From: Chlorobiota bacterium | GTDB lineage: Bacteria; Bacteroidota; Ignavibacteria; OLB7 | Reading direction: 5' to 3' | Length of the DNA stretch: 64,000 nt | Assembly (NCBI GenBank): GCA_028287785.1 | Contig: JAQBOZ010000009.1 | Span: forward strand, 1-64,000 | Shown: in pieces, positions 1 through 64,000 of the stretch | Layout: every line of letters begins with the position of its first letter | Numbering within the stretch: position 1 is the first letter of the stretch | Notes under the pieces: model-generated | Told to the model about the DNA's origin: nothing | The model's database searches: none | Seen by the model: only the letters and a program-made list of their open reading frames with translations | Position numbers and translations under genes: made by a program

Positions 1-32
1 CGCGATGCCGAACCGTCGGCACCAGCTCCTGA

Positions 33-296
33 TCAGAGCATCCGACCATCGTCGACAACACAGCAGGCTGCGTAACGATCGTCAGCCTGGTTACTCAACA
101 CTCGTCTACTTTATCGGGGCAATTCCAAGGTTTCTCCGATGCCCGGAGCAAGGTATATGTCTCGCCCATCGGCGCAAAGAACGGACCGTTCACGCTGACG
201 GCTGCTTACCGAATGAGGGCGGCGACGCTGGCGAAGCAGCGCATCGCCCTTGCGGGAGTGCGGCTGGCGGCAATATTGAACAAAGAGTTGAAATAG
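33..296 (+). pseudogene. C-terminal fragment resembling S1/P1 nuclease
   Basis: An open frame runs from 33 to the TAG at 294-296 and is blocked upstream by an in-frame TGA at 30-32. Its last 30 or so residues contain QRIALAGVRLAAILN, which resembles the C-terminal helix of S1/P1-type zinc-dependent nucleases, whose proteins end in a similar QLALAGVRLA motif. None of the conserved His/Asp zinc ligands of the family is present, and the part before residue 50 does not look like the family. It may be a decayed remnant or a chance partial match. No start codon or ribosome binding site is visible. The match is recalled from family knowledge, not computed. Confidence 0.35.
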
Positions 297-379
297 AAGA
301 GCGAAGCGTCAAGTTGAAGTATTCTTTTGAAATACTCGTACGATTTCAAGCGGGAATATTTCAGGAGCCGTGGCTTGGC

Positions 380-403
380 GGGGGTACACAATGATGTACT
401 CCC
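380..403 (+). promoter_or_regulatory. Palindrome GGGTACA-N6-TGTAC, candidate operator 1
   Basis: The sequence GGGTACA (382-388), centre CAATGA, then TGTACTCCC (395-403) forms an imperfect palindrome about 130 bases upstream of the secreted-protein start at 532. The same motif recurs at 1251-1270 and, on the opposite strand, at 37829-37849. In each case it lies upstream of a gene for a secreted protein and reads in the direction of that gene. A regulator binding site is inferred; an RNA hairpin is the alternative. Confidence 0.5.
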
Positions 404-419
404 GCCCGGACAGTTGAAT

Positions 420-437
420 GGGTATCTTTGAATACCC
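420..437 (+). promoter_or_regulatory. Second palindrome GGGTAT-N6-ATACCC
   Basis: A perfect 6-bp inverted repeat GGGTAT/ATACCC with centre CTTTGA starts 16 bases after the candidate operator at 380-403. The arms differ from GGGTAC/GTACCC by one base, so it may be a second, weaker binding site for the same regulator or an independent hairpin. Confidence 0.35.
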
Positions 438-531
438 TCCACCTGTCACGAGAAATAATCGTGTATCATAAGGTTTTCCATTGTGCTCGCGATTGTTGCT
501 CGCCCACTCAATGCTAACGAAAGGTTTAGTC

Positions 532-996
532 ATGCGAAATTACCGGATCTCGTTTCGCTCGCTTATCGCAACCGGAGCTGCTGTTGCAGTAATCGGTCTT
601 GGGGCCTTTGCGGCGCCAGGCTCTGCGGCCTACAAGTCGCTACCGGCATCAGGAAACTCGGAGGATGTTATCGTGCAGATCGCCTGCGCGCATTCCAGTC
701 AGTTTCCCATGGATGTCGTCTTGAACTATTCAAATGCCAGCCATGGCCAATCGTTTTCCAGTAACACACTGGACTGCCCACCCGCTGGTCAGTCACTAGG
801 TTCGGCGGGGAGAACCGTTCGCGGTATAGCCGGTGACGGCAATCTCGAGACGGCGACGGCCTTCGGCGTTACGGTCACCCGCAATGGGCCAGAACGCGCG
901 ATCGATGTCGACCATGATGGTGTGAATGACGGCACCGCCCGGATCTACTGCTATGACGGTTTCACCTATTACGCAATCAAGATCTCGGCGGATTAG
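532..996 (+). CDS. Small secreted protein of unknown function
   Basis: The 154-residue product starts MRNYRISFRS and has a clear Sec signal peptide (basic start, hydrophobic stretch around residues 10-28, AAPGSAA cleavage region). The mature part has three cysteines, an acidic stretch DVDHDGVND that resembles a calcium-binding loop, and no family I recognise. An ATG at 511 is in the same frame, but starting there would put extra residues before the basic start of the signal peptide, so 532 is preferred. The gene stands alone: two palindromes lie upstream and a strong hairpin terminator follows at 1051-1084. Export to the periplasm or cell surface is predicted; no role can be assigned. Confidence 0.7.
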   Translation: MRNYRISFRSLIATGAAVAVIGLGAFAAPGSAAYKSLPASGNSEDVIVQIACAHSSQFPMDVVLNYSNASHGQSFSSNTLDCPPAGQSLGSAGRTVRGIAGDGNLETATAFGVTVTRNGPERAIDVDHDGVNDGTARIYCYDGFTYYAIKISAD

Positions 997-1050
997 CGCT
1001 CGAACGTGATCGGGGCTGATAGAGGCAAGCTCTAACGGGTATTGCGAATG

Positions 1051-1084
1051 AAAAGCCGCTGCGGACGATACCGTAGCGGCTTTT
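1051..1084. terminator. Rho-independent terminator, both directions
   Basis: A perfect 10-bp inverted repeat AAAAGCCGCT (1051-1060) / AGCGGCTTTT (1075-1084) with a 14-base loop lies 55 bases after the stop at 996. The A-run and T-run at the stem ends suit termination on either strand. Confidence 0.75.
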
Positions 1085-1250
1085 CTCTTTTCAGCAGCAC
1101 CCATAGCGGTGCCTCCACTGGCCGGTGACAACAGCAGGGCACGGGAAGGTAGCGGATGAAAAAGAGACCCGCCAGTACATGATTGTGTCCCCCCGTCGCG
1201 AAATCGGAAATGATGAGTGGCGATACATCGGCACGCCTCGGAAGCGGAGC

Positions 1251-1270
1251 GGGTACACAAAGATGTACCC
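1251..1270 (+). promoter_or_regulatory. Palindrome GGGTACA-N6-TGTACCC, candidate operator 2
   Basis: A perfect 7-bp inverted repeat GGGTACA/TGTACCC surrounds the centre CAAAGA, 346 bases upstream of the T9SS protein start at 1617. It shares the arms and the CAAnGA centre of the site at 380-403 in the same orientation. This is the best copy of the three. Confidence 0.5.
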
Positions 1271-1390
1271 TTCCCCGCGCGTTGATTTACTGCCGCGACG
1301 CCGTAATATTGGCCCCGATCTCAGGGATGTGAACATGCGCTCCTGGAATTATTCAGCGGTGACGATGAATGATATGGACGCGCCGATATT

Positions 1391-1427
1391 CATGCCCCTC
1401 CCGGATATGATTCCGGGGAGCGGCATG
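1391..1427 (+). promoter_or_regulatory. Strong hairpin in the 5' leader
   Basis: CATGCCCCTCCCGGA (1391-1405) can pair with TCCGGGGAGCGGCATG (1412-1427) around a 6-base loop, with one bulged base and near-complete pairing. An A7 run follows on the + strand, so it is not a canonical terminator in the direction of the downstream gene. It may be an mRNA stabilising or attenuating structure. Confidence 0.4.
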
Positions 1428-1616
1428 AAAAAAATATGGTCCCCGGCCTCCTCTGCCAGTTTCCATTACGATATTCCGAGCGCCACCGTTCTTTTCCGTC
1501 CCGGAGATCCGCCGGCGAATTACGTGCACGATATGAGTGGTCATTGCGAGCCATCGCCGACCATGCTGCGCGCGGCATTCGCCATTCAATTCATCTTAAC
1601 ACCATGGAGGCCGCAT

Positions 1617-3464
1617 ATGGCACCCGGTATTCACCAGCATCGAACATCACCATCTCCCCGCCATCTCCTTCCTGCGCTCCTTGTACTTCTTCTCGTCGGA
1701 ACCGCATCGCTCCATGCACAGCGGTATCAGGAATCGTACGGCAGTTCCAATCCGCTTGGCGATGAGGCCAACGCCGTTATCACGGCATCCAACACCGATC
1801 ACGTCACGGCCGGGGTTACATACACGAATGGATTTCCGCAGATCTGCGTGGTCCGCACCGATCAGAACGGGAATATTCTCTGGGCGAAAACCTACACCAC
1901 CAATTTCTTCACCTACCATGGCGCCAACGATATCAAGGAGCTTCCCAACGGAGATTTCGCGGTTGTGGGGTGGGGAATAGAAACTCCTGGCCTCAGCGAT
2001 ACGATGGGTGTTGTGATGAAGATCGATCCGAACGGCGTCCCCATCTGGGTCAGGTCGTGCTGGATAAATCTCTCAAATACGATGATCCGCTCCGCCGTGG
2101 TTACGCAGATCGGAGGAGGCGGGGCCGCCAACCCGGGAGATATCGTCTTCGCCGGCTATACCCTCCCTTATTCTCCCGTCGATCACGATGCTCTTCTGGG
2201 GCGCATCGACCCCAACGGAAATATGGTCTGGTGCAGGTCGTACAATCACCAGCTTGCGGGGCAGAACCCTGATGAACAGCTCTACGGGGTCGATGAATCG
2301 ACGGTCCTGTCGAGTGGCGGGACGCTCGGCGATATCGTGGCAACCGGAGTCCTCCTTGATCCCGGCAGCTCAACCGCGGAGGATGTGCTGGTGATGCGCG
2401 TGGATGGAAATACGGGGGATATTACCAACTTCCCGCAGGGCTCGGCCGCCATCGGTGGTTCCGATTACGATGCGGGCTATGCTATCCAGGAGCTGCGCTA
2501 TGGGAGCAACCCCGGCACCCTTGCGATCACCGGCACGTCGAAGAGCCGACCGTTCCCCAGCAACGCCCTTGAGGCGTTTGCTCTGGAGATAAAGGATGAT
2601 CCCTGCAATGGCGGGATTATCGCCGCGACATATCTGGGGGATAATGGTGGTAATGATGATATAGGAACATGCCTCAGGGAGATTACCCCCGCCAGCCCGG
2701 GAAATGTGGGGAATATCGTCGTCGGTGGGACTACGCGATTCCAGGTATTCGGCGGGGCGGAGGGATTCATGCAGGAATTTCAGGAGGGATCGATGAACCC
2801 CTCCTCGCCATACTATGTCTACGGAGGGGGCGTGGATGATGAAATCCGCTCTATTGCGGAAGCACCACAGTCCGCCGGTTCCCCCGGATATGTCTATGCG
2901 GGCGTTACACAAAGCCAGTCGCTGATCGATCCATCCAACCTGCGGAATATATGGATGGGGAAGACCAACGTCACCATGGATAATTTCTGCGATTATGCGC
3001 AGAGCAGCATCTCGGCCGCCGCCGCGCTGTGGACCCAGGCCTGCCGTAAGCAGGCAAACCGTGATGATGTCATTGTGGGATCTTATCAGGCGATTGATGT
3101 TCCGCTCAACTGGAATGCCTACCAGCCCTGCTACAGTGCGTCGAAGCCGGTCCCGCAGGGGAATCATCCTGATAATTCCCCTGATGCGGAGGGGACCGGC
3201 ACGGTATCGCTTGCCGGCTATCCGAATCCCATCCGGCATCAGGATCATATCAGCCTCAACTACTCGACCTCCTCGGCCGGCGTCGTTGAGATCATTGTCA
3301 CCGATCCTCTCGGCCGGATCTGCTATCAGCGGAGTTCGGAACATGCAGCCGGCGACGGAGCCGAATCGGTGCCGGTGAACGGCTGGGCGGCGGGAAGCTA
3401 TCTGGCGCGCATCAGTGCAAACGGCGTGTCGGCGACAACGCGGATCGTGGTGCTTGGAGAGTAA
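1617..3464 (+). CDS. T9SS-secreted beta-propeller-like protein, paralogue 1
   Basis: The 615-residue product begins with a signal peptide (hydrophobic LLPALLVLLLVG near residue 20, cut after SLHA). It continues with repeats of the type DxxGNxxWAKTY and GDxVxxGxT, as in secreted beta-propeller proteins. About 80 residues at the end (from AGYPNPIRHQDHI to TTRIVVLGE) match the type A T9SS sorting domain: a YPNP motif, a beta-sandwich pattern and a GSYLARI strand. It should be exported by Sec, then carried across the outer membrane by T9SS and attached to the surface. The start is set by GGAGG at 1606-1610, six bases before the ATG. It resembles the protein at 12108-13952 in length and layout. 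A terminator follows at 3518. The ligand is unknown. Confidence 0.8.
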   Translation: MAPGIHQHRTSPSPRHLLPALLVLLLVGTASLHAQRYQESYGSSNPLGDEANAVITASNTDHVTAGVTYTNGFPQICVVRTDQNGNILWAKTYTTNFFTYHGANDIKELPNGDFAVVGWGIETPGLSDTMGVVMKIDPNGVPIWVRSCWINLSNTMIRSAVVTQIGGGGAANPGDIVFAGYTLPYSPVDHDALLGRIDPNGNMVWCRSYNHQLAGQNPDEQLYGVDESTVLSSGGTLGDIVATGVLLDPGSSTAEDVLVMRVDGNTGDITNFPQGSAAIGGSDYDAGYAIQELRYGSNPGTLAITGTSKSRPFPSNALEAFALEIKDDPCNGGIIAATYLGDNGGNDDIGTCLREITPASPGNVGNIVVGGTTRFQVFGGAEGFMQEFQEGSMNPSSPYYVYGGGVDDEIRSIAEAPQSAGSPGYVYAGVTQSQSLIDPSNLRNIWMGKTNVTMDNFCDYAQSSISAAAALWTQACRKQANRDDVIVGSYQAIDVPLNWNAYQPCYSASKPVPQGNHPDNSPDAEGTGTVSLAGYPNPIRHQDHISLNYSTSSAGVVEIIVTDPLGRICYQRSSEHAAGDGAESVPVNGWAAGSYLARISANGVSATTRIVVLGE

Positions 3465-3517
3465 GGGCATCCCGGGATGATTCCGCGAATCTCTTTCGCA
3501 GATAGCTGGTGCTAAAC

Positions 3518-3553
3518 AACAAGCCCCGGCGGTGGCAATCGTCGGGGCTTGTT
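3518..3553. terminator. Hairpin terminator after T9SS gene
   Basis: AACAAGCCCCG (3518-3528) and CGGGGCTTGTT (3543-3553) form a perfect 11-bp stem with a 14-base loop, 54 bases after the stop codon. Confidence 0.7.
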
Positions 3554-3892
3554 CGTGAGGTTGTTCCGGATATTTATTTCGGAGAGTAGTGATATGAGAT
3601 CTTCACCATTTCGTGAATACGTAAAATGTGATGAGCGTTTCTCCTGAAAAGATTGTCGGACGGGTTAAGGCTGGGATTGATGCGTAAATAAAGCCGACAT
3701 TGCAGGTAAAGATCTAGGAACCCCCAAGCGGGCCAATCCAGAACCTAGAGGCTTAGAGCCCGAGAGATAGCATATGCAGCCTGTGTGCTTCGTCCCGACC
3801 AACGGCACCAAGCTGTTCCTGACTGCGTGTCCCGGTTGGCATCATCCCCTTCAGGCAAGGCATAAGCAAAAACACCGCGTTGTTCGGACCTC
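3554..3892. other. Gene-free stretch left of the IS element
   Basis: I find no gene with a convincing start, ribosome binding site or family here. The base composition is more AT-rich than the neighbouring genes. A frame open from 3774 into the IS has no recognisable product. The stretch ends at the TA target of the IS630-type element. Confidence 0.4.
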
Positions 3893-3894
3893 TA

Positions 3895-3920
3895 AGTACT
3901 TACGAGAAAGAAATCTGATA
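3895..3920 (+). repeat. IS630-type terminal inverted repeat, left
   Basis: It starts AGTACTTACG directly after the TA at 3893-3894 and pairs with the repeat at 4971-4996 with six mismatches in 26 positions. Confidence 0.8.
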
Positions 3921-4913
3921 TTTCCGACCGATATTCTTCAGGATATGTTCGAGGGATTCGGTGAGCTTCTCCCAGTTTTCATAGGCATCCAACGGTAGCC
4001 GGGAGTATTTGATCCGCTTCCACAGAATCTCGATCATGTTTAACTCCGGCGAATATTGCGGCAGATATTTCACGTTCACATCTGCCTTCGCCCATACGGC
4101 TCGTCGTTGCTGGAACATTCCGCTTGTATGGAGGCTTGCATTGTCCAGCACCAAAACAACCGGCCGCCGATGGCGACGGCGCTTCAAACACCCGACAAAC
4201 TGGTCGATGCAGGCGACGATCAATTCACCCGTCCCGTAGCCATCGATCATGTAGGACCGGAAGCTGCCCAGGCAACTGAGGAACCCAAGCACCGTGTGCC
4301 GATGGCCATTGGAGTTGCTCAGACAACTCAGCGACGCTCCCGGCTTCTGCCAGGCATACGGCACTTCCGGCGTCAGGCTGAACCCGATTCATCGACATAG
4401 TACAGATCAAGCATGCCCTGCTGCTCGGCTTGATGCAGGTCCAACAACTCCGCGTGCGCCTGTTCGAATGCCTTCGCGTTGCGTTTCGGCTCCAGTGTCC
4501 GACGCACGCGACGCCACTTCCAGCCGCAACTGCGCAACAATGCCCGGAGGGTGTCGCGGCTTATCAGCGTGCCCGTCTTTTTTTAACACCGCGAGCGCTT
4601 CGCTGATGCGTTGCGGGTTGTTCGCAACCGCCTCGAGGACATCGTCCTGCTCAGCCACCGATAACGCGCGTGGTCGTCCCGGTTTCGGCGCATCCGATAG
4701 TCCGTCGAATCGGTCATTCGTCCATGCATCGATCCGCTCGCTGATCGTGTTGCGATGGACCGAGAAGATATCGGCCAGCGTATCGATGCTGTAGCCACGG
4801 GCACGCAGAACGATGGCGTGGGCGCGCTGCCGGACACGATGCGTTGGGCTGGACTTCATCAGGTTCTCAAGCTCCTGCTGGTCCGCCGGTGTCAGTGCTG
4901 ATACGATCTTCAT
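3900..4913 (-). pseudogene. IS630-family transposase with two frameshifts
   Basis: The N-terminal part (from 4913, MKIVSALTPADQQ) carries the helix-turn-helix region and GRPRALS of IS630 transposases. The C-terminal part (to 3900) carries two DDE catalytic sites: Asp in VLVLDNASLH and Glu in YSPELNMIEILWKR. The first catalytic Asp (YYVDES) lies in a different frame between them. The T7 run at 4578-4584 (A7 in the gene) is one base longer than needed; with A6 the frame reads KKTGTLISRDTL as in active relatives. Near 4382 one base is missing between DESG and FSLTP. The lesions cancel each other, but the original frame has a stop between them at 4407. Slippage on the A-run could bypass only the first. 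The copy is inactive unless the sequence has errors. Confidence 0.8.
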
Positions 4914-4970
4914 TGGTGTATCTTGATAATCAATAGATCCGCGACAAATCTACGATTATCGACATCCACG

Positions 4971-4996
4971 TATCAGACTACTTTACCCGAAGTACT
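4971..4996 (-). repeat. IS630-type terminal inverted repeat, right
   Basis: Read on the minus strand from 4996 it starts AGTACTTCGG and ends TCTGATA. The TA at 4997-4998 is the second copy of the target dinucleotide. Confidence 0.8.
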
Positions 4997-5160
4997 TAGC
5001 CATTACGTCTGTAGTAAAACTTGTTCAGCACGCGCTTGCAGATCATCGGGATATATTCAGAGATGAACCAGGCCAGGAGTCGGAGTGCCTTGTTGCTTTG
5101 CTTGAGATACTTGATCAGTTTGTTGATGCTGGATGGGATGAGGCACGTCAGCTTACCCAT
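4996..5160 (-). CDS. Unrecognised 54-codon ORF abutting the IS
   Basis: A frame from ATG 5160 encodes a basic peptide beginning MGKLTCLIPSS and ending FYYRRNG. Its stop codon TAA is made of the last IS base and the flanking TA; without the IS the same position would read TAG. I recognise no family. An AGAGGAG sequence at 5163-5169 is on the other strand, so ribosome binding is not supported. It may be a decayed gene fragment or non-coding. Confidence 0.15.
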   Translation of the reverse strand: MGKLTCLIPSSINKLIKYLKQSNKALRLLAWFISEYIPMICKRVLNKFYYRRNG

Positions 5161-5762
5161 CGATTAGAGGAGATTTATCGCTGACGTGTTGGTGATATAT
5201 AGGTTCTATCCTGTGACTTATCTGGAGCTTAGTATCGCTCAATATGCAATACAGCAGGCTCGTAAAGCTTATCGCACCAAGATCTATGAGTGCTCGATTT
5301 TGCACCGATTCTATAGGCGGAAGCTCATAGCGCTCTGTAGGGACTCTACCAATGGAATCGTCCGTTGGGTGTCGCTGAACTGAATCCGGCGCACTTATCA
5401 ACTATTCAGGGCGGGCTCGTCAGGGATGAGGCAATCATCGGAGTTCGCCATCGAAGATCTCGCCTAAAAGTGATAGTCCGTATGAACTAGGCTCCATTGA
5501 ATCTTTGATCTGCAAGCAAGGAAAACGCGAAACGTTGTACCGAAGCAAAAGGCCCGGATGAAGAATCCGGGCCTTTTGCTTCGGTTTGCGTGTTTTTGTC
5601 CGCATTCGGCCGTCGATGTAGAACGCGTCCATATCCACATAGAAAGAAGCATTTGTAACAAGGGAGTGGTATAGAGAGCTACTTACCAACATCGAGGTGA
5701 TGCACTATCTCAGCGTCGAGAATCCCATAGCCCGCATCCCCCCATACATCCCCCAAACGTGA
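5161..5762. other. AT-richer gene-free stretch before tRNA genes
   Basis: Short frames exist on both strands, but none has a credible start, length or family. The composition differs from the GC-rich genes around it. The only strong structure is the long hairpin at 5540-5584. With the IS element it forms about 2.2 kb without an intact gene next to the tRNA pair. Confidence 0.4.
5540..5584. terminator. 20-bp perfect hairpin
   Basis: The arms 5540-5559 and 5565-5584 (CCGAAGCAAAAGGCCCGGAT and its exact complement) are separated by five bases. The AAAAGG/CCTTTT inside the stem and the perfect pairing suggest a strong transcription terminator or the remnant of a gene end; no gene is directly next to it. 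Confidence 0.5.
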
Positions 5763-5795
5763 AAAGCCTTGAAACCATTACGATTTCAAGGCTTT
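5763..5795 (-). terminator. Terminator of the tRNA transcript
   Basis: AAAGCCTTGAAA (5763-5774) and TTTCAAGGCTTT (5784-5795) form a perfect 12-bp stem, three bases after the 3' end of the minus-strand tRNA-Pro gene. Confidence 0.65.
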
Positions 5796-5798
5796 ATG

Positions 5799-5872
<74 letters not shown>

Positions 5873-5885
5873 TACAATCACGGGG

Positions 5886-5958
5886 TGGTCAGGGAGGGAT
5901 TTGAACCCCCGACACATGGATTTTCAGTCCATTGCTCTACCAACTGAGCTACCTGACC
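5886..5958 (-). tRNA. tRNA-Phe (GAA)
   Basis: The minus strand gives a 73-base cloverleaf with acceptor arms GGTCAGG/CCTGACC and an anticodon arm ATGGA-CTGAAAA-TCCAT, giving anticodon GAA. The D-arm and T-arm are standard, and CCA is not encoded. It is the first of a two-tRNA transcript ending at the hairpin 5763-5795. Confidence 0.95.
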
Positions 5959-6121
5959 GGATGCACGATCATCCGTGGTTGATCTCACGGGGAGCGCAAA
6001 CATACGACACGGACTGCGGCCATTCCAAGAGAATTTTCGGGGCTGTCGCCAGAAAACCGGCGGCTGAACAGATTATTACCCCGCGTGTTCCGTTTGCGCG
6101 AACGAGGTGGGGGGGAGGTCG

Positions 6122-6129
6122 TATATTTG
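6122..6129 (+). promoter_or_regulatory. TAnnTTTG promoter box of the rhomboid gene
   Basis: TATATTTG matches the Bacteroidota -7 element exactly and ends five bases before the ATG at 6135. Transcription from it would start at or next to the A of the start codon, giving a leaderless mRNA. No Shine-Dalgarno sequence is present. Confidence 0.55.
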
Positions 6130-6134
6130 TCCCA

Positions 6135-6737
6135 ATGTCATCCTTAATCCTGCAATCTCCCGCGACTCTCATCCTCATGGGGGTCACCATAGCGCTCAGC
6201 CTTCTGGGGTTCAACAATCGCCAGCTCTGGAGCTTTCTGGCGCTTGTTCCCTTCAGGATGCGCGCGCGTCATGAATATCATCCCATCGTCACGGCGGGGT
6301 TCATTCATGGGAGCGGTTCGCATCTGGCGCTGAACATGATGACGCTCTATTTCTTCGGCCCCGCGCTGGAGTTGACGGCCGGCAGCGCGAACTTCCTGGG
6401 AATCTATCTGATCAGCATCGTGGTGGGGAATCTCTATCCCTTCTTCAAGTATCGGAATGTCCCCAGTTATGTGGCAATCGGCGCGTCCGGCGGCATCTCC
6501 GGCGTTCTCTTCTCCCTCTGCATGGCCCGCCCCACCGATACGTACTATGTCTTCTTCATGATCCCGATGCCCGCGTATGTCTTCGCGGTTCTCTATACCG
6601 CCTATTCCATCTACGCGATGCGGAAGGTCCAGGATAACATCGGTCACGAGGCGCATCTGGCGGGGGCGATCGGCGGGATTGTCGCCACGTTCGTGCTTGT
6701 TCCGCAGATCATCACAATCTTCAGCCTCTTCGGCTGA
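6135..6737 (+). CDS. Rhomboid family intramembrane serine protease
   Basis: The 200-residue integral membrane protein has about six hydrophobic segments. It carries the rhomboid catalytic elements: HLALN near residues 63-67 (oxyanion Asn), the nucleophile Ser118 in GASG, and His174 in HLAGAIGG. It should cleave membrane-spanning substrates within the bilayer; the substrate is unknown. The frame is open upstream through the tRNA genes, but ATG 6135 is chosen because the protein there starts with a membrane segment and a TAnnTTTG box lies just upstream. The next gene (6932) encodes a related protein without the serine. Confidence 0.85.
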   Translation: MSSLILQSPATLILMGVTIALSLLGFNNRQLWSFLALVPFRMRARHEYHPIVTAGFIHGSGSHLALNMMTLYFFGPALELTAGSANFLGIYLISIVVGNLYPFFKYRNVPSYVAIGASGGISGVLFSLCMARPTDTYYVFFMIPMPAYVFAVLYTAYSIYAMRKVQDNIGHEAHLAGAIGGIVATFVLVPQIITIFSLFG

Positions 6738-6830
6738 TCCGCGGTTCTCCGCGTTGTTCGGTGGTGCTTTGGCGAGAATGATTGCGCCGGAAGGAATTGT
6801 TGTCGTAGTTTTCTTCGGAATCCCTGGAGA

Positions 6831-6892
6831 TTGCCGGCAATGCCCTGAAAGGCTCCGGCCGGGAAGCCAACAGCCCATGTTGTTGCCGACAC
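6831..6892. repeat. Dispersed palindromic repeat, family A
   Basis: TGCCCTGAAAGG with inner CGGCCGGG and outer GCCCATGTTGTTGCCG matches the family seen at 8475, 28468 and 52918 (halves at 19476 and 32391). The two ends are roughly inverted (TTGCCGGCAA... / ...TTGCCGACA). It resembles REP-like intergenic elements. Confidence 0.55.
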
Positions 6893-6908
6893 AGGGAGAG
6901 ATCAACTC

Positions 6909-6935
6909 ATGTATCGTTCGTTCGACCAGTTATGA
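6909..6935 (+). CDS. Eight-codon leader ORF overlapping the next start
   Basis: ATG 6909 is preceded by GGGAGAG and encodes MYRSFDQL. Its TGA at 6933-6935 overlaps the ATG at 6932, the pattern of translational coupling. This would explain how the downstream gene, which has no ribosome binding site of its own, is translated. Alternatively it is chance. Confidence 0.3.
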   Translation: MYRSFDQL

Positions 6936-7792
6936 TGGGAGCGTCGACACTTTCACGGAAGATTCTGATCATACTTGTGATCTTTTTCTTTCTGGACTAT
7001 CTGCATGCGGCAAGGGAGGCTATCAGCCCCATTCTCGTGCTCTCTCCGCAGGATGTCTTCCACGGCTTTCAGCTCTGGAGGCTGATTACGTACGCGATTC
7101 TGCCGAACGGCTTTATCGGCCTGATCGTGGCCGTGGTCGCCTTCTCATCGCCGGGAGAGGAGCTGGAGCATATGCTGGGGACGAAGCAGTTCGGCATACT
7201 GCTGCTGCTTGTCGTGGTGTTCGGCGCACTGCTCCACCTGACGCTCTTCTTCAGGGCTCCAAACGTTATGCTGGCGGGTGCCATCAACCCGGCGCTCTTC
7301 GTCCTGGTCGGTTTCGTCTATCTCTACCCGCGCAGTGAAACCCGGTTCTTCTTCATCAGCATTCAGAATCGTTTTATTCTCTACGGTATCGCCGTCCTCA
7401 CGATCGGCAATTCGCTCTATGTGGCGATGCACGGGATGGCAAGCCCGTGGCTTTTCTTTGAAGAGGGGGTGCTTGGGCTGACTCTGGGGCTGATCTATTT
7501 TCACATGCGCTTCCAGAAGTACGAGTTCATGCTTGGCCCGATCCGCGCCATGGAGCGCTTTGTCTCCGGCGCGCGCGCGCCGCACATCGAGCAGAAGCCG
7601 GCCTCCGCTCCCAGACGGACCACCGTGCCGCAGCCGGTCCGCGTCCGCGCGACGGCGCAGAAGAGCGTCCCGAGAGAGATTTCCGACGAGGAACGGCTGA
7701 ACATCATCCTCGACAAGATCAGCGAAAAGAGCTTCGACTCCCTGACCGATGATGAAAAGAGGTTCCTCAGCGACTACTCCGGCCGGCTCTGA
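6932..7792 (+). CDS. Rhomboid-like membrane protein lacking catalytic serine
   Basis: The 286-residue protein has a rhomboid-like layout: an N-terminal segment, HGFQLWRLITYA (as in rhomboid loop 1 regions), several membrane helices to about residue 190, then a soluble tail rich in basic residues and prolines. The tail ends in a short motif, EERLNIILDKISEKS...LTDDEKRFLSDYS, which occurs at the end of many Bacteroidota rhomboid-like proteins (DUF6576-type). Where GxSG is expected the sequence is AGAINPA, and no HxxGxxxG is seen, so it is probably not a protease. Two adjacent ATGs (6932, 6935) are possible starts. It directly follows an active-looking rhomboid, suggesting a functional pair. Confidence 0.7.
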   Translation: MMGASTLSRKILIILVIFFFLDYLHAAREAISPILVLSPQDVFHGFQLWRLITYAILPNGFIGLIVAVVAFSSPGEELEHMLGTKQFGILLLLVVVFGALLHLTLFFRAPNVMLAGAINPALFVLVGFVYLYPRSETRFFFISIQNRFILYGIAVLTIGNSLYVAMHGMASPWLFFEEGVLGLTLGLIYFHMRFQKYEFMLGPIRAMERFVSGARAPHIEQKPASAPRRTTVPQPVRVRATAQKSVPREISDEERLNIILDKISEKSFDSLTDDEKRFLSDYSGRL

Positions 7793-7865
7793 CCGGTCGC
7801 GTTCAGGCCCCGTCCGCCCTTCCGAATCGAACGCCCTTTTACACTTCCTCCCGGCGGAAATTCAG

Positions 7866-7873
7866 TAAATTTG
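7866..7873 (+). promoter_or_regulatory. TAnnTTTG promoter box of nuoC
   Basis: TAAATTTG matches the Bacteroidota -7 consensus and ends seven bases before the nuoC ATG, so the mRNA may start at the start codon. No Shine-Dalgarno sequence is seen. Confidence 0.55.
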
Positions 7874-7880
7874 CCTCACT

Positions 7881-8414
7881 ATGACACTTGCAGAACGTCT
7901 CGAACGAGTCAAGGGGATCGTCCTTCCAACGCTGACCGGGCATTTCGGCGAGGGGATGCTGACCCATGCGGAACACCGCGGCGAGCTTTCCATCTCCGTT
8001 CCGCGTGAACGATTGGTGGAGCTGGTGCGTTATCTCCGCGACGAGCCCGCGCTGGGCTTCACGATGCTGAAGGATATCTGCGCGGTGGACTGGAACCGCC
8101 GGAAGGAACGCTTCGAGCTTATCTACAACATCTGGTCGCTCGATAACAGCATCAGGCTGCGCGTGAAGTGTTTTACCGAGGAGAAGTCGCCGCATGTGGA
8201 CTCCCTGACCGGGCTGTTTACCGCCGCCAACTGGTACGAGCGGGAAACCTACGACATGCATGGCATCATCTTCGATGGTCATCCCGATCTGCGGCGGATG
8301 TACATGCCCGAGGATTTCGTCGATCCGAACTCCGGCGAGCCTCTCTACCCGCTCCGCAAGGAGTTCCCGATGATGGGGGTTCCCGGCTCGATGCCGCTTC
8401 CCGAGCGGAACTGA
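7881..8414 (+). CDS. nuoC: NADH-quinone oxidoreductase subunit C
   Basis: The 177-residue protein matches the 30-kDa subunit of respiratory complex I: LKDICAVDW near residue 65, the conserved block ERETYDMHGIIFDGHPDLRRMYMPEDF, and the final YPLRKEFP. NuoC sits in the peripheral arm, contacts NuoD and helps hold the quinone-site region. nuoD follows 149 bases downstream. Genes for NuoA/B and NuoE onward are not next to it, unlike the usual nuo operon. A promoter box lies directly before the start. Confidence 0.93.
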   Translation: MTLAERLERVKGIVLPTLTGHFGEGMLTHAEHRGELSISVPRERLVELVRYLRDEPALGFTMLKDICAVDWNRRKERFELIYNIWSLDNSIRLRVKCFTEEKSPHVDSLTGLFTAANWYERETYDMHGIIFDGHPDLRRMYMPEDFVDPNSGEPLYPLRKEFPMMGVPGSMPLPERN

Positions 8415-8474
8415 GGGGACCGGAAGCGCCCGATATCCGTGGTGCGGGAGTGCGCCTGAGAGTGCTTGACAGTC

Positions 8475-8523
8475 CGCCCTGAAAGGGCCTCCGTTAACGG
8501 GCCAACGGCCCATGCTGTTAAGA
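8475..8523. repeat. Dispersed palindromic repeat, family A
   Basis: It reads CCCTGAAAGGGCC, then ACGGGCCAACGGCCCATGCTGTTA, containing two short hairpins. It lies in the nuoC-nuoD gap and matches the copies at 6831, 28468 and 52918. Confidence 0.6.
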
Positions 8524-8563
8524 GCGTTGAAGAACGAACCCTTTCGATTCGGAGATATCTGAC

Positions 8564-9844
8564 ATGAACATAAACTCATCGGCAACGCTGGAGCGGGTCT
8601 ACGACCTCCGCCAGCGGAAGATCCTCAGCAAGATCATCGACAAGGACACCACGATCTCCCTGGAAGGGCGCGATCCCCTGGAGAACACGATGGTCCTCAA
8701 CATGGGGCCGCAGCATCCGGCCACGCACGGCGTGCTTCGCGTGCTGCTCCGCCTGGATGGCGAGACGGTGGAAAAATGCGTTCCCGAGCTGGGATATCTC
8801 CACCGGGGATATGAGAAGCTGGGGGAGAATATCTCCTTTCACGAGTTCCTGCCGCATACCGACCGGCTCGATTATCTTTCGCCTCTTTCCAACAACGTCG
8901 GCTACGCCCTGGCGGTGGAAAAGGCCGCCGGCATCGAGACGCCGGAGCGTGCCGTCTGGATCAGAACGCTTATCTCCGAGCTGGCGCGGATCTCCTCGCA
9001 CCTGATGGCGATGGGGGCGATGGCGATGGATGTCGGCGCGGTGACGATGCTCCTCTGGACATTTCGCGAGCGGGAAAAGCTGTACGATATCTTCGAGAAG
9101 ATCTGCGGCGCCCGCTTCACAACCAGCTACACCCGTATCGGCGGCGTGGCGAATGACTTCACCCCCGATGTGCTTCCGATGATCCGCAAGTTCATCGAGG
9201 AGTTTCCCGCCAACCTGCGCGATTTCGAGGGGCTGATCAACCGGAACCGGATCTTCGTCGAGCGCGTCAGCGGGATCGGCGTGATCACGGCGCAGGATGC
9301 GATTGCGCTTGGCCTGACCGGCGCCTGCCTCCGTGGCTCCGGCGTGCCGCACGATCTCCGTCGCGATGAGCCGTACCTGATGTACGATCAGCTCGATTTC
9401 GATGTGATCACCTACAGCGATGGCGACTGCCTTTCCCGCTACCTGACCCGTGGCGACGAGATGAAGGAATCGGTGAAGATCGTGAACCAGCTTCTCGGCA
9501 GGATTCCCTCCGGCCCGACACTGGCGGACGATGCCAAGAATGTGCTGCCGGGGAAGACGGAGATCTACACGAAGATGGAGGAGCTGATTCATGACTTCAT
9601 GCTGATCAATTTCGGCGTGCAGCCGGAGCCGGGGGAGATATACTCGGCGATCGAGGCGCCGAAGGGGGAGCTTGGCTTCTATATCGTCTCCGACGGCACC
9701 GGCCACGCATGGCGGATGAAGATCCGCTCGCCATCGTTCTGCAACCTTCAGGCCCTTACCCCGATGTGCGAGGGCTCGATGATCTCCGACGTGGTCGCCA
9801 TCATCGGCTCGATCGATCCCGTGATGGGAGAGGCGGACAAGTAG
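8564..9844 (+). CDS. nuoD: NADH-quinone oxidoreductase subunit D
   Basis: The 426-residue product is the 49-kDa subunit of complex I, related to [NiFe]-hydrogenase large subunits, and forms much of the quinone-binding cavity. Hallmarks are NMGPQHPATHGVLR near residue 47, the block PELGYLHRGYEKLGE, CLRGSGVPHDLRRDEPY, and the C-terminal DGTGHAWRMKIRSPSFCNLQ. Length fits the family (about 400) with a short N-terminal extension. GGAG precedes the ATG. It is probably expressed with nuoC, although a repeat lies between them, and is closed by a strong terminator. Confidence 0.95.
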   Translation: MNINSSATLERVYDLRQRKILSKIIDKDTTISLEGRDPLENTMVLNMGPQHPATHGVLRVLLRLDGETVEKCVPELGYLHRGYEKLGENISFHEFLPHTDRLDYLSPLSNNVGYALAVEKAAGIETPERAVWIRTLISELARISSHLMAMGAMAMDVGAVTMLLWTFREREKLYDIFEKICGARFTTSYTRIGGVANDFTPDVLPMIRKFIEEFPANLRDFEGLINRNRIFVERVSGIGVITAQDAIALGLTGACLRGSGVPHDLRRDEPYLMYDQLDFDVITYSDGDCLSRYLTRGDEMKESVKIVNQLLGRIPSGPTLADDAKNVLPGKTEIYTKMEELIHDFMLINFGVQPEPGEIYSAIEAPKGELGFYIVSDGTGHAWRMKIRSPSFCNLQALTPMCEGSMISDVVAIIGSIDPVMGEADK

Positions 9845-9874
9845 CGCATCGCGTTCAGACCGAAACAAACTGCT

Positions 9875-9918
9875 CGCCGCGTGATATCGGAACAGCCCGA
9901 GATCGCGCGGCGTTTTTT
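9875..9918 (+). terminator. Rho-independent terminator of nuoD
   Basis: CGCCGCGTGATATCGG (9875-9890) pairs with CCGAGATCGCGCGGCG (9897-9912) at 14 of 16 positions, followed by T6 at 9913-9918. Confidence 0.8.
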
Positions 9919-10281
9919 ATGCGGAGTTCTTTGAACGGGCCAGGATGGACCGTGAGGTCGTTTGTCCAGTCGCTACCGACATCGGGCACGATGTGCCGCA
10001 ACGGATCGGCCTGATTGCTGCTCCGACGGGAGCGGACCGGCTTCAGGATATCCTTGCGCCGATGTCGGGTTGCCTTGTAACTTATCCATCACGAATTGCC
10101 CCGCGGCCCGGTTCCATCGCGGCCTGGCAGTTGCCCCGGATACTATCGCATCGACACTCAATCATTGAAGACCCCACTGATACGGGGACGTAATGATCAT
10201 CCCCCGTCCGCGCGTGCCGGCCATTGTCGCGTAGAAGAATGTGCAGAGGGAGGGGATGGATCGAGGGAGATACCACATCCT
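9919..10281. other. Gene-free stretch upstream of TPR regulator
   Basis: Short frames here lack any recognisable product. The one notable element is the GC-rich near-palindrome at 10184-10205. The rest shows no structure I can support. Confidence 0.35.
10184..10205 (+). promoter_or_regulatory. Degenerate operator-like palindrome
   Basis: GGGGACGTAATGATCATCCCCC agrees at 15 of 22 positions with the candidate operator at 382-403, including the AATGAT centre and the G/C ends. It is 77 bases upstream of the regulator start at 10282. The symmetry is weaker than in the other sites, so the match may be fortuitous. Confidence 0.25.
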
Positions 10282-11940
10282 ATGAAGAACATCAAAAAGC
10301 ATGATGCCTGTCGCGGATCGGCAGGCGACGCGAGGGAGAAGATCGCCCATCTCCTTCAGAGAAGCGAGGAACTGATTTCGAGCGATTACCGATGCGGAAT
10401 ACGGAGCGCGCGCGAGGCGCTGCGACTGGCCCGGCGGCTGGATGATCCGCGCCTGATGGTGGAAAGCCTTTTCATGATGGAGAACTATTACTTCGCGAGG
10501 GAGCAGTATCCCCGGATGCTTGAGGTGCTGACGGAGTCCGGCGTGCTGCTGGAGCGGATTCCCGACGAGCATGATTTAAGGGTCGCGCTCTGCCATAAAC
10601 TCGGGTCGCTCCATCTGACGCTGGGGGATCTGCCGAAGGGGCTGGAAGTGCTGACCTCCGCGTTCGATTATCTCGATCGCGTGGACGCGAGGTTGGCGGC
10701 GCTGATCCTCGGGACGACCGCCGATACCTACCTGCAACTTGGATACTACCCGAGAGCGTTCGAGCTTCTCGGTCGCGTGGAGAAGATGGCGGAGGAGAAC
10801 GGCTTCCGGAGCTATGTGATCCACTGCATGGAGTGTACCGGCCGGGCGTTCATGATGCTGGGAGACTACGACAGGGCGATCGAGAAATTCCGCAGCGCCG
10901 CATTGCTCTGGAATGAGATCGGCGAGCGGCTGGGAGAGGGGGCGGTACTGGGGAACATCGCCAGTATACTCGCCAACCGGGGTGACCACGATGGCGCGCT
11001 GGAGATGCTTGCCGCCGCCACCGCGATTCACCAAGAGTTCGGCACGCAGCAGCAGGAGGCGTATTGCCTTCTGACGAAGGCCGGCATCGTCATTCGGTCG
11101 AGCAGCGACGAGGCGCTCGACTGCGTCCGGAAGGCGCTCGCGATCTTCGAGTCAATCGGCGACAGGCAGGGGCGCAGCATCGCTCTTGCCGATATCGGGG
11201 AGATCCATGTCAGGCGCGATGAATCGGCGGAGGCGCTTTCCTGTTTCCTTGAAGCGCTCAGGCTGGCCCAGGAGATCGGCTATCGGGCCAAGGAGCTTCT
11301 GCTCCACGAATCCCTGGGCCGGGTCCATGAAATGCTGGGGGATACCGGAACATCGCTGAAGCACTATAAACGCTACATGGAACTGGAGCGGGAGCTGGAC
11401 GGCCACGAGACGAAAAACGCGATGGCGATGGCGCAGGCGCGGGCGGAGATCGAGCGGGCCGAAAAGGAAAAGGAGATCGCGCTGCTGAGGAACGCGCAGC
11501 TTCAACTGGAGATGGAGCGTAAATCGAAGGAGCTGACGGCGATGGCGCTCCGGCTGGTGAGGAACAACGAGCTGATGGATGCTCTCGGCAAGGAAATCGG
11601 ATCATCGCTGAAAAATCCCGGAGATGCACGGAGCCTTGCCAGGACGATGCAGAAGCGAATCGAGGAGAGCACGCAGCCGGAGGAGGCGTGGAGGCAGTTC
11701 GAGGAGCAGTTCCAGCAGGTCCACCACGGATTTCTCATCAGGCTGCACGATCTCTATCCTGCGCTGCGACCGGCGGAGCTGAAAATCTGCGCGCTCCTGA
11801 AAATCAATCTCTCCAGCAAGGAAATTGCCACGATGCTGAATATCAGCTTCCGTACCGTGGAGCTTCACCGCACCAATATTCGTAAGAAGCTCGCCCTTCC
11901 CAACACCGCCAATCTTTCGCTGTTTCTCACCTCGACGTAA
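10282..11940 (+). CDS. TPR regulator with C-terminal LuxR-type HTH
   Basis: The 552-residue soluble protein has about eight tetratricopeptide-like repeats (roughly residues 25-370), a charged coiled coil (about 375-440, rich in Glu/Lys/Arg), and a C-terminal helix-turn-helix. The HTH contains RPAELKICALLKINLSSKEIA followed by NISFRTVELHRTNIRKKL, the LuxR/GerE pattern used by many Bacteroidota TPR regulators. There is no phosphorylation domain, so it probably senses a partner through the TPR part. It is the first gene of a group with the T9SS protein at 12108 and a second LuxR-type regulator at 14041. The start at 10282 is preceded by GAGGGAGA; the frame stays open further upstream without features. 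Confidence 0.75.
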   Translation: MKNIKKHDACRGSAGDAREKIAHLLQRSEELISSDYRCGIRSAREALRLARRLDDPRLMVESLFMMENYYFAREQYPRMLEVLTESGVLLERIPDEHDLRVALCHKLGSLHLTLGDLPKGLEVLTSAFDYLDRVDARLAALILGTTADTYLQLGYYPRAFELLGRVEKMAEENGFRSYVIHCMECTGRAFMMLGDYDRAIEKFRSAALLWNEIGERLGEGAVLGNIASILANRGDHDGALEMLAAATAIHQEFGTQQQEAYCLLTKAGIVIRSSSDEALDCVRKALAIFESIGDRQGRSIALADIGEIHVRRDESAEALSCFLEALRLAQEIGYRAKELLLHESLGRVHEMLGDTGTSLKHYKRYMELERELDGHETKNAMAMAQARAEIERAEKEKEIALLRNAQLQLEMERKSKELTAMALRLVRNNELMDALGKEIGSSLKNPGDARSLARTMQKRIEESTQPEEAWRQFEEQFQQVHHGFLIRLHDLYPALRPAELKICALLKINLSSKEIATMLNISFRTVELHRTNIRKKLALPNTANLSLFLTST

Positions 11941-11978
11941 TTCGTTCCGTTTCCGTTCATCGACATCTCATATCCCAC

Positions 11979-11998
11979 TATGTGGTAAATATGTGGTA
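11979..11998 (+). promoter_or_regulatory. Tandem 9-bp direct repeat, candidate operator
   Basis: TATGTGGTA occurs at 11979-11987 and again at 11990-11998, an 11-bp period that places both copies on the same DNA face. It lies 38 bases after the TPR regulator and 110 before the T9SS gene, so it could be a binding site controlling the latter. No experimental basis. Confidence 0.35.
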
Positions 11999-12107
11999 CG
12001 CTCCGCCACGTCCCCGCCTATATTCGCTGGTGAAAATCGATTTTCATTTGCAATAAAATCCGGCGAATTACAGCCGGTATTCACCAACGCAGATTGGAGA
12101 CATCATC

Positions 12108-13952
12108 ATGTCACGAAAAGGAAATCACCTGAGATATGCGATGCTTGCACGCATCATCCTGGGGTTGCTTGTTTCCCTGGGTGCGGCCGGCACCGCGAGC
12201 GCGCAGCAGTGGCAGAGCACGTTCGGCGGTTCATGTATCGAGGCAGCCTATACCGGCGTACAGCCGGTATCCACCGGTGGATATATATTCACCGGCGTCA
12301 CGTTCAGCCCCAGTGGAAATTGCCAGAACTGGACCTCGGATATTTATGTGGTGAAGACGAACGCCAACGGCACGCTTGCGTGGTCGTTCGCCTACGATAT
12401 CGGCAACGGGACCGATACCGGAAGCTGTATCCGCGAGTGCGCGAACGGCGATTTTATCGTAACCGGGGTGACCAGAAATCCCATGCACGCGGGTGGCTGT
12501 AATTCGGAAGATATATTCCTTCTGCGACTGAATCCGGCCGGAGGAGTTATCTGGGCGAAAACATACGGCACGACCCGTCAGGAAATGGCGATGACGGTCA
12601 TTGAAACCACCATGGGCCTCCAACCCGGAACATCCGCGGGTGATTTCGTTGTGTCCGGATATACGGTTAATACATTGAATGCCCGTGAGGGATATATCAT
12701 GAGGGCCACCAGCACTGGCACTCTCATCTGGGACAGAACCTATCCCAGTGCCGCCAAGTTGGATAATGAGATCATCACCGTGAAGGAATCGACGATCGGT
12801 ATCAATGTGGGGAATATCATTGCGGCCGGCTCCTGCGATCATAACTGGGGCAACTCCAGCTCCTATGCGCTCCTCATGGTGGTCAATGGCGGCAGCGGGG
12901 CAATCGTGACGGCAAAGACATTCGCGCCACCCGGGACTAACGTTAACTGGACGGGTGAATTTCAGTCGGTGGAGGAGCTGAAAGTCGGTGCTGGCAACCA
13001 GGGCGACATCGTCGCCACCGGATACCTCACGGTGCAGACCGTAAACGGTCCCGCCACGGAGATCTACGTCGTGAAGACCAATCCCGGGATCACCACTGGC
13101 CCACCCTTTTTTCTACCCCTGGCACAGCAGATCTACGGCGATATGGGGACAGGCCTGGATGCCGGCGCTTGTGTGCGTGAGAATACCACCAACGGACATC
13201 TGATAGTTACCGGCGTTACAACGCTTCCGGGCGGATTTGGCGGTGGTGATATGTTTCTGATGGAAATTGACCCGAACACCCTGCAGATAGTTGCTCCGGT
13301 GGGCTTCAGAATCTATGGAGGATCTGGAGCAGACGCGGGATTCTCCACCTCGGTTGTCCCGGGCAATGGGTATATCCTTGCCGGTTATACGCAGAGCCCT
13401 GGGCTGGTTCCTCCCATGGATCCGCAGCAGGCCTATCTGATCAAAACCACCAATGCCGGTGTCAGCGGTTGCAATGAAAAGCTGATACAGCCGCAGAACT
13501 CCGATCCCAGATACCAGATGGTCGTGGTCAGCCCCATCGGCCCCGGAATCGGCATCTCCTGCACTCCACAGGTTACGACTACCCCGGTGGACTGGAGCAC
13601 TGAACTCTGCTACAGCCCGTTCAGCACGCGACGGAATGACGGTGGCGATGACGGTATCTCCGGCATCGATGTATCTCCGTCGGTCGATGCCTCCTCGATC
13701 CTCGCCACGCCGAATCCCGTGAAGCGCGGTGAGCCTCTGCAGGTCGATTACAGCATGCCGAAAGCATCGGCGGTCACCATCACCGTAAGCGATGTGGCCG
13801 GAAAAATCGTGACCACCTTCCAGGCAAATGCCCGTGAGGGGGCCAATCGGATGACGCTTCCAACCCGCGGATGGTCGGTCGGAACGTACATTCTCGATAT
13901 CAACGGCGAGGGTGTTTCCACTACCCGCAAGATCATCGTCGGCGACAGGTAG
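12108..13952 (+). CDS. T9SS-secreted beta-propeller-like protein, paralogue 2
   Basis: The 614-residue product starts with a signal peptide (cut near ASAQQ, residue 33). It has repeats such as DIYVVKTNANGTLAW and GDFIVTGVTRN that suggest a beta-propeller, and ends with a T9SS type A sorting domain (ATPNPVKRGEPLQVDYS ... GTYILDI ... TTRKIIVGDR). The length and layout match the protein at 1617-3464. It should be displayed on or released from the cell surface. GGAG lies nine bases before the ATG. LuxR-type regulator genes flank it on both sides, and a hairpin terminator follows at 13963. Confidence 0.8.
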   Translation: MSRKGNHLRYAMLARIILGLLVSLGAAGTASAQQWQSTFGGSCIEAAYTGVQPVSTGGYIFTGVTFSPSGNCQNWTSDIYVVKTNANGTLAWSFAYDIGNGTDTGSCIRECANGDFIVTGVTRNPMHAGGCNSEDIFLLRLNPAGGVIWAKTYGTTRQEMAMTVIETTMGLQPGTSAGDFVVSGYTVNTLNAREGYIMRATSTGTLIWDRTYPSAAKLDNEIITVKESTIGINVGNIIAAGSCDHNWGNSSSYALLMVVNGGSGAIVTAKTFAPPGTNVNWTGEFQSVEELKVGAGNQGDIVATGYLTVQTVNGPATEIYVVKTNPGITTGPPFFLPLAQQIYGDMGTGLDAGACVRENTTNGHLIVTGVTTLPGGFGGGDMFLMEIDPNTLQIVAPVGFRIYGGSGADAGFSTSVVPGNGYILAGYTQSPGLVPPMDPQQAYLIKTTNAGVSGCNEKLIQPQNSDPRYQMVVVSPIGPGIGISCTPQVTTTPVDWSTELCYSPFSTRRNDGGDDGISGIDVSPSVDASSILATPNPVKRGEPLQVDYSMPKASAVTITVSDVAGKIVTTFQANAREGANRMTLPTRGWSVGTYILDINGEGVSTTRKIIVGDR

Positions 13953-13962
13953 CCATACATAC

Positions 13963-13995
13963 CGGGCGCTTCGGGGGATTTCCTCGAAGCGCCCG
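13963..13995 (+). terminator. Terminator after T9SS gene
   Basis: CGGGCGCTTCG (13963-13973) and CGAAGCGCCCG (13985-13995) form a perfect 11-bp stem with an 11-base loop, followed by TTT. Confidence 0.7.
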
Positions 13996-14040
13996 TTTCA
14001 ATCACCATGCTCGAACTCAGCTCCTATCAGGGTAATTATC

Positions 14041-14787
14041 ATGGCACGTTCCATCGATGATCTGCTGGACTTTATAAATGCGTTTCCAACTGAGCCCGAT
14101 CCGGTAAAATGGGGGGCGCAGGCATCCGGAATAATCAGAGAATTTCTTGGCGATGTCGATCTGGTGTGGATGAACCCCGGAGCCGTGGCTGTAGCCGCTG
14201 ATCCGGCAGATCCTGATACTCACCCGACAATCGGTGACAACGAAAGGAAATGGGAACAACTGGCGCTCTATATGCCGCCGGCCCCGATTTCCAATCACAT
14301 GATTCTGAAGTCATTTCATCTCAACGGTTTTCCAGCCGATGCATGTCACCCGTTGCACAGGTTCGATTATCATCTCCCGGACTACCCCTATCTGGGCTCG
14401 ATCGTGCTGATGCGGTTGAAATTTCGCCCCCCGATCCTGCCGGCGACCCTGCATCTGATGGAGGAAATGCAGTGCTTTATCGCCAGCCAGTTCCTCCGCG
14501 TTCGCCAGGTCTATCACGAGCAGAACCCGATTGTCGGGATATTCAACAGTATTGTGGACTCCATCGTGGAGGAAATCGGGCTTACCGAGCGGGAAAAGGA
14601 GGTGATGCTTCCACGAGCCTTTGGAATGTCGTATCAGGAAATCGCCGATCAATTGCATCTGACCCCGGTTGCCATAAAGAAACGTGTACTCCGCATTCAT
14701 CGAAAAGCGAACGTGACCAGTCAGTCGCAGCTTTTCGGGAAATATTTCTCGCCGTATTACAGGGAGTATGTACGAATGGGAAAATAG
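14041..14787 (+). CDS. LuxR-type HTH transcriptional regulator
   Basis: The 248-residue protein has a C-terminal HTH with the LuxR/GerE signature: LTEREKEVMLPRAFGMSYQE followed by IADQLHLTPVAIKKRVLRIH. The N-terminal 170 residues show no domain I recognise; they contain many His, Pro and Trp residues and no obvious Asp receiver site. ATG 14041 is chosen because the frame before it continues into the terminator of the upstream gene; AGGG lies about ten bases upstream. Its position beside a surface-protein gene suggests local control, which is inference. Confidence 0.7.
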   Translation: MARSIDDLLDFINAFPTEPDPVKWGAQASGIIREFLGDVDLVWMNPGAVAVAADPADPDTHPTIGDNERKWEQLALYMPPAPISNHMILKSFHLNGFPADACHPLHRFDYHLPDYPYLGSIVLMRLKFRPPILPATLHLMEEMQCFIASQFLRVRQVYHEQNPIVGIFNSIVDSIVEEIGLTEREKEVMLPRAFGMSYQEIADQLHLTPVAIKKRVLRIHRKANVTSQSQLFGKYFSPYYREYVRMGK

Positions 14788-14800
14788 GAAGTATTCGTAC
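14770..14800 (+). terminator. Hairpin across the regulator stop codon
   Basis: GTACGAAT (14770-14777) and ATTCGTAC (14793-14800) form a perfect 8-bp inverted repeat spanning the TAG at 14785-14787. No T-run follows, so it may stabilise the mRNA end instead of terminating transcription. Confidence 0.35.
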
Positions 14801-15093
14801 GGCATCCGTTTCAATATTCAGAATTTCAAAAACTGCAATTGATGATCGATGGACATGCCAGGAAGCGACAACAAATTGATCATCTGCCGGGGAATAAGGA
14901 ATTCGCGTTAATCAGAGAGAGCAATCCTGAATCCCGGATTTCAACGAATTGCAACCACACGTTGTATGGAATAAATCGGCCTGCAAGACAGGTCGCATCG
15001 ATGGGGTCGATATTATCGCGTAAATCTCCCTGTCCCATACTATGGCTGGTATGTATGATCGATATCCTGACGGGTTGAGATGCGCCGGAACAG
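14801..15093. other. Gene-free stretch between convergent genes
   Basis: No gene or recognisable RNA is visible between the LuxR-type regulator and the convergent gene ending at 15155, apart from the hairpins at its two ends. Confidence 0.35.
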
Positions 15094-15127
15094 AATCGCC
15101 CGATCGATATGATTCGATCGGGCGATT
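15094..15127. terminator. Terminator of the minus-strand gene
   Basis: AATCGCCCGATCG (15094-15106) and CGATCGGGCGATT (15115-15127) form a perfect 13-bp stem with an 8-base loop, 28 bases past the stop of the gene at 15155. Confidence 0.7.
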
Positions 15128-15154
15128 TGATACATGGGCAACGTGATTGACGCA

Positions 15155-15868
15155 TTACGAATAAATCTGCCGCAGCAGTTTCCGTTTCGCCACCGGAAGA
15201 ATCGTCTCGTTGAACGGGAAATCCAGATCGGTCGCGAAAAAATATGTCGCCGGGTTGGGGAGATCGCGATTGGAGCGGATCATCTCCAGCTTGATATTTC
15301 CGGGGGAAAATTCGAGCGCCGAAAGGGGAAAGGTCCTGATCGACGTGGTCTTGAGGTTCCTGTACTGCTGGTCGGCGCCGGCGAAAATGGATATCTCGTA
15401 GCGGATCACATGGACCAGATCCTGCCGTATCTCCGGTAGAAGAAGATATCCCTCCTCGATGTACGAGGGGAGTATCCCCACTTCCTCCAGCTTCAGATTG
15501 TTGTCCACGAAATTGAAAATCGTCTGCCCCTCCTCGATCGCCGCAATGATATGCGGCAGCGACCAGTGAATCAGATCCTCGATCGCCCGTATCTGATCGT
15601 CCCCAAGCTCGAACCATTCATACACCAGCCGGTTGTTCTTCAGATCTATACCGGTGATCCGTTTCGGCATCTCCCGCTTTAACCCCTCACTCCCCTCGGT
15701 GATTTTTTTCAACGTGGAATAGAGCTCGATCAGGTCGGTAAGCGGCGGGTAGATCCGATTGTGGGAGAATTCCCTGCGGATCTTCTGCAACTCGCCGAGA
15801 ATCTGATATCTGCTCCGCTCGGAATCCCGTTGAGCGCCGATGAACATTTCCAAGTTCAAGTCATTCAT
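15155..15868 (-). CDS. Hypothetical protein, 237 residues
   Basis: I do not recognise the family. The protein starts MNDLNLEMFIGAQ, is soluble, has no signal peptide or membrane segment, and alternates charged helices (residues 15-60, 95-125) with a beta-rich C-terminal half. GAGGT lies eight bases before ATG 15868 and decides this start; the frame is open further upstream. It is monocistronic, divergent from mtaB, and closed by the hairpin at 15094-15127. The gene at 38053 encodes an equally long unknown protein, but I see no sequence similarity between the two. Confidence 0.65.
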   Translation of the reverse strand: MNDLNLEMFIGAQRDSERSRYQILGELQKIRREFSHNRIYPPLTDLIELYSTLKKITEGSEGLKREMPKRITGIDLKNNRLVYEWFELGDDQIRAIEDLIHWSLPHIIAAIEEGQTIFNFVDNNLKLEEVGILPSYIEEGYLLLPEIRQDLVHVIRYEISIFAGADQQYRNLKTTSIRTFPLSALEFSPGNIKLEMIRSNRDLPNPATYFFATDLDFPFNETILPVAKRKLLRQIYS

Positions 15869-16065
15869 ACTGTACCTCGTATCTGTTATGAGTGCCCGAT
15901 CCCTCTGAATAGTATACCTGCCCAAAAGTTGCATCGCAAGTCGCATGCTGACGATCTTCCGTCGCCGCTGGACGCCCGGAGCGCATCGGTGAATTTCCGT
16001 TTGGCGCGGCGATCGGCTTATCGCCATCGGCGGGTTCTCCCGTATATTGAACGTCCTTCGTATGC

Positions 16066-17445
16066 ATGAACGAATATTCCATGAACAAGCGTGTTTCTCT
16101 CCATACGCTCGGCTGTAAACTGAACTACGCCGAGACCAGCACGATCGGCGCCCGCTTCAGGAGCGAGGGGTACGATGTTACCGATTTCGGCTCCCCCTCC
16201 GATGTGATCGTTATCAATTCGTGTACCGTCACCGAACATGCCGATCGCGAATGCCGCCAGCTTGTCCGGCGCGCGCTGCGGGCGAACCCCGACGCGTTCG
16301 TGATCGTCACCGGGTGTTACGCGCAGCTTCAGCCGGAGGAGATCGCATCGATCGATGGTGTGGATCTGGTGCTGGGCTCGTCGGAGAAGTTCAAAACGTT
16401 CGAGCTGGCCGGGGATTTCCGGAAGCGGGAGGTGCCCAGGGTGATCGTTGGTGAGATCGGCTGCGGCGATGCGTTCGGCGCGGCCTACAGCGGCGAGGGA
16501 GACGCGCGCACCAGGGCATTTCTGAAAGTGCAGGACGGTTGCGACTACACCTGCTCCTTCTGCACGATTCCGCTGGCCCGCGGCGGCAGCAGAAGCCAGC
16601 CGATCGAGGATGCGTATCGCCAGGCGTGCGATCTTGTCGCGGCCGGCTTCCGGGAGATCGTGATCACCGGCGTCAATGTCGGCGATTTCGGGAAGGGAAG
16701 GGGGGAGAACTTCGCCGGTCTTCTCGGAAGGCTGCATGATGTCGATGGTCTGGAGCGGCTGAAGGTCAGCTCCATCGAGCCCAATCTGCTCACCGATGAG
16801 ATCATCGCGATGGCCGCCGGCTCCGACAGGATGCTCCCGCATTTTCATATCCCGCTCCAGAGCGGCTCCGATGCCATCCTTGCCCGCATGCGCCGGCGCT
16901 ACCGGAGCGAACTCTATCGCGATCGTGTCGAGCGGGTACGTTCGGCCATGCCGGACGCCGCGATCGGCGTGGATGTGATCGTCGGCTTTCCGGGGGAGAG
17001 CGATGCCGATTTTCAGGCCACCCACGATTTCCTTCATGCGCTGCCGGTCGCCTATTTCCATGTCTTCACCTATTCGGAGCGGGAGAACACGCCGGCGGCG
17101 GAGTTCGCGGAGCCGGTGCCGGTGGAGGCGCGCAGGAACAGGACGCGGGCGCTCAGGAACCTCTCGGAGAAGAAGCGGGCGGCGTTCGCGGAGAAGCATC
17201 GTGGCGATGTCCGGCCCGTGCTGTTCGAGCATGGTGATGTCGGCGGGATGATCGGGGGGTATACCGATAACTATATCCGGGTTGCGGTCCGCTCCGGATC
17301 GGCGCTTCAGAATCGGATCGTGCCGGTGCGGATCGGGGAGTTTCTGGGGGAGCACGCGGTGGCGACGGTGGAGGCGATGCCCGCGGATCTGATCGATCGG
17401 AAGGGGATGATCCCGCTTCCGGTGCTGAACATTCTGTCAACATAA
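16066..17445 (+). CDS. mtaB: tRNA t6A37 methylthiotransferase MtaB
   Basis: The 459-residue enzyme converts t6A to ms2t6A at position 37 of ANN-decoding tRNAs, using two [4Fe-4S] clusters and S-adenosylmethionine. The N-terminal UPF0004 domain carries its three Cys in LGCKLNYAE, NSCTVTEHA and TGCYAQLQP; the radical SAM motif CDYTCSFC lies near residue 160; a C-terminal TRAM-like part follows. The motif around LGCKLN and the length favour MtaB over MiaB or RimO. A second in-frame ATG at 16081 is possible. The M28 peptidase gene follows after 11 bases, so the two are probably one operon. Confidence 0.9.
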   Translation: MNEYSMNKRVSLHTLGCKLNYAETSTIGARFRSEGYDVTDFGSPSDVIVINSCTVTEHADRECRQLVRRALRANPDAFVIVTGCYAQLQPEEIASIDGVDLVLGSSEKFKTFELAGDFRKREVPRVIVGEIGCGDAFGAAYSGEGDARTRAFLKVQDGCDYTCSFCTIPLARGGSRSQPIEDAYRQACDLVAAGFREIVITGVNVGDFGKGRGENFAGLLGRLHDVDGLERLKVSSIEPNLLTDEIIAMAAGSDRMLPHFHIPLQSGSDAILARMRRRYRSELYRDRVERVRSAMPDAAIGVDVIVGFPGESDADFQATHDFLHALPVAYFHVFTYSERENTPAAEFAEPVPVEARRNRTRALRNLSEKKRAAFAEKHRGDVRPVLFEHGDVGGMIGGYTDNYIRVAVRSGSALQNRIVPVRIGEFLGEHAVATVEAMPADLIDRKGMIPLPVLNILST

Positions 17446-17456
17446 CGGGGCTGCCG

Positions 17457-18446
17457 ATGCGCGGAATCATACGGCTTCTGATCGTCGCGGCGCTGCTGGC
17501 CGCCATTCCGCTTGTCACGCGATCCGGCGTTGCCGATCCGCCATCGCTTCCGCGCAATCTAGGCTCACGTCTTCGCGCCCATATCGATACGCTGGCGAAG
17601 GCCGGGGGGACAGGATCGCGGGTGGTGTTCACCGATGGGAATCGCTGGGCCGTGGAGTATGTGCTGGCGGAGATGCGGAAGAGCACCCCGAACGTCCGCG
17701 CCGATACCTTCATGGTGGCGCGGAAGTCACGGAAGACGCCATCGTCGCTGGTCGATCCGGTGGCGATCATCGCGGGGAAGAGCGATTCGATCATCGTGAT
17801 CTGCGCGCATATCGATGCATCGGGAAGCCGGGACGGGGGATGGGATGGAAACTGGAGCCGCGCCCACGCGCCGGGGGCGGATGACGACGGCACCGGAATC
17901 GCGGCGCTGCTGGAAACGCTGACGCTGGTTGCCCATTCCGATCTGAAGCCGCAGTACACGCTGATGTTCGTTGCCTGCAACGCCGAGGAGCGGAACCCCG
18001 ATTACGCCGGGCTTGCCCGTGCCGATGGGCATCATCTCGGCAGCCGGTACATGGCCGGGAAACTGAGCCGCGATCGAAAGCCGGTGCGCGCGGTGATATC
18101 GATGGACATGGTGGGATGGAATCCGGGGGAGGACTATATGCCGATCTTCACGACGCCCCGCTCACGATGGCTGGCCGCCGATCTTCAGGCGCGGCGCAGC
18201 TTCCTCGGGCTCGATCTCAACCTTGCCACCATCGCCGCCCCATGCCCCAACAGCGACAATGAATCGTTCGATCGGTTCGGCTTTCCGGCGGTCCTGCTGA
18301 TGGAGAGCTGCAAGCCGTGGGTGAACGATCGCCACCATCCGCGCAATCCCGTCTATCATACCTCGCGCGATCTCCCCACGATGGTCAGCTACGGTCTGCT
18401 GGAGAAGGTGACCAGGCTGATCTCCTCATACGCCCTGAAGCAGTAG
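17457..18446 (+). CDS. M28 family zinc peptidase, exported
   Basis: The 329-residue protein has an N-terminal signal or anchor (LLIVAALLAAIPLV). Its M28 metallopeptidase core shows the expected zinc ligands and catalytic residues: His in ICAHIDAS, Asp in GADDDGTG, Glu pair in NAEE, Asp in SMDMVGW and His in YHTSRD. It should act as an aminopeptidase or carboxypeptidase on peptides in the periplasm. The YHTSRD end is typical of the family. It is likely cotranscribed with mtaB (gap 11 bases) but has no obvious functional link to it. Confidence 0.85.
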   Translation: MRGIIRLLIVAALLAAIPLVTRSGVADPPSLPRNLGSRLRAHIDTLAKAGGTGSRVVFTDGNRWAVEYVLAEMRKSTPNVRADTFMVARKSRKTPSSLVDPVAIIAGKSDSIIVICAHIDASGSRDGGWDGNWSRAHAPGADDDGTGIAALLETLTLVAHSDLKPQYTLMFVACNAEERNPDYAGLARADGHHLGSRYMAGKLSRDRKPVRAVISMDMVGWNPGEDYMPIFTTPRSRWLAADLQARRSFLGLDLNLATIAAPCPNSDNESFDRFGFPAVLLMESCKPWVNDRHHPRNPVYHTSRDLPTMVSYGLLEKVTRLISSYALKQ

Positions 18447-18460
18447 CCGGTGGTGGAGGT

Positions 18461-18745
18461 TCAGCAGTCGTATTCCAGCTCGTTGACGATCGTCGCGGCG
18501 TGGGTTTCCTCATCCACGGTGATCGTCAGGAGGTTGGGGCGGCAGCAGACCGCGCAGTCCTCCGTGTACTGCTGGTGATAGCCGCCGCCAAGATCGAACT
18601 GCGTCTCGTTCGTCTCGCCGCAGGCGGCGCAGCCGTAGGGGATCGCCGTCAGCTCGCCGACGCTGACGATCACCGGCTCCTCATCGCCGGCATCGTCCCA
18701 CGGATCGAAATCATCGGAATAATCTTCGCTCATGCTCGCGCTCAC
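18461..18745 (-). CDS. CPXCG-motif cysteine-rich protein
   Basis: The 94-residue protein contains YGCAACGETNETQFDL and, 20 residues on, YTEDCAVCCRPNLL. This is the pattern of the small CPXCG cysteine-rich family (two zinc-knuckle-like pairs), with the first Pro replaced by Ala. The function of the family is unknown; zinc binding is likely. The GTG at 18745 overlaps the recX stop as GTGA, which implies translational coupling; an ATG at 18733 would give a product four residues shorter. The acidic N-terminus has no other features. Confidence 0.75.
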   Translation of the reverse strand: MSASMSEDYSDDFDPWDDAGDEEPVIVSVGELTAIPYGCAACGETNETQFDLGGGYHQQYTEDCAVCCRPNLLTITVDEETHAATIVNELEYDC

Positions 18746-19467
18746 TCATCGATAAAAGTGTTGTCGGGCTCCCTGCGCTCCCGCCTGTACCGCTCCAGTA
18801 TCTTTCCCACCACGCTCCAGTCGAAACCGCGTCCGGCCAGGAAGGCGGCCATCGCCCGCTCCCATTTCTGTGGATCATCATGCCGGATGGTCCGCGCCTT
18901 TTTCTCGGCCGCCGCCATCGCGTGCGCCAGCTCGTCGGATTCCCCGAGCGATTCGGAAACGATCTCCGCGACTTCATCCTTCTGAAGCCCCTTCCTGCGA
19001 AGATCGTTCTCCAGCCGCCGTCTCCCGACCGGGCGCTTCATGATCTGGTCGTTGATATAGGCGCGGGCAAAATCGCGATCGTCCATCATCCGGTATTCGA
19101 TCAGGAAGCGGATCGTTGCGTCGATCGCCTCCAGTGGGAAGCCCTTCTCCGCCAGCTTCTCCTCCATCTCCCTGCGGCTTCTCATCCTTCGCGTCTGGTA
19201 GTTCATCGCGGTCTGCTTGCAGCGGTAGATCTCATCCTCCCGCTGCACTTCTTCCAGGAAGGAGAGCGTCACCACGCGCCCCTTGTAGAGCGCGTATTTG
19301 ACGTACATCTCCTCGCTTACCCCCATCGCGAACTCGCCGTTGATGAAGATCGATCGCCGTTCCGCCTGTCTCCGCTGCGTCTGCACGTCGGTGATCACCA
19401 GCGCGTCGGCGTCTGCAATCCGTTCCGCCAGCGGCCGCTCGTCACGTTGTTTGAACTGTCGTCCCAT
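18742..19467 (-). CDS. recX: Regulatory protein RecX
   Basis: The 241-residue product is an all-helical RecX family protein, which binds RecA filaments and modulates recombination. It has the RecX helices with RMRSRREMEEKLAEKGF, DDRDFARAYIND and GRRRLENDLRRKGL, and an N-terminal extension of about 80 residues. ATG 19467 is used: the only earlier in-frame start is a TTG at 19482 inside the repeat sequence. No Shine-Dalgarno sequence is visible. recA is not nearby. The gene is coupled to the downstream CPXCG gene. Confidence 0.85.
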   Translation of the reverse strand: MGRQFKQRDERPLAERIADADALVITDVQTQRRQAERRSIFINGEFAMGVSEEMYVKYALYKGRVVTLSFLEEVQREDEIYRCKQTAMNYQTRRMRSRREMEEKLAEKGFPLEAIDATIRFLIEYRMMDDRDFARAYINDQIMKRPVGRRRLENDLRRKGLQKDEVAEIVSESLGESDELAHAMAAAEKKARTIRHDDPQKWERAMAAFLAGRGFDWSVVGKILERYRRERREPDNTFIDE

Positions 19468-19475
19468 AGGGGTGA

Positions 19476-19516
19476 TTGCCAATATGCCCTGGAATAGCCT
19501 TGTTCAGCGGGGCGGG
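19476..19516 (-). repeat. Half copy of repeat family A
   Basis: ATTGCCAATATGCCCTGGAATAG matches the left half of the repeat at 28468 (ATTACCGATATGCCCTGGAAAGG). The right half is absent. As at xseB, it sits a few bases upstream of a start codon on the minus strand. Confidence 0.45.
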
Positions 19517-19552
19517 GGGATATGCCATCCGTCCCGGAGCTTCAAACGTAAG

Positions 19553-19591
19553 ACGTTCGAGGGACTTCCACCATCTATCCCTCGAACGTCG
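19553..19591. terminator. Terminator of the LysM gene
   Basis: GACGTTCGAGGGA (19553-19565) and TCCCTCGAACGTC (19579-19591) form a perfect 13-bp stem, 34 bases after the stop of the LysM gene on the minus strand. There is no T-run. Confidence 0.6.
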
Positions 19592-19624
19592 TGTTCGAAT
19601 TGCCATCGATCCGCCGGGTCCGGA

Positions 19625-20020
19625 TCAGTGAAGCGCGGCGGCCATCGGAAGGCGGATCGTGGCTCCCGCGTTGATCTTGTCGGGATCGGAGATCGTGTCG
19701 GGGTTGGCCTCGGCGATCATCCGGTACTTGTTGGCATCTCCCAGATAGCGCTGGGCGATCTTGCTGAGCGTATCCCCTTTCTGGATGGTATAATCCCCGT
19801 AATAATCGGTATTCTCAACCTTGATATCGGCATCAACCTCGCTCTCCGCGCCTTCCGCCTTCAGCGCGTCCCAGAACGCATCCTTCTGCATCTGAAAGGT
19901 CGTGGTTCCGTTGAGCTGGAGCTTGCCGTTCTGCTCGGTGATATCACCGAAGTCGATCCCAAGTTCGCGTCCCTTGCTGATGAGATCGCTGTGCTTTGAT
20001 TCCATTTCCGACATATGCAT
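19625..20020 (-). CDS. LysM domain protein (Kbp/YgaU-like)
   Basis: The 131-residue protein has no signal peptide. Residues 25-70 resemble a BON-like domain and residues 75-127 form a LysM domain (YTIQKGDTLSKIAQRYLGD ... INAGATIRLP). This order is that of Kbp/YgaU, a cytoplasmic potassium-binding stress protein in E. coli, so a similar role is possible; binding of peptidoglycan is less likely without export. GGGG lies six bases before the first ATG; a second ATG two codons on is also possible. It is monocistronic, with a terminator at 19553. Confidence 0.75.
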   Translation of the reverse strand: MHMSEMESKHSDLISKGRELGIDFGDITEQNGKLQLNGTTTFQMQKDAFWDALKAEGAESEVDADIKVENTDYYGDYTIQKGDTLSKIAQRYLGDANKYRMIAEANPDTISDPDKINAGATIRLPMAAALH

Positions 20021-20401
20021 TCCCCTGAATGAGTGTATTGGATGTTGCGTTCATCTGCCCCGACGCATTGGCGTGCCGGGGAATGAGAAGATGTTTTCCG
20101 GGCGCGATCGCCCCTTGCGATCAATCACCGCCGGTATTTGCCGGACGCCCGCCGAACCGCGTATCTCGGCTTTGAGAAGGCGGCGGGGTTTAGTACTTTT
20201 ATCAACCCCTTATCGGCGCGCCGCGCCATCCCTCAGCAGCCGCGAATACCGGTTCCACCCCGCGAGAACCGGACGGGAGGCGTTGCCTTCGTCTCAGGTC
20301 CGCGTCCGATAAGCTGGAGGGTGGGACCAATCCCGCCCGCCCGCGCGGAGACGTGGGCCCTATACTCGAACTTTCCCGTGAACCATTTATAAGCCCGAAC
20401 C
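20021..20401. other. Gene-free stretch upstream of dnaN
   Basis: Divergent genes flank this 381-base stretch, so it must hold at least two promoters. I find no TTATnCACA DnaA box and no long AT-rich block, so nothing supports a replication origin. Only a weak GGGGTT/AACCCC inverted repeat (20185-20209) stands out. Confidence 0.4.
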
Positions 20402-21520
20402 ATGAACTTCAGTGTCGCAGTCAAAGATCTCGCGCAGGCGTTGAGCCGCATTTCCAGCGCAACGCCGCAGCGCTCGCCCATGCCGGTTCTCGAGAATGTC
20501 ATGCTGGAGCTCGAAGGATCGGCCCTCAGCCTGACGGCGACCGATATGGATATCACCGTCACCACCAGGGTGGATGTGCGCGGCACGGCAAACGGTGCCA
20601 TTCTCGTCCCGGCCCGGCGCCTGTTCGACACCGTTCGCGCCCTGGAGATCGGGGAGCTGAAGTTCGATGTCGATCCATCCACCAAGCGGATCAGCCTTCA
20701 TACCGCCAGCGGCGAGTACAAGCTCTCCGGGCTGGATGTCTCCGAGTTCCCGCAACGCGCAAAGTTCGAGCCAAGAGTTTCGCTGAATCTCCCGCTCAAC
20801 AAGTTCTCCACGATGATCGACCGGACCGTGTTCGCCTGCTCCGGCGATGAGTTCCGCCCGGCGATGACCGGCGTCCTGTTCCAGTTCCGTCCCGATGAAA
20901 TCCGCGCCGTCGCCACCGACGGCTTCCGGCTGGTGCGGGTGATCGATCATGAGATGACCGCGGAGTTGAGCGAGCCGGTTGATATCATCGTCCCGCCGAA
21001 GGCGCTTCAGCTTGCCTCCAAGGCGTTCTCCGCCACCGATATCACGCTGGAGGCAAACCAGACGCACGTCCGGTTCGCCGATGGGACCACCACCATCACC
21101 GCCCGCCTGATCGACGAGAACTATCCGCCGTACGAGAATGTGATCCCGCAGGCCAACGACAAGCGGATGGTGGTGAAGCGGGAGGAGCTGCTCAACACCG
21201 TGAAGCGGGTAAGCCTCTACTCCAACACCCACACCCGTCAGGTGCGCCTGAAAGTGGCCCCGAACGCGCTCCGGGTACAGGCGGAGGATATGGATACCGG
21301 CGGCGAGGCGTTCGAGCATATCCCGTGCGACTACAGCGACGACGAGCTGGAGATCGGCTTCAACTCCCAGTTCGTCCGCGACGCTCTTGACCGGATCGAC
21401 TCGGATGAGATCGCGATGGATTTCTCCACGCCGCTCCGCCCATCGCTGATATCGCCGTACGGCAAGGCGAACGGCCAGGAAGTGCTGATGCTGCTGATGC
21501 CGATCCGGCTGAATAATTAG
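20402..21520 (+). CDS. dnaN: DNA polymerase III sliding clamp, beta subunit
   Basis: The 372-residue protein is the beta clamp, a ring dimer with three similar domains per subunit that tethers polymerase III to DNA. Typical elements are MNFSVAVKDLAQALSRI at the start, LSLTATDMDI near residue 45, and the C-terminal LLMPIRLNN (the usual MPMR motif). Length fits the family (about 370). It opens the replication group dnaN-recF-dciA-gyrB. dnaA, usually just upstream, is absent. No Shine-Dalgarno sequence precedes the ATG. Confidence 0.96.
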   Translation: MNFSVAVKDLAQALSRISSATPQRSPMPVLENVMLELEGSALSLTATDMDITVTTRVDVRGTANGAILVPARRLFDTVRALEIGELKFDVDPSTKRISLHTASGEYKLSGLDVSEFPQRAKFEPRVSLNLPLNKFSTMIDRTVFACSGDEFRPAMTGVLFQFRPDEIRAVATDGFRLVRVIDHEMTAELSEPVDIIVPPKALQLASKAFSATDITLEANQTHVRFADGTTTITARLIDENYPPYENVIPQANDKRMVVKREELLNTVKRVSLYSNTHTRQVRLKVAPNALRVQAEDMDTGGEAFEHIPCDYSDDELEIGFNSQFVRDALDRIDSDEIAMDFSTPLRPSLISPYGKANGQEVLMLLMPIRLNN

Positions 21521-21557
21521 ATTGTAGATCAGATTGTACGTTGATCGTACGTTGATC

Positions 21558-21588
21558 TGTCGGGGGCGGTTTTAAACCGCCCCTGACA
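21558..21588 (+). terminator. Terminator between dnaN and recF
   Basis: GGGGCGGTTT (21563-21572) and AAACCGCCCC (21574-21583) form a palindrome, extended by TGTC/GACA outside (21558-21561 and 21585-21588). It lies 38 bases after dnaN. Just before it GTACGTTGATC occurs twice in tandem. Confidence 0.55.
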
Positions 21589-21645
21589 CCGTCTCCGACA
21601 CGCGGTTACGATATCACGTAAGAAGATCCATTTCGCGTTCTCCGC

Positions 21646-22818
21646 ATGCGTCTCCGTCGCCTCTCGTTCAAAAATCTCCGCAACCATTCCTCCACCGAGC
21701 TCGATGCCGCCGAAGGGGCCAATGTCATCACCGGCCTGAACGGGGAGGGGAAGACGACGATCCTGGAGGCGATCGCCATCTGCACCCTCACGCGCTCGTT
21801 TGTCGGAACGCTGGATGCCACGCTGATCCGCCGTGGCGAACGGGGGTTCGAGGCGAAGATCGAGGGGATAAGCGATTACTCCGCGCCGCACCGGATCGAG
21901 GTTCGCTACGATAACTCCCTCGGCAAGTCGATCATCCTGGACGGGAGCCCGGCCGCCAACGCGGCGCAGGTCATCGGCACCGCCCCCACCGTCGTGCTCT
22001 CCCCGGATCTCAAGGCAATCACCAACGGCGCCCCCTCCGAGCGCCGCAGGTTTATCGACATGGTGATATCGCAGGCCAAGCGGCGTTATCTGGAGGAGCT
22101 GATGCAGTACCGGCGCATCCTGAAACAGCGAAACGTCCTGCTGGCGATGGGGAGGAAGAACGGGCGGCCGATCGATCGCGCGCTGATCGAGCCGTGGGAT
22201 GAGGGGCTGATAGAACGGGCTGCGCATCTGATGCACGAGCGCGCGGAGTTCATCCGGGAGTTCCAGCCGATCTTCAAGGCCACCGCCGCCGAGGTTGCCA
22301 CCGGCGCCGACGACGTGGAGATCTTCTACGCCCCCGACAGCGCCAGGGAGCCGCTCGGCAGCGTCAACGAATATCGCGACGCCCTCTGGCTCAGAAGCCA
22401 GCAGGTATGGCAGGAGGAGCAGCGGCGCGGGACCACGCTGTTCGGCGCGCATCGGGACGATCTGAGGATGGAGATCAACGGCGGCGATGTCCGCGTCTCG
22501 GCAAGCCAGGGGCAGCACAAGACGCTGCTGATCGGCCTGAAGATCGCCGAGTTCCATTATCTGGCGCGGCAGTGCGCGGAGACCCCGCTGATCCTGCTGG
22601 ACGATATCTTCGGCGAGCTGGATGCGCGACGTGCCGAGCGCGTCTACGACCTTACCCGGAACATCGCCCAGACCTTTATCACGGTTGCATCGCTGGACCT
22701 GCTGCCGTTCCTTCGGGGACGGAGGCTTTCAAGCGGAGAGGGGCATTTCACGGTGTCCGGCGGGGCGATTGCGGAGACGCGCCACGCCGATGGATCGCTG
22801 CATCCCGTGGGCCGATAA
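21646..22818 (+). CDS. recF: DNA replication and repair protein RecF
   Basis: The 390-residue SMC-like ATPase helps load RecA at single-strand gaps with RecO and RecR. It has the N-terminal LRRLSFKNLRNH, Walker A GLNGEGKTT near residue 36, the family block GAHRDDL, a signature ASQGQHKTLLIGLKIAE, and Walker B LILLDDIFGELD. Length is usual for RecF. Its place between dnaN and gyrB is the conserved bacterial order. The terminator-like palindrome upstream suggests its own promoter in that gap. Confidence 0.93.
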   Translation: MRLRRLSFKNLRNHSSTELDAAEGANVITGLNGEGKTTILEAIAICTLTRSFVGTLDATLIRRGERGFEAKIEGISDYSAPHRIEVRYDNSLGKSIILDGSPAANAAQVIGTAPTVVLSPDLKAITNGAPSERRRFIDMVISQAKRRYLEELMQYRRILKQRNVLLAMGRKNGRPIDRALIEPWDEGLIERAAHLMHERAEFIREFQPIFKATAAEVATGADDVEIFYAPDSAREPLGSVNEYRDALWLRSQQVWQEEQRRGTTLFGAHRDDLRMEINGGDVRVSASQGQHKTLLIGLKIAEFHYLARQCAETPLILLDDIFGELDARRAERVYDLTRNIAQTFITVASLDLLPFLRGRRLSSGEGHFTVSGGAIAETRHADGSLHPVGR

Positions 22819-22877
22819 ATCTCTCCGAATATCCCCGGAAATCGATAAAAAAGGTCGGCGGAAACCGGCCGGCGTGG

Positions 22878-22885
22878 TAATTTTG
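22878..22885 (+). promoter_or_regulatory. TAnnTTTG promoter box of dciA
   Basis: TAATTTTG fits the Bacteroidota -7 consensus and ends 14 bases before the ATG at 22900, implying a leader of only several bases. No Shine-Dalgarno sequence lies between. Confidence 0.5.
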
Positions 22886-22899
22886 CAGGTCGGACAATT

Positions 22900-23178
22900 A
22901 TGGCTGAATCTATCGGTGCAATCATCCAGCAGTGGCTTCGCGAGAACAATCTCGCGGAGAAACTTCAGGAGAACTCGGTCCCATCGTACTGGGTGGAAAT
23001 CGTCGGCGAATCCGTGGCGAAGCACGCGCAGGTGGAGAGGATAGAGAGGGGGACGATGTTTGTGAAGGTGCAGAGCGCGGTATGGAGAAATGAGCTGGCG
23101 ATGCGGCGTGACGAGATACGCGCAAAGGTGAATGAACGCCTGGGCGCGGAGATCGTGAAGGAGATCGTTCTTCGCTGA
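22900..23178 (+). CDS. DUF721 (DciA-type) protein
   Basis: The 92-residue protein matches the DUF721 family: a helical start MAESIGAIIQQWLRENN, then WVEIVGESVAKHAQVERIERGTMFVKVQSAVWRNEL and a short C-terminus. In bacteria without DnaC or DnaB-loader homologues, DUF721 proteins (DciA) interact with the DnaB helicase. The location between recF and gyrB is the usual one for Bacteroidota. Short length fits the single-domain form. I leave the symbol empty because the loader role is not shown for this lineage. Confidence 0.85.
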   Translation: MAESIGAIIQQWLRENNLAEKLQENSVPSYWVEIVGESVAKHAQVERIERGTMFVKVQSAVWRNELAMRRDEIRAKVNERLGAEIVKEIVLR

Positions 23179-23338
23179 GGCCTCCCGGATTCCGGGGGCA
23201 TGCCGGCCTTTCCGCGCTGCGGCCCGGCGGGGATGATCAAGGCGATCGGGGCTGATGCGTAAATCGCTTTAATTCGTTAAGAAAATCCTCATTTACCATA
23301 GATTTTCCGGGCTTTTTCATAGATGAAACCGCCCATGA

Positions 23339-25408
<2,070 letters not shown>

Positions 25409-25425
25409 TCCAATGCGAATGATCG

Positions 25426-25466
25426 GAAAGAGGGACGGGATGCATTCCTGGTCCCTCTTTCTTTTT
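25426..25466 (+). terminator. Rho-independent terminator of gyrB
   Basis: GAAAGAGGGAC (25426-25436) and GTCCCTCTTTC (25451-25461) form a perfect 11-bp stem followed by T5, 17 bases after the gyrB stop. Confidence 0.8.
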
Positions 25467-25659
25467 CAACGGGGGCTGCGATGCCCGCTCGGAAACCGAT
25501 GCGCCGCCGGATTGTCATCGAGACAGGCCGGACCGGGCTGAGCTTTCCGGCGTTCCGTGCAACGCTCCGTTTCAAGGCGATTAAGAGATTTTGATTAGCT
25601 TATCACCTTACGACAAACATTCTGTTTTTTAACGTATATCTTCATCGGGAGCATCGTTC

Positions 25660-27273
25660 ATGAACAAAGAAGAAGTTCGGAAGCAACTCGAGGCGTTCGG
25701 TATTGCAGGGGCGGGGGAGATCTTTTACAACCCCACAACCCCTCTTCTGGTGGAAGAGGCAGTAAGGCGCAACGAGGGATATCTTACCGACGGCGGGCCG
25801 TTCGCGGCGCTTACGGGTCAGCACACCGGGCGTTCGCCGAACGATAAGTTTCTGGTGAAGGAGCCTACGAGCGAGAACAACGTATGGTGGGGCCCGGTCA
25901 ACAAGGAGTTCTCGCAGGAGAAGTTCGACTCGCTGCTGGCAAAGGCGAAGCAGTTCATGGCGGGGCATGATCTCTTTGTCGCCGATTGCTTCGTCGGCGC
26001 CGATCCGCGCTATCGCGTTGGGGTCCGCGTCATCAACCTGCACGCATGGCACAACCTCTTCGCGCAGACGCTCTTCATCCCGACGCGCAAGATCGAGAAC
26101 GGCGATGAGCTCTTCAACGCCGATTATACCGTGGTTCACGTCCCGGACATGGACGCCGATCCTGGGATTGACGGCACCCGGACATCGACCTTCGTGATGA
26201 TCGATTTCGGAAAGAAGGTGATTCTGATCGGCGGCACATCCTACGCCGGCGAGATCAAGAAATCCCTCTTCACTACGATGAACTATCTCCTCCCGCTTCA
26301 GGGAGTGATGCCGATGCACTGCTCGGCGAATATCGGCGCCGATGGCGATGTTGCCGTCTTCTTCGGCCTCTCCGGCACCGGCAAGACCACCCTCTCCGCC
26401 GACCCGGATCGCGCACTGATCGGCGATGACGAGCATGGCTGGTCGGACGATGGCATCTTCAACTTCGAGGGGGGCTGCTACGCCAAGGCGATCAAGCTCT
26501 CGGCCGAGGCGGAGCCGCAGATCTACGCCACCACGAAGATGTTCGGCACGGTGCTGGAAAATGTGGTGTTCGATCCCGAGACCCGCATTCTGGACCTCGA
26601 CTCGGCGAAGTACACCGAGAACACCCGTGCCGCCTATCCGCTGGAGTTTATCCCGAACACCGCTCCCGGCTCCCGTGGCGGCCATCCCAGGAACATCATC
26701 ATGCTCACCGCCGATGCCTTCGGCGTCCTTCCGCCGATCGCCAGGATGAGCACTCCGCAGGCGATGTACCAGTTCATCTCCGGCTACACCGCGAAGGTCG
26801 CCGGCACCGAGAAGGGGGTCACAGAGCCGCAGCCGACCTTCTCCACCTGCTTTGGCGCGCCGTTCATGGTGCATCATCCATCGGTCTACGCATCACTGCT
26901 CGGAAAGAGGATCGAGGGGCATGAGGTGAGCTGCTGGCTGGTGAACACGGGCTGGACCGGCGGACCGTACGGCGTCGGCAGCCGGATGAAGATCGCCCAT
27001 ACGCGCGCCATGATCAACGCGGCCCTCAGCGGCGCGCTGAACAACGTGGAGTATCGCGAGGACCCGATCTTCGGGCTTCAGGTTCCGCTCCATGTGGAAG
27101 GCGTGCCCGACGAAGTGCTGATCCCGCGGAACACCTGGGCGAACCCGGAGGAGTACGATGACAAGGCGTACGATCTGGCGCAGAAGTTCAACGACAATTT
27201 CCAGAAATACGCAGAGGGAACGCCCGACGACATCAAGGCGGCCGCTCCACGCTCCCGCGCGCTGGCGGAGTAA
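25660..27273 (+). CDS. pckA: Phosphoenolpyruvate carboxykinase (ATP)
   Basis: The 537-residue enzyme makes phosphoenolpyruvate from oxaloacetate and ATP, the entry step of gluconeogenesis. It contains TGQHTGRSPNDKF near residue 50, GTSYAGEIKKSLF, the kinase P-loop GLSGTGKTTLSAD, and NFEGGCYAK. These assign it to the ATP type rather than the GTP type. Length is normal. GGGAG precedes the ATG. With fbp at 49922 it points to active gluconeogenesis. It is monocistronic; palindromic repeats follow. Confidence 0.96.
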   Translation: MNKEEVRKQLEAFGIAGAGEIFYNPTTPLLVEEAVRRNEGYLTDGGPFAALTGQHTGRSPNDKFLVKEPTSENNVWWGPVNKEFSQEKFDSLLAKAKQFMAGHDLFVADCFVGADPRYRVGVRVINLHAWHNLFAQTLFIPTRKIENGDELFNADYTVVHVPDMDADPGIDGTRTSTFVMIDFGKKVILIGGTSYAGEIKKSLFTTMNYLLPLQGVMPMHCSANIGADGDVAVFFGLSGTGKTTLSADPDRALIGDDEHGWSDDGIFNFEGGCYAKAIKLSAEAEPQIYATTKMFGTVLENVVFDPETRILDLDSAKYTENTRAAYPLEFIPNTAPGSRGGHPRNIIMLTADAFGVLPPIARMSTPQAMYQFISGYTAKVAGTEKGVTEPQPTFSTCFGAPFMVHHPSVYASLLGKRIEGHEVSCWLVNTGWTGGPYGVGSRMKIAHTRAMINAALSGALNNVEYREDPIFGLQVPLHVEGVPDEVLIPRNTWANPEEYDDKAYDLAQKFNDNFQKYAEGTPDDIKAAAPRSRALAE

Positions 27274-27295
27274 GCCGGCAGACGTGCATGGTTAT

Positions 27296-27441
27296 GTGCA
27301 TGGGGGTATACCCCATGCACCGGCTATGGCGCTCCTCCGGGGCTGAGGTACAGGCGGTGACGCAGAAGGCCATGTTGCCTCCGTCCTCTTCAAGCCCCAA
27401 CGGGGCGCAATTCCTTGTGCGCGGGGCATCGCCCCACGCAC
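27296..27441. repeat. Palindromic repeat family B, inverted pair
   Basis: The unit is a 25-base hairpin GTGCrnGGGGnnnnnCCCCnnGCAC followed by a second hairpin with CCGGGGC/GCCCC. Copy one covers 27296-27348 (hairpin GTGCATGGGG...CCCCATGCAC). Copy two is inverted, 27388-27441 (AAGCCCCAACGGGGCGCAA, then GTGCGCGGGG...CCCCACGCAC). A third single copy is at 51003-51055. This matches REP/BIME-like elements. Confidence 0.65.
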
Positions 27442-27448
27442 AAGGGCG

Positions 27449-28075
27449 TTACTTCTTCGTGGCCGGCGCATCCGGCTGTTCGGCCGGGAGGATGGGGGAT
27501 TTCTTCCCGCCGCTCTTCTCCTTCGCGATATCCTTTCCCGCAACGCTGCTTTTCGGGACGGTGTCGTTCGGCACAAGCCGCGCGGTATCGTTCGGAGCGC
27601 CGGTTGCCGGCCTGGGCGCGGTCAGCTCGGTGATCTTCTGGCCGATCGCGGTGTTGGCGCTGACCAGCGCATCGATTCGGGAGATAAGGCGCTCGTACTC
27701 CAGATCGGCGTTTTTCCAGGTCGCGTCGTAATCCGCCTGGCTTCCCGATTTAAGTGCCGCGGCGCGCTGCTCGGAGAGCCTGTTGAGCGTGCTGTCGATT
27801 GTGCCGAGCGCGCTCCCCTGATCCTTCAGCATTCCATCGACGTGCGCCCATTCGCCCGCCCTGGTCGTATCGTCCACGTTGGTGGCGCGGCTGGTCTCGA
27901 ACTTCGCGGTCATCTCGCCGAACTTCGCCTTCAGATCGGTCACTTTCGCCACGACATCGCCCTCCTTCTGCCCCCATTTGCTGTCGATCTTCGTCAGATC
28001 CTCCTTGCCGCATCCGGCGGTGAACACCACGGCAAGGGCAAGGGCGGCGGCCACGACTGCGTTGGTTCGCATCAT
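27449..28075 (-). CDS. Lipoprotein with coiled coil, unknown function
   Basis: The 208-residue product has a lipoprotein signal (VVFTAGCGKE, lipidated Cys near residue 22). A long helical, charged region (residues 25-150) likely forms coiled coils, followed by a flexible tail rich in Ala, Pro, Asn and Lys. No family is recognised. GGAG lies upstream of two adjacent ATGs (28075 and 28072). It is expected in the inner or outer membrane facing the periplasm. It stands alone between pckA and xseB, with a family B repeat just after its stop. Confidence 0.7.
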   Translation of the reverse strand: MMRTNAVVAAALALAVVFTAGCGKEDLTKIDSKWGQKEGDVVAKVTDLKAKFGEMTAKFETSRATNVDDTTRAGEWAHVDGMLKDQGSALGTIDSTLNRLSEQRAAALKSGSQADYDATWKNADLEYERLISRIDALVSANTAIGQKITELTAPRPATGAPNDTARLVPNDTVPKSSVAGKDIAKEKSGGKKSPILPAEQPDAPATKK

Positions 28076-28234
28076 GCTGTCTCCATTCAGAATTTGTTGT
28101 ACATGCTGTAGGAAAGATTCCGGTCGGCTCCGGGTTCCCAGGGAGTGAGAGCTTGTCGGGGAGCCGGGTTGTTGGGCTCTGTACACGCGAATGTGGGGGC
28201 GATGTTACCGGGATTGCGGCGCGGGAAAGGAGTG

Positions 28235-28459
28235 CTACATCTCCAGATCGTTCTCCTCGAATCCCCCTTCGGCGCGGGCGCGCAGCTCCGTGATCCTCAG
28301 TTCCGCCTGCTCCAGCTCCCTGCGGCATGCCTGCGACAGGGCGATCCCCTCCTCGTACAGCTTCATCGATTCATTGAGCGATGTGCCGTCGTTCTCCAGC
28401 GCCTCCACGATCTCCGCGAGTCGTGCCAGCGATGTCTCGAAATTGCGTGCTTTAGCCAT
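28235..28459 (-). CDS. xseB: Exodeoxyribonuclease VII small subunit
   Basis: The 74-residue helical protein matches XseB: FETSLARLAEIVEALENDGTS followed by LNESMKLYEEGIALSQACRRELEQAE. It binds the large subunit XseA, forming the enzyme that degrades single-stranded DNA from both ends. It follows xseA on the same strand (gap 100 bases, holding a family A repeat). No Shine-Dalgarno sequence is visible, since the repeat ends only a few bases before the ATG. Confidence 0.92.
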   Translation of the reverse strand: MAKARNFETSLARLAEIVEALENDGTSLNESMKLYEEGIALSQACRRELEQAELRITELRARAEGGFEENDLEM

Positions 28460-28467
28460 AAGTGTGA

Positions 28468-28523
28468 TTACCGATATGCCCTGGAAAGGGCTTCCGTGCC
28501 GGGCCGGCGGCCCATGCTGTCAT
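28468..28523 (-). repeat. Dispersed palindromic repeat, family A
   Basis: It reads ATATGCCCTGGAAAGGGCTT and then CCGGGCCGGCGGCCCATGCTGTC, the best-preserved full copy. It fills the xseA-xseB gap and stops nine bases before the xseB start. Confidence 0.65.
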
Positions 28524-28559
28524 GATCTCTACGATGATCGCATGCGGTTATTCCCCGCG

Positions 28560-29852
28560 TCATTCCCCGAACAGGCTGGGCGTATCGGGTTGTTCCTTCT
28601 GTTCCGGCCCGATAATGGCGATCCGCTCGCCATCGAACATCCGGATCGTGACCCGCTCTTTTGCCTGGAGCGCGGCGGCGCGCGTCACGGGGCTTCCGTT
28701 CCGTTCCACGATGGCATAGCCCCGAGCCAGAACGTTGGTCGGGTTGAGCGCGGAGAGCGTGGACTCCAGCAGCCGCAGCCGCTCCGATGCACGAAGCGAC
28801 GAGCCGCGAAGCGCCAGCGAGGCGCGATAGGTCAGATCATCCACCCGCTGCGCGTGGCTTCGAACCATGTCGAGCGGGCGGGCAAGGCCGCGGCTTCGGA
28901 GGAGTGAGAGGAGGTTGCGCCTGCCGCGGGTGATCCTGTCGTTGACGTACGCGCTCATCGCGGCGTCCAGATCGCGGATCAGCGGCAGCAGTTCCGCCCG
29001 GTCGCGAACGGCGATTTCAGCCGCCGCGGTCGGCGTCGCGGCGCGGAGATCGGAGACGAAGTCGGCGATCGTGAAGTCGATCTCGTGCCCGACCGCGGAG
29101 ATGACCGGGATGCGGGAGCCGGCGATGGCGCGCGCCACGGCCTCCTCGTTGAACGCCCAGAGATCCTCGGCCGAGCCGCCTCCGCGACCCACGATCAGCA
29201 GATCGATATCGCTCAACTCATTGAACTGTCTGATTGCCAGCGCGATATCCTCGGCCGAGCCGATCCCCTGCACAAGCGTGGGGCGGAGCACCACATGGAC
29301 CGTCGGCATGCGGCGGCGGAGCGTGGTGATGATATCCCGGATGGCCGCGCCGGTCGATGACGTGACCACGCCGATCCGCTTTGGAAACTCCGGCAGGCGA
29401 CGTTTCCGCCCCTGTTCAAAAAGCCCTTCCGCCATCAGCTTCGCCTTCAGCCGTTCAAGCGCTATCTGCAACTCCCCCAGCCCCAGCGGCGCCAGCGATG
29501 TGCAATCCAGTTGATACTGGCCGCGCGGGGGATAGAGGGTGATTCTTCCGCGTGCCACCACCTTCATCCCATCGCGGATGGGATGTTCCAGCGTCCGACT
29601 CCGCCAGAGGACGCCGCTCAGCACCGCCCCTTCATCCTTCAGGGTGAAGTAGGTGTGGCCGCTTGCGGCGCGGTTCCAGCCGGAGATTTCCCCCTGCACC
29701 GTCACATCGCCGAACTCCGTTTCGAGCGCGGCGGCAACCTGGCGGGTAAGCTCGGTAACGGTCGGGATCGCCCTGCCGGTAAACCCGGTTTCCGCTTTCC
29801 CGGCTTCTCCGGTCTCTTCCGGATCTGATGAAATGAGTCGCCTGATGATCAT
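28560..29852 (-). CDS. xseA: Exodeoxyribonuclease VII large subunit
   Basis: The 430-residue catalytic subunit has an N-terminal OB-fold (about residues 30-130, with VQGEISGWNRAASGHTYFTLKD) and the family core with GVVTSSTGAAIRDII, GRGGGSAEDLWAFNEE and ISAVGHEIDFTIADF. A coiled-coil region and a C-terminal NPTNVLARGYAIV segment follow. It processes single-stranded DNA in repair. xseB follows on the same strand. The start MIIRRLISSD is the first ATG, and a TAnn-like box is near but imperfect. Confidence 0.95.
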   Translation of the reverse strand: MIIRRLISSDPEETGEAGKAETGFTGRAIPTVTELTRQVAAALETEFGDVTVQGEISGWNRAASGHTYFTLKDEGAVLSGVLWRSRTLEHPIRDGMKVVARGRITLYPPRGQYQLDCTSLAPLGLGELQIALERLKAKLMAEGLFEQGRKRRLPEFPKRIGVVTSSTGAAIRDIITTLRRRMPTVHVVLRPTLVQGIGSAEDIALAIRQFNELSDIDLLIVGRGGGSAEDLWAFNEEAVARAIAGSRIPVISAVGHEIDFTIADFVSDLRAATPTAAAEIAVRDRAELLPLIRDLDAAMSAYVNDRITRGRRNLLSLLRSRGLARPLDMVRSHAQRVDDLTYRASLALRGSSLRASERLRLLESTLSALNPTNVLARGYAIVERNGSPVTRAAALQAKERVTIRMFDGERIAIIGPEQKEQPDTPSLFGE

Positions 29853-30028
29853 GTGCGGGCAAGTTACTCAATGGTGTATATTTACGGACTTATCGCCTTA
29901 TGGCGAAGGCGTAACACTCTGTTGAGTGGGAAGGCGGGCCATCATGATTGGTCATGCCAAAGGGGGAGCCATCCCTCGCTTCGATCGGCGCCGTCCGGCG
30001 CCGCACCCGCAGGAAACATCAATACGTT

Positions 30029-32386
30029 ATGGCGAATCAACCCAAGAACATCCCCGGCGCGGGGCGTGCCTCCGCCCGTGCCGCGCGCAAACAGCAGATC
30101 GAACGGACGCCGGCGCAGATCTCCAATATGATCGCGATCGGCGTCTTCGCGATCATCACCCTGGCCTTCTTCTGGGGGCATATCTCCGGCAACGCGTTTC
30201 TCTGGGAGGACTTCTCCGAGTTCACGTTTCCGAACGAGGTCTTCGCCGCCAGAAACTTCATGGGGGGAGTGGTCCCGTTCTGGAACCCGTTCACATTCTG
30301 CGGCATGCCGTTCCTGGCCGATCTTCAGATCGGATATTTCTATCCCGCCAACCAGTTGATGTATCTCCTGTCGGGGGGACATCTCGGCGCGTGGCTGGCG
30401 CAGTTCTTCGTCGTGATCCACTACTTTATCGCGATGGTCTCCATGTGGAAGCTGGCGAAAGGGTTCGGGCTGAGCAACTGGGGGGGGATATTCGCCGGCA
30501 TCGCCTACGGGTTGAGCGGCATGCTGGTGGTGCATATGATCCACCCGAACATGATCCAGCATCTTGCGTGGTTCCCGCTGATCGTCTATCTCTTCTATCG
30601 CGGCGTCAACGAACGGAGCTGGTTTCACTCGCTTCTCTCGGGCCTCGTTCTCGGTGTGACGCTGTTGAGCGGCCATCCGCAGTCGGCGCTCTACATCATC
30701 TTCTTTCTCTTCTGCCTCACCATTTTTCTGGCCGTTCGCGACCTCCGTTCGGGGGATGGCGCGCGCAGATCGACCCTGGTAAAGGGGCTTGTCGCCGCCG
30801 CGATTCCGGTTGCCATCGGCGTCGGGATCTTCGCCATTCAGCTTCTTCCGTCGCAGGAGCTGGCGGGGCTTTCGGAGCGGGCGGAGATGCCGTACGCGAA
30901 ATCGCTGGAGGGCTCGCTGACGCCGGGACAGTTGCTGACGCTTATCGCGCCGAAATTCTTCGGCGTCGCGGGGCCGGAGGAATCCCCCGCCATCCCATTC
31001 TGGCTCCGGCCGGAGCGATATTATTTCTGGGAGACGGCGATCTACATCGGGGTGGTGACGCTGCTCCTTTCCATTGTCGGCGCCGCGTCGCGGCGGCTGA
31101 AGGGGCTTGGCTGGTTCCTTGGCGGCATGGCGCTGCTCGGGCTGTTCTACGCGCTAGGCGACAGCTTCTTCGTTCACCCGCTGCTGGGGCGGTTTCCGCT
31201 CTTCAGCACATTCCGGATACCGACCCGGATGGCGATGTACCTGGCCTTCGGCGGCGCGCTGCTGGGGGGCGTGGGGCTTGAGCAGGCCATCCGCGGCGGC
31301 GAGCGGAACGAGAAGCTCCTCAAGGTGATCATGATCGCGGGGGGAGCCGTGATCTTCTTCGCGCTGCTGATCGCCGGCGGCGTCCTCTCCGCCACCTTCG
31401 GCGCCCCGGAGGAGATCGCCTCGCATCTGGGCTCCACGGGCATCGGCGCGCTGCTGCTTGGGGGAGGCGCGGCGGTGATCATCTGGCTTGCGCTTCGCGA
31501 CAAGCTGGCGCCCAACGTCACCGGCGGCCTGCTGATTCTCCTCTGCACCGTGGACCTCTTCATCTTCGGCATGGGGCAGAACGATGCCAGGACCAACCCG
31601 GAGCGGGATCTCTATCAGAAGAACGACGAGCAGTTCGCGGAGCTCAAGGCGGCGCCGCCGGACAAGATCTTCCGGGTGAAGATGCGGGAGGCGGGCGCGA
31701 TGCTGATGCAGCGGAACCAGGGGCCGTACAGCGGCATCATGCTCTACGAGGGATACAATCCGCTTCTCCTCCTCCGAAGGGTTCCTCCCGCGCCAACTCC
31801 CGAGGCCTCCTACGATCTTATCGATATCCGCTACGATGTGAAGATCGATTCCGTTCACGGGCAGGCCGGGCTTGCCGAGCGGACAACCGCCTACCCGCAT
31901 GTCCGCATGCTCTACAACGCGCAGGTCACCGACACCGCAAGCTCCCGCGAGCTGATGAAGAGCGGCAGGGTCGATCTTGCGAAGACCGTGGTGCTGGAGG
32001 AGGACCCCGGAGTGAAGCTGGACGGCACCGGCACCGGGCAGGCGAAGCTGACGAAGTATGATGCCAGCGAAATCCAGGTGGGCGTCACCACCGACAAGCC
32101 GGGCATTCTGGTGATGAGCGAGATCTGGTATCCGGCGTGGCACGTCTCCATCGACGGCGCCCCGGCGAAGCTCCTTACCGCCGATTACTCGCTCCGCGGC
32201 GTGGCGGTGCCGGCGGGAACCCACACGGTGGTTTTCCGGTTCGAGTCATCGGCGTTCAGGACCGGCATGTGGGTGACGCTGGTGACGTTCGTGATTGCGC
32301 TGGGCGGGATCATCGCCACGGGGCTTGCGCGGCGCTCCGCGAAGAAGGCGGCGGAGCCGGAGATGCCCCCGGCCGGAAATGTCTGA
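30029..32386 (+). CDS. YfhO-family membrane protein (GT-C-like)
   Basis: The 785-residue protein has around a dozen membrane segments, an early conserved loop FWNPFTFCGMPFLADLQIGYFYP as in YfhO-type proteins, and a soluble C-terminal domain near residues 540-750 (with ...GILVMSEIWYPAWHVSIDG, the typical YfhO ending). YfhO proteins are related to GT-C glycosyltransferases and are linked to cell-surface glycan or teichoic acid modification; the substrate here is unknown. ATG 30029 is preferred; an upstream ATG at 29954 would add a Pro/Arg-rich leader without features. The gene is divergent from xseA. Confidence 0.8.
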   Translation: MANQPKNIPGAGRASARAARKQQIERTPAQISNMIAIGVFAIITLAFFWGHISGNAFLWEDFSEFTFPNEVFAARNFMGGVVPFWNPFTFCGMPFLADLQIGYFYPANQLMYLLSGGHLGAWLAQFFVVIHYFIAMVSMWKLAKGFGLSNWGGIFAGIAYGLSGMLVVHMIHPNMIQHLAWFPLIVYLFYRGVNERSWFHSLLSGLVLGVTLLSGHPQSALYIIFFLFCLTIFLAVRDLRSGDGARRSTLVKGLVAAAIPVAIGVGIFAIQLLPSQELAGLSERAEMPYAKSLEGSLTPGQLLTLIAPKFFGVAGPEESPAIPFWLRPERYYFWETAIYIGVVTLLLSIVGAASRRLKGLGWFLGGMALLGLFYALGDSFFVHPLLGRFPLFSTFRIPTRMAMYLAFGGALLGGVGLEQAIRGGERNEKLLKVIMIAGGAVIFFALLIAGGVLSATFGAPEEIASHLGSTGIGALLLGGGAAVIIWLALRDKLAPNVTGGLLILLCTVDLFIFGMGQNDARTNPERDLYQKNDEQFAELKAAPPDKIFRVKMREAGAMLMQRNQGPYSGIMLYEGYNPLLLLRRVPPAPTPEASYDLIDIRYDVKIDSVHGQAGLAERTTAYPHVRMLYNAQVTDTASSRELMKSGRVDLAKTVVLEEDPGVKLDGTGTGQAKLTKYDASEIQVGVTTDKPGILVMSEIWYPAWHVSIDGAPAKLLTADYSLRGVAVPAGTHTVVFRFESSAFRTGMWVTLVTFVIALGGIIATGLARRSAKKAAEPEMPPAGNV

Positions 32387-32390
32387 GCAA

Positions 32391-32430
32391 CGCGCCGGGT
32401 AACCGGCCCATCCTGTTGCCGATTATTGCA
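32391..32430. repeat. Half copy of repeat family A
   Basis: CGCCGGGTAACCGGCCCATCCTGTTGCCGATTATTGC matches the right half of the full repeats (GGCCCATTCTG at 52918, GGCCCATGCTGT at 28468). It begins just after the YfhO stop codon. Confidence 0.4.
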
Positions 32431-32571
32431 TTCGGTTCGTCGAAGAAGGGACGAAGACATCTCTTCATGTCGTATTTTTGCCCGCTTATGGGAATGCCGG
32501 CCCCGCCATTCGAGACAGAGTGGGGATTGCCGCCCCTGCTCTCGTCAATTTCGTCTCCCTGATAGAATCCG

Positions 32572-33474
32572 ATGGGCTTTTTCAACTCCCTGATATCGAG
32601 CGTCCTCCCGTATGCTCCCAAAGCGATGGTTCGCATCGTCGCCAATAAATATATCGCCGGGGAAACCTTGAACGACGCCATGCGGATGGTGGCGACGTTG
32701 AATGCCGAGGGGGCGATGGCGACCATCGATGTGCTCGGCGAGTTCGTGGAGCGCTCCGATGTGGCGAAGCAGGAGACGGAGACATCGGTGAAGGTGCTCG
32801 AGGAGATCACCCGCCGCAAGCTGGATTCCAACCTCTCGGTAAAGCTCACGTCGCTGGGCCTCGGGATCGATACGGAGTTCGGCTACAACAACCTCAGAAG
32901 GGTGGTGGCGCGCGCGGCGGAGCTTGGCAACTTCGTCAGGACCGACATGGAGAACTCCCCCTACACCGACCGGACGATCGAGCTGCAGCGGAGGATCAGA
33001 AAGGAGTTCCCGAACAATGTGGGGATCGTCCTTCAGGCATATCTCCGGCGGACCGAGGATGATATCAGGCTGCTGGCGCCGGAGGGAACCAGCTTCCGTC
33101 TCTGCAAGGGGATCTACGTGGAGCCGGAGGCGATAGCGTTCAAGGGGAGGGAGGAGGTTCAGCAGAACTATCTCAAGTGCCTCGAGCTGATATTCGATCA
33201 CGGCTGTTACGTGGGGATCGCCACGCACGATGACGTGCTGATCGACGGGGCGCGGAAGATCATCGCGCGCCGGGGGCTGAAGCCCGATCAGTACGAGTTC
33301 CAGATGCTGCTCGGCGTCCGCGAGGCGAAGCGCCGGGAGCTGATAGCGCAGGGGCACCGGTTGAGGGTGTACGTGCCGTTCGGGAAGGACTGGTATGGAT
33401 ATTCCGTCCGCCGCCTCAAGGAAAATCCCGCTGTTGCAGGGCATGTGTTTAAGGCTATTTTTACCGGAGATTGA
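32572..33474 (+). CDS. Proline dehydrogenase, monofunctional
   Basis: The 300-residue flavoenzyme oxidises proline to pyrroline-5-carboxylate and passes electrons to the quinone pool. The TIM-barrel fold is supported by LSVKLTSLGL, FVRTDMENSPYTDRTIEL, LQAYLRR and RLCKGIY, and the FAD-binding end VYVPFGKDWYGYSVRRL. The length fits the separate, single-enzyme form; no P5C dehydrogenase gene is adjacent. No Shine-Dalgarno sequence is clear before the ATG. Confidence 0.92.
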   Translation: MGFFNSLISSVLPYAPKAMVRIVANKYIAGETLNDAMRMVATLNAEGAMATIDVLGEFVERSDVAKQETETSVKVLEEITRRKLDSNLSVKLTSLGLGIDTEFGYNNLRRVVARAAELGNFVRTDMENSPYTDRTIELQRRIRKEFPNNVGIVLQAYLRRTEDDIRLLAPEGTSFRLCKGIYVEPEAIAFKGREEVQQNYLKCLELIFDHGCYVGIATHDDVLIDGARKIIARRGLKPDQYEFQMLLGVREAKRRELIAQGHRLRVYVPFGKDWYGYSVRRLKENPAVAGHVFKAIFTGD

Positions 33475-33594
33475 CCCGTCCGCCTCCGCCCCGGAATAAT
33501 TCTCCGGCACGGCGCGGCGCATCGGGTTTCCGCCGGCCATATCCGCCGGGCGATGACGAAGCTTCTCTCAAATATCAAAAGCATAGCAACTATC

Positions 33595-34155
33595 ATGGAT
33601 GTCAAAACGATCCTCAATTCCGCCGAAGAGGTGATGAAGAAAGCCATCGATCACTGCCATATCGAGCTTGCAAAAATTCGAACAGGGCGGGCATCCTCCA
33701 ACCTCCTCGACTCGATCAGGGTCGAATATTATGGTGATATGGTCCCCCTCTCGCAGGTCGCCACCGTCTCCACGCCGGACGCCACCATGATCCTGATTCA
33801 GCCGTGGGAGAAGAAGCTGGTGCCGGCGATCGACAGGGCAATCCAGGCCGCCAATCTCGGCATGAACCCCACCAACGACGGCAATGTGATCCGCCTGCCG
33901 GTCCCCCCGCTCAACGAGGAGCGGCGCAGGGAGCTGGCAAAGGTCGCCAAGCGCGTTGCCGAGGAATCGCGCGTGGGCGTCAGAAATGCCCGGCGCGATG
34001 CGATGGATGATCTGAAGAAGGCGGAGAAGGACCAGCATATGAGCGAGGACACGAGAAAGGGAGGGGAGGCCGATGTGCAGAAGCTGACCGACAAGCATAT
34101 CGCCGAGATCGACAAGCTGGTGGCCGACAAGGAGCAGGATATCCTCTCGGTCTGA
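33595..34155 (+). CDS. frr: Ribosome recycling factor
   Basis: The 186-residue protein splits post-termination ribosomes together with EF-G. It matches RRF in length (about 185) and motifs: LAKIRTGRASSNLLDSIRVEYYG near residue 30, the QPWEKK loop, and the C-terminal coiled-coil arm from about residue 105. ATG 33595 gives the family start MDVKTIL; the open frame before it has no support. pyrH and tsf, often nearby, are absent. A hairpin terminator follows. Confidence 0.95.
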   Translation: MDVKTILNSAEEVMKKAIDHCHIELAKIRTGRASSNLLDSIRVEYYGDMVPLSQVATVSTPDATMILIQPWEKKLVPAIDRAIQAANLGMNPTNDGNVIRLPVPPLNEERRRELAKVAKRVAEESRVGVRNARRDAMDDLKKAEKDQHMSEDTRKGGEADVQKLTDKHIAEIDKLVADKEQDILSV

Positions 34156-34180
34156 TCGCTTCGCGGGATGATGACATGCA

Positions 34181-34215
34181 CGGCGGCGCGGATCATTTCA
34201 GGATGCGTGCCGCCG
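34181..34215 (+). terminator. Terminator after frr
   Basis: CGGCGGCGCG (34181-34190) and CGTGCCGCCG (34206-34215) form a 10-bp stem with one mismatch, 26 bases after the frr stop. Confidence 0.45.
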
Positions 34216-34285
34216 GTTCGCTATCGTAAACGGAGCATCTCCGGACACGGGATCTCCATCTCACATTTCCCACGCCAGCCGGACG

Positions 34286-34534
34286 ATGAAGCTGCCCCCG
34301 GAATACACACAGGAGCTGGATGACGCCATCTTCCGGCACGGAGAGATGAAAGGGCGCATTACAACGTCTTTATCCGTCCTCACCGACGCCCTGCTTGAGC
34401 TGAACGCGCTTGAGCTCTACTACCAGAAGCCCGCGTCGAAGTCGATCGCCCCCGCGGAGATCGAGGCGCTCCGCAGAAAGCTCACATCGATCAAGGAGCT
34501 GCTGCGGGAGATCATCATGAGCGGTGCGACGTAA
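34286..34534 (+). CDS. Small helical hypothetical protein
   Basis: The 82-residue protein ([13 protein letters not shown]...) is predicted to be entirely helical, with a hydrophobic middle (residues 25-42) that looks amphipathic, not membrane-spanning. I recognise no family. It ends 20 bases before trxB and may be cotranscribed with it. No clear ribosome binding site is present. Support rests on its codon pattern and position in an otherwise normal gene gap. Confidence 0.5.
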
Positions 34535-34554
34535 ACGATTATTTATTACCAGCT

Positions 34555-35571
34555 ATGGAAAACGAACGTACCAATGGCGCCACCTCCGGTGATGTGGAAC
34601 ATCACAAGGTGATCATCATCGGGTCCGGCCCGGCCGGATATACCGCGGCGATCTACGCTTCGCGCGCCAACCTCAGCCCCGTGATCTACGAGGGGGAGAA
34701 GTGGGGCGGGCAGTTGATGATCACGACCGAGGTGGAGAACTATCCCGGATTCGAGCATGGGATCATGGGGCCGGAGATGATGCCGATCTTCCGGAAGCAG
34801 GCACAGCGCTTCGGCGCCGACTGCCGGCCGCAGAATATAGAGTCGGTCGATCTTTCGAAGCGGCCGTTCACCGTCCGTACCGATCGCGGCAGGGAGCTTA
34901 CGGCCGATACGCTGATCATCGCCACGGGCGCCAACGCGCGGCTGCTGGGCATCCAGTCGGAGTCCGATTTCATGGGCTACGGCGTCTCCGCGTGCGCCAC
35001 GTGCGACGGCTTCTTCTTCCGTGATCAGGAGGTCGTGGTGGTCGGCGGCGGCGATACCGCGATGGAGGAGGCCAATTACCTGACGCGGTTCTGCAGGAAG
35101 GTGACGCTTGTCCACCGTCGCAGCGAGTTCCGCGCGTCGAAGATCATGACCGACCGCGCCCTGAGCAACCCGAAGATCGAGGTGGTCTACAACGCGAACG
35201 TGGTGGATGTGCATGGCGTCACCGAGCCGGCGCGCAGAGTGACCGGCGTGACGCTTCGCGATACCGTGACCGGCGAAACCCGCCTCTTCCCGACCGATGG
35301 CCTGTTCGTCGCGATCGGCCACAAGCCGACCACGGAGATCTTCGCCGGGCAGATCGAGACGGACGCCAACGGTTATATCATCACCAAAGGGAAGAGCAGC
35401 CACACCAGTGTGGATGGCGTCTTTGCCTGCGGCGACGTGCAGGACCACAACTACCGCCAGGCGATCACCGCCGCCGGCTCCGGCTGCATGGCCGCGATCG
35501 ACGCCGAGCGCTGGCTGGAGCTGAAGGAGCACGAGGACAAGCACAAGCCGTTTGTGGCGATGTCGGCGTAG
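34555..35571 (+). CDS. trxB: Thioredoxin reductase
   Basis: The 338-residue flavoprotein reduces thioredoxin with NADPH. It has the FAD site GSGPAG at residues 23-28, the redox pair C147/C150 in ACATCDG, the NADPH site GGGDTAMEE, the HRRSEFRAS loop, and the C-terminal FAD motif GVFACGDV. An N-terminal extension of about 15 residues is unremarkable. A hairpin terminator follows at 35601. Thioredoxin itself is not in the window. Confidence 0.95.
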
Positions 35572-35600
35572 ACAAGCCGGGAATCATGCTTTGAAATCCA

Positions 35601-35624
35601 CGGGGGAGGCATTCGGCCTCCCCT
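35601..35624 (+). terminator. Terminator of trxB
   Basis: GGGGAGGC (35603-35610) and GCCTCCCC (35616-35623) form a perfect 8-bp stem with a 5-base loop, followed by TGTTTGTTG. Confidence 0.65.
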
Positions 35625-35730
35625 GTTTGTTGAAGGGAGCCTTCAGCGCGGCATCCGCCATGCTCCCGTTCCGGCCGGCTTCGATATGTGGGAGCGCCGG
35701 AATGAACACCAGATCATCGACCAGCCCATC

Positions 35731-36231
35731 ATGCTCAAACTTCTCCTCTTCATCGTGCTCAGCATCATCGGGGTGTATTTCGTCCGTCGGAAGGACAGGG
35801 AAAGGGCGGATCGCGCGATCAAGTCCAGGGATGACTTCGCGACATCGGATCAGATACCGGGAATGGTGGATCTGCTGGCCCGCGCGCGGGCCGGGAAGTC
35901 GTTTATCGTGATCATGTTCGTCCCCCCCGGCGCAACGGAAGATGACGCCATCAACTTCCAGTATTCGTTTGAGGGGGGGAGCGTTGGGATGGACTGGCTG
36001 CTGATCTCCCAGCGGAACATCGCCGATGAGGCCGCGATCGCCGCCTTCGTGAAGGAGCGGGGATATTCATTCAATTATGGCAACCCGCGGTTTCCAAGGG
36101 TCGAGGGGGAGGGAATCGGGGAGCTGGGGAGGGCGATCGTCGATGAATTCTACCGCCTTCCCGCCGGGACGCGGCTTGATCTGGTGGTCGAGGGGGTCGC
36201 GTGGAACCCGATGGCGGGAGGTGCCGTGTAG
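35731..36231 (+). CDS. Membrane-anchored hypothetical protein
   Basis: The 166-residue product begins with a single membrane segment (LKLLLFIVLSIIGVYFV) followed by basic residues, then a mixed alpha/beta domain of about 140 residues without a recognised family. The helix is followed by RRKDRERADR, so the domain probably stays in the cytoplasm. ATG 35731 is used because it places the helix at the start; ATG 35686 would add 15 residues. Neither has a clear ribosome binding site. It stands alone after trxB. Confidence 0.5.
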   Translation: MLKLLLFIVLSIIGVYFVRRKDRERADRAIKSRDDFATSDQIPGMVDLLARARAGKSFIVIMFVPPGATEDDAINFQYSFEGGSVGMDWLLISQRNIADEAAIAAFVKERGYSFNYGNPRFPRVEGEGIGELGRAIVDEFYRLPAGTRLDLVVEGVAWNPMAGGAV

Positions 36232-36309
36232 GATGGTTGCCGAGCCTGGTCAGAGGCAATGCGCCCGGCACGATTCACAGAAGATCGGCCGGGCGTTAAC
36301 GGTAGCTGG

Positions 36310-36723
36310 TCACTTGATTCCAGCAACTTCGTTTGGTACGCTGATGGTAGTTCCGCCGTTCGGTGTGAACGGGTGGCATACATCGGTTCCGCTACTGATG
36401 GAGCCTCCCTTGCCGGGCTGGACACTCACGATAACGTAGCCATTACCATACGAGACGGGGGCGTAACCACCATTGGCGGGGTCTTTCCAGTTGGGCCAAC
36501 GGACGTTGCAGTTGCCGTTGCATGTTATCCATTCATCAGCAATCCAGCACGGTGCCCCGCAATCTTTATGGAGCCATCGGGATTCACCGTTGTTGGTGTT
36601 GTACTCGAAGATGCACTCGCTACAGCCATCGGTTTCATAGGTCGCGATGATGTCCGCCTTAACAGTAATTGCAGCCAGAACGAAGAGAAGACAGATAGTG
36701 AGCAAGAGATAGTGAGCTTTCAA
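36310..36723 (-). CDS. Small secreted Cys-rich protein, paralogue 1
   Basis: The 137-residue product has a signal peptide (LLLTICLLFVLAAITVKA) and a mature part with eight cysteines clustered in CSECIFEY, KDCGAPC, TCNGNC and DVCHPF. The last 45 residues (YGNGYVIVSVQPGKGG ... HPFTPNGGTTI) match the end of the preceding gene product (YGNILVSVNPGDGG ... RPFTANGSSII), so the two are paralogues. AGGAG precedes the ATG. Disulfide-stabilised and extracellular or periplasmic is likely; the function is unknown. GC content is lower than in the neighbouring genes. Confidence 0.65.
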   Translation of the reverse strand: MKAHYLLLTICLLFVLAAITVKADIIATYETDGCSECIFEYNTNNGESRWLHKDCGAPCWIADEWITCNGNCNVRWPNWKDPANGGYAPVSYGNGYVIVSVQPGKGGSISSGTDVCHPFTPNGGTTISVPNEVAGIK

Positions 36724-36759
36724 TGTAGTACTCCTGGAAAGGTTGCTTTGTTCTGGTGG

Positions 36760-37177
36760 TTAGTTCGTCATGCTGGCGGGGATCATGATGATAGATGACC
36801 CATTGGCTGTGAATGGTCGGCATGAGGGAGTTCCAGCATCTTGGATTGTGCCCCCATCCCCAGGATTGACTGATACGAGAATATTCCCGTAACCATCATA
36901 CGTGGCGGGAGTCATAGGAGTACTGGGTGATGGTACCACGTCAAGCCATCCAGTATCTGTAAAGCATGGACCGCCGAAGTCACACGGTCGTTGTACGACC
37001 CGTGATTGTCCGGTCGATCTTTTGTACATCGTGATGCGGTGGACACAGTCACCATTATAGTCTAGGGTGCTGACAGTGATGGAGATGTCTTGTTCCGCGA
37101 AGACGGCGGCGGCAGATAAAAAGAATACTGCAATGAGAGAGATAGATAATTTTGTGCGGCTTATTTTTTTTCTGCAT
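36760..37177 (-). pseudogene. Secreted Cys-rich paralogue 2, frameshifted at A8
   Basis: A frame from 37029 to 36760 encodes the conserved end. Its missing start appears if one A is removed from the A8 run (T8 at 37164-37171): ATG 37177 then reads MQKKISRTKLSISLIAVFF, a full signal peptide, and joins the downstream frame as a protein of 138 residues. The ATG lies two bases after the stop of the upstream gene, as expected for a coupled operon gene. The mature part is like the gene at 36310 and contains five Cys. The run may vary in length by slippage (phase variation or transcriptional slippage), be a decayed gene, or be a sequencing error. Confidence 0.6.
37164..37171 (-). repeat. A8 homopolymer inside the signal-peptide codons
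   Basis: Eight T on the + strand (A8 in the gene) lie seven bases into the coding region. A7 would restore one frame from the ATG to the stop; A8 gives a stop after about 40 codons. Such runs near gene starts are typical slippage sites. Confidence 0.5.
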
Positions 37178-37179
37178 GG

Positions 37180-37758
37180 TTAATGAATTTGTTCAGGGTT
37201 ACGAGTAGCCTCGTTGAAGGGGTAATCGACAAAGGATAGTATGGGCCTGGGGGGGGAGGAAATGCTTCTCATCATTAGTGCCAGTTGGTGATCGTTGTAT
37301 TTGGAGAGATCGAGATTGACTTTTCTTGTAAATACGGTATCTGAATTTTCGCCTTTCAACGTGCCGTAAGCGCTGGTGATGCGCTCCAGTGTTGAACCAT
37401 TCGAGGCGTCGATAAGATCGACGATGATAATGGCTACATCTCCGTTGCCCTCCCTGTCATCCCGGATATGCATGCTGATGTTGAGGTCTAGGGAAAGCAT
37501 TGTTTGTTTTGCCGTTGTGTTGAGGACTTCGCTAAACGACGTATCTATCCCAGGTCCTCTGTGGATCTCGTTTTTAAAGCGAATGACTTCTGATGTTCTC
37601 TCAGAAGGTTTTGTTGTTCCTCCGATGCGAATACTTGTGTTGATATGAGTTGATGGGTAATAGATCTGGAGGGCTTTCCCGGTGGTCTGGGCCGATGCTG
37701 CCGAGGTTCCGCCAAGGATTACGGCGACGGCTGCGAGTGTCAGGGGAAAAGACTTCAT
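37180..37758 (-). CDS. Secreted protein of unknown function, first of operon
   Basis: The 192-residue product has a signal peptide (LAAVAVILGGTSAASA) and a mature domain with alternating beta-strand pattern and no cysteines. I recognise no family. AAGGT precedes the ATG. Its stop TAA is followed two bases later by the ATG of the next gene, and a third gene follows after 36 bases, so the three form an operon of small exported proteins. The operator-like palindrome at 37829-37849 lies about 70 bases upstream of the start. Lower GC than flanking genes suggests transfer or weak selection. Confidence 0.6.
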   Translation of the reverse strand: MKSFPLTLAAVAVILGGTSAASAQTTGKALQIYYPSTHINTSIRIGGTTKPSERTSEVIRFKNEIHRGPGIDTSFSEVLNTTAKQTMLSLDLNISMHIRDDREGNGDVAIIIVDLIDASNGSTLERITSAYGTLKGENSDTVFTRKVNLDLSKYNDHQLALMMRSISSPPRPILSFVDYPFNEATRNPEQIH

Positions 37759-37828
37759 GGCTGTACCTTATTGGATATGGAATTGCTGTTGTATAAAGGG
37801 CAATGTAGTTCATCACGGGAGCGGAGCG

Positions 37829-37849
37829 GAAGTACATCTTGATGTACCC
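37829..37849 (-). promoter_or_regulatory. Palindrome GGGTACA-N6-TGTACTTCC, candidate operator 3
   Basis: On the minus strand it reads GGGTACA, centre TCAAGA, TGTACTTCC, so it has the same arms, spacing and orientation toward its gene as the sites at 380-403 and 1251-1270. It precedes the three-gene secreted-protein operon. Confidence 0.5.
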
Positions 37850-38052
37850 ATGCACGGCGCAAAACATGGCATATAATCGTATACGAAGATAGGGAGTCCT
37901 AAAGCGGCGGGCTTCTCGAAAATCGCTTTTTTGCTGAGCAGAAACGGTGAGGTGGGGCGTGGTGGAAGTCCTGCGGAATCAGGGTGCGGTGATGCGCGTT
38001 TCGTGCTTATGCGGGAGTGATGGGGCTGTAGCTCCGTGGTGGGATGAACCGG

Positions 38053-38766
38053 TCAGTTCCTGTAGCGGATCGCCCGGACGGCGGCGGTATAGACCATGCC
38101 GTAGTTCTCAAGCGTCTTCTGCTGGATCGTGATTTTCCGTTTGAGCTTCTCCATCCGCTCGGTGATTCCCTCCGGGGATATCATCACCTCGGCATGGCGA
38201 AGCGGGTGGCGACTGAGAATCTTTCGCAGCCCTTCGTGCCACTCGATCTGCTCCGCCGGCTCCAGCCGGTCGCGCCGCCCAAGCCCCACCATCTCCTGCA
38301 CCTGATCGTGAATCTCCAGCAGTTCCGGGAGGTCCAGCCGGGCGTAGGCCTCGCAGGCATTCTCCAGCGTCTCCCGCTCGCGGTTCCGCGTTTCAGCATC
38401 GGCGATGCCGAGGATGGCGGTTGCGATGTCGTAGAGGAGGTAGTAGCCCTGCTTTTCCCGGTCGTGATCGAAACGGAATTGTTTGACGTGCGCTATCCGG
38501 TCGCGGAGCCGTTCCAGCCGGTTGTAGAGATGCTCGTTCAACTCGTGCGATGTCACATTGATCTGGCGCTCATCCTCGGGGCTGATCCAGACGCAGGCGA
38601 TCGCCCTCCGCTGGACCTCGCGCAGGCGGAGCTTCATCACCTCGGTCTCGATCCTGAGCGCGAGCAGATCGTACTCCAGGTCGCCGAAGATCCTGAAATA
38701 CCGCTTCTCCAGATCGGGTCCGAGGAAGTGAATTGTTCTGATATATGTTACGAACGGCTCTACCAT
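38053..38766 (-). CDS. Hypothetical protein, 237 residues
   Basis: I do not recognise it. The protein is soluble, highly charged and largely helical, with long amphipathic helices (for example residues 35-60 and 195-225) that may form coiled coils. It has no signal peptide or membrane segment. The start is the first ATG (MVEPFVTYIRT), with no clear ribosome binding site. It lies downstream of the methyltransferase gene on the same strand (gap 73 bases), so they may be cotranscribed. Confidence 0.6.
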   Translation of the reverse strand: MVEPFVTYIRTIHFLGPDLEKRYFRIFGDLEYDLLALRIETEVMKLRLREVQRRAIACVWISPEDERQINVTSHELNEHLYNRLERLRDRIAHVKQFRFDHDREKQGYYLLYDIATAILGIADAETRNRERETLENACEAYARLDLPELLEIHDQVQEMVGLGRRDRLEPAEQIEWHEGLRKILSRHPLRHAEVMISPEGITERMEKLKRKITIQQKTLENYGMVYTAAVRAIRYRN

Positions 38767-38839
38767 ACTTCACCACAGCGTCCGTAAAGATCGCGGCTCT
38801 TCGAATAAACGATGGCATGGACCGGGATCGGCCGGTCGG

Positions 38840-39637
38840 CTAGACCGCGTCGCGCCTGGCAATCCATGTTGTCAGCATCTGCTCGTCGGTCTGCCGGAAA
38901 CGGCGTCCCATTGCGCGTTCCTGGCGTTGCGGCGTCATTCCCGCGTTCCGCATCAGATCCTCCATATCGGCGCGGCTGTAGAGCCGGACTATTTCGGGGA
39001 CCTCGGCGGTGTAGATCGTCTTGTTGTCCGGCGCAATCCATGTGGGATAGCTGGTCATGATATGCTGGTCGGTATCGTAGCTGTTATCGACCACGAACTG
39101 ACCGCCGGCCACCGTATCGTTCCAGCAGCCGAATGCCTCGGCGCGATCCGACGAGATGAGATCGCAATAGAAGATCCCCCCCGGCTTCAGCCAGCGACCC
39201 ACGCGACCTATCAGATCGCGGTTCTGCTGGTCGGTGCCGTAGCCGAAACTGGTGTTGAGCGAGAGGATCGCGTCAAAACTCCCCTCCGGCTCGAACGTGA
39301 ACATGTCGGCGGCGACGAACGTCACCTTCACCTCACGCTCGCGGGCCAGCTCGACGCACGATTCCACCAGCGGCTCCGAGAGCTCCAGCCCGAGGACATC
39401 CGCGCCCCGGAGCGCAAGCTGTATCGAGAGCTCGCCGCAGCCGGAGCCGAGATCGAGCACCCGCATCCCCGGCTTCAGCTCGATTGCGCGGGCGATATCG
39501 GCGGTCGTCGCCCGCCAGTTCGCCAGCTCTTCCGGCGCTCCGTAATACCGTCGCTGGAGAAAATAGCTCCACCAGTTCCAATCTTTTTCGATCGGTTCAC
39601 CGTGGATGAATGAGATATCATTATCGGTTTCGGACAT
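38840..39637 (-). CDS. Class I SAM-dependent methyltransferase
   Basis: The 265-residue protein has a Rossmann-like methyltransferase fold: motif I VLDLGSGCGELSIQL near residue 60, an acidic motif II end (LGLELSEPLVE), VAADMFTF and FDAILSLNTSFGYG. The substrate is unknown; the pattern fits a small-molecule or quinone-type methyltransferase as well as others. A TAACTTTG promoter box sits six bases upstream of the ATG. It may be cotranscribed with the unknown gene at 38053. Confidence 0.8.
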   Translation of the reverse strand: MSETDNDISFIHGEPIEKDWNWWSYFLQRRYYGAPEELANWRATTADIARAIELKPGMRVLDLGSGCGELSIQLALRGADVLGLELSEPLVESCVELAREREVKVTFVAADMFTFEPEGSFDAILSLNTSFGYGTDQQNRDLIGRVGRWLKPGGIFYCDLISSDRAEAFGCWNDTVAGGQFVVDNSYDTDQHIMTSYPTWIAPDNKTIYTAEVPEIVRLYSRADMEDLMRNAGMTPQRQERAMGRRFRQTDEQMLTTWIARRDAV

Positions 39638-39643
39638 AGTGCT

Positions 39644-39651
39644 CAAAGTTA
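39644..39651 (-). promoter_or_regulatory. TAnnTTTG promoter box of methyltransferase gene
   Basis: On the minus strand TAACTTTG matches the Bacteroidota -7 consensus and ends six bases before ATG 39637, implying a leaderless mRNA. Confidence 0.55.
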
Positions 39652-39868
39652 CGGAATTGGGCTCGCGTAAGCGCTCATGCCAACATGCCCAACGCATTGA
39701 AAGGGGAGTGGCCCTTCCACGGCTGCCCTGTCCCGGCATCGGAACATCGCCAATATACCCGCCATTTCGCTCGTTCCGGGTCGGGACAAACTGTAAACGT
39801 CTTCATCCGGCCGGCTATTGCCAACCGCTCCGCTTTGTTCGGTTCCGGCAAAAGCGTAGAATTGAAGG

Positions 39869-41173
39869 ATGATGACAGCGCGCCCTCCCCATATCCCCGC
39901 GGTTTCCCTTGCCGATTATCATTACGATCTCCCCGCCGACCGGATTGCCCTGCATCCCCTGGAGGAGCGGGACGCCAGCCGCCTGCTGGTCTGCGATGTC
40001 ACGGAGGGGAGCATCGGGCACCGGAGCTTCCGCGATCTCCCCGCGCTGATTCCGGGGGGCGCCCTGCTGGTGGTCAACGCCACAAGGGTGGTGCGGGCGC
40101 GGATTATCATGCACCGCCCGAGCGGCGGCCGCGTGGAGATCTTTCTGATCGAGCCGGTGGAACCCTCCAACGATCCCGCGCTGGCGCTCGGCGCCCGCGG
40201 AGAATGCGTCTGGGCCTGCATGGTCGGCGGCGCGAAAAAGCTGATAAAGGAGGGGGAGATCCAGAGGGGGTGGGGGGATGTTCAACTTGTGGCGACCGTT
40301 GCCGGTGAGCACCCGGATGGCCTGCTGATACGGTTCCGCTGGACGCCTGCGGATCTCGATTTCGCCGGGGTGCTGGAAACCGCCGGTCGCGTTCCGCTGC
40401 CGCCGTACATCAGGCGCGATGCCCTTCCAGCGGACACGGAGAGCTACCAGACCGTCTACGCACGCCATGAGGGGGCGGTGGCGGCCCCAACCGCCGGCCT
40501 CCATTTCACGCCGCGGGTTCTGGAGGAGCTTCGGCAACGGGGGGTGGCGATGGAACAGGTCACGCTCCACGTCGGCGCGGGGACGTTCAGGCAGGTGAAG
40601 GGGAGCGTGGAGGAGCACGACATGCACCGCGAGCGGATCGTGGTGGCTGCGGAAACGTTGCGCGGGCTGATAGCACAGGCGCGGCGGAGGGCCGCGTCCG
40701 ACGGTTTTCCGCTGATCCCCGTGGGGACCACCAGCCTGCGAACGCTGGAGTCGCTCTTCTGGTTCGGGGCGCGGCTGATGCTGGGGGAGACCACAGAGGG
40801 GGCGGATCTTCTCGTCGGCCAGTGGGACCCGTATCGGTTGGAGGCCGGGTCGAAGCCGCTCCCGGATCTGGTCGCCGCGCTGGAGGCCGTGGAGGAGTGG
40901 CGTGTATCGAGCGGCCTTGACGCCATCGCCGGGCATACCGGCATCATGATTCTTCCGGGATATCGCTTCCGCGCCTGCGACGCGCTGATCACCAACTTTC
41001 ACCAGCCGGAGAGCACGCTGATCCTGCTGGTCGGCGCGCTGATGGGGCGCGATCTCTGGCGCCGCGTGTACGATGAGGCGCTTGCCGAAGGCTATCGGTT
41101 CCTGAGCTACGGCGATTCCTCGCTGATCATCGTCTCCGATCGGATGAGGAACGGGGTGCGGAAGAATGAGTAA
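39869..41173 (+). CDS. queA: tRNA preQ1 ribosyltransferase-isomerase QueA
   Basis: The 434-residue enzyme uses the ribosyl part of SAM to make epoxyqueuosine at the wobble base of GUN-decoding tRNAs. Family motifs are ADYHYDLPADRIALHP, LVVNATRVVRARI, YQTVYARHEGAVAAPTAGLHFT, LHVGAGTFRQVK and the C-terminal LITNFHQPESTLILLV. It is about 75 residues longer than E. coli QueA. The start has two adjacent ATGs; an imperfect TAGAATTG box lies just upstream. Other queuosine genes are not in the window. Confidence 0.94.
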   Translation: MMTARPPHIPAVSLADYHYDLPADRIALHPLEERDASRLLVCDVTEGSIGHRSFRDLPALIPGGALLVVNATRVVRARIIMHRPSGGRVEIFLIEPVEPSNDPALALGARGECVWACMVGGAKKLIKEGEIQRGWGDVQLVATVAGEHPDGLLIRFRWTPADLDFAGVLETAGRVPLPPYIRRDALPADTESYQTVYARHEGAVAAPTAGLHFTPRVLEELRQRGVAMEQVTLHVGAGTFRQVKGSVEEHDMHRERIVVAAETLRGLIAQARRRAASDGFPLIPVGTTSLRTLESLFWFGARLMLGETTEGADLLVGQWDPYRLEAGSKPLPDLVAALEAVEEWRVSSGLDAIAGHTGIMILPGYRFRACDALITNFHQPESTLILLVGALMGRDLWRRVYDEALAEGYRFLSYGDSSLIIVSDRMRNGVRKNE

Positions 41174-41243
41174 TGGCCCGGAGCTATGATCCCCAGGCCA
41201 TCACCGATTGCGTTCCGGGCCGGCGCCGCGTCATCAGAAGTCC

Positions 41244-42227
41244 TTAGAAATCCTTCTTCTGAAATCTCCAGATCGCGAGCGAGAGCATGACCACCGTGAA
41301 GATCGTCCCCTGAATAAACGGCACGATGTTATCGATCGACGATGTCCAGATATACTGCGGGGTCGCCGTTCCTATCAGGTCGGCCGTCTGCGGAAGCGCG
41401 TAATAGAGCCCGTCGATAAGCCGCTTTATCACGTCGCTGCCGATGAACGTGAAGAGCGTCTCCTCGCGTCCTCTCAGGAACGTGGCAAGGATGATGACGT
41501 GCAGGTAGACAAGGCTTATCGGGAGGACCCAGCTCTCGGTGATCACGTTCAGGAGGATCACCGCGCTGTAGATCACCATGAACGTGAAGAGCGGGATCAG
41601 CGTGGCCCCGATCAGGAACGATGTCACCCAGACGCCCGTGAATATCCCATAGAGCGCCCACATCGCAACGACGAAGAGGAGGAGGTTGAGGGCTATGGCG
41701 ATAACCCCGCCCAGCGCGCGCCCCAGAAGAATGGTGGTACGGGAGATCGGCTTGGAGAGGAGGAGATCGATCGATCCCTTCTCCATGATCGACGGGACGA
41801 TGCCGGCGGTGACGAAGATGCCGAGGAAGATCATGGCAGCGCCGATGACGATCGTAAACCCGCCAAGCTGTCCACGGACCGCCTCGGCCAGGGATCGCTG
41901 CATCCCGCGATGGAAATCGTTCGTCTGCTCCGGCGCCACCTCGAACGTCCGGCTCGATGTCTTCGGCCGGTTGGCGACGGAGTCCAGCGGGCTGTTGGCG
42001 CCGAGAAGCGCGGTATCCTCCAACGGAGGCGGTGCCGGCTGGGGCGCGCGGACGGAATCCCGTGCCGGTGGTGGCCCGGCATCCGGCTCGCCCATCATCC
42101 TGGGGCTTGCCGCAAGAATGGCTGCGGTGATTGCCAGGGTCAGCACCTCGATGCCGATGATCCCGATGATCACCTTCTTGGCGTAGATTTCCCGGAACGT
42201 GTCGGTGATAAGTGCCCAGAGTTTCAT
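41244..42227 (-). CDS. ABC transporter permease, ABC-2 type
   Basis: The 327-residue membrane protein has an N-terminal membrane segment (residues 20-42), a long Pro/Ala/Asp-rich loop (residues 45-110) probably outside the inner membrane, and five more segments in the C-terminal half with the ABC-2 pattern (ISRTTILLGRALGG). The start codon overlaps the stop of the ATPase gene by four bases (ATGA), so the two form one transporter. It probably exports a lipid, glycan or drug-like substrate or acts in surface-related assembly; the substrate is unknown. Confidence 0.75.
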   Translation of the reverse strand: MKLWALITDTFREIYAKKVIIGIIGIEVLTLAITAAILAASPRMMGEPDAGPPPARDSVRAPQPAPPPLEDTALLGANSPLDSVANRPKTSSRTFEVAPEQTNDFHRGMQRSLAEAVRGQLGGFTIVIGAAMIFLGIFVTAGIVPSIMEKGSIDLLLSKPISRTTILLGRALGGVIAIALNLLLFVVAMWALYGIFTGVWVTSFLIGATLIPLFTFMVIYSAVILLNVITESWVLPISLVYLHVIILATFLRGREETLFTFIGSDVIKRLIDGLYYALPQTADLIGTATPQYIWTSSIDNIVPFIQGTIFTVVMLSLAIWRFQKKDF

Positions 42228-43159
42228 CGCGCGCCTCCCTGAACGATATCCATGAAAAGGTTCTCAAGCGTCTGCCGTACCGGGTTTACCGAGACGATCA
42301 GAAGCCCCTGCGACCGGAGATGATCGATCACCTCGTTGAGCGCGCGCAGATCGGCTGCCATGATGGTTGCGCCGTTCGGCAGAAGATCCCGCGGTGTAAA
42401 CCGGGCGATGGCCGCCGCGAACGCCGGCGCCTGTTCCTCCGCGACCTCCACTCTATAGTGATTCGATGACTCGGTAAGCTCTTTGACCGTGCCGATCCTG
42501 ACCAGTTCCCCCTTGTTGAGGATTGCGACGCGATCGGAGATCAGCTCGACTTCGGAGAGAAGATGGCTGTTCAGGAAGATCGTCTTCCCCTCGGCGCGCA
42601 GCCCGCCGATCAGGTCCCGGATCTCCTTTCGTCCAACGGGATCGACGCCATCGGTCGGCTCATCCAGAAAGATCACTCTCGGGTCGTTGAGGAGCGCCTG
42701 CGCCAGCCCGAGGCGCTGCATCATCCCCTTCGAATATTTCTTCACCTTCGTCCCTTTCCACTTCGTCATGTTCAACTGCTCCAGCAGAACATCGCCACGT
42801 CGCCTGATTGCCGGCGTGTCCAGCCCGCTCAGATGCCCGAAGTAGTCCAGGACGCCCCGTCCCGTGAGGTAGAGCGGATAGCGATGGCTTTCCGGCAGAT
42901 AGCCGACAATCTCCTTGCTGGAGGTGGTGCCGATCCTCCGTCCCTCGATCTGCGCGCTTCCCGATGAGGGGGATACGATCCCCAGCAGGAGTTTCACCAG
43001 TGTGGTCTTCCCGGCGCCGTTGGGGCCAAGCAGGCCGAACACCTCTCCGGGCTGGATATCCAGCCAGAGCGGTTTCAGCGCATGGATCTCCGGCTCCGAG
43101 CGTTTCCCGGAACGATAGATCTTCTCAAGTCCCTCGATCGTTATCGATACGCTGCTCAT
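42224..43159 (-). CDS. ABC transporter ATP-binding protein
   Basis: The 311-residue ATPase has Walker A GPNGAGKTT near residue 43, the signature region KYSKGMMQRLGLAQALLND (an LSGGQ variant, with Lys in place of the first Gly), Walker B VIFLDEPTDGVDPVGR, and the H-loop NSHLLSE. The family matches ABC-2-type exporters. The extra C-terminal 80 residues are typical of that group. It is the first gene of the pair with the permease at 41244. Confidence 0.88.
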   Translation of the reverse strand: MSSVSITIEGLEKIYRSGKRSEPEIHALKPLWLDIQPGEVFGLLGPNGAGKTTLVKLLLGIVSPSSGSAQIEGRRIGTTSSKEIVGYLPESHRYPLYLTGRGVLDYFGHLSGLDTPAIRRRGDVLLEQLNMTKWKGTKVKKYSKGMMQRLGLAQALLNDPRVIFLDEPTDGVDPVGRKEIRDLIGGLRAEGKTIFLNSHLLSEVELISDRVAILNKGELVRIGTVKELTESSNHYRVEVAEEQAPAFAAAIARFTPRDLLPNGATIMAADLRALNEVIDHLRSQGLLIVSVNPVRQTLENLFMDIVQGGAR

Positions 43160-43247
43160 AGGCTGGGCTGGAACATTGTTGATGGATGGAACCGCCGCAT
43201 CGCATCCGGCGCCGGTGGTACTGGGGCGGCCCTACGAGGCCGATGTG

Positions 43248-43907
43248 TCATAGTTGCATCGCAAGGCGGAGCTGATCGGCGGAGAGATATCGCCATTGGC
43301 CCGGCGCCAGCGCCAGATCGGCCAGTGTCAATCCGCCTATCGCCGTTCGTACGAGCCGGAGCGTTGGATGTCCCACCGCCGCCGTCATCTTCCGCACCTG
43401 CCGGTTGCGCCCCTCGATCAGCGTCAGCGCGATCCACGCCGTGGGGATATCCCGTCGGAAACGGATTGGAACCGGCCGCGGGGAGATCAGGGGGGGTGCG
43501 ATCACCGCTGCTTTCGCCGGCAGCGTGGGCTTCCCCTCCAGCACCACGCCATGTTCAAGCCGGGCAAGCGCATCGGGCGATGGGGTTCCCTCCACCTGCG
43601 CCAGATACGTTCGCTCGTGGCGGCGTGAAGGATGGAGGAGCAGGGCATTCAGCGCGGGATCATCGCTGAGCAACAAAAGCCCTTCGCTGTCGTAGTCGAG
43701 CCGTCCAACCGGATAAACATCGGGTGGGAAGGCGAATTCGGCCAGTGTCCGCTTGTCGCTGCCATCCGGGGGGGAGAATTGCGAGAGGACCGCGTACGGC
43801 TTGTTGAGCGCGATATACGCCCGCTGTCCGGAGGGGATGAATTCCCCGCCGGTCGGCTCCCTGCGCTGCGGACGGCGGCGGCCTGAATGAAGATGTCTGT
43901 TTGGCAC
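43248..43907 (-). CDS. rRNA pseudouridine synthase, RluE-like
   Basis: The 219-residue enzyme belongs to the RsuA/RluB/RluE family: the catalytic Asp lies in GRLDYDSEGLLLLSDD, followed by GRNRQVRKMTAAVGHPTLRLVR. Without an S4 domain and with a short length it is closest to RluE (23S rRNA). The GTG at 43907 begins VPNRHLHSG, and a TAGATTTG box seven bases upstream supports that start and a leaderless mRNA. No symbol is given because the target base is not certain. Confidence 0.85.
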   Translation of the reverse strand: MPNRHLHSGRRRPQRREPTGGEFIPSGQRAYIALNKPYAVLSQFSPPDGSDKRTLAEFAFPPDVYPVGRLDYDSEGLLLLSDDPALNALLLHPSRRHERTYLAQVEGTPSPDALARLEHGVVLEGKPTLPAKAAVIAPPLISPRPVPIRFRRDIPTAWIALTLIEGRNRQVRKMTAAVGHPTLRLVRTAIGGLTLADLALAPGQWRYLSADQLRLAMQL

Positions 43908-43914
43908 GTGGGCG

Positions 43915-43922
43915 CAAATCTA
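43915..43922 (-). promoter_or_regulatory. TAnnTTTG promoter box of pseudouridine synthase
   Basis: TAGATTTG on the minus strand ends seven bases before the GTG start. The M16 gene diverges on the other side, so the gap holds promoters for both. Confidence 0.5.
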
Positions 43923-44147
43923 CGGTTGGCCGCCGGTGGAGGCAAGCTGTCCGGCCCGGTATCTTCCGCTGGCAAGCGCGCGCGTTCCGGGAACAGTCGG
44001 ACTCTTTTTCGTAAGTTAATACTCTTTATTTGCAATGTGCCGGCTCGTATCCCCCGACCTCCGTACGAGCGGCGCCGCAATCCTCCCGCGTGCGTTACCG
44101 ATACTCCTGGAATTTCATTCATAAATATCCGATACGAGCTGAACACT

Positions 44148-45500
44148 ATGTTGTATCCCATCCGGAAATGCCATGCTCTGGTAGCAGGGTTTTCGCTGGC
44201 GACAGTGCTTGCGGCCAACGCTCAGACGAGCGATCTGCCACAGGTGAACTTCACCAAATTCGAACTGCCGAACGGTCTGCGCGTCGTTCTGTCGGTCGAT
44301 AAAAGCGCGCCGGTCGTCGCCTCCTTCGTCCATTATCACGTCGGCTCGAAGAACGAGCGGGCGGACAGGACGGGGTTCGCGCACTTCTTCGAGCATCTCA
44401 TGTTCGAGGGGACCGAGAATATCCCACGTCACAGCCTCGACAAGATCGTCCAGTCGGCCGGCGGAAATCTGAACGCGTTCACATCGTTCGATGAGACCGG
44501 CTATCAGATCAACCTTCCATCCAACCAGCTCAAGCTTGCCCTCTGGATCGAGTCGGAGCGGATGCTTCATGCGCGGGTGGAGGAAGTTGGCGTGGAGACG
44601 CAGCGTGGCGTGGTAAAGGAGGAGCGGAAGAACCGTTACGACAACACGCCGTACGGATCGCTCTTCGAGAACCTTGCCGTGCATACCGGCGCGGGGACTC
44701 CCTACGGCTGGACCCCGATCGGCTCGGCGCAGTATATCGATCAGGCGAAGATCGACGAGTTCAGGGATTTCTACAAGACGTACTACGTCCCGAACAACGC
44801 CGTGCTGGCGATCGTCGGCGATATCGATATCGAGAAGACAAAGCAGTTGATCACCGATTACTTCGGCGGAATCCCGCGCGGCAGGGAAATCGAACGGCCG
44901 AACTTCTCGGTGCCGATGGGAACCGCGGAGAAGACCGTGGATATCCACGAGGAGAGCACCCCGCTTCCCGCGCTCCTCTTTGCCTACAGAACGCCGAAGC
45001 GGGGGGACAAGGACGCATATGCGATCGAGCTGCTGGCGACGATCATGGCGACCGGCAACAGCTCCCGCCTGTATCGCGACATGGTGGACCAGAAGCAGCT
45101 TGCGCTGAATGTCCAGGCAATCCCGCTCGATCTTGAAAACGGCGGTCTGCTTGGCCTGTTCGCGGTCTCCCATCCGACGGTGACGATGGGGCAGCTTGCC
45201 GAGGGATTCGGTCGCGAGATCGAGGACGTGCAGAACAACGGCGTGACGGAGGAGGAGTTCCAGAAGGCGCGCAACCAGATCGAGACGCAGTATGCGCGCC
45301 GGTTCGACAACGCGCTGGACAAGGCGATGGCGCTGGCGAGCTACGAGACATATTTCGGCGATCCCGCGTTGATCAACACGGAGATCAACCGCTACATGTC
45401 GATCACCAGAGAGGATATCCAGCGGGTTGCCAGGACCTACCTGAACCCCCAGAATCGCGTTGTTCTGAAATACTTTCCGCCAACCCAGGGAGGAAAGTGA
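44148..45500 (+). CDS. M16 family zinc peptidase, catalytic, exported
   Basis: The 450-residue protein has a signal peptide (ALVAGFSLATVLAANA, cut near 26). The inverted zinc motif HFFEH is at residues 79-83, and the third ligand Glu lies in VVKEER (about 158). The rest gives the two-domain M16 fold. It cuts peptides in the periplasm or outer compartment. ATG 44148 is used because it starts the signal peptide, though no ribosome binding site is clear. Its partner gene follows after three bases. M16 peptidases often act as a pair of a catalytic and a non-catalytic chain, and this fits. Confidence 0.9.
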   Translation: MLYPIRKCHALVAGFSLATVLAANAQTSDLPQVNFTKFELPNGLRVVLSVDKSAPVVASFVHYHVGSKNERADRTGFAHFFEHLMFEGTENIPRHSLDKIVQSAGGNLNAFTSFDETGYQINLPSNQLKLALWIESERMLHARVEEVGVETQRGVVKEERKNRYDNTPYGSLFENLAVHTGAGTPYGWTPIGSAQYIDQAKIDEFRDFYKTYYVPNNAVLAIVGDIDIEKTKQLITDYFGGIPRGREIERPNFSVPMGTAEKTVDIHEESTPLPALLFAYRTPKRGDKDAYAIELLATIMATGNSSRLYRDMVDQKQLALNVQAIPLDLENGGLLGLFAVSHPTVTMGQLAEGFGREIEDVQNNGVTEEEFQKARNQIETQYARRFDNALDKAMALASYETYFGDPALINTEINRYMSITREDIQRVARTYLNPQNRVVLKYFPPTQGGK

Positions 45501-45503
45501 CCG

Positions 45504-47621
45504 ATGAAACGTACTACGAATCATTCAACAACCGGCGTATGCGGCCCCATCCGTTTTGCATGGGGATGCGCGCTATTCTTAGCATCGCTGAATCTCATGA
45601 CGCAATCGAGCTTCGCACAGATCGACCGTACCAAGCAGCCGGCTCCCGATCCCGCGCCCACGACGGCGTTCCCGCCGTACGAGGAGTTCACCCTGAAAAA
45701 TGGATTGAAGGTCTTCTTCGTGCGCGATGAGCGCCCGCTGGTGACGCTTCGGATGCTGGTTCGTGGCGGCAACGGCAACGACGGCAATCTTCCCGGTCTT
45801 ACCGACGCGGTTGCCGAACTGCTGATCAAGGGGACCTCCACCCGGACCGCGCAGCAGTTCGCGCAGCAGATCGATTTCATCGGCGGCCATGTAAGCCCCT
45901 CCACCTCCGCCGATGCCGTCAGCATCTCCGCGAGCGGACTGCGGAAGCATTTCGATAATGTGCTTGCGCTCTTCGCCGATGCCGTGAAATCGCCAGCCTT
46001 CCCCGCCGACGAGCTGGAGAAATATCGCCAGGATCAGATCTCCGGCCTGAAATCCCAGAAGGCCCGCTCCGAGTTCCTCGCCGACTACGCGGTGAACAAG
46101 GTGCTCTACGGCAATACCCCCTACGGGCAGATGCCGTCCGAGGAGGCGTTCAAGATGCTGACGCCGGAGAAGCTCAAAGCCTACTACCAGGCCTATTTCG
46201 TGCCGAGCAATGCCACGATCGCCGTGGTCGGCAACTTTACGAAGGATGAGCTGAAGTCGAAGCTGGAAGGGGCGTTCGGCAACTGGAAAACCGGCAACGC
46301 GCCTGCGATCCAGACCCCCAAGTTCTCCCCGCTGAAGGGGAGGCGCATCGTGCTGGTGGACAGGCCGACTTCGGTGCAGAGCAGCATCCGGGTGATTGGA
46401 AAGGGCCCGCTCTTCCGCGATCCGGATCGTCCGCAGACGGCGGTGCTGAACAGCATCCTTGGCGGCGGCACCGGCCTTGGAAATCGTCTGGCCTCGAACC
46501 TTCGCGAGACCCACGCCTATACCTACAGCCCCTACAGCACGTTCGATGGGAACATGTACATGGGGCACTGGATTGCCGCGGCCGATGTGCGGAACGCGGT
46601 GACGGACTCGGCGCTGACCGAGACGCTGAAGGAGATCGGACGGATGCAGAACGAGCGCGTGCCGCAGGAAGAGCTGACCCGCAATATCCAGTCATCCGTC
46701 GGCAATTTCCTGATGTCGGTGGCCGATCCAACCACCACGGCCGTTCGCGTTCAGTCGATCGATTTCTACGGCCTCCCGAAAAACTACTATCAGAAGCTGG
46801 CCGCCGCCTATCAGGCCACAACCGCCGATATGGTGATGAGCCTCAGCTCGAAATACCTCAACAACGCCGATCTCGCCATCGTCGTGGTCGGCAAGGCGAG
46901 CGAGGTTCGGAAGGGGCTTGAGAAGTTCGGCAAGGTCGAGGTGTGGGACGCCGATCTGATGCCGGTCAATAACGCCGCGACGGCGAAGGAGATCGGGATG
47001 ACGGTGGAGCAGATCTGGGACAAGATGCTGACCGCGATGGGGGGGAAGGAGAAGCTCCGCGCCGTGAAGTCGATGAAGACGGATGCCGCGATCCTGACCG
47101 AGAATGCCGGACAGAAATTGGATGGCACGCTGGTAAAGGTCGAGGAGGCCCCGAACAAGATGTTCCGGTCGATGGACCTTGGCCCCTACAAGATCGAGCT
47201 GGTGGTCAATGGCACCGCGGCCAAACTCGGGCAGGGAGGCCCTCTCCGCCAGATGACCGGCGATGAGCTGGAGAAAACGCTGGAGAGCAGCCATATCATG
47301 TCCGAGGCATATATCGACGATCAGAATGCGAAGCTCTCATACAACGGTGAGAAGCAGATCGACGGGCACAAGGTATATGTGGTCGATGTTGCGTATCCGA
47401 AGAGCGGATCGACGATCTACTACATCGATGCAAAGACGTTCCTTCCGGTGATGCAGGAAGCCGACGGGCAATCGACGCAGTTCGGCGAGTGGAAGGCGGA
47501 GAGCGGGGTGATGCTTCCTCATATGATCAAGGTCGACTTCGGTTCCAATTCGTCGATGACGGTCAACAAGTTCAAGTATCAGATCAACGGTACGATCGAC
47601 GAGGCTGTCTTCAACAAGTAA
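45504..47621 (+). CDS. M16 partner protein without zinc site, extended
   Basis: The 705-residue protein has a signal peptide and an M16 domain pair in residues 50-490, but the zinc motif is missing: at the expected position the sequence is GLTDAVAELL instead of GxxHxxEH. It is therefore likely a non-catalytic chain working with the gene at 44148. The C-terminal 200 residues (from about 500) form a beta-rich domain reminiscent of LolA/LppX-type or outer-membrane lipoprotein-sorting proteins, with a lipid-binding or docking role as inference. GGAGG precedes the ATG. A terminator follows at 47656. Confidence 0.85.
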   Translation: MKRTTNHSTTGVCGPIRFAWGCALFLASLNLMTQSSFAQIDRTKQPAPDPAPTTAFPPYEEFTLKNGLKVFFVRDERPLVTLRMLVRGGNGNDGNLPGLTDAVAELLIKGTSTRTAQQFAQQIDFIGGHVSPSTSADAVSISASGLRKHFDNVLALFADAVKSPAFPADELEKYRQDQISGLKSQKARSEFLADYAVNKVLYGNTPYGQMPSEEAFKMLTPEKLKAYYQAYFVPSNATIAVVGNFTKDELKSKLEGAFGNWKTGNAPAIQTPKFSPLKGRRIVLVDRPTSVQSSIRVIGKGPLFRDPDRPQTAVLNSILGGGTGLGNRLASNLRETHAYTYSPYSTFDGNMYMGHWIAAADVRNAVTDSALTETLKEIGRMQNERVPQEELTRNIQSSVGNFLMSVADPTTTAVRVQSIDFYGLPKNYYQKLAAAYQATTADMVMSLSSKYLNNADLAIVVVGKASEVRKGLEKFGKVEVWDADLMPVNNAATAKEIGMTVEQIWDKMLTAMGGKEKLRAVKSMKTDAAILTENAGQKLDGTLVKVEEAPNKMFRSMDLGPYKIELVVNGTAAKLGQGGPLRQMTGDELEKTLESSHIMSEAYIDDQNAKLSYNGEKQIDGHKVYVVDVAYPKSGSTIYYIDAKTFLPVMQEADGQSTQFGEWKAESGVMLPHMIKVDFGSNSSMTVNKFKYQINGTIDEAVFNK

Positions 47622-47655
47622 GTCCGTCGCGTGACATGAGATGATCGTTATTCAG

Positions 47656-47685
47656 GCTCCCGTCCGGCATCGCCGTGGCGGGAGC
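47656..47685 (+). terminator. Terminator of the M16 pair
   Basis: GCTCCCG (47656-47662) and CGGGAGC (47679-47685) form a 7-bp stem with inner pairing (CCGGC/GCCG), followed by TTCTGTTTT, 35 bases after the stop. Confidence 0.6.
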
Positions 47686-47770
47686 TTCTGTTTTCGCAGC
47701 GGCGGGGAGTGGTGACTGGTTTTAATCCATCCTCCGGCGCTCTAACGATCATCGATCCGTTCATCGTTCT

Positions 47771-47895
47771 TCAAGCTCCATCGGAGCGCACCGGTTGTAG
47801 CAACGATGCACCCATTTCCAGTCCAAGCTCCAGAGGAGCGAACCATCCCCGCATCCATGAAGAATGGTACGTTCCGATGGAGCTTGAGATCATGG
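47771..47895. repeat. Repeat family C, AAGCTCC...GGAGCG, three copies
   Basis: CAAGCTCCATCGGAGCGCACC (47770-47790) and CAAGCTCCAGAGGAGCGAACC (47831-47851) are direct copies, and GTTCCGATGGAGCTTG (47872-47887) is an inverted copy. Each is a short palindrome. The 339-base gap between the M16 pair and the ABC gene holds nothing else that I can support apart from the terminator at 47656-47685. Similar GCTCC/GGAGC repeats are common between genes in the wider phylum group. Confidence 0.55.
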
Positions 47896-47960
47896 AAGAT
47901 GTCATTCAGCATGACCCTCATCCCAAACTGAGTTACTACCCCGAGCGGGGATCGCGGTTG

Positions 47961-48653
47961 CTATCGGAGGGAGGGGGCCGGACGGATTCCCGGCGCGGTC
48001 TGCCGGATCGAGCCATGCTCCATGTGCCACCGCCGCGCGTACGGGAACGCCTCCTGCGCCAGGATCGGGTCGTGCGTGGTGATCAGGAAGATCTTTTCGT
48101 GCGTGTAGTGGGCCGCCAGGTAGTGGAGAATTTCGCGCGCCGTGGAGATGTCGAGATCGCCCGTCGGTTCATCGGCCAGGATGATATCGGGGTTGTTTGC
48201 CAGCGCCCGCGCAATCCCGATACGCTGCGCTTCTCCGGCCGAGAGCTGCGCCGGCATGTGGGAGCGGAGATGGCTCAGCCCCAGCTCCGTCAGAATCTCC
48301 AGGGCTCGCCGGGTAATCGCCCGCGATCCCTTCATGGTGATTGATAGAGCGAACCGGATATTATCGTAGACGGATCGATCTTCCAGCAGCTTGTCATCCT
48401 GAAAGATCAGCCCCATCCGTCGCCGCAGCTTCGGCAGGTTCCGGCCGGAGGAGCCGTTGACCATTGTCCCGGCCACCATGATGCGCCCGGTGTTGAGCGG
48501 ATGATCGCCATACAGCGCCCGCAGGAGCGTCGTCTTGCCGGCGCCGGTTTCCCCCGTCAGGAGCACCGCCTCACCGGGGCTTATCGATAGCGTTGTATCC
48601 CGCAGCACGGGAAGCCCGCGGTGCGAGAGTGTGACATTGGTCAGTTCGATCAC
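47961..48653 (-). CDS. FtsE-like ABC ATPase
   Basis: The 230-residue ATPase has Walker A GETGAGKTT near residue 34, the signature LSAGEAQRIGIARAL, Walker B IILADEPTGDLD and the H-loop THD. The overall pattern (KLRRRMGLIFQDDKLLEDRS) is that of FtsE, the cytoplasmic partner of FtsX in cell division, and of LolD-type ATPases. No ftsX-like membrane gene is next to it, so the partner must be elsewhere. The start is a GTG at 48653 (VIELTNV); no ribosome binding site is seen. Confidence 0.8.
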   Translation of the reverse strand: MIELTNVTLSHRGLPVLRDTTLSISPGEAVLLTGETGAGKTTLLRALYGDHPLNTGRIMVAGTMVNGSSGRNLPKLRRRMGLIFQDDKLLEDRSVYDNIRFALSITMKGSRAITRRALEILTELGLSHLRSHMPAQLSAGEAQRIGIARALANNPDIILADEPTGDLDISTAREILHYLAAHYTHEKIFLITTHDPILAQEAFPYARRWHMEHGSIRQTAPGIRPAPSLR

Positions 48654-48793
48654 GCGAGTTCAATTGCTGAGAATTTCCATGACGACGGGCAGTCGGCCCC
48701 GGAACCGGACGTTGTCCTGATCACATGATATCGGGGAGCGCCCGCGACGCATGGAGAGCATCCCGATACGCGCCCTGGCTGGCACCGACCCAG

Positions 48794-49873
48794 TCACGCC
48801 CCCTTGCGATTTGCCACCACTTCCACTGCCACCTCCACGGCCTCCACCACGCTCCGTTCCGACGCGATTCCCCCGCCGGCAATCGTGAACGCGGTTCCAT
48901 GATCGGGGGATGTCCTCACGATGGGGAGCCCCGCGGTGTAGTTCACACCGGCGCCGCGCGCGAAGAGCTTCAGTGGGATAAGGCCCTGATCGTGGTACAT
49001 CGCCAGCACCGCGTCGTACTCGCCCGGCGTGAACCTGGCGAAGAAACCATCGGCGGGGAGCGGGCCTTCCAGGTTCATCCCCTCGGCGCGCAATGCCTGA
49101 AGCGTCGGGGCGATAATCTCCACCTCCTCACGGCCGATCAACCCGGTTTCGCCGGCGTGGGGGTTCAACCCCAGCACCGCGATGGCCGGCCGTTCCACCG
49201 CGAAATCGCGCTGGAGGGATCGGACAAGCTGACGCGCGCAAAGCTCTATGCGGGGCCAGGTGATCATGTCGGGGACATCTCTCAGCGGCGCGTGGATCGT
49301 GACGATCGCGACGCGCAGTCCCCTGGTCATCAGCATCATCAGCGGATCGCCGCCGGCGATGGAGGCAAGCATCTCCGTGTGTCCCGGAAAATCGTGTCCC
49401 CCCGCGTTCAGCCCGCGTTTCGAGATGGGCATTGTGACGATTGCGTCGGCATCGCCTCCCAGCGCCATCTCGGCGGCATGAATGATCGCATCTCCGGCCA
49501 ATCGCCCCGCCCGCGCGTCGATCTCGCCGATCCGCAACATGGCATCCGATGGGATTTCGATAATCGGTATCACCTCGCCATCCACGAAGAGGGCCCCCTC
49601 CGAGACGCGGGCATCCGCGATCGGCAGCGCCAGAAGATAGGCCTTCAGCAGCGCCGCGTTCCCGGCGATCACCGGGCGGCAGATCCCATGTACCGAGGGG
49701 AGGGCAAGCGCCTTGACAAGCACCTCCGGCCCAACCCCGTTGATATCGCCGATTGTGAAGATCACCTTCGGCGGGACCGGCATTCCTGCCCCGGAACTAT
49801 CGGCCCGTCCATCGCGAGCCCCGCCCGTGCGTCCGGCCCCCTCCCGGCCATCATCAAAGCTTCCTTGCACCAT
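48794..49873 (-). CDS. pdxA: 4-hydroxythreonine-4-phosphate dehydrogenase
   Basis: The 359-residue NAD-dependent enzyme acts in the DXP-dependent pathway of pyridoxal phosphate synthesis. Motifs include IFTIGDINGVGPEV near residue 38, DFPGHTEML, LNPHAGE and MYHDQGLIPLK with metal-binding His residues, and TSPDHGTAF. GGGAGG five bases before ATG 49873 decides a start that adds about 30 flexible residues to the family core. It lies 48 bases after fbp on the same strand, so they form an operon. Confidence 0.93.
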   Translation of the reverse strand: MVQGSFDDGREGAGRTGGARDGRADSSGAGMPVPPKVIFTIGDINGVGPEVLVKALALPSVHGICRPVIAGNAALLKAYLLALPIADARVSEGALFVDGEVIPIIEIPSDAMLRIGEIDARAGRLAGDAIIHAAEMALGGDADAIVTMPISKRGLNAGGHDFPGHTEMLASIAGGDPLMMLMTRGLRVAIVTIHAPLRDVPDMITWPRIELCARQLVRSLQRDFAVERPAIAVLGLNPHAGETGLIGREEVEIIAPTLQALRAEGMNLEGPLPADGFFARFTPGEYDAVLAMYHDQGLIPLKLFARGAGVNYTAGLPIVRTSPDHGTAFTIAGGGIASERSVVEAVEVAVEVVANRKGA

Positions 49874-49921
49874 GACATCCTCCCAATTGATTGTAGCTCC
49901 GATCGCGGCCGGCGGAGCGGA

Positions 49922-50968
49922 TCAGGCCTTTGCCGGATCGCCGTCGGGACCGGCATAATCTTCTTCCATGAACGATCGTGCCATCTCCACGTCGTCGACG
50001 CTTCCGCAGATAAACGGAGAGCGCTGGTGAAGCTCCATCGGCACAAGCTCCAGCACGCGGTTGCGTCCGTCGATTGCGGCGCCACCCGCCTGCTCGATCA
50101 GCATGCCGAGCGGATTCACCTCATACATCAGACGCAGCTTGCCGTTCGGGGATTTTCTGTCGGCGGGGTAGAGGAAGATTCCGCCGTACAGAAGCGTGCG
50201 GTGGATATCGGCGACGGCGGTGCCGATATAGCGGAGGCTGTAGGGTCGATCGGACGCCTCATCCTCCTGCTTCAGATGGTCCACATAGCGTCGCGTTCCC
50301 GGAAACCAGTTGACGGAGTTCCCCTCATTGATCGAGTAGTATTTCCCTTTCTTCGGGATGCGGACCTGCGATGAGGAGAGGAGGAACTCCCCGAGCGTGG
50401 GATCGTAGGTAAAGAAATCGACGCCGTCGCCGGTGGTATAGGCCAGCACGGTGCTGGACCCGTAGAGCGCGTAGCCGGCGGCGCACTGCCGGTAGCCGGC
50501 CTGGAGCATATCGTCCATGCAGCCATCGCTCCCGTCATCGTCCGAGACGCGGCGGAGGATGGAGAAGATGGTCCCGATCGGCGCGTTGACATCGATGTTG
50601 GAGGAGCCGTCGAGCGGATCGAAGAGGAGAACGTAGGAGCCCTTGTCGGCGGTGGAGGGGATCTGGATCAGCCCATCCGACTCCTCGGAGGCCATGGCGC
50701 AGAGATTTCCTCCGTAGCGCATCGCGCGAACGATGGTCTCGTTGGAGAACTCATCCAGCTTCTTCACCGCTTCGCCGTGAACATTTTCACCGCCGGTGAG
50801 GCCAAGGATATCCGCCAGCCCGGCGCGGCGGACTTCGCGGGAGATCACCCGGACCGCGAGCGTGAGATCGCGCAGCAGACGACTGAATTCTCCGGTGGCC
50901 TCCTGATGAAGATGTTCCTGGTCGGCGATATGCCGTTCGATGGTGATCATTTTCGGGTACGTGGACAT
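49922..50968 (-). CDS. fbp: Fructose-1,6-bisphosphatase class 1
   Basis: The 348-residue enzyme hydrolyses fructose-1,6-bisphosphate in gluconeogenesis. It has CAMASEESDGLIQI, the metal site LLFDPLDGSSNIDVNAPIGT, the substrate site ATG-like GYALYGSSTVLAYTTGDG and GIFLYPADRKSPNGKLRLMYE. Length is usual for class 1. ATG 50968 (MSTYPKMITIE) is the last in-frame ATG before the family start. Together with pckA it supports gluconeogenesis. A family B repeat lies 35 bases upstream. Confidence 0.95.
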   Translation of the reverse strand: MSTYPKMITIERHIADQEHLHQEATGEFSRLLRDLTLAVRVISREVRRAGLADILGLTGGENVHGEAVKKLDEFSNETIVRAMRYGGNLCAMASEESDGLIQIPSTADKGSYVLLFDPLDGSSNIDVNAPIGTIFSILRRVSDDDGSDGCMDDMLQAGYRQCAAGYALYGSSTVLAYTTGDGVDFFTYDPTLGEFLLSSSQVRIPKKGKYYSINEGNSVNWFPGTRRYVDHLKQEDEASDRPYSLRYIGTAVADIHRTLLYGGIFLYPADRKSPNGKLRLMYEVNPLGMLIEQAGGAAIDGRNRVLELVPMELHQRSPFICGSVDDVEMARSFMEEDYAGPDGDPAKA

Positions 50969-51002
50969 GTGGGCTCGATGTGTTGATGCGGGGAGTAATG
51001 AT

Positions 51003-51055
51003 GTGCGCGGGGCATCGCCCCACGCACCAGGATTGCGCCCCTCCGGGGCTTGAGA
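51003..51055. repeat. Palindromic repeat family B, single copy
   Basis: The 25-base hairpin GTGCGCGGGG...CCCCACGCAC (51003-51027) is followed by GCGCCCCTCCGGGGCTTG. Its first hairpin is identical to the one at 27417-27441. Confidence 0.65.
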
Positions 51056-51100
51056 AGATTCTTCCGCCAACGCCGGCGGATGGCGTTACCCGGCAGTCTG

Positions 51101-51556
51101 TCAGGCATCGGGAGGACGGACGGTAAGGACGGGGCAGGGGCTCTCGCGGACAACCCGTTCGGCCGTGGAGCCGAAGATAAGGTGTTCAAGGCCGGTACGC
51201 CCGTGGGTGGCTATCACGATCAGATCGATCGCGTTCTCACGGGCGTATTCGATGATCGCGGAGCTGGCGCGCCCATGCGCGATCGCCGTGACGGTGCTGG
51301 CCCCCTGGATCTCCTCACGCTTCAGCATCTCGGCCATGGCGCGGTCCGCCGCCTCGGCAAGTTCGTTGTCCAGGTTGATCATCCCCATCGGCGACAGGCC
51401 CGCTTCGGTCGGGAACACGGCCGGCTCGATGACATTGAGCAGATGAAGCTCCGCCTCCCAGCGATTTGCAAACGTTCGGGCGTAGCTCAGCGCATGGCAG
51501 GAATGTTCGGAGAAGTCGGTGGGGGCAAGGATTCTGCGGATCTCCAGAGTCTTCAT
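51101..51556 (-). CDS. Universal stress protein UspA family
   Basis: The 151-residue protein has the Usp fold: RILAPTDFSEHSCHAL at the start, VIATHGRTGLEHLIFGSTAERVVR at residues 115-138 (the GxxG-x9-GS/T ATP-binding loop) and PCPVLTVRP at the end. It likely binds ATP and acts in general stress response. It is a single gene without an obvious partner; no ribosome binding site is clear. Confidence 0.92.
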   Translation of the reverse strand: MKTLEIRRILAPTDFSEHSCHALSYARTFANRWEAELHLLNVIEPAVFPTEAGLSPMGMINLDNELAEAADRAMAEMLKREEIQGASTVTAIAHGRASSAIIEYARENAIDLIVIATHGRTGLEHLIFGSTAERVVRESPCPVLTVRPPDA

Positions 51557-51680
51557 ATGCGTTTCGATTTGGATAGTAGTTGACCGTCCGGCTCACGCCC
51601 GATGCTGACGAGTCATGCCGACAACATAGGAATAGCGCGGCAGAGATTCAATTAAAGGAGCGGAGTTTATCCGCGGCGAC

Positions 51681-51715
51681 AAAAAAAAGCGCGCCCGTCT
51701 GATGATCGGGCACGC
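51681..51715 (-). terminator. Terminator of the DUF5684-type gene
   Basis: On the minus strand a 9-bp stem (51707-51715 with 51689-51697, one mismatch) is followed by T8 (A8 at 51681-51688), 31 bases past the stop codon. Confidence 0.8.
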
Positions 51716-51745
51716 CTGGAATATCACATGCGGATCGATCCGCGC

Positions 51746-52138
51746 TCAATCGGCGTCGAATGCCACCCGCGTGCTGTCGCTGGTGCTGAACGCGAGATAG
51801 GGGATTCCCACAACTCCGTAGGCCGCCGCAATCGCGCTCGCCACCTTGTCTCTCCCCAATGCCTCTCCCACTTCCATCCAGATGACGATATGGACAACGA
51901 GTCCGGCAAATGGGACAAAATAGAGGAGAAGCCACCAGTCGGGCCGTTCCGCGATCCGGATCGGGATCAGCCAGTTCACGACCGGAAGCCACCATAGCCC
52001 GGTTTCGTCTCCGTGTCCTGTTTTCTCGGCGATCAGTTTCAGGCAGTAGCCGTAAAACAGGGCAACCGCCAGTCCAAGCCCGAATATGATGAGAAAGAAT
52101 ACCAGGCCGAGGGCCGCGCCCATTCCACTGTCATGCAT
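51746..52138 (-). CDS. Membrane protein with DUF5684-like domain
   Basis: The 130-residue protein has about four hydrophobic segments and the pattern LKLIAEKTG...WWLPVVNWLIPIRIAERPDWWLLLYFVPFAG, which I recall from DUF5684 membrane proteins. The function of that family is unknown. The start MHDSGMGAALG lies upstream of the first membrane segment. A rho-independent terminator follows, so it forms a unit of its own or ends the group of small membrane genes. Confidence 0.6.
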   Translation of the reverse strand: MHDSGMGAALGLVFFLIIFGLGLAVALFYGYCLKLIAEKTGHGDETGLWWLPVVNWLIPIRIAERPDWWLLLYFVPFAGLVVHIVIWMEVGEALGRDKVASAIAAAYGVVGIPYLAFSTSDSTRVAFDAD

Positions 52139-52288
52139 AGAACCACTCCTTTGATTGAAAGATGTAAAATGACATACACTTTATCCGGCTTGCGGGCCCC
52201 ATCGTTCCATCATGAACTCCTGACAGCGGCCGAAACCGGCGCCCCGTTGATGACCTTCGGCGGGTGTGGGACACACCGTATCGGAGGT

Positions 52289-52627
52289 CTACGGGGCGGG
52301 ATGATGTTCGATCCATCCGGCTGTGGTGTTCGCCCATCGCGAAACCAGTTGGATATAGTGCATCACAAGCAGAGGGGCCACGAGCGACACTCGCCAGTTC
52401 AGCGCAATGGCCTTCGGGAGGTTCCCATGGATCAACGACCACAGCGCCCGGCTCATGCCGCATCCAGGGCACCAGCTTCCTCCAAGGAGACGGACCGGAC
52501 AGAACGCCGGTCCCCCGTCGAGAAATCCGTCGGGGAGCAGCACGATACAGATAAACGGTACGAGCGTACCTACGGCGGCAAGCCGCAGATAGTGCTTACT
52601 GTTTGATGAGAGGGCGTCCTTCCGCAT
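52289..52627 (-). CDS. DUF2752 membrane protein
   Basis: The 112-residue protein has three hydrophobic stretches and the DUF2752 motif CPGCGMSRALWSLIHGNLPKA near residue 52. The family is of unknown function and often found next to TM2 proteins, as here. Its start overlaps the TM2 gene by 32 bases in another frame, so the two are likely translated from one message. No other start codon gives a better fit. Confidence 0.8.
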   Translation of the reverse strand: MRKDALSSNSKHYLRLAAVGTLVPFICIVLLPDGFLDGGPAFCPVRLLGGSWCPGCGMSRALWSLIHGNLPKAIALNWRVSLVAPLLVMHYIQLVSRWANTTAGWIEHHPAP

Positions 52628-52841
52628 CGGTGAATTTCTCGGTAATGATCGATATCAGATCGAGGATGGCCCAGATGCCGCACCCGCCGCCGGTCAGCAA
52701 CTGGATGATCGCCTCCTTCTTATATCCCGTATAGAAGCGATGAATCCCGAGCCCCCCCAGAAACAGGCACAGCAACAGGGTTGTGAGCCACTCTCTCTGT
52801 GGTGTACCCGAGCCATTCGAGATGTTGATGTTGTCCGCCAT
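52596..52841 (-). CDS. TM2 domain protein
   Basis: The 81-residue protein has two membrane helices around a polar turn with the TM2 pattern LCLFLGGLGIHRFYTGYKKEAIIQLLTGGGCGIWAILDLISI. TM2 proteins are small membrane proteins of unknown role. It is the first gene of the pair with the DUF2752 gene. A weak purine stretch (AGAGATC) precedes the ATG. Confidence 0.85.
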   Translation of the reverse strand: MADNINISNGSGTPQREWLTTLLLCLFLGGLGIHRFYTGYKKEAIIQLLTGGGCGIWAILDLISIITEKFTDAEGRPLIKQ

Positions 52842-52917
52842 GATCTCTCCAAGATGGTTGTAAAAGGAACAATTCGGCTATCTTAGAACGATAACCGGCA
52901 GTTTTCCAAAGGCGCTT

Positions 52918-52971
52918 GTCAGAATGCCCTGGAAGGGGGCTGATCGCCGGGTTGAAGGCCCATTCTGATAA
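52918..52971. repeat. Dispersed palindromic repeat, family A
   Basis: It reads GTCAGAATGCCCTGGAAGG and then GGGTTGAAGGCCCATTCTGATAAG. Here the outer ends are exact inverted repeats (CAGAATG/CATTCTG). It lies between divergent genes, about 100 bases upstream of the M24 start. Confidence 0.6.
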
Positions 52972-53071
52972 GAACTCTAAGAGGGTGGGAATGCCAGCGT
53001 AACATAGAGTTTTCGTCGTTAGCGGCCAACCAAAACCTTAAAAAAATGACACAGATTTTTTCAATTCGGCC

Positions 53072-54271
53072 ATGACCCAGGAACATCTTTCCCGCATTCA
53101 GGCGGCGCTCGCATCGCTGGGCATTCCCGCATGGCTTCTCTACAGTTTTCGCGATTCCAATCCGATCTCCGTCAGGATGCTCGGGATGACTCCGCACCAT
53201 CACCAGACACGCCGCTGGGCATGCCTGATTCCCGCATCGGGGGAGCCGCGAGGGCTGGCGCACAGGATCGAGCCCCATATCGGCGCGATGATGCCGGGAA
53301 CGGTCATCGCGTATTCCAGCCACGAGGAGTTTCGTGATGGTATGCGGTCGCTCGTGGCCGGGTTCGATCGGGTGGCAATGGAATATTCTCCGGAAAATGC
53401 CGTCCCGGTCGTCTCCCGCGTCGATGCCGGGACGGTGGAGCTCGTGCGGTCGCTCGGGCCGGATGTGATCTCCTCGGGTGAGCTGCTCGCGCGGATGGAA
53501 GCGGTCCTGAGCGGGCCGCAGCTTGAATCGGCGCGGCTTGCCGGCGGCCTTGTGCGGGAGGTGATGATCGATGCGTTCCGGTTTATCCGCGATCGGATTT
53601 CCGACGGCGGGCGCCTGACGGAGTATGATGTCCAGCAGCATATCCTGGCCGACTTCGACCGGCGCGGCATGGTCACCGATCATCCGCCGATCTGCGGCGT
53701 GGGCCCCAACAGCGCCAACCCGCACTACGAGCCGACCGCGGAGCGGAGCAGCGAAATCCATCGCGATGATTTCGTCCTGATCGATCTCTGGGCACGGAAG
53801 CCGGGGGCGGAGGATATCTTCGGCGATATCACATGGGTCGGGTATGTGGGGGAGAGCGTGCCGGAGAAATACGGGAGGATCTTCACCATCGTCCGCGATG
53901 CCCGCGACGCGGCCCATGCGCGGCTGCGCGACGCGTTCGGTCGCGGGGAGGCGGTGACGGGAGCCGAGCTTGACGATGCCGCCCGGGACGTGATCCGCGA
54001 TGCCGGCTACGCCGACTATTTCACGCACAGGACGGGGCACAGCATCACCACCGAGCTTCACGGCGCGGGGGCGAACCTCGATAATTTTGAAACCGAGGAT
54101 ACACGCCCGATCCTCGCGGGAACGTCGTTCTCCATCGAGCCGGGCATCTATCTGACCGGGGATTTCGGTGTGCGGAGCGAGCTGGATATCGTGATCGGTG
54201 ATGACGGAGTCCCCGTTGCCACAAGCGAGCCGTTGCAGCGGGAAGTGATTGCGATCATGGCGATGGAGTGA
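53072..54271 (+). CDS. M24 family metallopeptidase (Xaa-Pro type)
   Basis: The 399-residue protein has an N-terminal creatinase-like domain (residues 1-160) and the pita-bread C-terminal domain with metal ligands in LIDLWARKPGAEDIFGDIT (two Asp), HRTGHSI (His), SIEPGIYL (Glu) and RSELDIV (Glu). It should be a cytoplasmic aminopeptidase, probably cutting Xaa-Pro bonds. Length fits PepP/PepQ-type enzymes. No signal peptide is present. The TPR gene follows 63 bases downstream. Confidence 0.88.
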   Translation: MTQEHLSRIQAALASLGIPAWLLYSFRDSNPISVRMLGMTPHHHQTRRWACLIPASGEPRGLAHRIEPHIGAMMPGTVIAYSSHEEFRDGMRSLVAGFDRVAMEYSPENAVPVVSRVDAGTVELVRSLGPDVISSGELLARMEAVLSGPQLESARLAGGLVREVMIDAFRFIRDRISDGGRLTEYDVQQHILADFDRRGMVTDHPPICGVGPNSANPHYEPTAERSSEIHRDDFVLIDLWARKPGAEDIFGDITWVGYVGESVPEKYGRIFTIVRDARDAAHARLRDAFGRGEAVTGAELDDAARDVIRDAGYADYFTHRTGHSITTELHGAGANLDNFETEDTRPILAGTSFSIEPGIYLTGDFGVRSELDIVIGDDGVPVATSEPLQREVIAIMAME

Positions 54272-54334
54272 TCCCGGAACCGCGCTCCTTTCTTTCGTCG
54301 AGGTGCTTCCGCGAATCTCTCCCGGAGGCGCCCG

Positions 54335-56182
54335 ATGCGAATCATTCTCTTCAATTCGAACGTGATGACGAGATCACCCTTCCTTCTTTCAGTGGCGCTG
54401 CTCCTCTGCGGCGCAACCGTGCTGGACGCGCAGCCCGCGGAGGAGGGGCAGCGATACAGGCTGGCGCAGGGATACGAGCAGTCGGGGGACATGAAGAGCG
54501 CCGCCCGCGTCTATCGTGAGCTGTACGATGCCGACCATCAGTCCAATGTCTATTTCCAGGGTGTGCTCCGGGCCTACACGGCGCTGCTCCGCTTCGATGA
54601 GCTGCTGCCGATTGTTCAGGATCGCGCCGCTCACTTCCCTCGCGACGTGGAGATGCGTGTTCTGTACGCAAACATCCTGCACCGGAATCACCGGCCGGAT
54701 GAGGCTGTAAAGGAGTGGGCGGCGGCGGCGGAAATCCAGCCGGATCAGGAGTTCGCGTGGTCGCTGGTGGCACAGTCGCAACTGGATGTGCAGTTGTACG
54801 AGCTTGCGGCGAAGACCTACATGCAGGCGCGGGGTCGGCTTGGCGAGGCGGGGCTGTTTGGCGAGGAGCTGGCGCAGATCTACGCCATCACCGGAAAGTA
54901 CGAGGAGGCGACCAATGAATATCTCAACCTCCTGAGCACAAGCGCGGCCAGGATGGGGAGCATCAAGAACGGCATGGGCTTCTATACGGTCAATCCCAGG
55001 GGGGCCGATGCAGCGATTGCCGTGATCAACAAACGCCTCCAGAGCCTCCCCGATTTCCCGCCCTACCTGGATCTGCTGGCATGGCTCTACACGGAGAAGC
55101 GCGATTACGACGGCGCGCTGGACGTTGTCAAGAAGATCGACCAGATCCGCAAGGGGAACGGCTCGGACATCTACGCCTTTGCCGACGCGGCCATCAGCGA
55201 CGAGAAGTACGACGCCGCCATCAACGCGCTGGAATATTTCCAGCGGACCTATCCGGCGGCCAACGCGCTGCATGGGATCGTTGTGCTTGCCTACGCGCAC
55301 GCGCTCGAAGGGCGCTTCCATACGCTGCCGGCGCACACAAAATCCGATGTCGAGGGGTTGATCGACCGATATATGGCTATCGTGAAGGAGAACCCCGGCA
55401 CGGCCTCGGCGGCCGAGGCGCTGCTTCAGGTCGCGAAGCTCCAGGTGAACGATCTGAATGAGGTGAAGGATGGGATCGCGACGTTGAATCGTCTGGAGAA
55501 GGAGTATCCGAAGGCGCCGTCGCTTGAGGAGGCCGCGTTTCTTCTCGGCGAGTTCTACCTCCGCGGTGGCGATCTTGACAAGGCGGACGATCGTTTCGCG
55601 GCCGGGATTCGCACCTCGGAGGACGCGCACATTCGCGATCTGAGCATGCTCAGGCGTGGGGAGATCCTCTTCTATCGCGGCCGGTTCGCGCGGGCGGACA
55701 GCCTCTTTGCGGCGCTGGCCCAGGATATCGGGGGGGAGGCGGCGAACGACGCGCTGGAATACCGTTTCCTGCTGCAGGAGAACATGGGGAAGAACGATAG
55801 CGCGCTTGCCCACTACGCTGCCGGAACGTTCGCGCTGCTGCGGAATGAATGGAAGGATGCCGCGCGGGAGATGGATCTGTCGGTGGCGGCGGGGAAGAAC
55901 GGATCGCTGGCCGATGAGGCGCTGCTGGGGAAGGCGAGGGCAGAGGAAGGGCTGGGGGAGGCCGCGGACGCGGTTGCAACGCTGCTGGGGGTGGTGAAGG
56001 ATTACGCGGATGGCACGGTGGCGGATCAGGCGCTGTTTCATGCCGGCGAGATCACCGAGGGGAAGCTCGCCGACAGGCCGAAGGCGATCGAGCTTTACAC
56101 CCGGCTGCTCACCGAATATCCCGCATCGTCATATGTGGCGCGGGCGCGGGGGCGCATCCGCGCGCTGCGTGGGGAGAGTTGA
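54335..56182 (+). CDS. Exported TPR-repeat protein
   Basis: The 615-residue product has a signal peptide (LLSVALLLCGATVLDAQ) and then repeated helix pairs typical of tetratricopeptide repeats along residues 35-610 (for example RYRLAQGYEQSGDMKSAARVYRELYD). It is probably a periplasmic scaffold. GGAGGCGCCCG before the ATG gives a good ribosome binding site. The family of TPR lipoproteins and assembly factors is broad, so no finer role can be given. Probably cotranscribed with the M24 peptidase. Confidence 0.8.
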   Translation: MRIILFNSNVMTRSPFLLSVALLLCGATVLDAQPAEEGQRYRLAQGYEQSGDMKSAARVYRELYDADHQSNVYFQGVLRAYTALLRFDELLPIVQDRAAHFPRDVEMRVLYANILHRNHRPDEAVKEWAAAAEIQPDQEFAWSLVAQSQLDVQLYELAAKTYMQARGRLGEAGLFGEELAQIYAITGKYEEATNEYLNLLSTSAARMGSIKNGMGFYTVNPRGADAAIAVINKRLQSLPDFPPYLDLLAWLYTEKRDYDGALDVVKKIDQIRKGNGSDIYAFADAAISDEKYDAAINALEYFQRTYPAANALHGIVVLAYAHALEGRFHTLPAHTKSDVEGLIDRYMAIVKENPGTASAAEALLQVAKLQVNDLNEVKDGIATLNRLEKEYPKAPSLEEAAFLLGEFYLRGGDLDKADDRFAAGIRTSEDAHIRDLSMLRRGEILFYRGRFARADSLFAALAQDIGGEAANDALEYRFLLQENMGKNDSALAHYAAGTFALLRNEWKDAAREMDLSVAAGKNGSLADEALLGKARAEEGLGEAADAVATLLGVVKDYADGTVADQALFHAGEITEGKLADRPKAIELYTRLLTEYPASSYVARARGRIRALRGES

Positions 56183-56193
56183 TCGGGGCGGCG

Positions 56194-56862
56194 TCAGATA
56201 TCCAGCGAGGAATCGGACTGATCCCAGTCGCCGGGGCGGTCGGGGCTGATATAGCCATCGTTCCGCACCAGCATCTGAATCTTTTCCACCTGCTTTATCT
56301 TCGGAAGCACCTCGGTGAAATAGCTGCTTAGAAACCGCAGCCGCTCGTTTTCCGATTTCACCTCCAGCAACTGCTGCCGCACATCCAGATCCAGCCCGCA
56401 CTTCTGCGCCATCCTGAACGATGCGCCCCCCTCCAGCCAGTCCGCCGGATCAAGGCTCTCCTCCGCCTCGCCGTAGACCGACTCCACCAGCCGGTTGTAA
56501 TAGCCGATGGTGGTCTCCAGCAGCGGATACTCCGGGCGCGGCTCATCATCATCGAACATCGCCACCTCGGCGGTCATGTAGGGGCGCTGATCGGTGAAGA
56601 ACTCGGAGATGAGAAATCGCGCGCCGCCGGTGACGATGATATCCATGATGCCATCGGGATGAACCTTGACGATCTGGCTGACGCGCGCCTCGCAGCCGAT
56701 CTGGAACATCTTGTGATCGTGGAAGAGATTGATGCCGAATCGTCCGCCGGAATCGGTCACCTCGCGGATAAGGAGCTTGTAGCGTTCTTCGAAGATCGTC
56801 AGCGGGTACGATGAGCCGGGGAAGAGGACGATCCCGAGGGGAAATATTCCGATGTTCGGCAT
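56194..56862 (-). CDS. LON substrate-binding domain protein
   Basis: The 222-residue protein begins MPNIGIFPLGIVLFPGSSYPLTIFEERY, the N-terminal pattern of LON substrate-binding domain proteins. It lacks the AAA+ and protease domains of Lon, so it is the stand-alone form, often annotated as a peptidase S16 domain protein. Its start codon follows the iscX stop codon with no gap, so it is coupled to iscX. A link to iron-sulfur proteins is suggested by place only. Confidence 0.8.
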   Translation of the reverse strand: MPNIGIFPLGIVLFPGSSYPLTIFEERYKLLIREVTDSGGRFGINLFHDHKMFQIGCEARVSQIVKVHPDGIMDIIVTGGARFLISEFFTDQRPYMTAEVAMFDDDEPRPEYPLLETTIGYYNRLVESVYGEAEESLDPADWLEGGASFRMAQKCGLDLDVRQQLLEVKSENERLRFLSSYFTEVLPKIKQVEKIQMLVRNDGYISPDRPGDWDQSDSSLDI

Positions 56863-57066
56863 CTACTGGTTATCCTTCCATTCTTCGTACCACGCCATCT
56901 GAACCGCCTCCAGCTTCTTCTCATTGGTCTCCCTGATTTCCCCCTCGAACTCCTCAAGCTCGCCGATCCACCGGAGCAGATCGGTGAACCTGACCGTCAG
57001 CGGATCAACCTCCGGGAATTTCTCATGGAGCGCGATTCCGATATCCTCGTAGTCCTGCCAGTTCAT
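56863..57066 (-). CDS. iscX: Fe-S assembly protein IscX
   Basis: The 67-residue acidic protein matches IscX: a start with DYEDIGIALHEKFPEVDP, then LTVRFTDLLRWIGELEEFEGE and LEAVQMAWYEEW. IscX binds IscS and iron and tunes Fe-S cluster assembly; it is normally encoded next to fdx, as here (gap 121 bases). Length fits (E. coli IscX 66). It is followed directly by the LON-domain gene. Confidence 0.9.
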   Translation of the reverse strand: MNWQDYEDIGIALHEKFPEVDPLTVRFTDLLRWIGELEEFEGEIRETNEKKLEAVQMAWYEEWKDNQ

Positions 57067-57187
57067 GGAGCTGCTGATAAAAAATGCGGGGGGGCCTGGG
57101 CCGGCGGATCGTGCGGTTGCCGGCTTCCCGGGCGTTCTTGCGCGATGCGGGTCGATGGTTACGGGAGGGTTCAGCGCCGGGAGGCGG

Positions 57188-57535
57188 TCACTCCTTGCGG
57201 GCGCCCTCGTGGAAGAGATAGCGGATATCCTCGTTCATCTGCGGGATCTCCACAACGCAGTCACCGTGGATCGTTGCCTGGCATCCAAGGCGGGACATCA
57301 CGGTCAGCCCTTCAGCCTCGTCCAGTTGATCGCCCTCATCATCCTCCATCTCGGAAAGCCCATCAAGCCCTTCCCGCACGATCACATGACAGGTGGAGCA
57401 GGCGCAGACTCCGCCGCAGTTATGCTGAAGATCGATGCCGTTCTGCATCGCCAGATCGAGGAAATTCTCTCCCTCCAGAGCATCGACGGTGATGTTGAGG
57501 GGGAGGAAGGTGACCTTGTATAGCTTGTCGGCCAT
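57188..57535 (-). CDS. fdx: 2Fe-2S ferredoxin, adrenodoxin type
   Basis: The 115-residue protein has the four ligand cysteines in HNCGGVCACSTCHV and SRLGCQA, the pattern of ISC-type ferredoxins (C-x5-C-x2-C...C). It supplies electrons for Fe-S cluster assembly on IscU and related steps. The order fdx-iscX matches ISC operons; hscA lies about 6 kb away on the same strand, with unrelated genes between. The C-terminal tail is slightly longer than in E. coli Fdx. Confidence 0.92.
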   Translation of the reverse strand: MADKLYKVTFLPLNITVDALEGENFLDLAMQNGIDLQHNCGGVCACSTCHVIVREGLDGLSEMEDDEGDQLDEAEGLTVMSRLGCQATIHGDCVVEIPQMNEDIRYLFHEGARKE

Positions 57536-57567
57536 GATGCGGATTAACCTGTAAGTGGGCGGCGAAT

Positions 57568-57591
57568 CGGGCGGCCCGTGAAGACCGCCCG
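57568..57591 (-). terminator. Terminator of the superoxide dismutase gene
   Basis: CGGGCGG (57568-57574) and CCGCCCG (57585-57591) form a 7-bp stem with a 10-base loop, 37 bases past the sod stop. Confidence 0.55.
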
Positions 57592-57627
57592 GCCGTGATA
57601 TGTGTCACGTCAGGAGAGACGTCCGGC

Positions 57628-58257
57628 TCAGGAGCGGACGTGCTTCTTGTAGCGATCGTTGATGCGGCCCCAGTGGAGGTTGGCGATAAAATTATCGACA
57701 TATGCCGCGCGCGCCCAGCCATCCTTATGGTAGTAGGCATGCTCGAAAACGTCGCACGGGATCAGGGGAATGCCGCCCCACATTGCGCCGTAATGATGCT
57801 CATCGACTTCGAGGTTGATAAGGCGACCGGAGACAAGGCTGTCGTAGGTAAGGACGCCCCAGCCGGAGAGTTTCGCGGCCACGCAGGATGCCTTGAAATC
57901 CGCCTTCCACGCATCGAACGAGCCGAAGTTCTCATTGATCGCCTGGAGGATTTCCGGCCCCTTCTCCGGATCACCATCGCCTCCCATAACGTCCCAGTAG
58001 ATATCGTGGAGCGCGGCGCCCGCATGGTTCCAGGTAAACCGGCGCTTCAGCTCACCAATCTGCGAGTAGTTGCCGTTGGCGGCGCTCCGGTCGGCCGTCT
58101 CCAGTTCACCCTCGATCTTGTTCATCGCGTCGACATATCCCTTGTGATGCTTGTTATAATGCCAGTCCGCGGTCTCTGCATCTATAACCGAGGCCAGAAG
58201 CTGGGCTGCTTCCTGATCGGAATAAGGGCGGGCGTTGAACTTCCATTGATATGCCAT
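57628..58257 (-). CDS. Superoxide dismutase, Fe/Mn family
   Basis: The 209-residue enzyme converts superoxide to peroxide and oxygen. Metal-binding residues are seen in HYNKHHKGYV, TWNHAGAALHDIYW and DVFEHAYYHKDG. Length fits the family. Metal preference is not decided from sequence; the fold covers both Fe and Mn forms. GGAG lies upstream of ATG 58257. It stands apart from other stress genes. Confidence 0.93.
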   Translation of the reverse strand: MAYQWKFNARPYSDQEAAQLLASVIDAETADWHYNKHHKGYVDAMNKIEGELETADRSAANGNYSQIGELKRRFTWNHAGAALHDIYWDVMGGDGDPEKGPEILQAINENFGSFDAWKADFKASCVAAKLSGWGVLTYDSLVSGRLINLEVDEHHYGAMWGGIPLIPCDVFEHAYYHKDGWARAAYVDNFIANLHWGRINDRYKKHVRS

Positions 58258-58505
58258 TGCTCGAATCTCCAAGTAGTGGACGGAATGAACTGCTGTTCAA
58301 TGCGCTCTAAACGGCATTGAGAAGCCCCAAACATGCCATTTTTCCCGATGAAATCGAAGATGTTGTAGTAAGAAAATGTTCCACTTCGCGCCACGCTCCG
58401 TGTGGCTGAACCATGGCCGCCGTGACTGCAAACCGAGGCCCCATGTGGCTTCCGGGCTCTGGCTGTTTTTCACGCATGTATCACGCCGTGTTCTCCGGGC
58501 AGGGC
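58258..58505. other. Gene-free stretch between sod and T9SS gene
   Basis: Apart from the terminator at 58506-58539 at its right edge I see no gene or structured RNA. The sod promoter must lie here; no TAnnTTTG box is present near the start. Confidence 0.35.
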
Positions 58506-58539
58506 AAAAAAAAGGGGACGCGATATGGTCGCGCCCCCC
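58506..58539 (-). terminator. Rho-independent terminator of T9SS gene
   Basis: On the minus strand a 10-bp stem with one mismatch (58514-58523 with 58529-58538) and a 5-base loop is followed by T8 (A8 at 58506-58513), 25 bases after the stop codon at 58564. Confidence 0.85.
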
Positions 58540-58563
58540 GAATCTTACGACAGGGAATTCCGA

Positions 58564-59298
58564 TCAGCGGAGCACCGTCACCGAGCCGGAGCGGTTAACG
58601 CCATCGACCACCAGCCGGTAGAAATAGACGCCGACCGGAAGGGCAGTCACATCCGCGCGGACCGAGCCGTTGCCGGAGCCGATCGCGGTGGTTGCCTGCT
58701 CGGAGAGATTTGCCACCTGCTCGCCACGGATATTATAAAGGCCGAGCGAAACATCCTTCGCCGGGGACTTGCCGGGAACAGGGAGGAAGACATAGCCGGT
58801 CGCGGGGTTCGGATATGCCGCGGTGATGCCCGCCGCAACGCCATCGTCCACGCCGGAAGGCTGCCCCGCCGTTGCGGAGATATCCTGATCGACGTATTTG
58901 GAATCGCCGACCATCTGGAAGCGGATCGTGACCTTCGCGGACTGATCGGGGACAGCGCCGCCGGTGATGGTGATATCACCGCTCGCCATCTTCCCAGCCT
59001 TGATGGTAATGGGCTCAAGCTTGCTGATCTCGGGAGGATAGCACAACTCGGTGCAGATATAGCTGGACCACGACGTATCGGGGAGCTGGTTGACCGTGCG
59101 GGTGATCTGAACCTTGATGGTGGCCGCCGTGGTGTTGGTTATGTGAAACCAGAACTCCTTCGGAGCCGCCGGGGTAACCTCGCCAGCAGTTTCGTCGAAC
59201 GTCACGGAAATCGGCATCGTCTGTGCGGAAAGCTTCAAACCCGCGAGCGAAATAGCCGCAACCGCCAGCAGGGAGAGTGAATGTAGCCTCATCTTCAT
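58564..59298 (-). CDS. T9SS-secreted protein with small domain
   Basis: The 244-residue product has a signal peptide (LSLLAVAAISLAGLKLSA), an N-terminal Ig-like beta domain (about residues 28-140, with CTELC), and a T9SS type A sorting domain of 75-90 residues (AAYPNPATGYVFLPV ... GVYFYRLVVDG). The middle (residues 60-140, like WFHITNTTAATIKVQITRT) resembles a segment of its larger neighbour at 59587, which suggests shared ancestry. The ligand is unknown. It is closed by a strong terminator. Confidence 0.78.
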   Translation of the reverse strand: MKMRLHSLSLLAVAAISLAGLKLSAQTMPISVTFDETAGEVTPAAPKEFWFHITNTTAATIKVQITRTVNQLPDTSWSSYICTELCYPPEISKLEPITIKAGKMASGDITITGGAVPDQSAKVTIRFQMVGDSKYVDQDISATAGQPSGVDDGVAAGITAAYPNPATGYVFLPVPGKSPAKDVSLGLYNIRGEQVANLSEQATTAIGSGNGSVRADVTALPVGVYFYRLVVDGVNRSGSVTVLR

Positions 59299-59393
59299 AG
59301 TTATGCGTTCCTGTGTTGAGTTCCCCAGAACAAACTTCTTTGCAATTAAGAGACAAAATACACCGTGGCGACGAATTTGTTACCGCAAAAGTT

Positions 59394-59424
59394 CAGCGCG
59401 CTCCAAAATGGGTGGAGCGCGCTG
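59394..59424. other. Hairpin in the 5' region of the T9SS gene
   Basis: CAGCGCGCTCC (59394-59404) and GGAGCGCGCTG (59414-59424) form a perfect 11-bp stem, followed on the minus strand by AACTTTT. It may be a terminator for the upstream gene or part of the leader of the gene at 58564. Confidence 0.5.
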
Positions 59425-59501
59425 TTGTGGGCGATGCATGCGATGCCCAGATCATGCCGGATGCCGTCGGTGGGATAAATGATTTCGCCAATAGCATGCG
59501 G

Positions 59502-59529
59502 CATAATCAGGCATGGCTTCCTGATTATG
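59502..59529. other. Hairpin CATAATCAGG/CCTGATTATG
   Basis: A perfect 10-bp inverted repeat with an 8-base loop, next to the hairpin at 59531-59564. Probably part of the termination region of the gene at 59587. Confidence 0.45.
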
Positions 59530-59530
59530 A

Positions 59531-59564
59531 AACAGGCGCCGGAGCTGCTGCTCCGGCGCCTGTT
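59531..59564 (-). terminator. Terminator of the 911-residue T9SS gene
   Basis: AACAGGCGCCGGAG (59531-59544) and CTCCGGCGCCTGTT (59551-59564) form a perfect 14-bp stem with a 6-base loop, 22 bases after the stop codon at 59587. Confidence 0.75.
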
Positions 59565-59586
59565 CAAGTTCAAACGACCGCCAGGA

Positions 59587-62322
59587 TCAGCGGGTAACCG
59601 TCATCATGCGGGTGACGGACGAGCCGTTGGCGACGAGGCGGACGGAGTAAACTCCGCTCGGCAGGGTCGCAACGTCGATATCAAGCGAATGCGCGCCGGC
59701 ATCCATTCTCGGCTGCGAGAGGGTCATGACGCGGGCTCCACCAACGGTGAAGACCTCGGCCGTAACCTCGCTCGACGTCGGGAGGTAGTAGGAGAACCGG
59801 GTGCTGCTGGTTGCAGGGTTCGGCGTGTTCTGCGACAGGCGCAGGCCGGTTCCGGCAACAGCATCGTTATCAACGCCGCTGGCGCCGACATTGGCGGTGA
59901 ACTCCTGATCGGTGTTCTTGCCATTGACATCAGCGAAGCGCATCGTGACCTTGCCCTGACCGGTCGATGCGCCCAGGATCTTCACAACCACCGTTACCGA
60001 TGCGCCCGGAGCAATCGTGATGGCGCTTCCATTGTCATCGGTCGGCTGGGTGCAGGTGTTGGTGCCGCTGACGCAGAACCAGCTCTGCCAGCCCGAAGGC
60101 AGGTTTTTGGAGAGACGCGACGGGGTGATCACCAGCGGCGCGGAGCCGTTGTTGGTGATCGTGTTCTGGAACTTCGCCGTGTCGTACATCGGGATCGTCA
60201 TCGACACCTTGTCCGGCGTGATCGTGTATGCAAGGCTGCCGTTGCCGGAGATGCTTGCGGTCATATCCTCTTCCAATCCCTGAAGGATCGGGCCGAAGGT
60301 CGTGCCCATGTTGACATGCGCCATAAAGACGATGTGTCCATGCTGCGGCTTGGTAACGGCCGAAACCGGGAAGTTGATATCAACCGTCAGCTCCTTGCCC
60401 GGAAGGATAGCGGAGCCATCCTCGTCCATTGCGTCGACAGGGATGTCGAGCTTCTGTCCCGAGATGTTCGGCCAGAAGCTGCGTGCCACGTGCATATGAT
60501 AGAACGGGCTCTCGCTGTTGCCGTTCTGGGCATACTGGAGGCTGTCCTCGATTGCCACGGCGGTGACATTGAGCGAGCTGGTGCCGAGTGCGATTGCCTG
60601 GCTCGTGGTCAGCTTCAGCTTTGCCGTGACGGTTTTCCCGCCCGCATCGTAGCTGTAGGAGACCAGATCAAGTGCGATCGGAGCGATCGGCTGGTTCTGG
60701 TAGACGGCGTCGAGCGCGGCCGCCCAGTCGCCGGTGCCAATCATGATGCTGGCCTGGCCGGCGAAGTGCCAGCGCGAGAATCCGGCCGACGGGAAGTACG
60801 GGAGGCCAAGACGCTGGCCGATTGCCTCGGTCTCGGTCGTCGCCATCTGATCGGCGGAGTTGCCACCACCGTTACGATCATGGTAGCCGATCTCGATGAG
60901 GTCATCAGGATGATCATCCTTGAGCTGGCGCATCAGCGGAACGCCGTAGGCGCCGCACGGTCCGCACCATGCACCCGAGCACTCCTCGAGAACGACGTTG
61001 GTTGCCTGCGAGACAACTTCGTCGCGCACGTAGAGATGCACGTTGATCGGGATATTCGGCTGCGTGCGGTCGTTCGTCTTGAACGCAACCGTGGTCTTGT
61101 AATCGCCGGTGGCGATCGCCGCGCCGCCGACCGTGAAGTCGATGGTTCCGCTTCCATCCGGATCAACAGGAGTGATCGTCGCGGTGGAGGTGGTGATCCA
61201 CGGCGTGTTGGCCGGGATCTCGACGGTGCCGGTCAGCGGGGCAAGGCCCATGTTGCCGATCGGCAGGGAGAAGTTGCCCTGGGTGCCCTTCTTGATGGTA
61301 AGCCAGAAATCGTGCTGTCCGATCGCGAGGATCGGGGTTGCTGCGCCCGGCGTGTACTTGAAGCCCATCGCGCTCTGGTATCCACCCTGGAAGTAGAGGG
61401 AGGTGCCATCATCCGGCATCGTGGGAACATTGTAGGTCGCGATCGCCATCGGATAGCTGGTGCTCCAGCTCTTGGCGACCGGATCGTAGACGTAGGTCAC
61501 GTTGGAACCACCTGCATCGGTGGCGCCGCCGGCGACATAAACTTTTCCGCCAACCGCGCCGCCCGCAGCGCGGGTGATGGTGACAGGAAGGTCGGAGATC
61601 GACTTCCAGTCGATAACGGTGCCGGCAACGCTGCCGACGCTGGCACGCGACTCATAGGCGCCCGTGGCAACCTTTGGATTGCGCGATCCGCCGATGAAGT
61701 AGATGTCGGAACCGGATGCCGTTGCCGTTGCATACGCTGCTGCATATGGCGCATCGGGAGCGGTGCTCCAGGTGTCGGTTGCGGGATCATAGACCTGAAC
61801 CTTGGCGCTGGTTGTTCCGCCGGCAGCGGTGCCGGTAAAGCCGCCCATCACGAAGATCTTGCCGTTGACAACCGCGCCGGCGAACATCGAGGCCGGGGTC
61901 GGCATCATTGCCTTCGTGCCGTAGGTGTTGGTCGCGGGATCATACACAACCACTGAAGGGGTGTAGACGATCGGAGTGGCATTAGTACCGGTACCACCGC
62001 CACTGCTCTGTCCGCCGATGATGTAGATCTTTCCGCCGATCGCCGCGGCGTATCCGCCGTAACGTGCTCCGGGAAGGTTAGCTACTGCCGACCAGGTGGT
62101 TGCGCCAGTCGCAAGCGACTGGGCGGAGGTGAGGTACGCGGTGGAGGAAACTCCGCCGAATACGTAGAGCTTTCCATTCAGAAAGGTGGTCTGCGGCCAG
62201 TTGCGCTCCGTGGTCTGGCTTGGCAACGCGGTCCACTGTGCCGAGGCCGTGTTGGCCCCCAAGGCGAGCAGTAGTGCCAACGCGGCTCCACCGCGCCGGA
62301 TTCTTTGGTAAGCATGCGACAT
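59587..62322 (-). CDS. Kelch-Omp28-type T9SS surface protein
   Basis: The 911-residue product has a signal peptide (ALALLLALGANTASA). Residues 30-335 hold Kelch repeats (GGKIYIIGGQ, NGKIFVMGGF, GGKVYVAGGA), predicted to form a beta-propeller. Residues 350-700 follow the Omp28 type: VVLEECSGAWCGPCGAYG near 445-460 looks like a thioredoxin CxxC site, and the rest has a second Ig-like part. The last 90 residues are a T9SS type A sorting domain (LSQNTPNPATSSTRFSYYL ... GVYSVRLVANGSSV). It should be on the cell surface. The CGPC could give redox activity. The fusion of Kelch and Omp28-type parts is unusual. Confidence 0.8.
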   Translation of the reverse strand: MSHAYQRIRRGGAALALLLALGANTASAQWTALPSQTTERNWPQTTFLNGKLYVFGGVSSTAYLTSAQSLATGATTWSAVANLPGARYGGYAAAIGGKIYIIGGQSSGGGTGTNATPIVYTPSVVVYDPATNTYGTKAMMPTPASMFAGAVVNGKIFVMGGFTGTAAGGTTSAKVQVYDPATDTWSTAPDAPYAAAYATATASGSDIYFIGGSRNPKVATGAYESRASVGSVAGTVIDWKSISDLPVTITRAAGGAVGGKVYVAGGATDAGGSNVTYVYDPVAKSWSTSYPMAIATYNVPTMPDDGTSLYFQGGYQSAMGFKYTPGAATPILAIGQHDFWLTIKKGTQGNFSLPIGNMGLAPLTGTVEIPANTPWITTSTATITPVDPDGSGTIDFTVGGAAIATGDYKTTVAFKTNDRTQPNIPINVHLYVRDEVVSQATNVVLEECSGAWCGPCGAYGVPLMRQLKDDHPDDLIEIGYHDRNGGGNSADQMATTETEAIGQRLGLPYFPSAGFSRWHFAGQASIMIGTGDWAAALDAVYQNQPIAPIALDLVSYSYDAGGKTVTAKLKLTTSQAIALGTSSLNVTAVAIEDSLQYAQNGNSESPFYHMHVARSFWPNISGQKLDIPVDAMDEDGSAILPGKELTVDINFPVSAVTKPQHGHIVFMAHVNMGTTFGPILQGLEEDMTASISGNGSLAYTITPDKVSMTIPMYDTAKFQNTITNNGSAPLVITPSRLSKNLPSGWQSWFCVSGTNTCTQPTDDNGSAITIAPGASVTVVVKILGASTGQGKVTMRFADVNGKNTDQEFTANVGASGVDNDAVAGTGLRLSQNTPNPATSSTRFSYYLPTSSEVTAEVFTVGGARVMTLSQPRMDAGAHSLDIDVATLPSGVYSVRLVANGSSVTRMMTVTR

Positions 62323-62503
62323 GCAGTTACTCCAGGGTTAATGGAAAATTATATGGTTGGGTACCAGGAGAAATTTCGTTGTAACACTCATCGATTGTAT
62401 TGGAAACTTCATCGTCTGCGATGAAGCGGGGGGATCTCAGAACGCAAGGTTAACAAAGCATGACGACATACTCAACAAGTTTTTACAGATCGGTGATATG
62501 TGG

Positions 62504-62540
62504 GCCTCTTTGCTGTACTTGGTAGGTACAGCAAAGAGGC
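62504..62540. terminator. Terminator of the small secreted gene
   Basis: GCCTCTTTGCTGTAC (62504-62518) and GTACAGCAAAGAGGC (62526-62540) form a perfect 15-bp stem with a 7-base loop, 20 bases after the stop at 62561. Confidence 0.75.
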
Positions 62541-62560
62541 TCTAATCGTAAAATATACGC

Positions 62561-63058
62561 TTAACTAAAGATTATAACGTGAATGCACCCAGACTCATCA
62601 TACCAAGCCGCATAATGGATACAGATGAATCCACAGGCTGTGTTCTTACATTGATAAGGGTAAATGTAGGAAGCATTTGTAGGATCTGGCGCAGTGCTGC
62701 TGTTGCCGACAGTAAGATCGAAGTCCGATGAACATGGAGACGGTGCATTCATATGAAGGTGAATGCCCGAAACGGGAGGATGAGATAATGGGAGACTAGT
62801 TGCTTGTGCGTCAGTCACCGCCCCGCTAAAAGTCTGATGCTGAGAAGACTCAGACGTTCCTCCATTGTAATAATAGCTCAATGTGAATGTTCTGGTATCG
62901 GGAACACTCGTGTCTTCCCAACCAGCGATGGTAACAACCGTTTGACAAGGGCCCAACTGAGCTGAGGCGTTAGAGGAGGCTGTTAGCCAGCCAAATCCCG
63001 CAACCAGAAAGATGAAGAGGATAGTAGACCTGCGGGACATCGTAGGCAAAAAATTCAT
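62561..63058 (-). CDS. Small secreted protein, unknown function
   Basis: The 165-residue product starts MNFLPTMSRRS and has a signal peptide (ILFIFLVAGFGWLTASSNASA). The mature part has six cysteines and a beta-strand pattern, and is Ser/Thr/Tyr-rich. No family is recognised. AAGG lies eight bases before ATG 63058; an ATG at 63040 is possible. Codons and GC content are lower in GC than in neighbouring genes, like the small secreted operon at 36310-37758, which suggests a similar history. It ends with a strong hairpin. Confidence 0.6.
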   Translation of the reverse strand: MNFLPTMSRRSTILFIFLVAGFGWLTASSNASAQLGPCQTVVTIAGWEDTSVPDTRTFTLSYYYNGGTSESSQHQTFSGAVTDAQATSLPLSHPPVSGIHLHMNAPSPCSSDFDLTVGNSSTAPDPTNASYIYPYQCKNTACGFICIHYAAWYDESGCIHVIIFS

Positions 63059-63145
63059 ATAGAAAGCCTTAAAAAATGAAGAGGTATTGGGTTCCTCAGC
63101 CTGAATAGCCTGAATCAGGGCATATCCTAATGTACGCAATCCAGG

Positions 63146-63191
63146 TTCTTATATCTAGGTCATATCTAATAAGTAAGATTGTTCTTATATC
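63146..63191 (-). repeat. Direct repeat TTCTTATATC, 36-base period
   Basis: TTCTTATATC occurs at 63146-63155 and 63182-63191, the second reaching into the hscA stop codon. The AT-rich stretch between is the likely promoter region of the small secreted gene. Confidence 0.35.
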
Positions 63192-64000
63192 AGACTTCCT
63201 CGATCTTCTTCTGCCCGATTCCCTTCTGAACCGAATCGTTCATCACCCGCTGGGCAAGGGGCTCGGTGACGTGGTCCAGCTCCTCGGTGATCTCCCGTAT
63301 CAGCCGGTGATCTCCTCCATGCATGGCCTCACGCATCCGGCCGATGATCTCCTCGATCCGCTCCCGTTCGCCGGCCTCCACCAGATCGGCATGCTTTTCA
63401 ACGGTCTTCGTCGCGGCCTGGATCAGGGTTTCCGCCTCGGTCCGCGCCTCCACCACCATTCGCTCGTTGATATCGTCCTGTGCCCGCTCGATCGACTCCC
63501 GCAGCATCCGCTCCACTTCATCCTCGGTCAGCCCGTAGCTCGGACGAACGTCGATCTCCTGCTCGGTGCCGGTACGCATATCCTTCGCCTTGACCCGGAG
63601 AATCCCGTCGGCGTCGATCGTGAAGGCCACTTCGATCTTCGGCATCCCCGCCGGAAGCGGAGGGAGGGGGCCAAGCGTAAACGCGGCAAGCTGGCGATTG
63701 TCCCGCACGAACTCCCGCTCTCCCTGATAAACATTGATGTTGATCCCGGTCTGGTTGTCAACGAACGTGGTGTAGTGATCGCGCACCTGCGTCGGGATGG
63801 TGGTGTTCCGCGGGATCAGCACGGACATCATTCCGCCGACGGTTTCGATGCCGAGCGAGAGCGGAACCACGTCCAGCAGCAGCGTGTCGCGACGGTTGCC
63901 GCTGAGCACGTCCGCCTGGATCGCGGCCCCAAGCGCCACCACCTCGTCAGGGTTGAGGGAATCGAACGGCTCGCGCTCGAAGATCTCTCCCACCCTCTGT
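63190..64000 (-). CDS. hscA: Fe-S protein chaperone HscA, 3' part
   Basis: The visible 270 residues are the C-terminal part of an Hsp70 protein; the start lies beyond the window. The sequence has LLLDVVPLSLGIETVGG and RNTTIPT, then GEREFVRDNRQLAAFTL, PLPPLPAGMPKIEV, and VRPSYGLTEDEVERML, which are closest to HscA, and ends QKKIEEV like the HscA C-terminus (HSVDEV). HscA works with HscB to transfer Fe-S clusters from IscU. This fits the fdx and iscX genes at 57 kb. Separation from them by about 6 kb is unusual. DnaK is less likely: its long acidic tail is absent. Confidence 0.88.
   Translation of the reverse strand, partial: QRVGEIFEREPFDSLNPDEVVALGAAIQADVLSGNRRDTLLLDVVPLSLGIETVGGMMSVLIPRNTTIPTQVRDHYTTFVDNQTGININVYQGEREFVRDNRQLAAFTLGPLPPLPAGMPKIEVAFTIDADGILRVKAKDMRTGTEQEIDVRPSYGLTEDEVERMLRESIERAQDDINERMVVEARTEAETLIQAATKTVEKHADLVEAGERERIEEIIGRMREAMHGGDHRLIREITEELDHVTEPLAQRVMNDSVQKGIGQKKIEEV

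Follow-up and report, generated by a model that had tools for sequence, protein, structure and literature searches.

A predicted LuxR-type regulon of exported proteins with lux-box-like dyads in a Chlorobiota bacterium

We infer a LuxR-type regulon of exported proteins in which activators of the P0003 family, each with a GAF-like domain and a LuxR-type HTH, would bind dyads centred near -44 and switch the genes behind them on, a reading that we hold to be somewhat better supported than not. The putative operators are lux-box-like, GTACA-N6-TGTAC and variants, and would overlie the site of the -33 element of a Bacteroidota-type promoter with the -7 box TAnnTTTG. The regulon is predicted to take in the adjoining partner genes, which encode signal-peptide proteins, along with many P0002-like T9SS surface proteins and further small exported proteins, and P0003 itself would be a divergent member of this lineage-specific family of GAF-LuxR transcription activators. 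The lead came from three neighbouring genes, P0001, P0002 and P0003, in a window of 64,000 nt, the whole stretch of DNA analysed (Table 1), and has given candidate switch sites for exported and surface proteins in a little-studied bacterial group.

Table 1. Features of the window, in order of position
Feature	Position	Strand	Description	Basis or remark
Dyad	384..399	+	GTACACAATGATGTAC, before signal-peptide-like ORF	-7 box TATCTTTG at 423-430
154-aa ORF	532..996	+	Signal-peptide-like start; predicted regulon member	No Pfam match
Dyad	1253..1268	+	GTACACAAAGATGTAC, 348 bp before P0004 ATG at 1617	Usual place without good -7 box
P0004	1617..3464	+	P0002 paralogue with T9SS tail	Likely start 1617
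nuoD	8564-9844	+	Left flank of trio stretch	Conserved gene order
Trio stretch	9845..15154	.	Holds P0001-P0003; absent in two relatives	Flank comparison, G001 and G002
P0001	10282..11940	+	TPR array and C-terminal LuxR/GerE HTH regulator, 552 aa	Pfam
9-bp direct repeat	11979..11998	+	TATGTGGTA-aa-TATGTGGTA; candidate P0002 activator site	Sequence
-7-like box	12019..12026	+	TATATTCG, of predicted P0002 promoter	5/6 to TAnnTTTG
Perfect 16-bp palindrome	12031..12046	.	TGAAAATCGATTTTCA	Sequence
P0002	12108..13952	+	SBBP-like repeats and T9SS type A C-terminal sorting domain, 614 aa	
Hairpin	13963..13995	+	Between P0002 and P0003	14-nt arms, 93% complementary, 5-nt loop
P0003	14041..14787	+	GAF-like domain and LuxR/GerE HTH regulator, 248 aa	
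Conserved gene	15155-15868	-	Right flank of trio stretch	Conserved gene order
192-aa ORF	37180..37758	-	Signal-peptide-like start; predicted regulon member	Sequence
Dyad	37832..37847	-	GTACATCAAGATGTAC on -, before signal-peptide-like ORF	-7 box 4/6

The dyad emerged from a k-mer count in regulator-partner gaps. It lies mostly beyond the reach of a first scan, covering 200 nt only, in which no shared words were found before P0002-like genes; sites scored with the dyad model are mostly 127-575 nt upstream of genes. By exact match within 600 nt upstream, the dyad precedes 13 of 30 P0002-like genes against 11 of 648 others (Fisher p 2.5e-13, a value that treats paralogues as independent, whereas they could owe a shared upstream sequence to common descent). 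Since these sites also served to train the scoring model, the independent count is this exact-match test. Across 1.26 Mb of four contigs, 5/7 P0002-like genes and 4/901 other genes have a dyad upstream, the loci and contigs for these counts having been picked for holding members of three families. Nine of the ten sites in the 1.26 Mb, a number that leaves out one intragenic site (GTACAGGGCACTGTAC), are followed by a P0002-like gene (five) or by what by eye is a signal-peptide-like ORF (four). The spacing of the arms is tight, with 11 sites at 6 and two in all at 3-5 and 7-10. Only two of 32 other genes with T9SS tails have the dyad, which therefore is not a general T9SS-cargo signal, and it was found upstream of 0/17 P0003-family and 0/23 TPR-LuxR genes, so that these regulators give no sign of autoregulation. 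Eleven of the 30 P0002-like genes, P0002 among them, are without it.

The position of the dyad relative to the promoter is likewise constrained. A -7 box with at least 5/6 matches stands at +34 to +46 from the dyad start in 19 of 33 sites (two GTACAGGGCACTGTAC sites left out), nearly always at +39 to +41, compared with a mean of 1.8 and a maximum of 6 in shuffles and with 2 at that distance on the other side of the dyad. Centre to centre, the dyad is 35-36 bp upstream of the box in most sites that have one. TAnnTTTG upstream of genes is strand-biased (61 versus 23), and the available text of a Flavobacterium study places this sigma-A -7 box at -12 to -5 (PMC9723704). Taking that placement, the centre of the dyad would be at about -44 from predicted start sites. 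We infer this to be a lux-box-like activator position, given that the usual binding site of LuxR homologues is a 20-bp palindrome with its centre at -42.5 (PMC4471428).

It is very improbable, in our view, that GTACA-N6-TGTAC instead acts as an RNA hairpin in the mRNA leader, or that it has no part in regulation and is just a repeat element. The palindrome could fold, with a 5-bp stem and a 6-nt loop, and in most sites the A-rich core of the dyad has one and the same orientation with respect to the -7 box, which would also suit such an element. Against this, pairing past the 5-bp arms is not conserved (flanks compared by eye), the dyad is concentrated before exported-protein genes, and a transcript from the promoter with the fixed -7 box should begin downstream of the dyad and so leave it out.

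The regulators that we favour as readers of the dyad form a restricted family, found near full length in only 4 of 61 genomes. In P0003 the GerE HTH scores 31.9 bits with PF00196, and that of P0001 36.4 bits, both above the gathering score of 23.5. The N-terminal region of P0003 has no Pfam GAF match and no Foldseek match at E<=0.001. In fold comparisons with structure models of P0003 and the related L152 (mean pLDDT 73-74), this region matched PDE2A with Z 9.0 and rmsd 3.6 over 134 residues in P0003, and the PDE2A GAF with Z 10.7 and rmsd 3.0 over 143 residues in L152. The top eight rows for L152 are all GAF-bearing, GAF domains standing first in a list that also holds LuxR-type receptors. 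By fold comparison, the N-terminal region of the family is thus predicted to have a GAF fold. Neither an autoinducer-binding nor a receiver domain was matched in P0003 by Pfam at E<=0.1, and a NarL-type response regulator was rejected on the missing receiver match and the predicted GAF-like N-terminal fold.

At least 10 of 21 members of the P0003 family carry an extra transposase-type HTH module. This N-terminal module matched models of the HTH_23, HTH_28, HTH_29, HTH_32 and HTH_33 type, which we take to be IS630/Tc1-type transposase DNA-binding domains, in all eight fused members tested, above gathering score in seven and below it in L134 (E 3e-7). The assignment rests on Pfam because the fold matches span residues 165-404. 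One fused member was compared by BLASTP with the IS protein of the window and had no similarity to it. Our literature search found no transposase-type HTH fused to LuxR regulators. In P0003 itself, neither the N-terminal HTH module nor an adjoining partner gene was found.

The partner family, a new one of signal-peptide type, has 16 copies in 4 of 61 genomes. Fifteen of these come directly after a P0003-family gene, as the first gene found beyond a gap of 133-751 nt, and a contig end truncates the sixteenth; neither family was found in G002. Searches of Pfam and NCBIfam with the partner family gave single weak matches, none of them credible, its profile matched no PDB sequence at E<=1, and a plasmid collection gave no match for one partner protein and none for P0003. 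Rfam at gathering thresholds returned two tRNAs only. Eight of the 15 partner genes have a dyad variant upstream, and variants in the regulator-partner gaps are common to both members of four orthologous pairs. The dyad model gives nine of the 15 partner promoters a score below 12; weak variants are seen in L137, L144, L147 and L148, and the partner promoters of L156 and L157 have no dyad candidate. An AU test neither supported nor rejected the grouping of six partner-less regulators as one clade (p 0.49, with a bootstrap that had not converged).

The dyad regulon might be real and yet be read by another regulator, such as one of the many TPR-LuxR proteins (the P0001 family) or an activator of an unrelated kind, with P0003-family genes simply located next to some of the targets. 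We consider this unlikely. LuxR-type genes are many, the loci examined holding 23 of TPR-LuxR type and 18 that are P0003-like. Some dyads are also remote from every member of the P0003 family, and the P0002-like genes lacking the dyad fit this alternative too. However, dyad-like promoters stand directly downstream of P0003-family genes, in variants that orthologous pairs have in common, and no TPR-LuxR gene has the dyad upstream. Activation by the P0003 family may, tentatively, be extended to multi-channel signalling, which we regard as possible but doubtful. Each GAF-LuxR regulator would be matched with a dyad variant and an adjoining exported partner, often Cys-rich, both specific to it, with regulator, operator and partner diversifying together and about half of the regulators bearing the transposase-type module; the GTACA channel would have expanded to T9SS surface proteins.

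The sequence-only reading had described three same-strand genes, a T9SS surface protein between two LuxR-type regulators, and had proposed that operators in their gaps control surface display. The three genes are confirmed, with Pfam and TIGRFAM scores above cut-offs. P0001 has 16 matches at E<=1e-10 in genome G000. The sorting domain of P0002 is recognised by TIGR04183 (38 bits, cut-off 23) and PF18962 (36.9 bits, cut-off 27), and by eye the protein has a hydrophobic start that ends TASAQQ. It scores 26.3 bits with the SBBP beta-propeller lipoprotein NF047494, below the curated cut-off of 400, and has no Pfam SBBP match at E<=0.1; a beta-propeller fold is suggested by a CylK match (E 0.0012). 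The paralogue that had been reported at 1617 is present as well, although the longest ORF there starts with GTG at 1125. The 16-bp palindrome at 12031-12046, the hairpin and the three dyads of Table 1 had gone unmentioned in that reading.

As a conserved neighbourhood the trio did not hold up, an outcome that the sequence-only reading had itself named as refuting its proposal. In G001 and G002 the two flanking genes are kept in the same order and P0001, P0002 and P0003 are all absent, so that by sequence comparison the trio is an insertion missing from two close relatives; the three genes would have come into the lineage of this genome in that way. Among 23 TPR-LuxR genes examined, two (P0001 and L095) directly precede a P0002-like gene; for L125, a weakly P0002-like gene comes second downstream. 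T9SS tails directly adjoin TPR-LuxR genes upstream in 3/23 and downstream in 2/23 cases, which is ordinary since G000 has at least 150 such tails (150/150 candidates scored matched). Between P0002 and P0003 the hairpin is terminator-like, which suggests separate transcripts.

In the upstream gap of P0002, the 9-bp direct repeat exists as had been noted. An exact TATGTGGTA pair with 0-6 bases between copies occurs once in this genome and was not found in a same-genus genome. Tandem 9-mers of period 9-13 number 10 in the window against 0-4 in 10 shuffles, several of them overlapping or coding. A -7-like box has its centre 34 bp downstream of that of the repeat; it is one of three of 5/6 quality in the 167-bp gap, and a box of that quality lies 33-38 bp away in 2% of shuffles of the P0002 flank. 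GTACA-N6-TGTAC is absent here; the direct repeat stands at the same promoter place as the dyad in P0002-like genes. No second exact copy of the palindrome TGAAAATCGATTTTCA was found in 1.03 Mb searched. A 22-bp operator palindrome claimed at 10184-10205 was rejected: its symmetric part is only ATGATCAT (10193-10200), and 8-bp palindromes are no commoner in the window than when shuffled (297 versus 330-378 in 5 shuffles), those of length 10, 12, 14 and 16 being at shuffle level. Control of T9SS surface proteins by LuxR-type regulators through gap operators gains support from a different motif, GTACA-N6-TGTAC, which stands at a lux-box-like promoter position before many P0002 paralogues, that at 1617 included, and in variants before partner genes.

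P0002 may have kept the promoter geometry with the direct repeat as putative operator in place of the dyad. Its activator is therefore probably a LuxR-type protein other than the reader of the dyads, and the simplest candidates are the adjoining P0001 and P0003. Such local control by a neighbouring regulator is plausible. That the trio is instead a chance cluster drawn from large paralogous families, with no regulatory relation, comes close to an even prospect and would be compatible with the dyad regulon. It accords with the absence of all three genes between kept flanks in both relatives, the abundance of T9SS tails, the intervening hairpin and the rarity of TPR-LuxR genes before P0002-like genes. 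It is opposed by the repeat, which stands where an activator would bind in the predicted P0002 promoter, and by the two P0002-like genes next downstream of a TPR-LuxR gene, neither of which has the family dyad, as expected under a local activator but only suggestive with 11/30 lacking it overall.

If the proposed activation by the P0003 family is correct, T9SS surface and other exported proteins of poorly cultured Bacteroidota/Chlorobiota would be under lux-box-like activator promoters with a Bacteroidota -7 box, and sequence would predict which regulator reads which operator. Full-text searches of open-licence papers found work on PorXY-SigP and one proposal of a LuxR solo acting on T9SS, but no regulon of T9SS cargo genes defined by such an operator. 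PorXY-SigP also links regulation to T9SS, but is a two-component system with a sigma factor, modelled as raising T9SS components (PMC9606717); direct regulation of T9SS genes by PorX is denied in the title of a Porphyromonas study (PMC5005315). The other case is the LuxR solo (NarL/FixJ) of Dyadobacter sp. HH091, a LuxR-type regulator for which an upregulating effect on T9SS and secretion has been proposed from neighbourhood and expression, dialkylresorcinols being the suggested signal; the sections of that report at hand hold no operator of the GTACA-N6-TGTAC type found here (PMC9606717). GAF-LuxR and PAS-LuxR solos share the sensor domain and LuxR HTH without a receiver domain, whereas the P0003 family has near full-length members only in 4 of 61 genomes, all of one family, and has a recurrent partner gene and the transposase-type HTH fusion. 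That fused module resembles IS630/Tc1-type transposase DNA-binding domains, but is joined to a GAF-LuxR regulator, with no DDE domain reported. The LuxR/TraR/SdiA lux-box promoters of proteobacterial quorum sensing are alike in the LuxR-type HTH behind a putative sensor domain and, by predicted start sites, in a dyad near -42.5 (PMC4471428). The P0003 family differs from them in its GAF-like sensor without a Pfam autoinducer-domain match, in the Bacteroidota type of -7 box, in having exported and T9SS proteins as predicted targets, and in the exported partner gene that often follows the regulator, with the extra HTH module in about half of the family.

P0001, P0002 and P0003 are real neighbouring genes of the + strand, standing in the order that the sequence-only reading had given, within the window, which covers the first 64 kb of C16, a contig of a draft genome (G000) that totals 4.75 Mb. 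Domain searches showed P0001 to be a LuxR HTH at the C-terminal end of a TPR array, and P0002 to consist of SBBP-like repeats followed by a T9SS type A sorting domain. P0003 carries a LuxR HTH, and the domain preceding it had no Pfam match. The N-terminal domains in AlphaFold models of P0003 (mean pLDDT 74) and its relative L152 (mean pLDDT 73) aligned to the GAF domain of PDE2A with Z 9.0 over 134 residues and Z 10.7 over 143 residues, respectively; Foldseek alone gave no match at E≤0.001 for the P0003 model. From these models, the domain ahead of the HTH in both proteins is put in a predicted GAF fold.

The proposal that the trio is a locally regulated neighbourhood failed on conservation. 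G001, of the same genus, and G002, of the same family, both retain the gene series rhomboid, rhomboid, nuoC, nuoD, gene 15155, mtaB, and none of the three genes was found within it. DNA similarity to both relatives ends with nuoD and restarts at gene 15155; in the relatives these two genes are separated by 71 bp (G002) and 1,578 bp (G001). The contig of G003 ends 664 bp past nuoD, and in G004 nuoD is contig-internal, with other genes behind it and no trio gene in the stretch retrieved. All three genes belong to multi-copy families, with 16 matches to P0001, 21 to P0002 (several from one gene in some cases) and 7 to P0003 in G000. Two of 23 TPR-LuxR genes examined, P0001 and that of L095, lie directly before a P0002-like gene. 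Twelve of the 23 lie at most three genes from a protein of 728-1215 aa that gave TPR-type matches (loci L113, L117, L119, L121-L124, L127, L128, L130, L131); the one scanned, at L122, is AAA/NACHT-TPR STAND-like with a weak DUF4062 match. Elsewhere in the window, a DDE_3 ORF and an HTH ORF represent an insertion-sequence remnant or two-frame element, probably of IS630 type.

The P0003 family is narrowly distributed. Searching 61 genomes with an alignment model (E≤1e-12) gave near full-length members in G000 (7), G001 (10, plus one contig-end fragment), G003 (1) and G004 (3), and in the other 57 HTH-part matches, one longer partial (G031, model positions 169-307) or none. A single short peptide pattern, scanned against an 84,980-species collection that may omit the window's own genome, found the family only in MAGs titled Bacteroidetes (JAFDZV01), Chlorobiota (JAEUSP01) and Armatimonadetes bacterium (JADZEY01). 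Ten of 21 members extend to the model start, and another two (L142, L157) are truncated by contig ends. In all eight of those ten that were scanned, the N-terminal part matches HTH_23, HTH_28, HTH_29 or HTH_32, exceeding the Pfam gathering score in seven; L134 falls below it (E 3e-7).

Next downstream of 15 family members, in the same orientation and at a distance of 133-751 nt, is a gene for a partner protein of 167-229 aa. A signal-peptide-like start was seen by eye in 15/15 (alignment A6), CCP is present in nine, and C-x-x-[TL]-C terminates 11. A 16th copy has a contig end where its regulator would stand. The partner occurs in 4/61 genomes, the same four that hold near full-length regulators, and stands beside all ten regulators in which the extra HTH module was seen; the six partner-less regulators (P0003, L132, L139, L143, L105, L154a) all lack the module. 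L154a lies directly ahead of a partner-bearing paralogue, and the L143 match contains a stop codon. In a tree whose bootstrap is not settled, P0003 has a long branch with L132 and L139 as nearest rows, and the starred groups of G000 and G001 regulators, four pairs and one trio, are all partner-bearing. The regulator-partner family is apparently undescribed.

Several genes adjoin these pairs. In three genomes a regulator-partner pair neighbours a conserved gene (474-505 aa, with about 80% identity; glycyl-tRNA synthetase-like by eye), and a small T9SS-tail protein (151-170 aa) follows the pair; behind its second dyad, L142 has an ORF resembling these small proteins. At orthologous loci of G000 and G001, a large LuxR-HTH protein that by eye is MalT-like (904 and 887 aa, with 40% identity) stands ahead of the fused regulator.

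The dyad GTACA-N6-TGTAC was found because k-mers of the regulator-partner gaps pointed to it. Across 1.26 Mb of G000 there are 11 copies at spacing 6, compared with two for spacings 3-5 and 7-10 together. Nine of the 11 sites count as intergenic, and by this count it ranks second of 1,024 spacing-6 pentamer dyads, behind CCCCA-N6-TGGGG, whose 214 copies (the first at 61-bp period) form a large CRISPR-like array. A dyad lies within 600 nt upstream of 13/30 P0002-like genes vs 11/648 other genes. The paralogue at 1617 is among these 13. Good dyad-model scores were found for 2/32 other genes with T9SS tails, and the dyad is therefore not a general cargo signal. Leaving out the in-gene site GTACAGGGCACTGTAC, the next gene at nine of ten sites was, by eye, P0002-like (5) or another ORF with a signal-peptide-like start (4).

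A clear dyad-like sequence with a -7-like box in the usual relative position is present in 8/15 regulator-partner gaps, and in four orthologous pairs both members have the same variant. Mainly because regulator and operator variant pair up in this way, the dyads are assigned to the P0003 family, which we infer to be their reader. Weaker candidates occur at L137, L144 (two), L147 and L148, and none was seen in the gaps of L156 and L157. Control of surface display by LuxR-type operators is supported at the family level, through a dyad that the sequence-only reading had not named, but not as a local trio.

Coordinates and loci of the features discussed
Feature	Location
P0001	window 10282-11940 (+)
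P0002	window 12108-13952 (+)
P0003	window 14041-14787 (+)
Direct repeat, 9-bp copies	window 11979-11998
Perfect 16-bp palindrome TGAAAATCGATTTTCA	window 12031-12046
Dyad of P0004, P0002 paralogue at 1617	window 1253-1268
DDE_3 ORF and HTH ORF	window 3900-4913
Dyad site without P0002-like or signal-peptide-like downstream gene	C16:151709
CCCCA-N6-TGGGG block (loci L255, L256)	G000:C36:80154-103628
Small T9SS-tail proteins	L137:8956-9468; L144:9671-10165; L147:9219-9674
Large LuxR-HTH proteins	L134:9874-12588; L140:4137-6800
Dyad variant GTACACAAACATGTAC	pair L136, L141
Dyad variant CTACACAAAAGTGTAG	pair L133, L142
Dyad variant CTCCTCAAAAGTGTAC	pair L134, L140
Dyad variant TTCCxCAAAAGTGxAA	pair L135, L138

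The P0002 upstream region has no dyad. The centre of its direct repeat lies 34 bp upstream of that of TATATTCG, a -7-like box (5/6); shuffled flanks gave a box of equal quality at 33-38 in 2% and at 34-36 in 1.1%, and a scan of 222 kb of intergenic sequence gave 11 places with exact 9-mer repeats of period 10-12. P0002 and P0003 are separated by a hairpin, which suggests that they would be transcribed separately. From the repeat-to-box geometry it is plausible that one of two candidate regulators, P0001 or P0003, activates P0002 locally. The palindrome 61 bp ahead of the P0002 start has no second exact copy across 1.03 Mb of examined loci.

A TAnnTTTG box, the Bacteroidota-type -7 element, matches at least 5/6 within +34 to +46 at 19/33 dyad sites, nearly all at +39 to +41, and 500 shuffles gave a mean of 1.8 and a maximum of 6. 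Upstream of genes in G000 the box is strand-biased (61 vs 23). If the -7 box spans -12 to -5, the position given for Flavobacterium psychrophilum in PMC9723704, the predicted dyad centre would fall near -44. This is close to the lux box, whose centre is put at -42.5 in PMC4471428, and the dyad system is predicted to be a new form of lux-box-type regulation.
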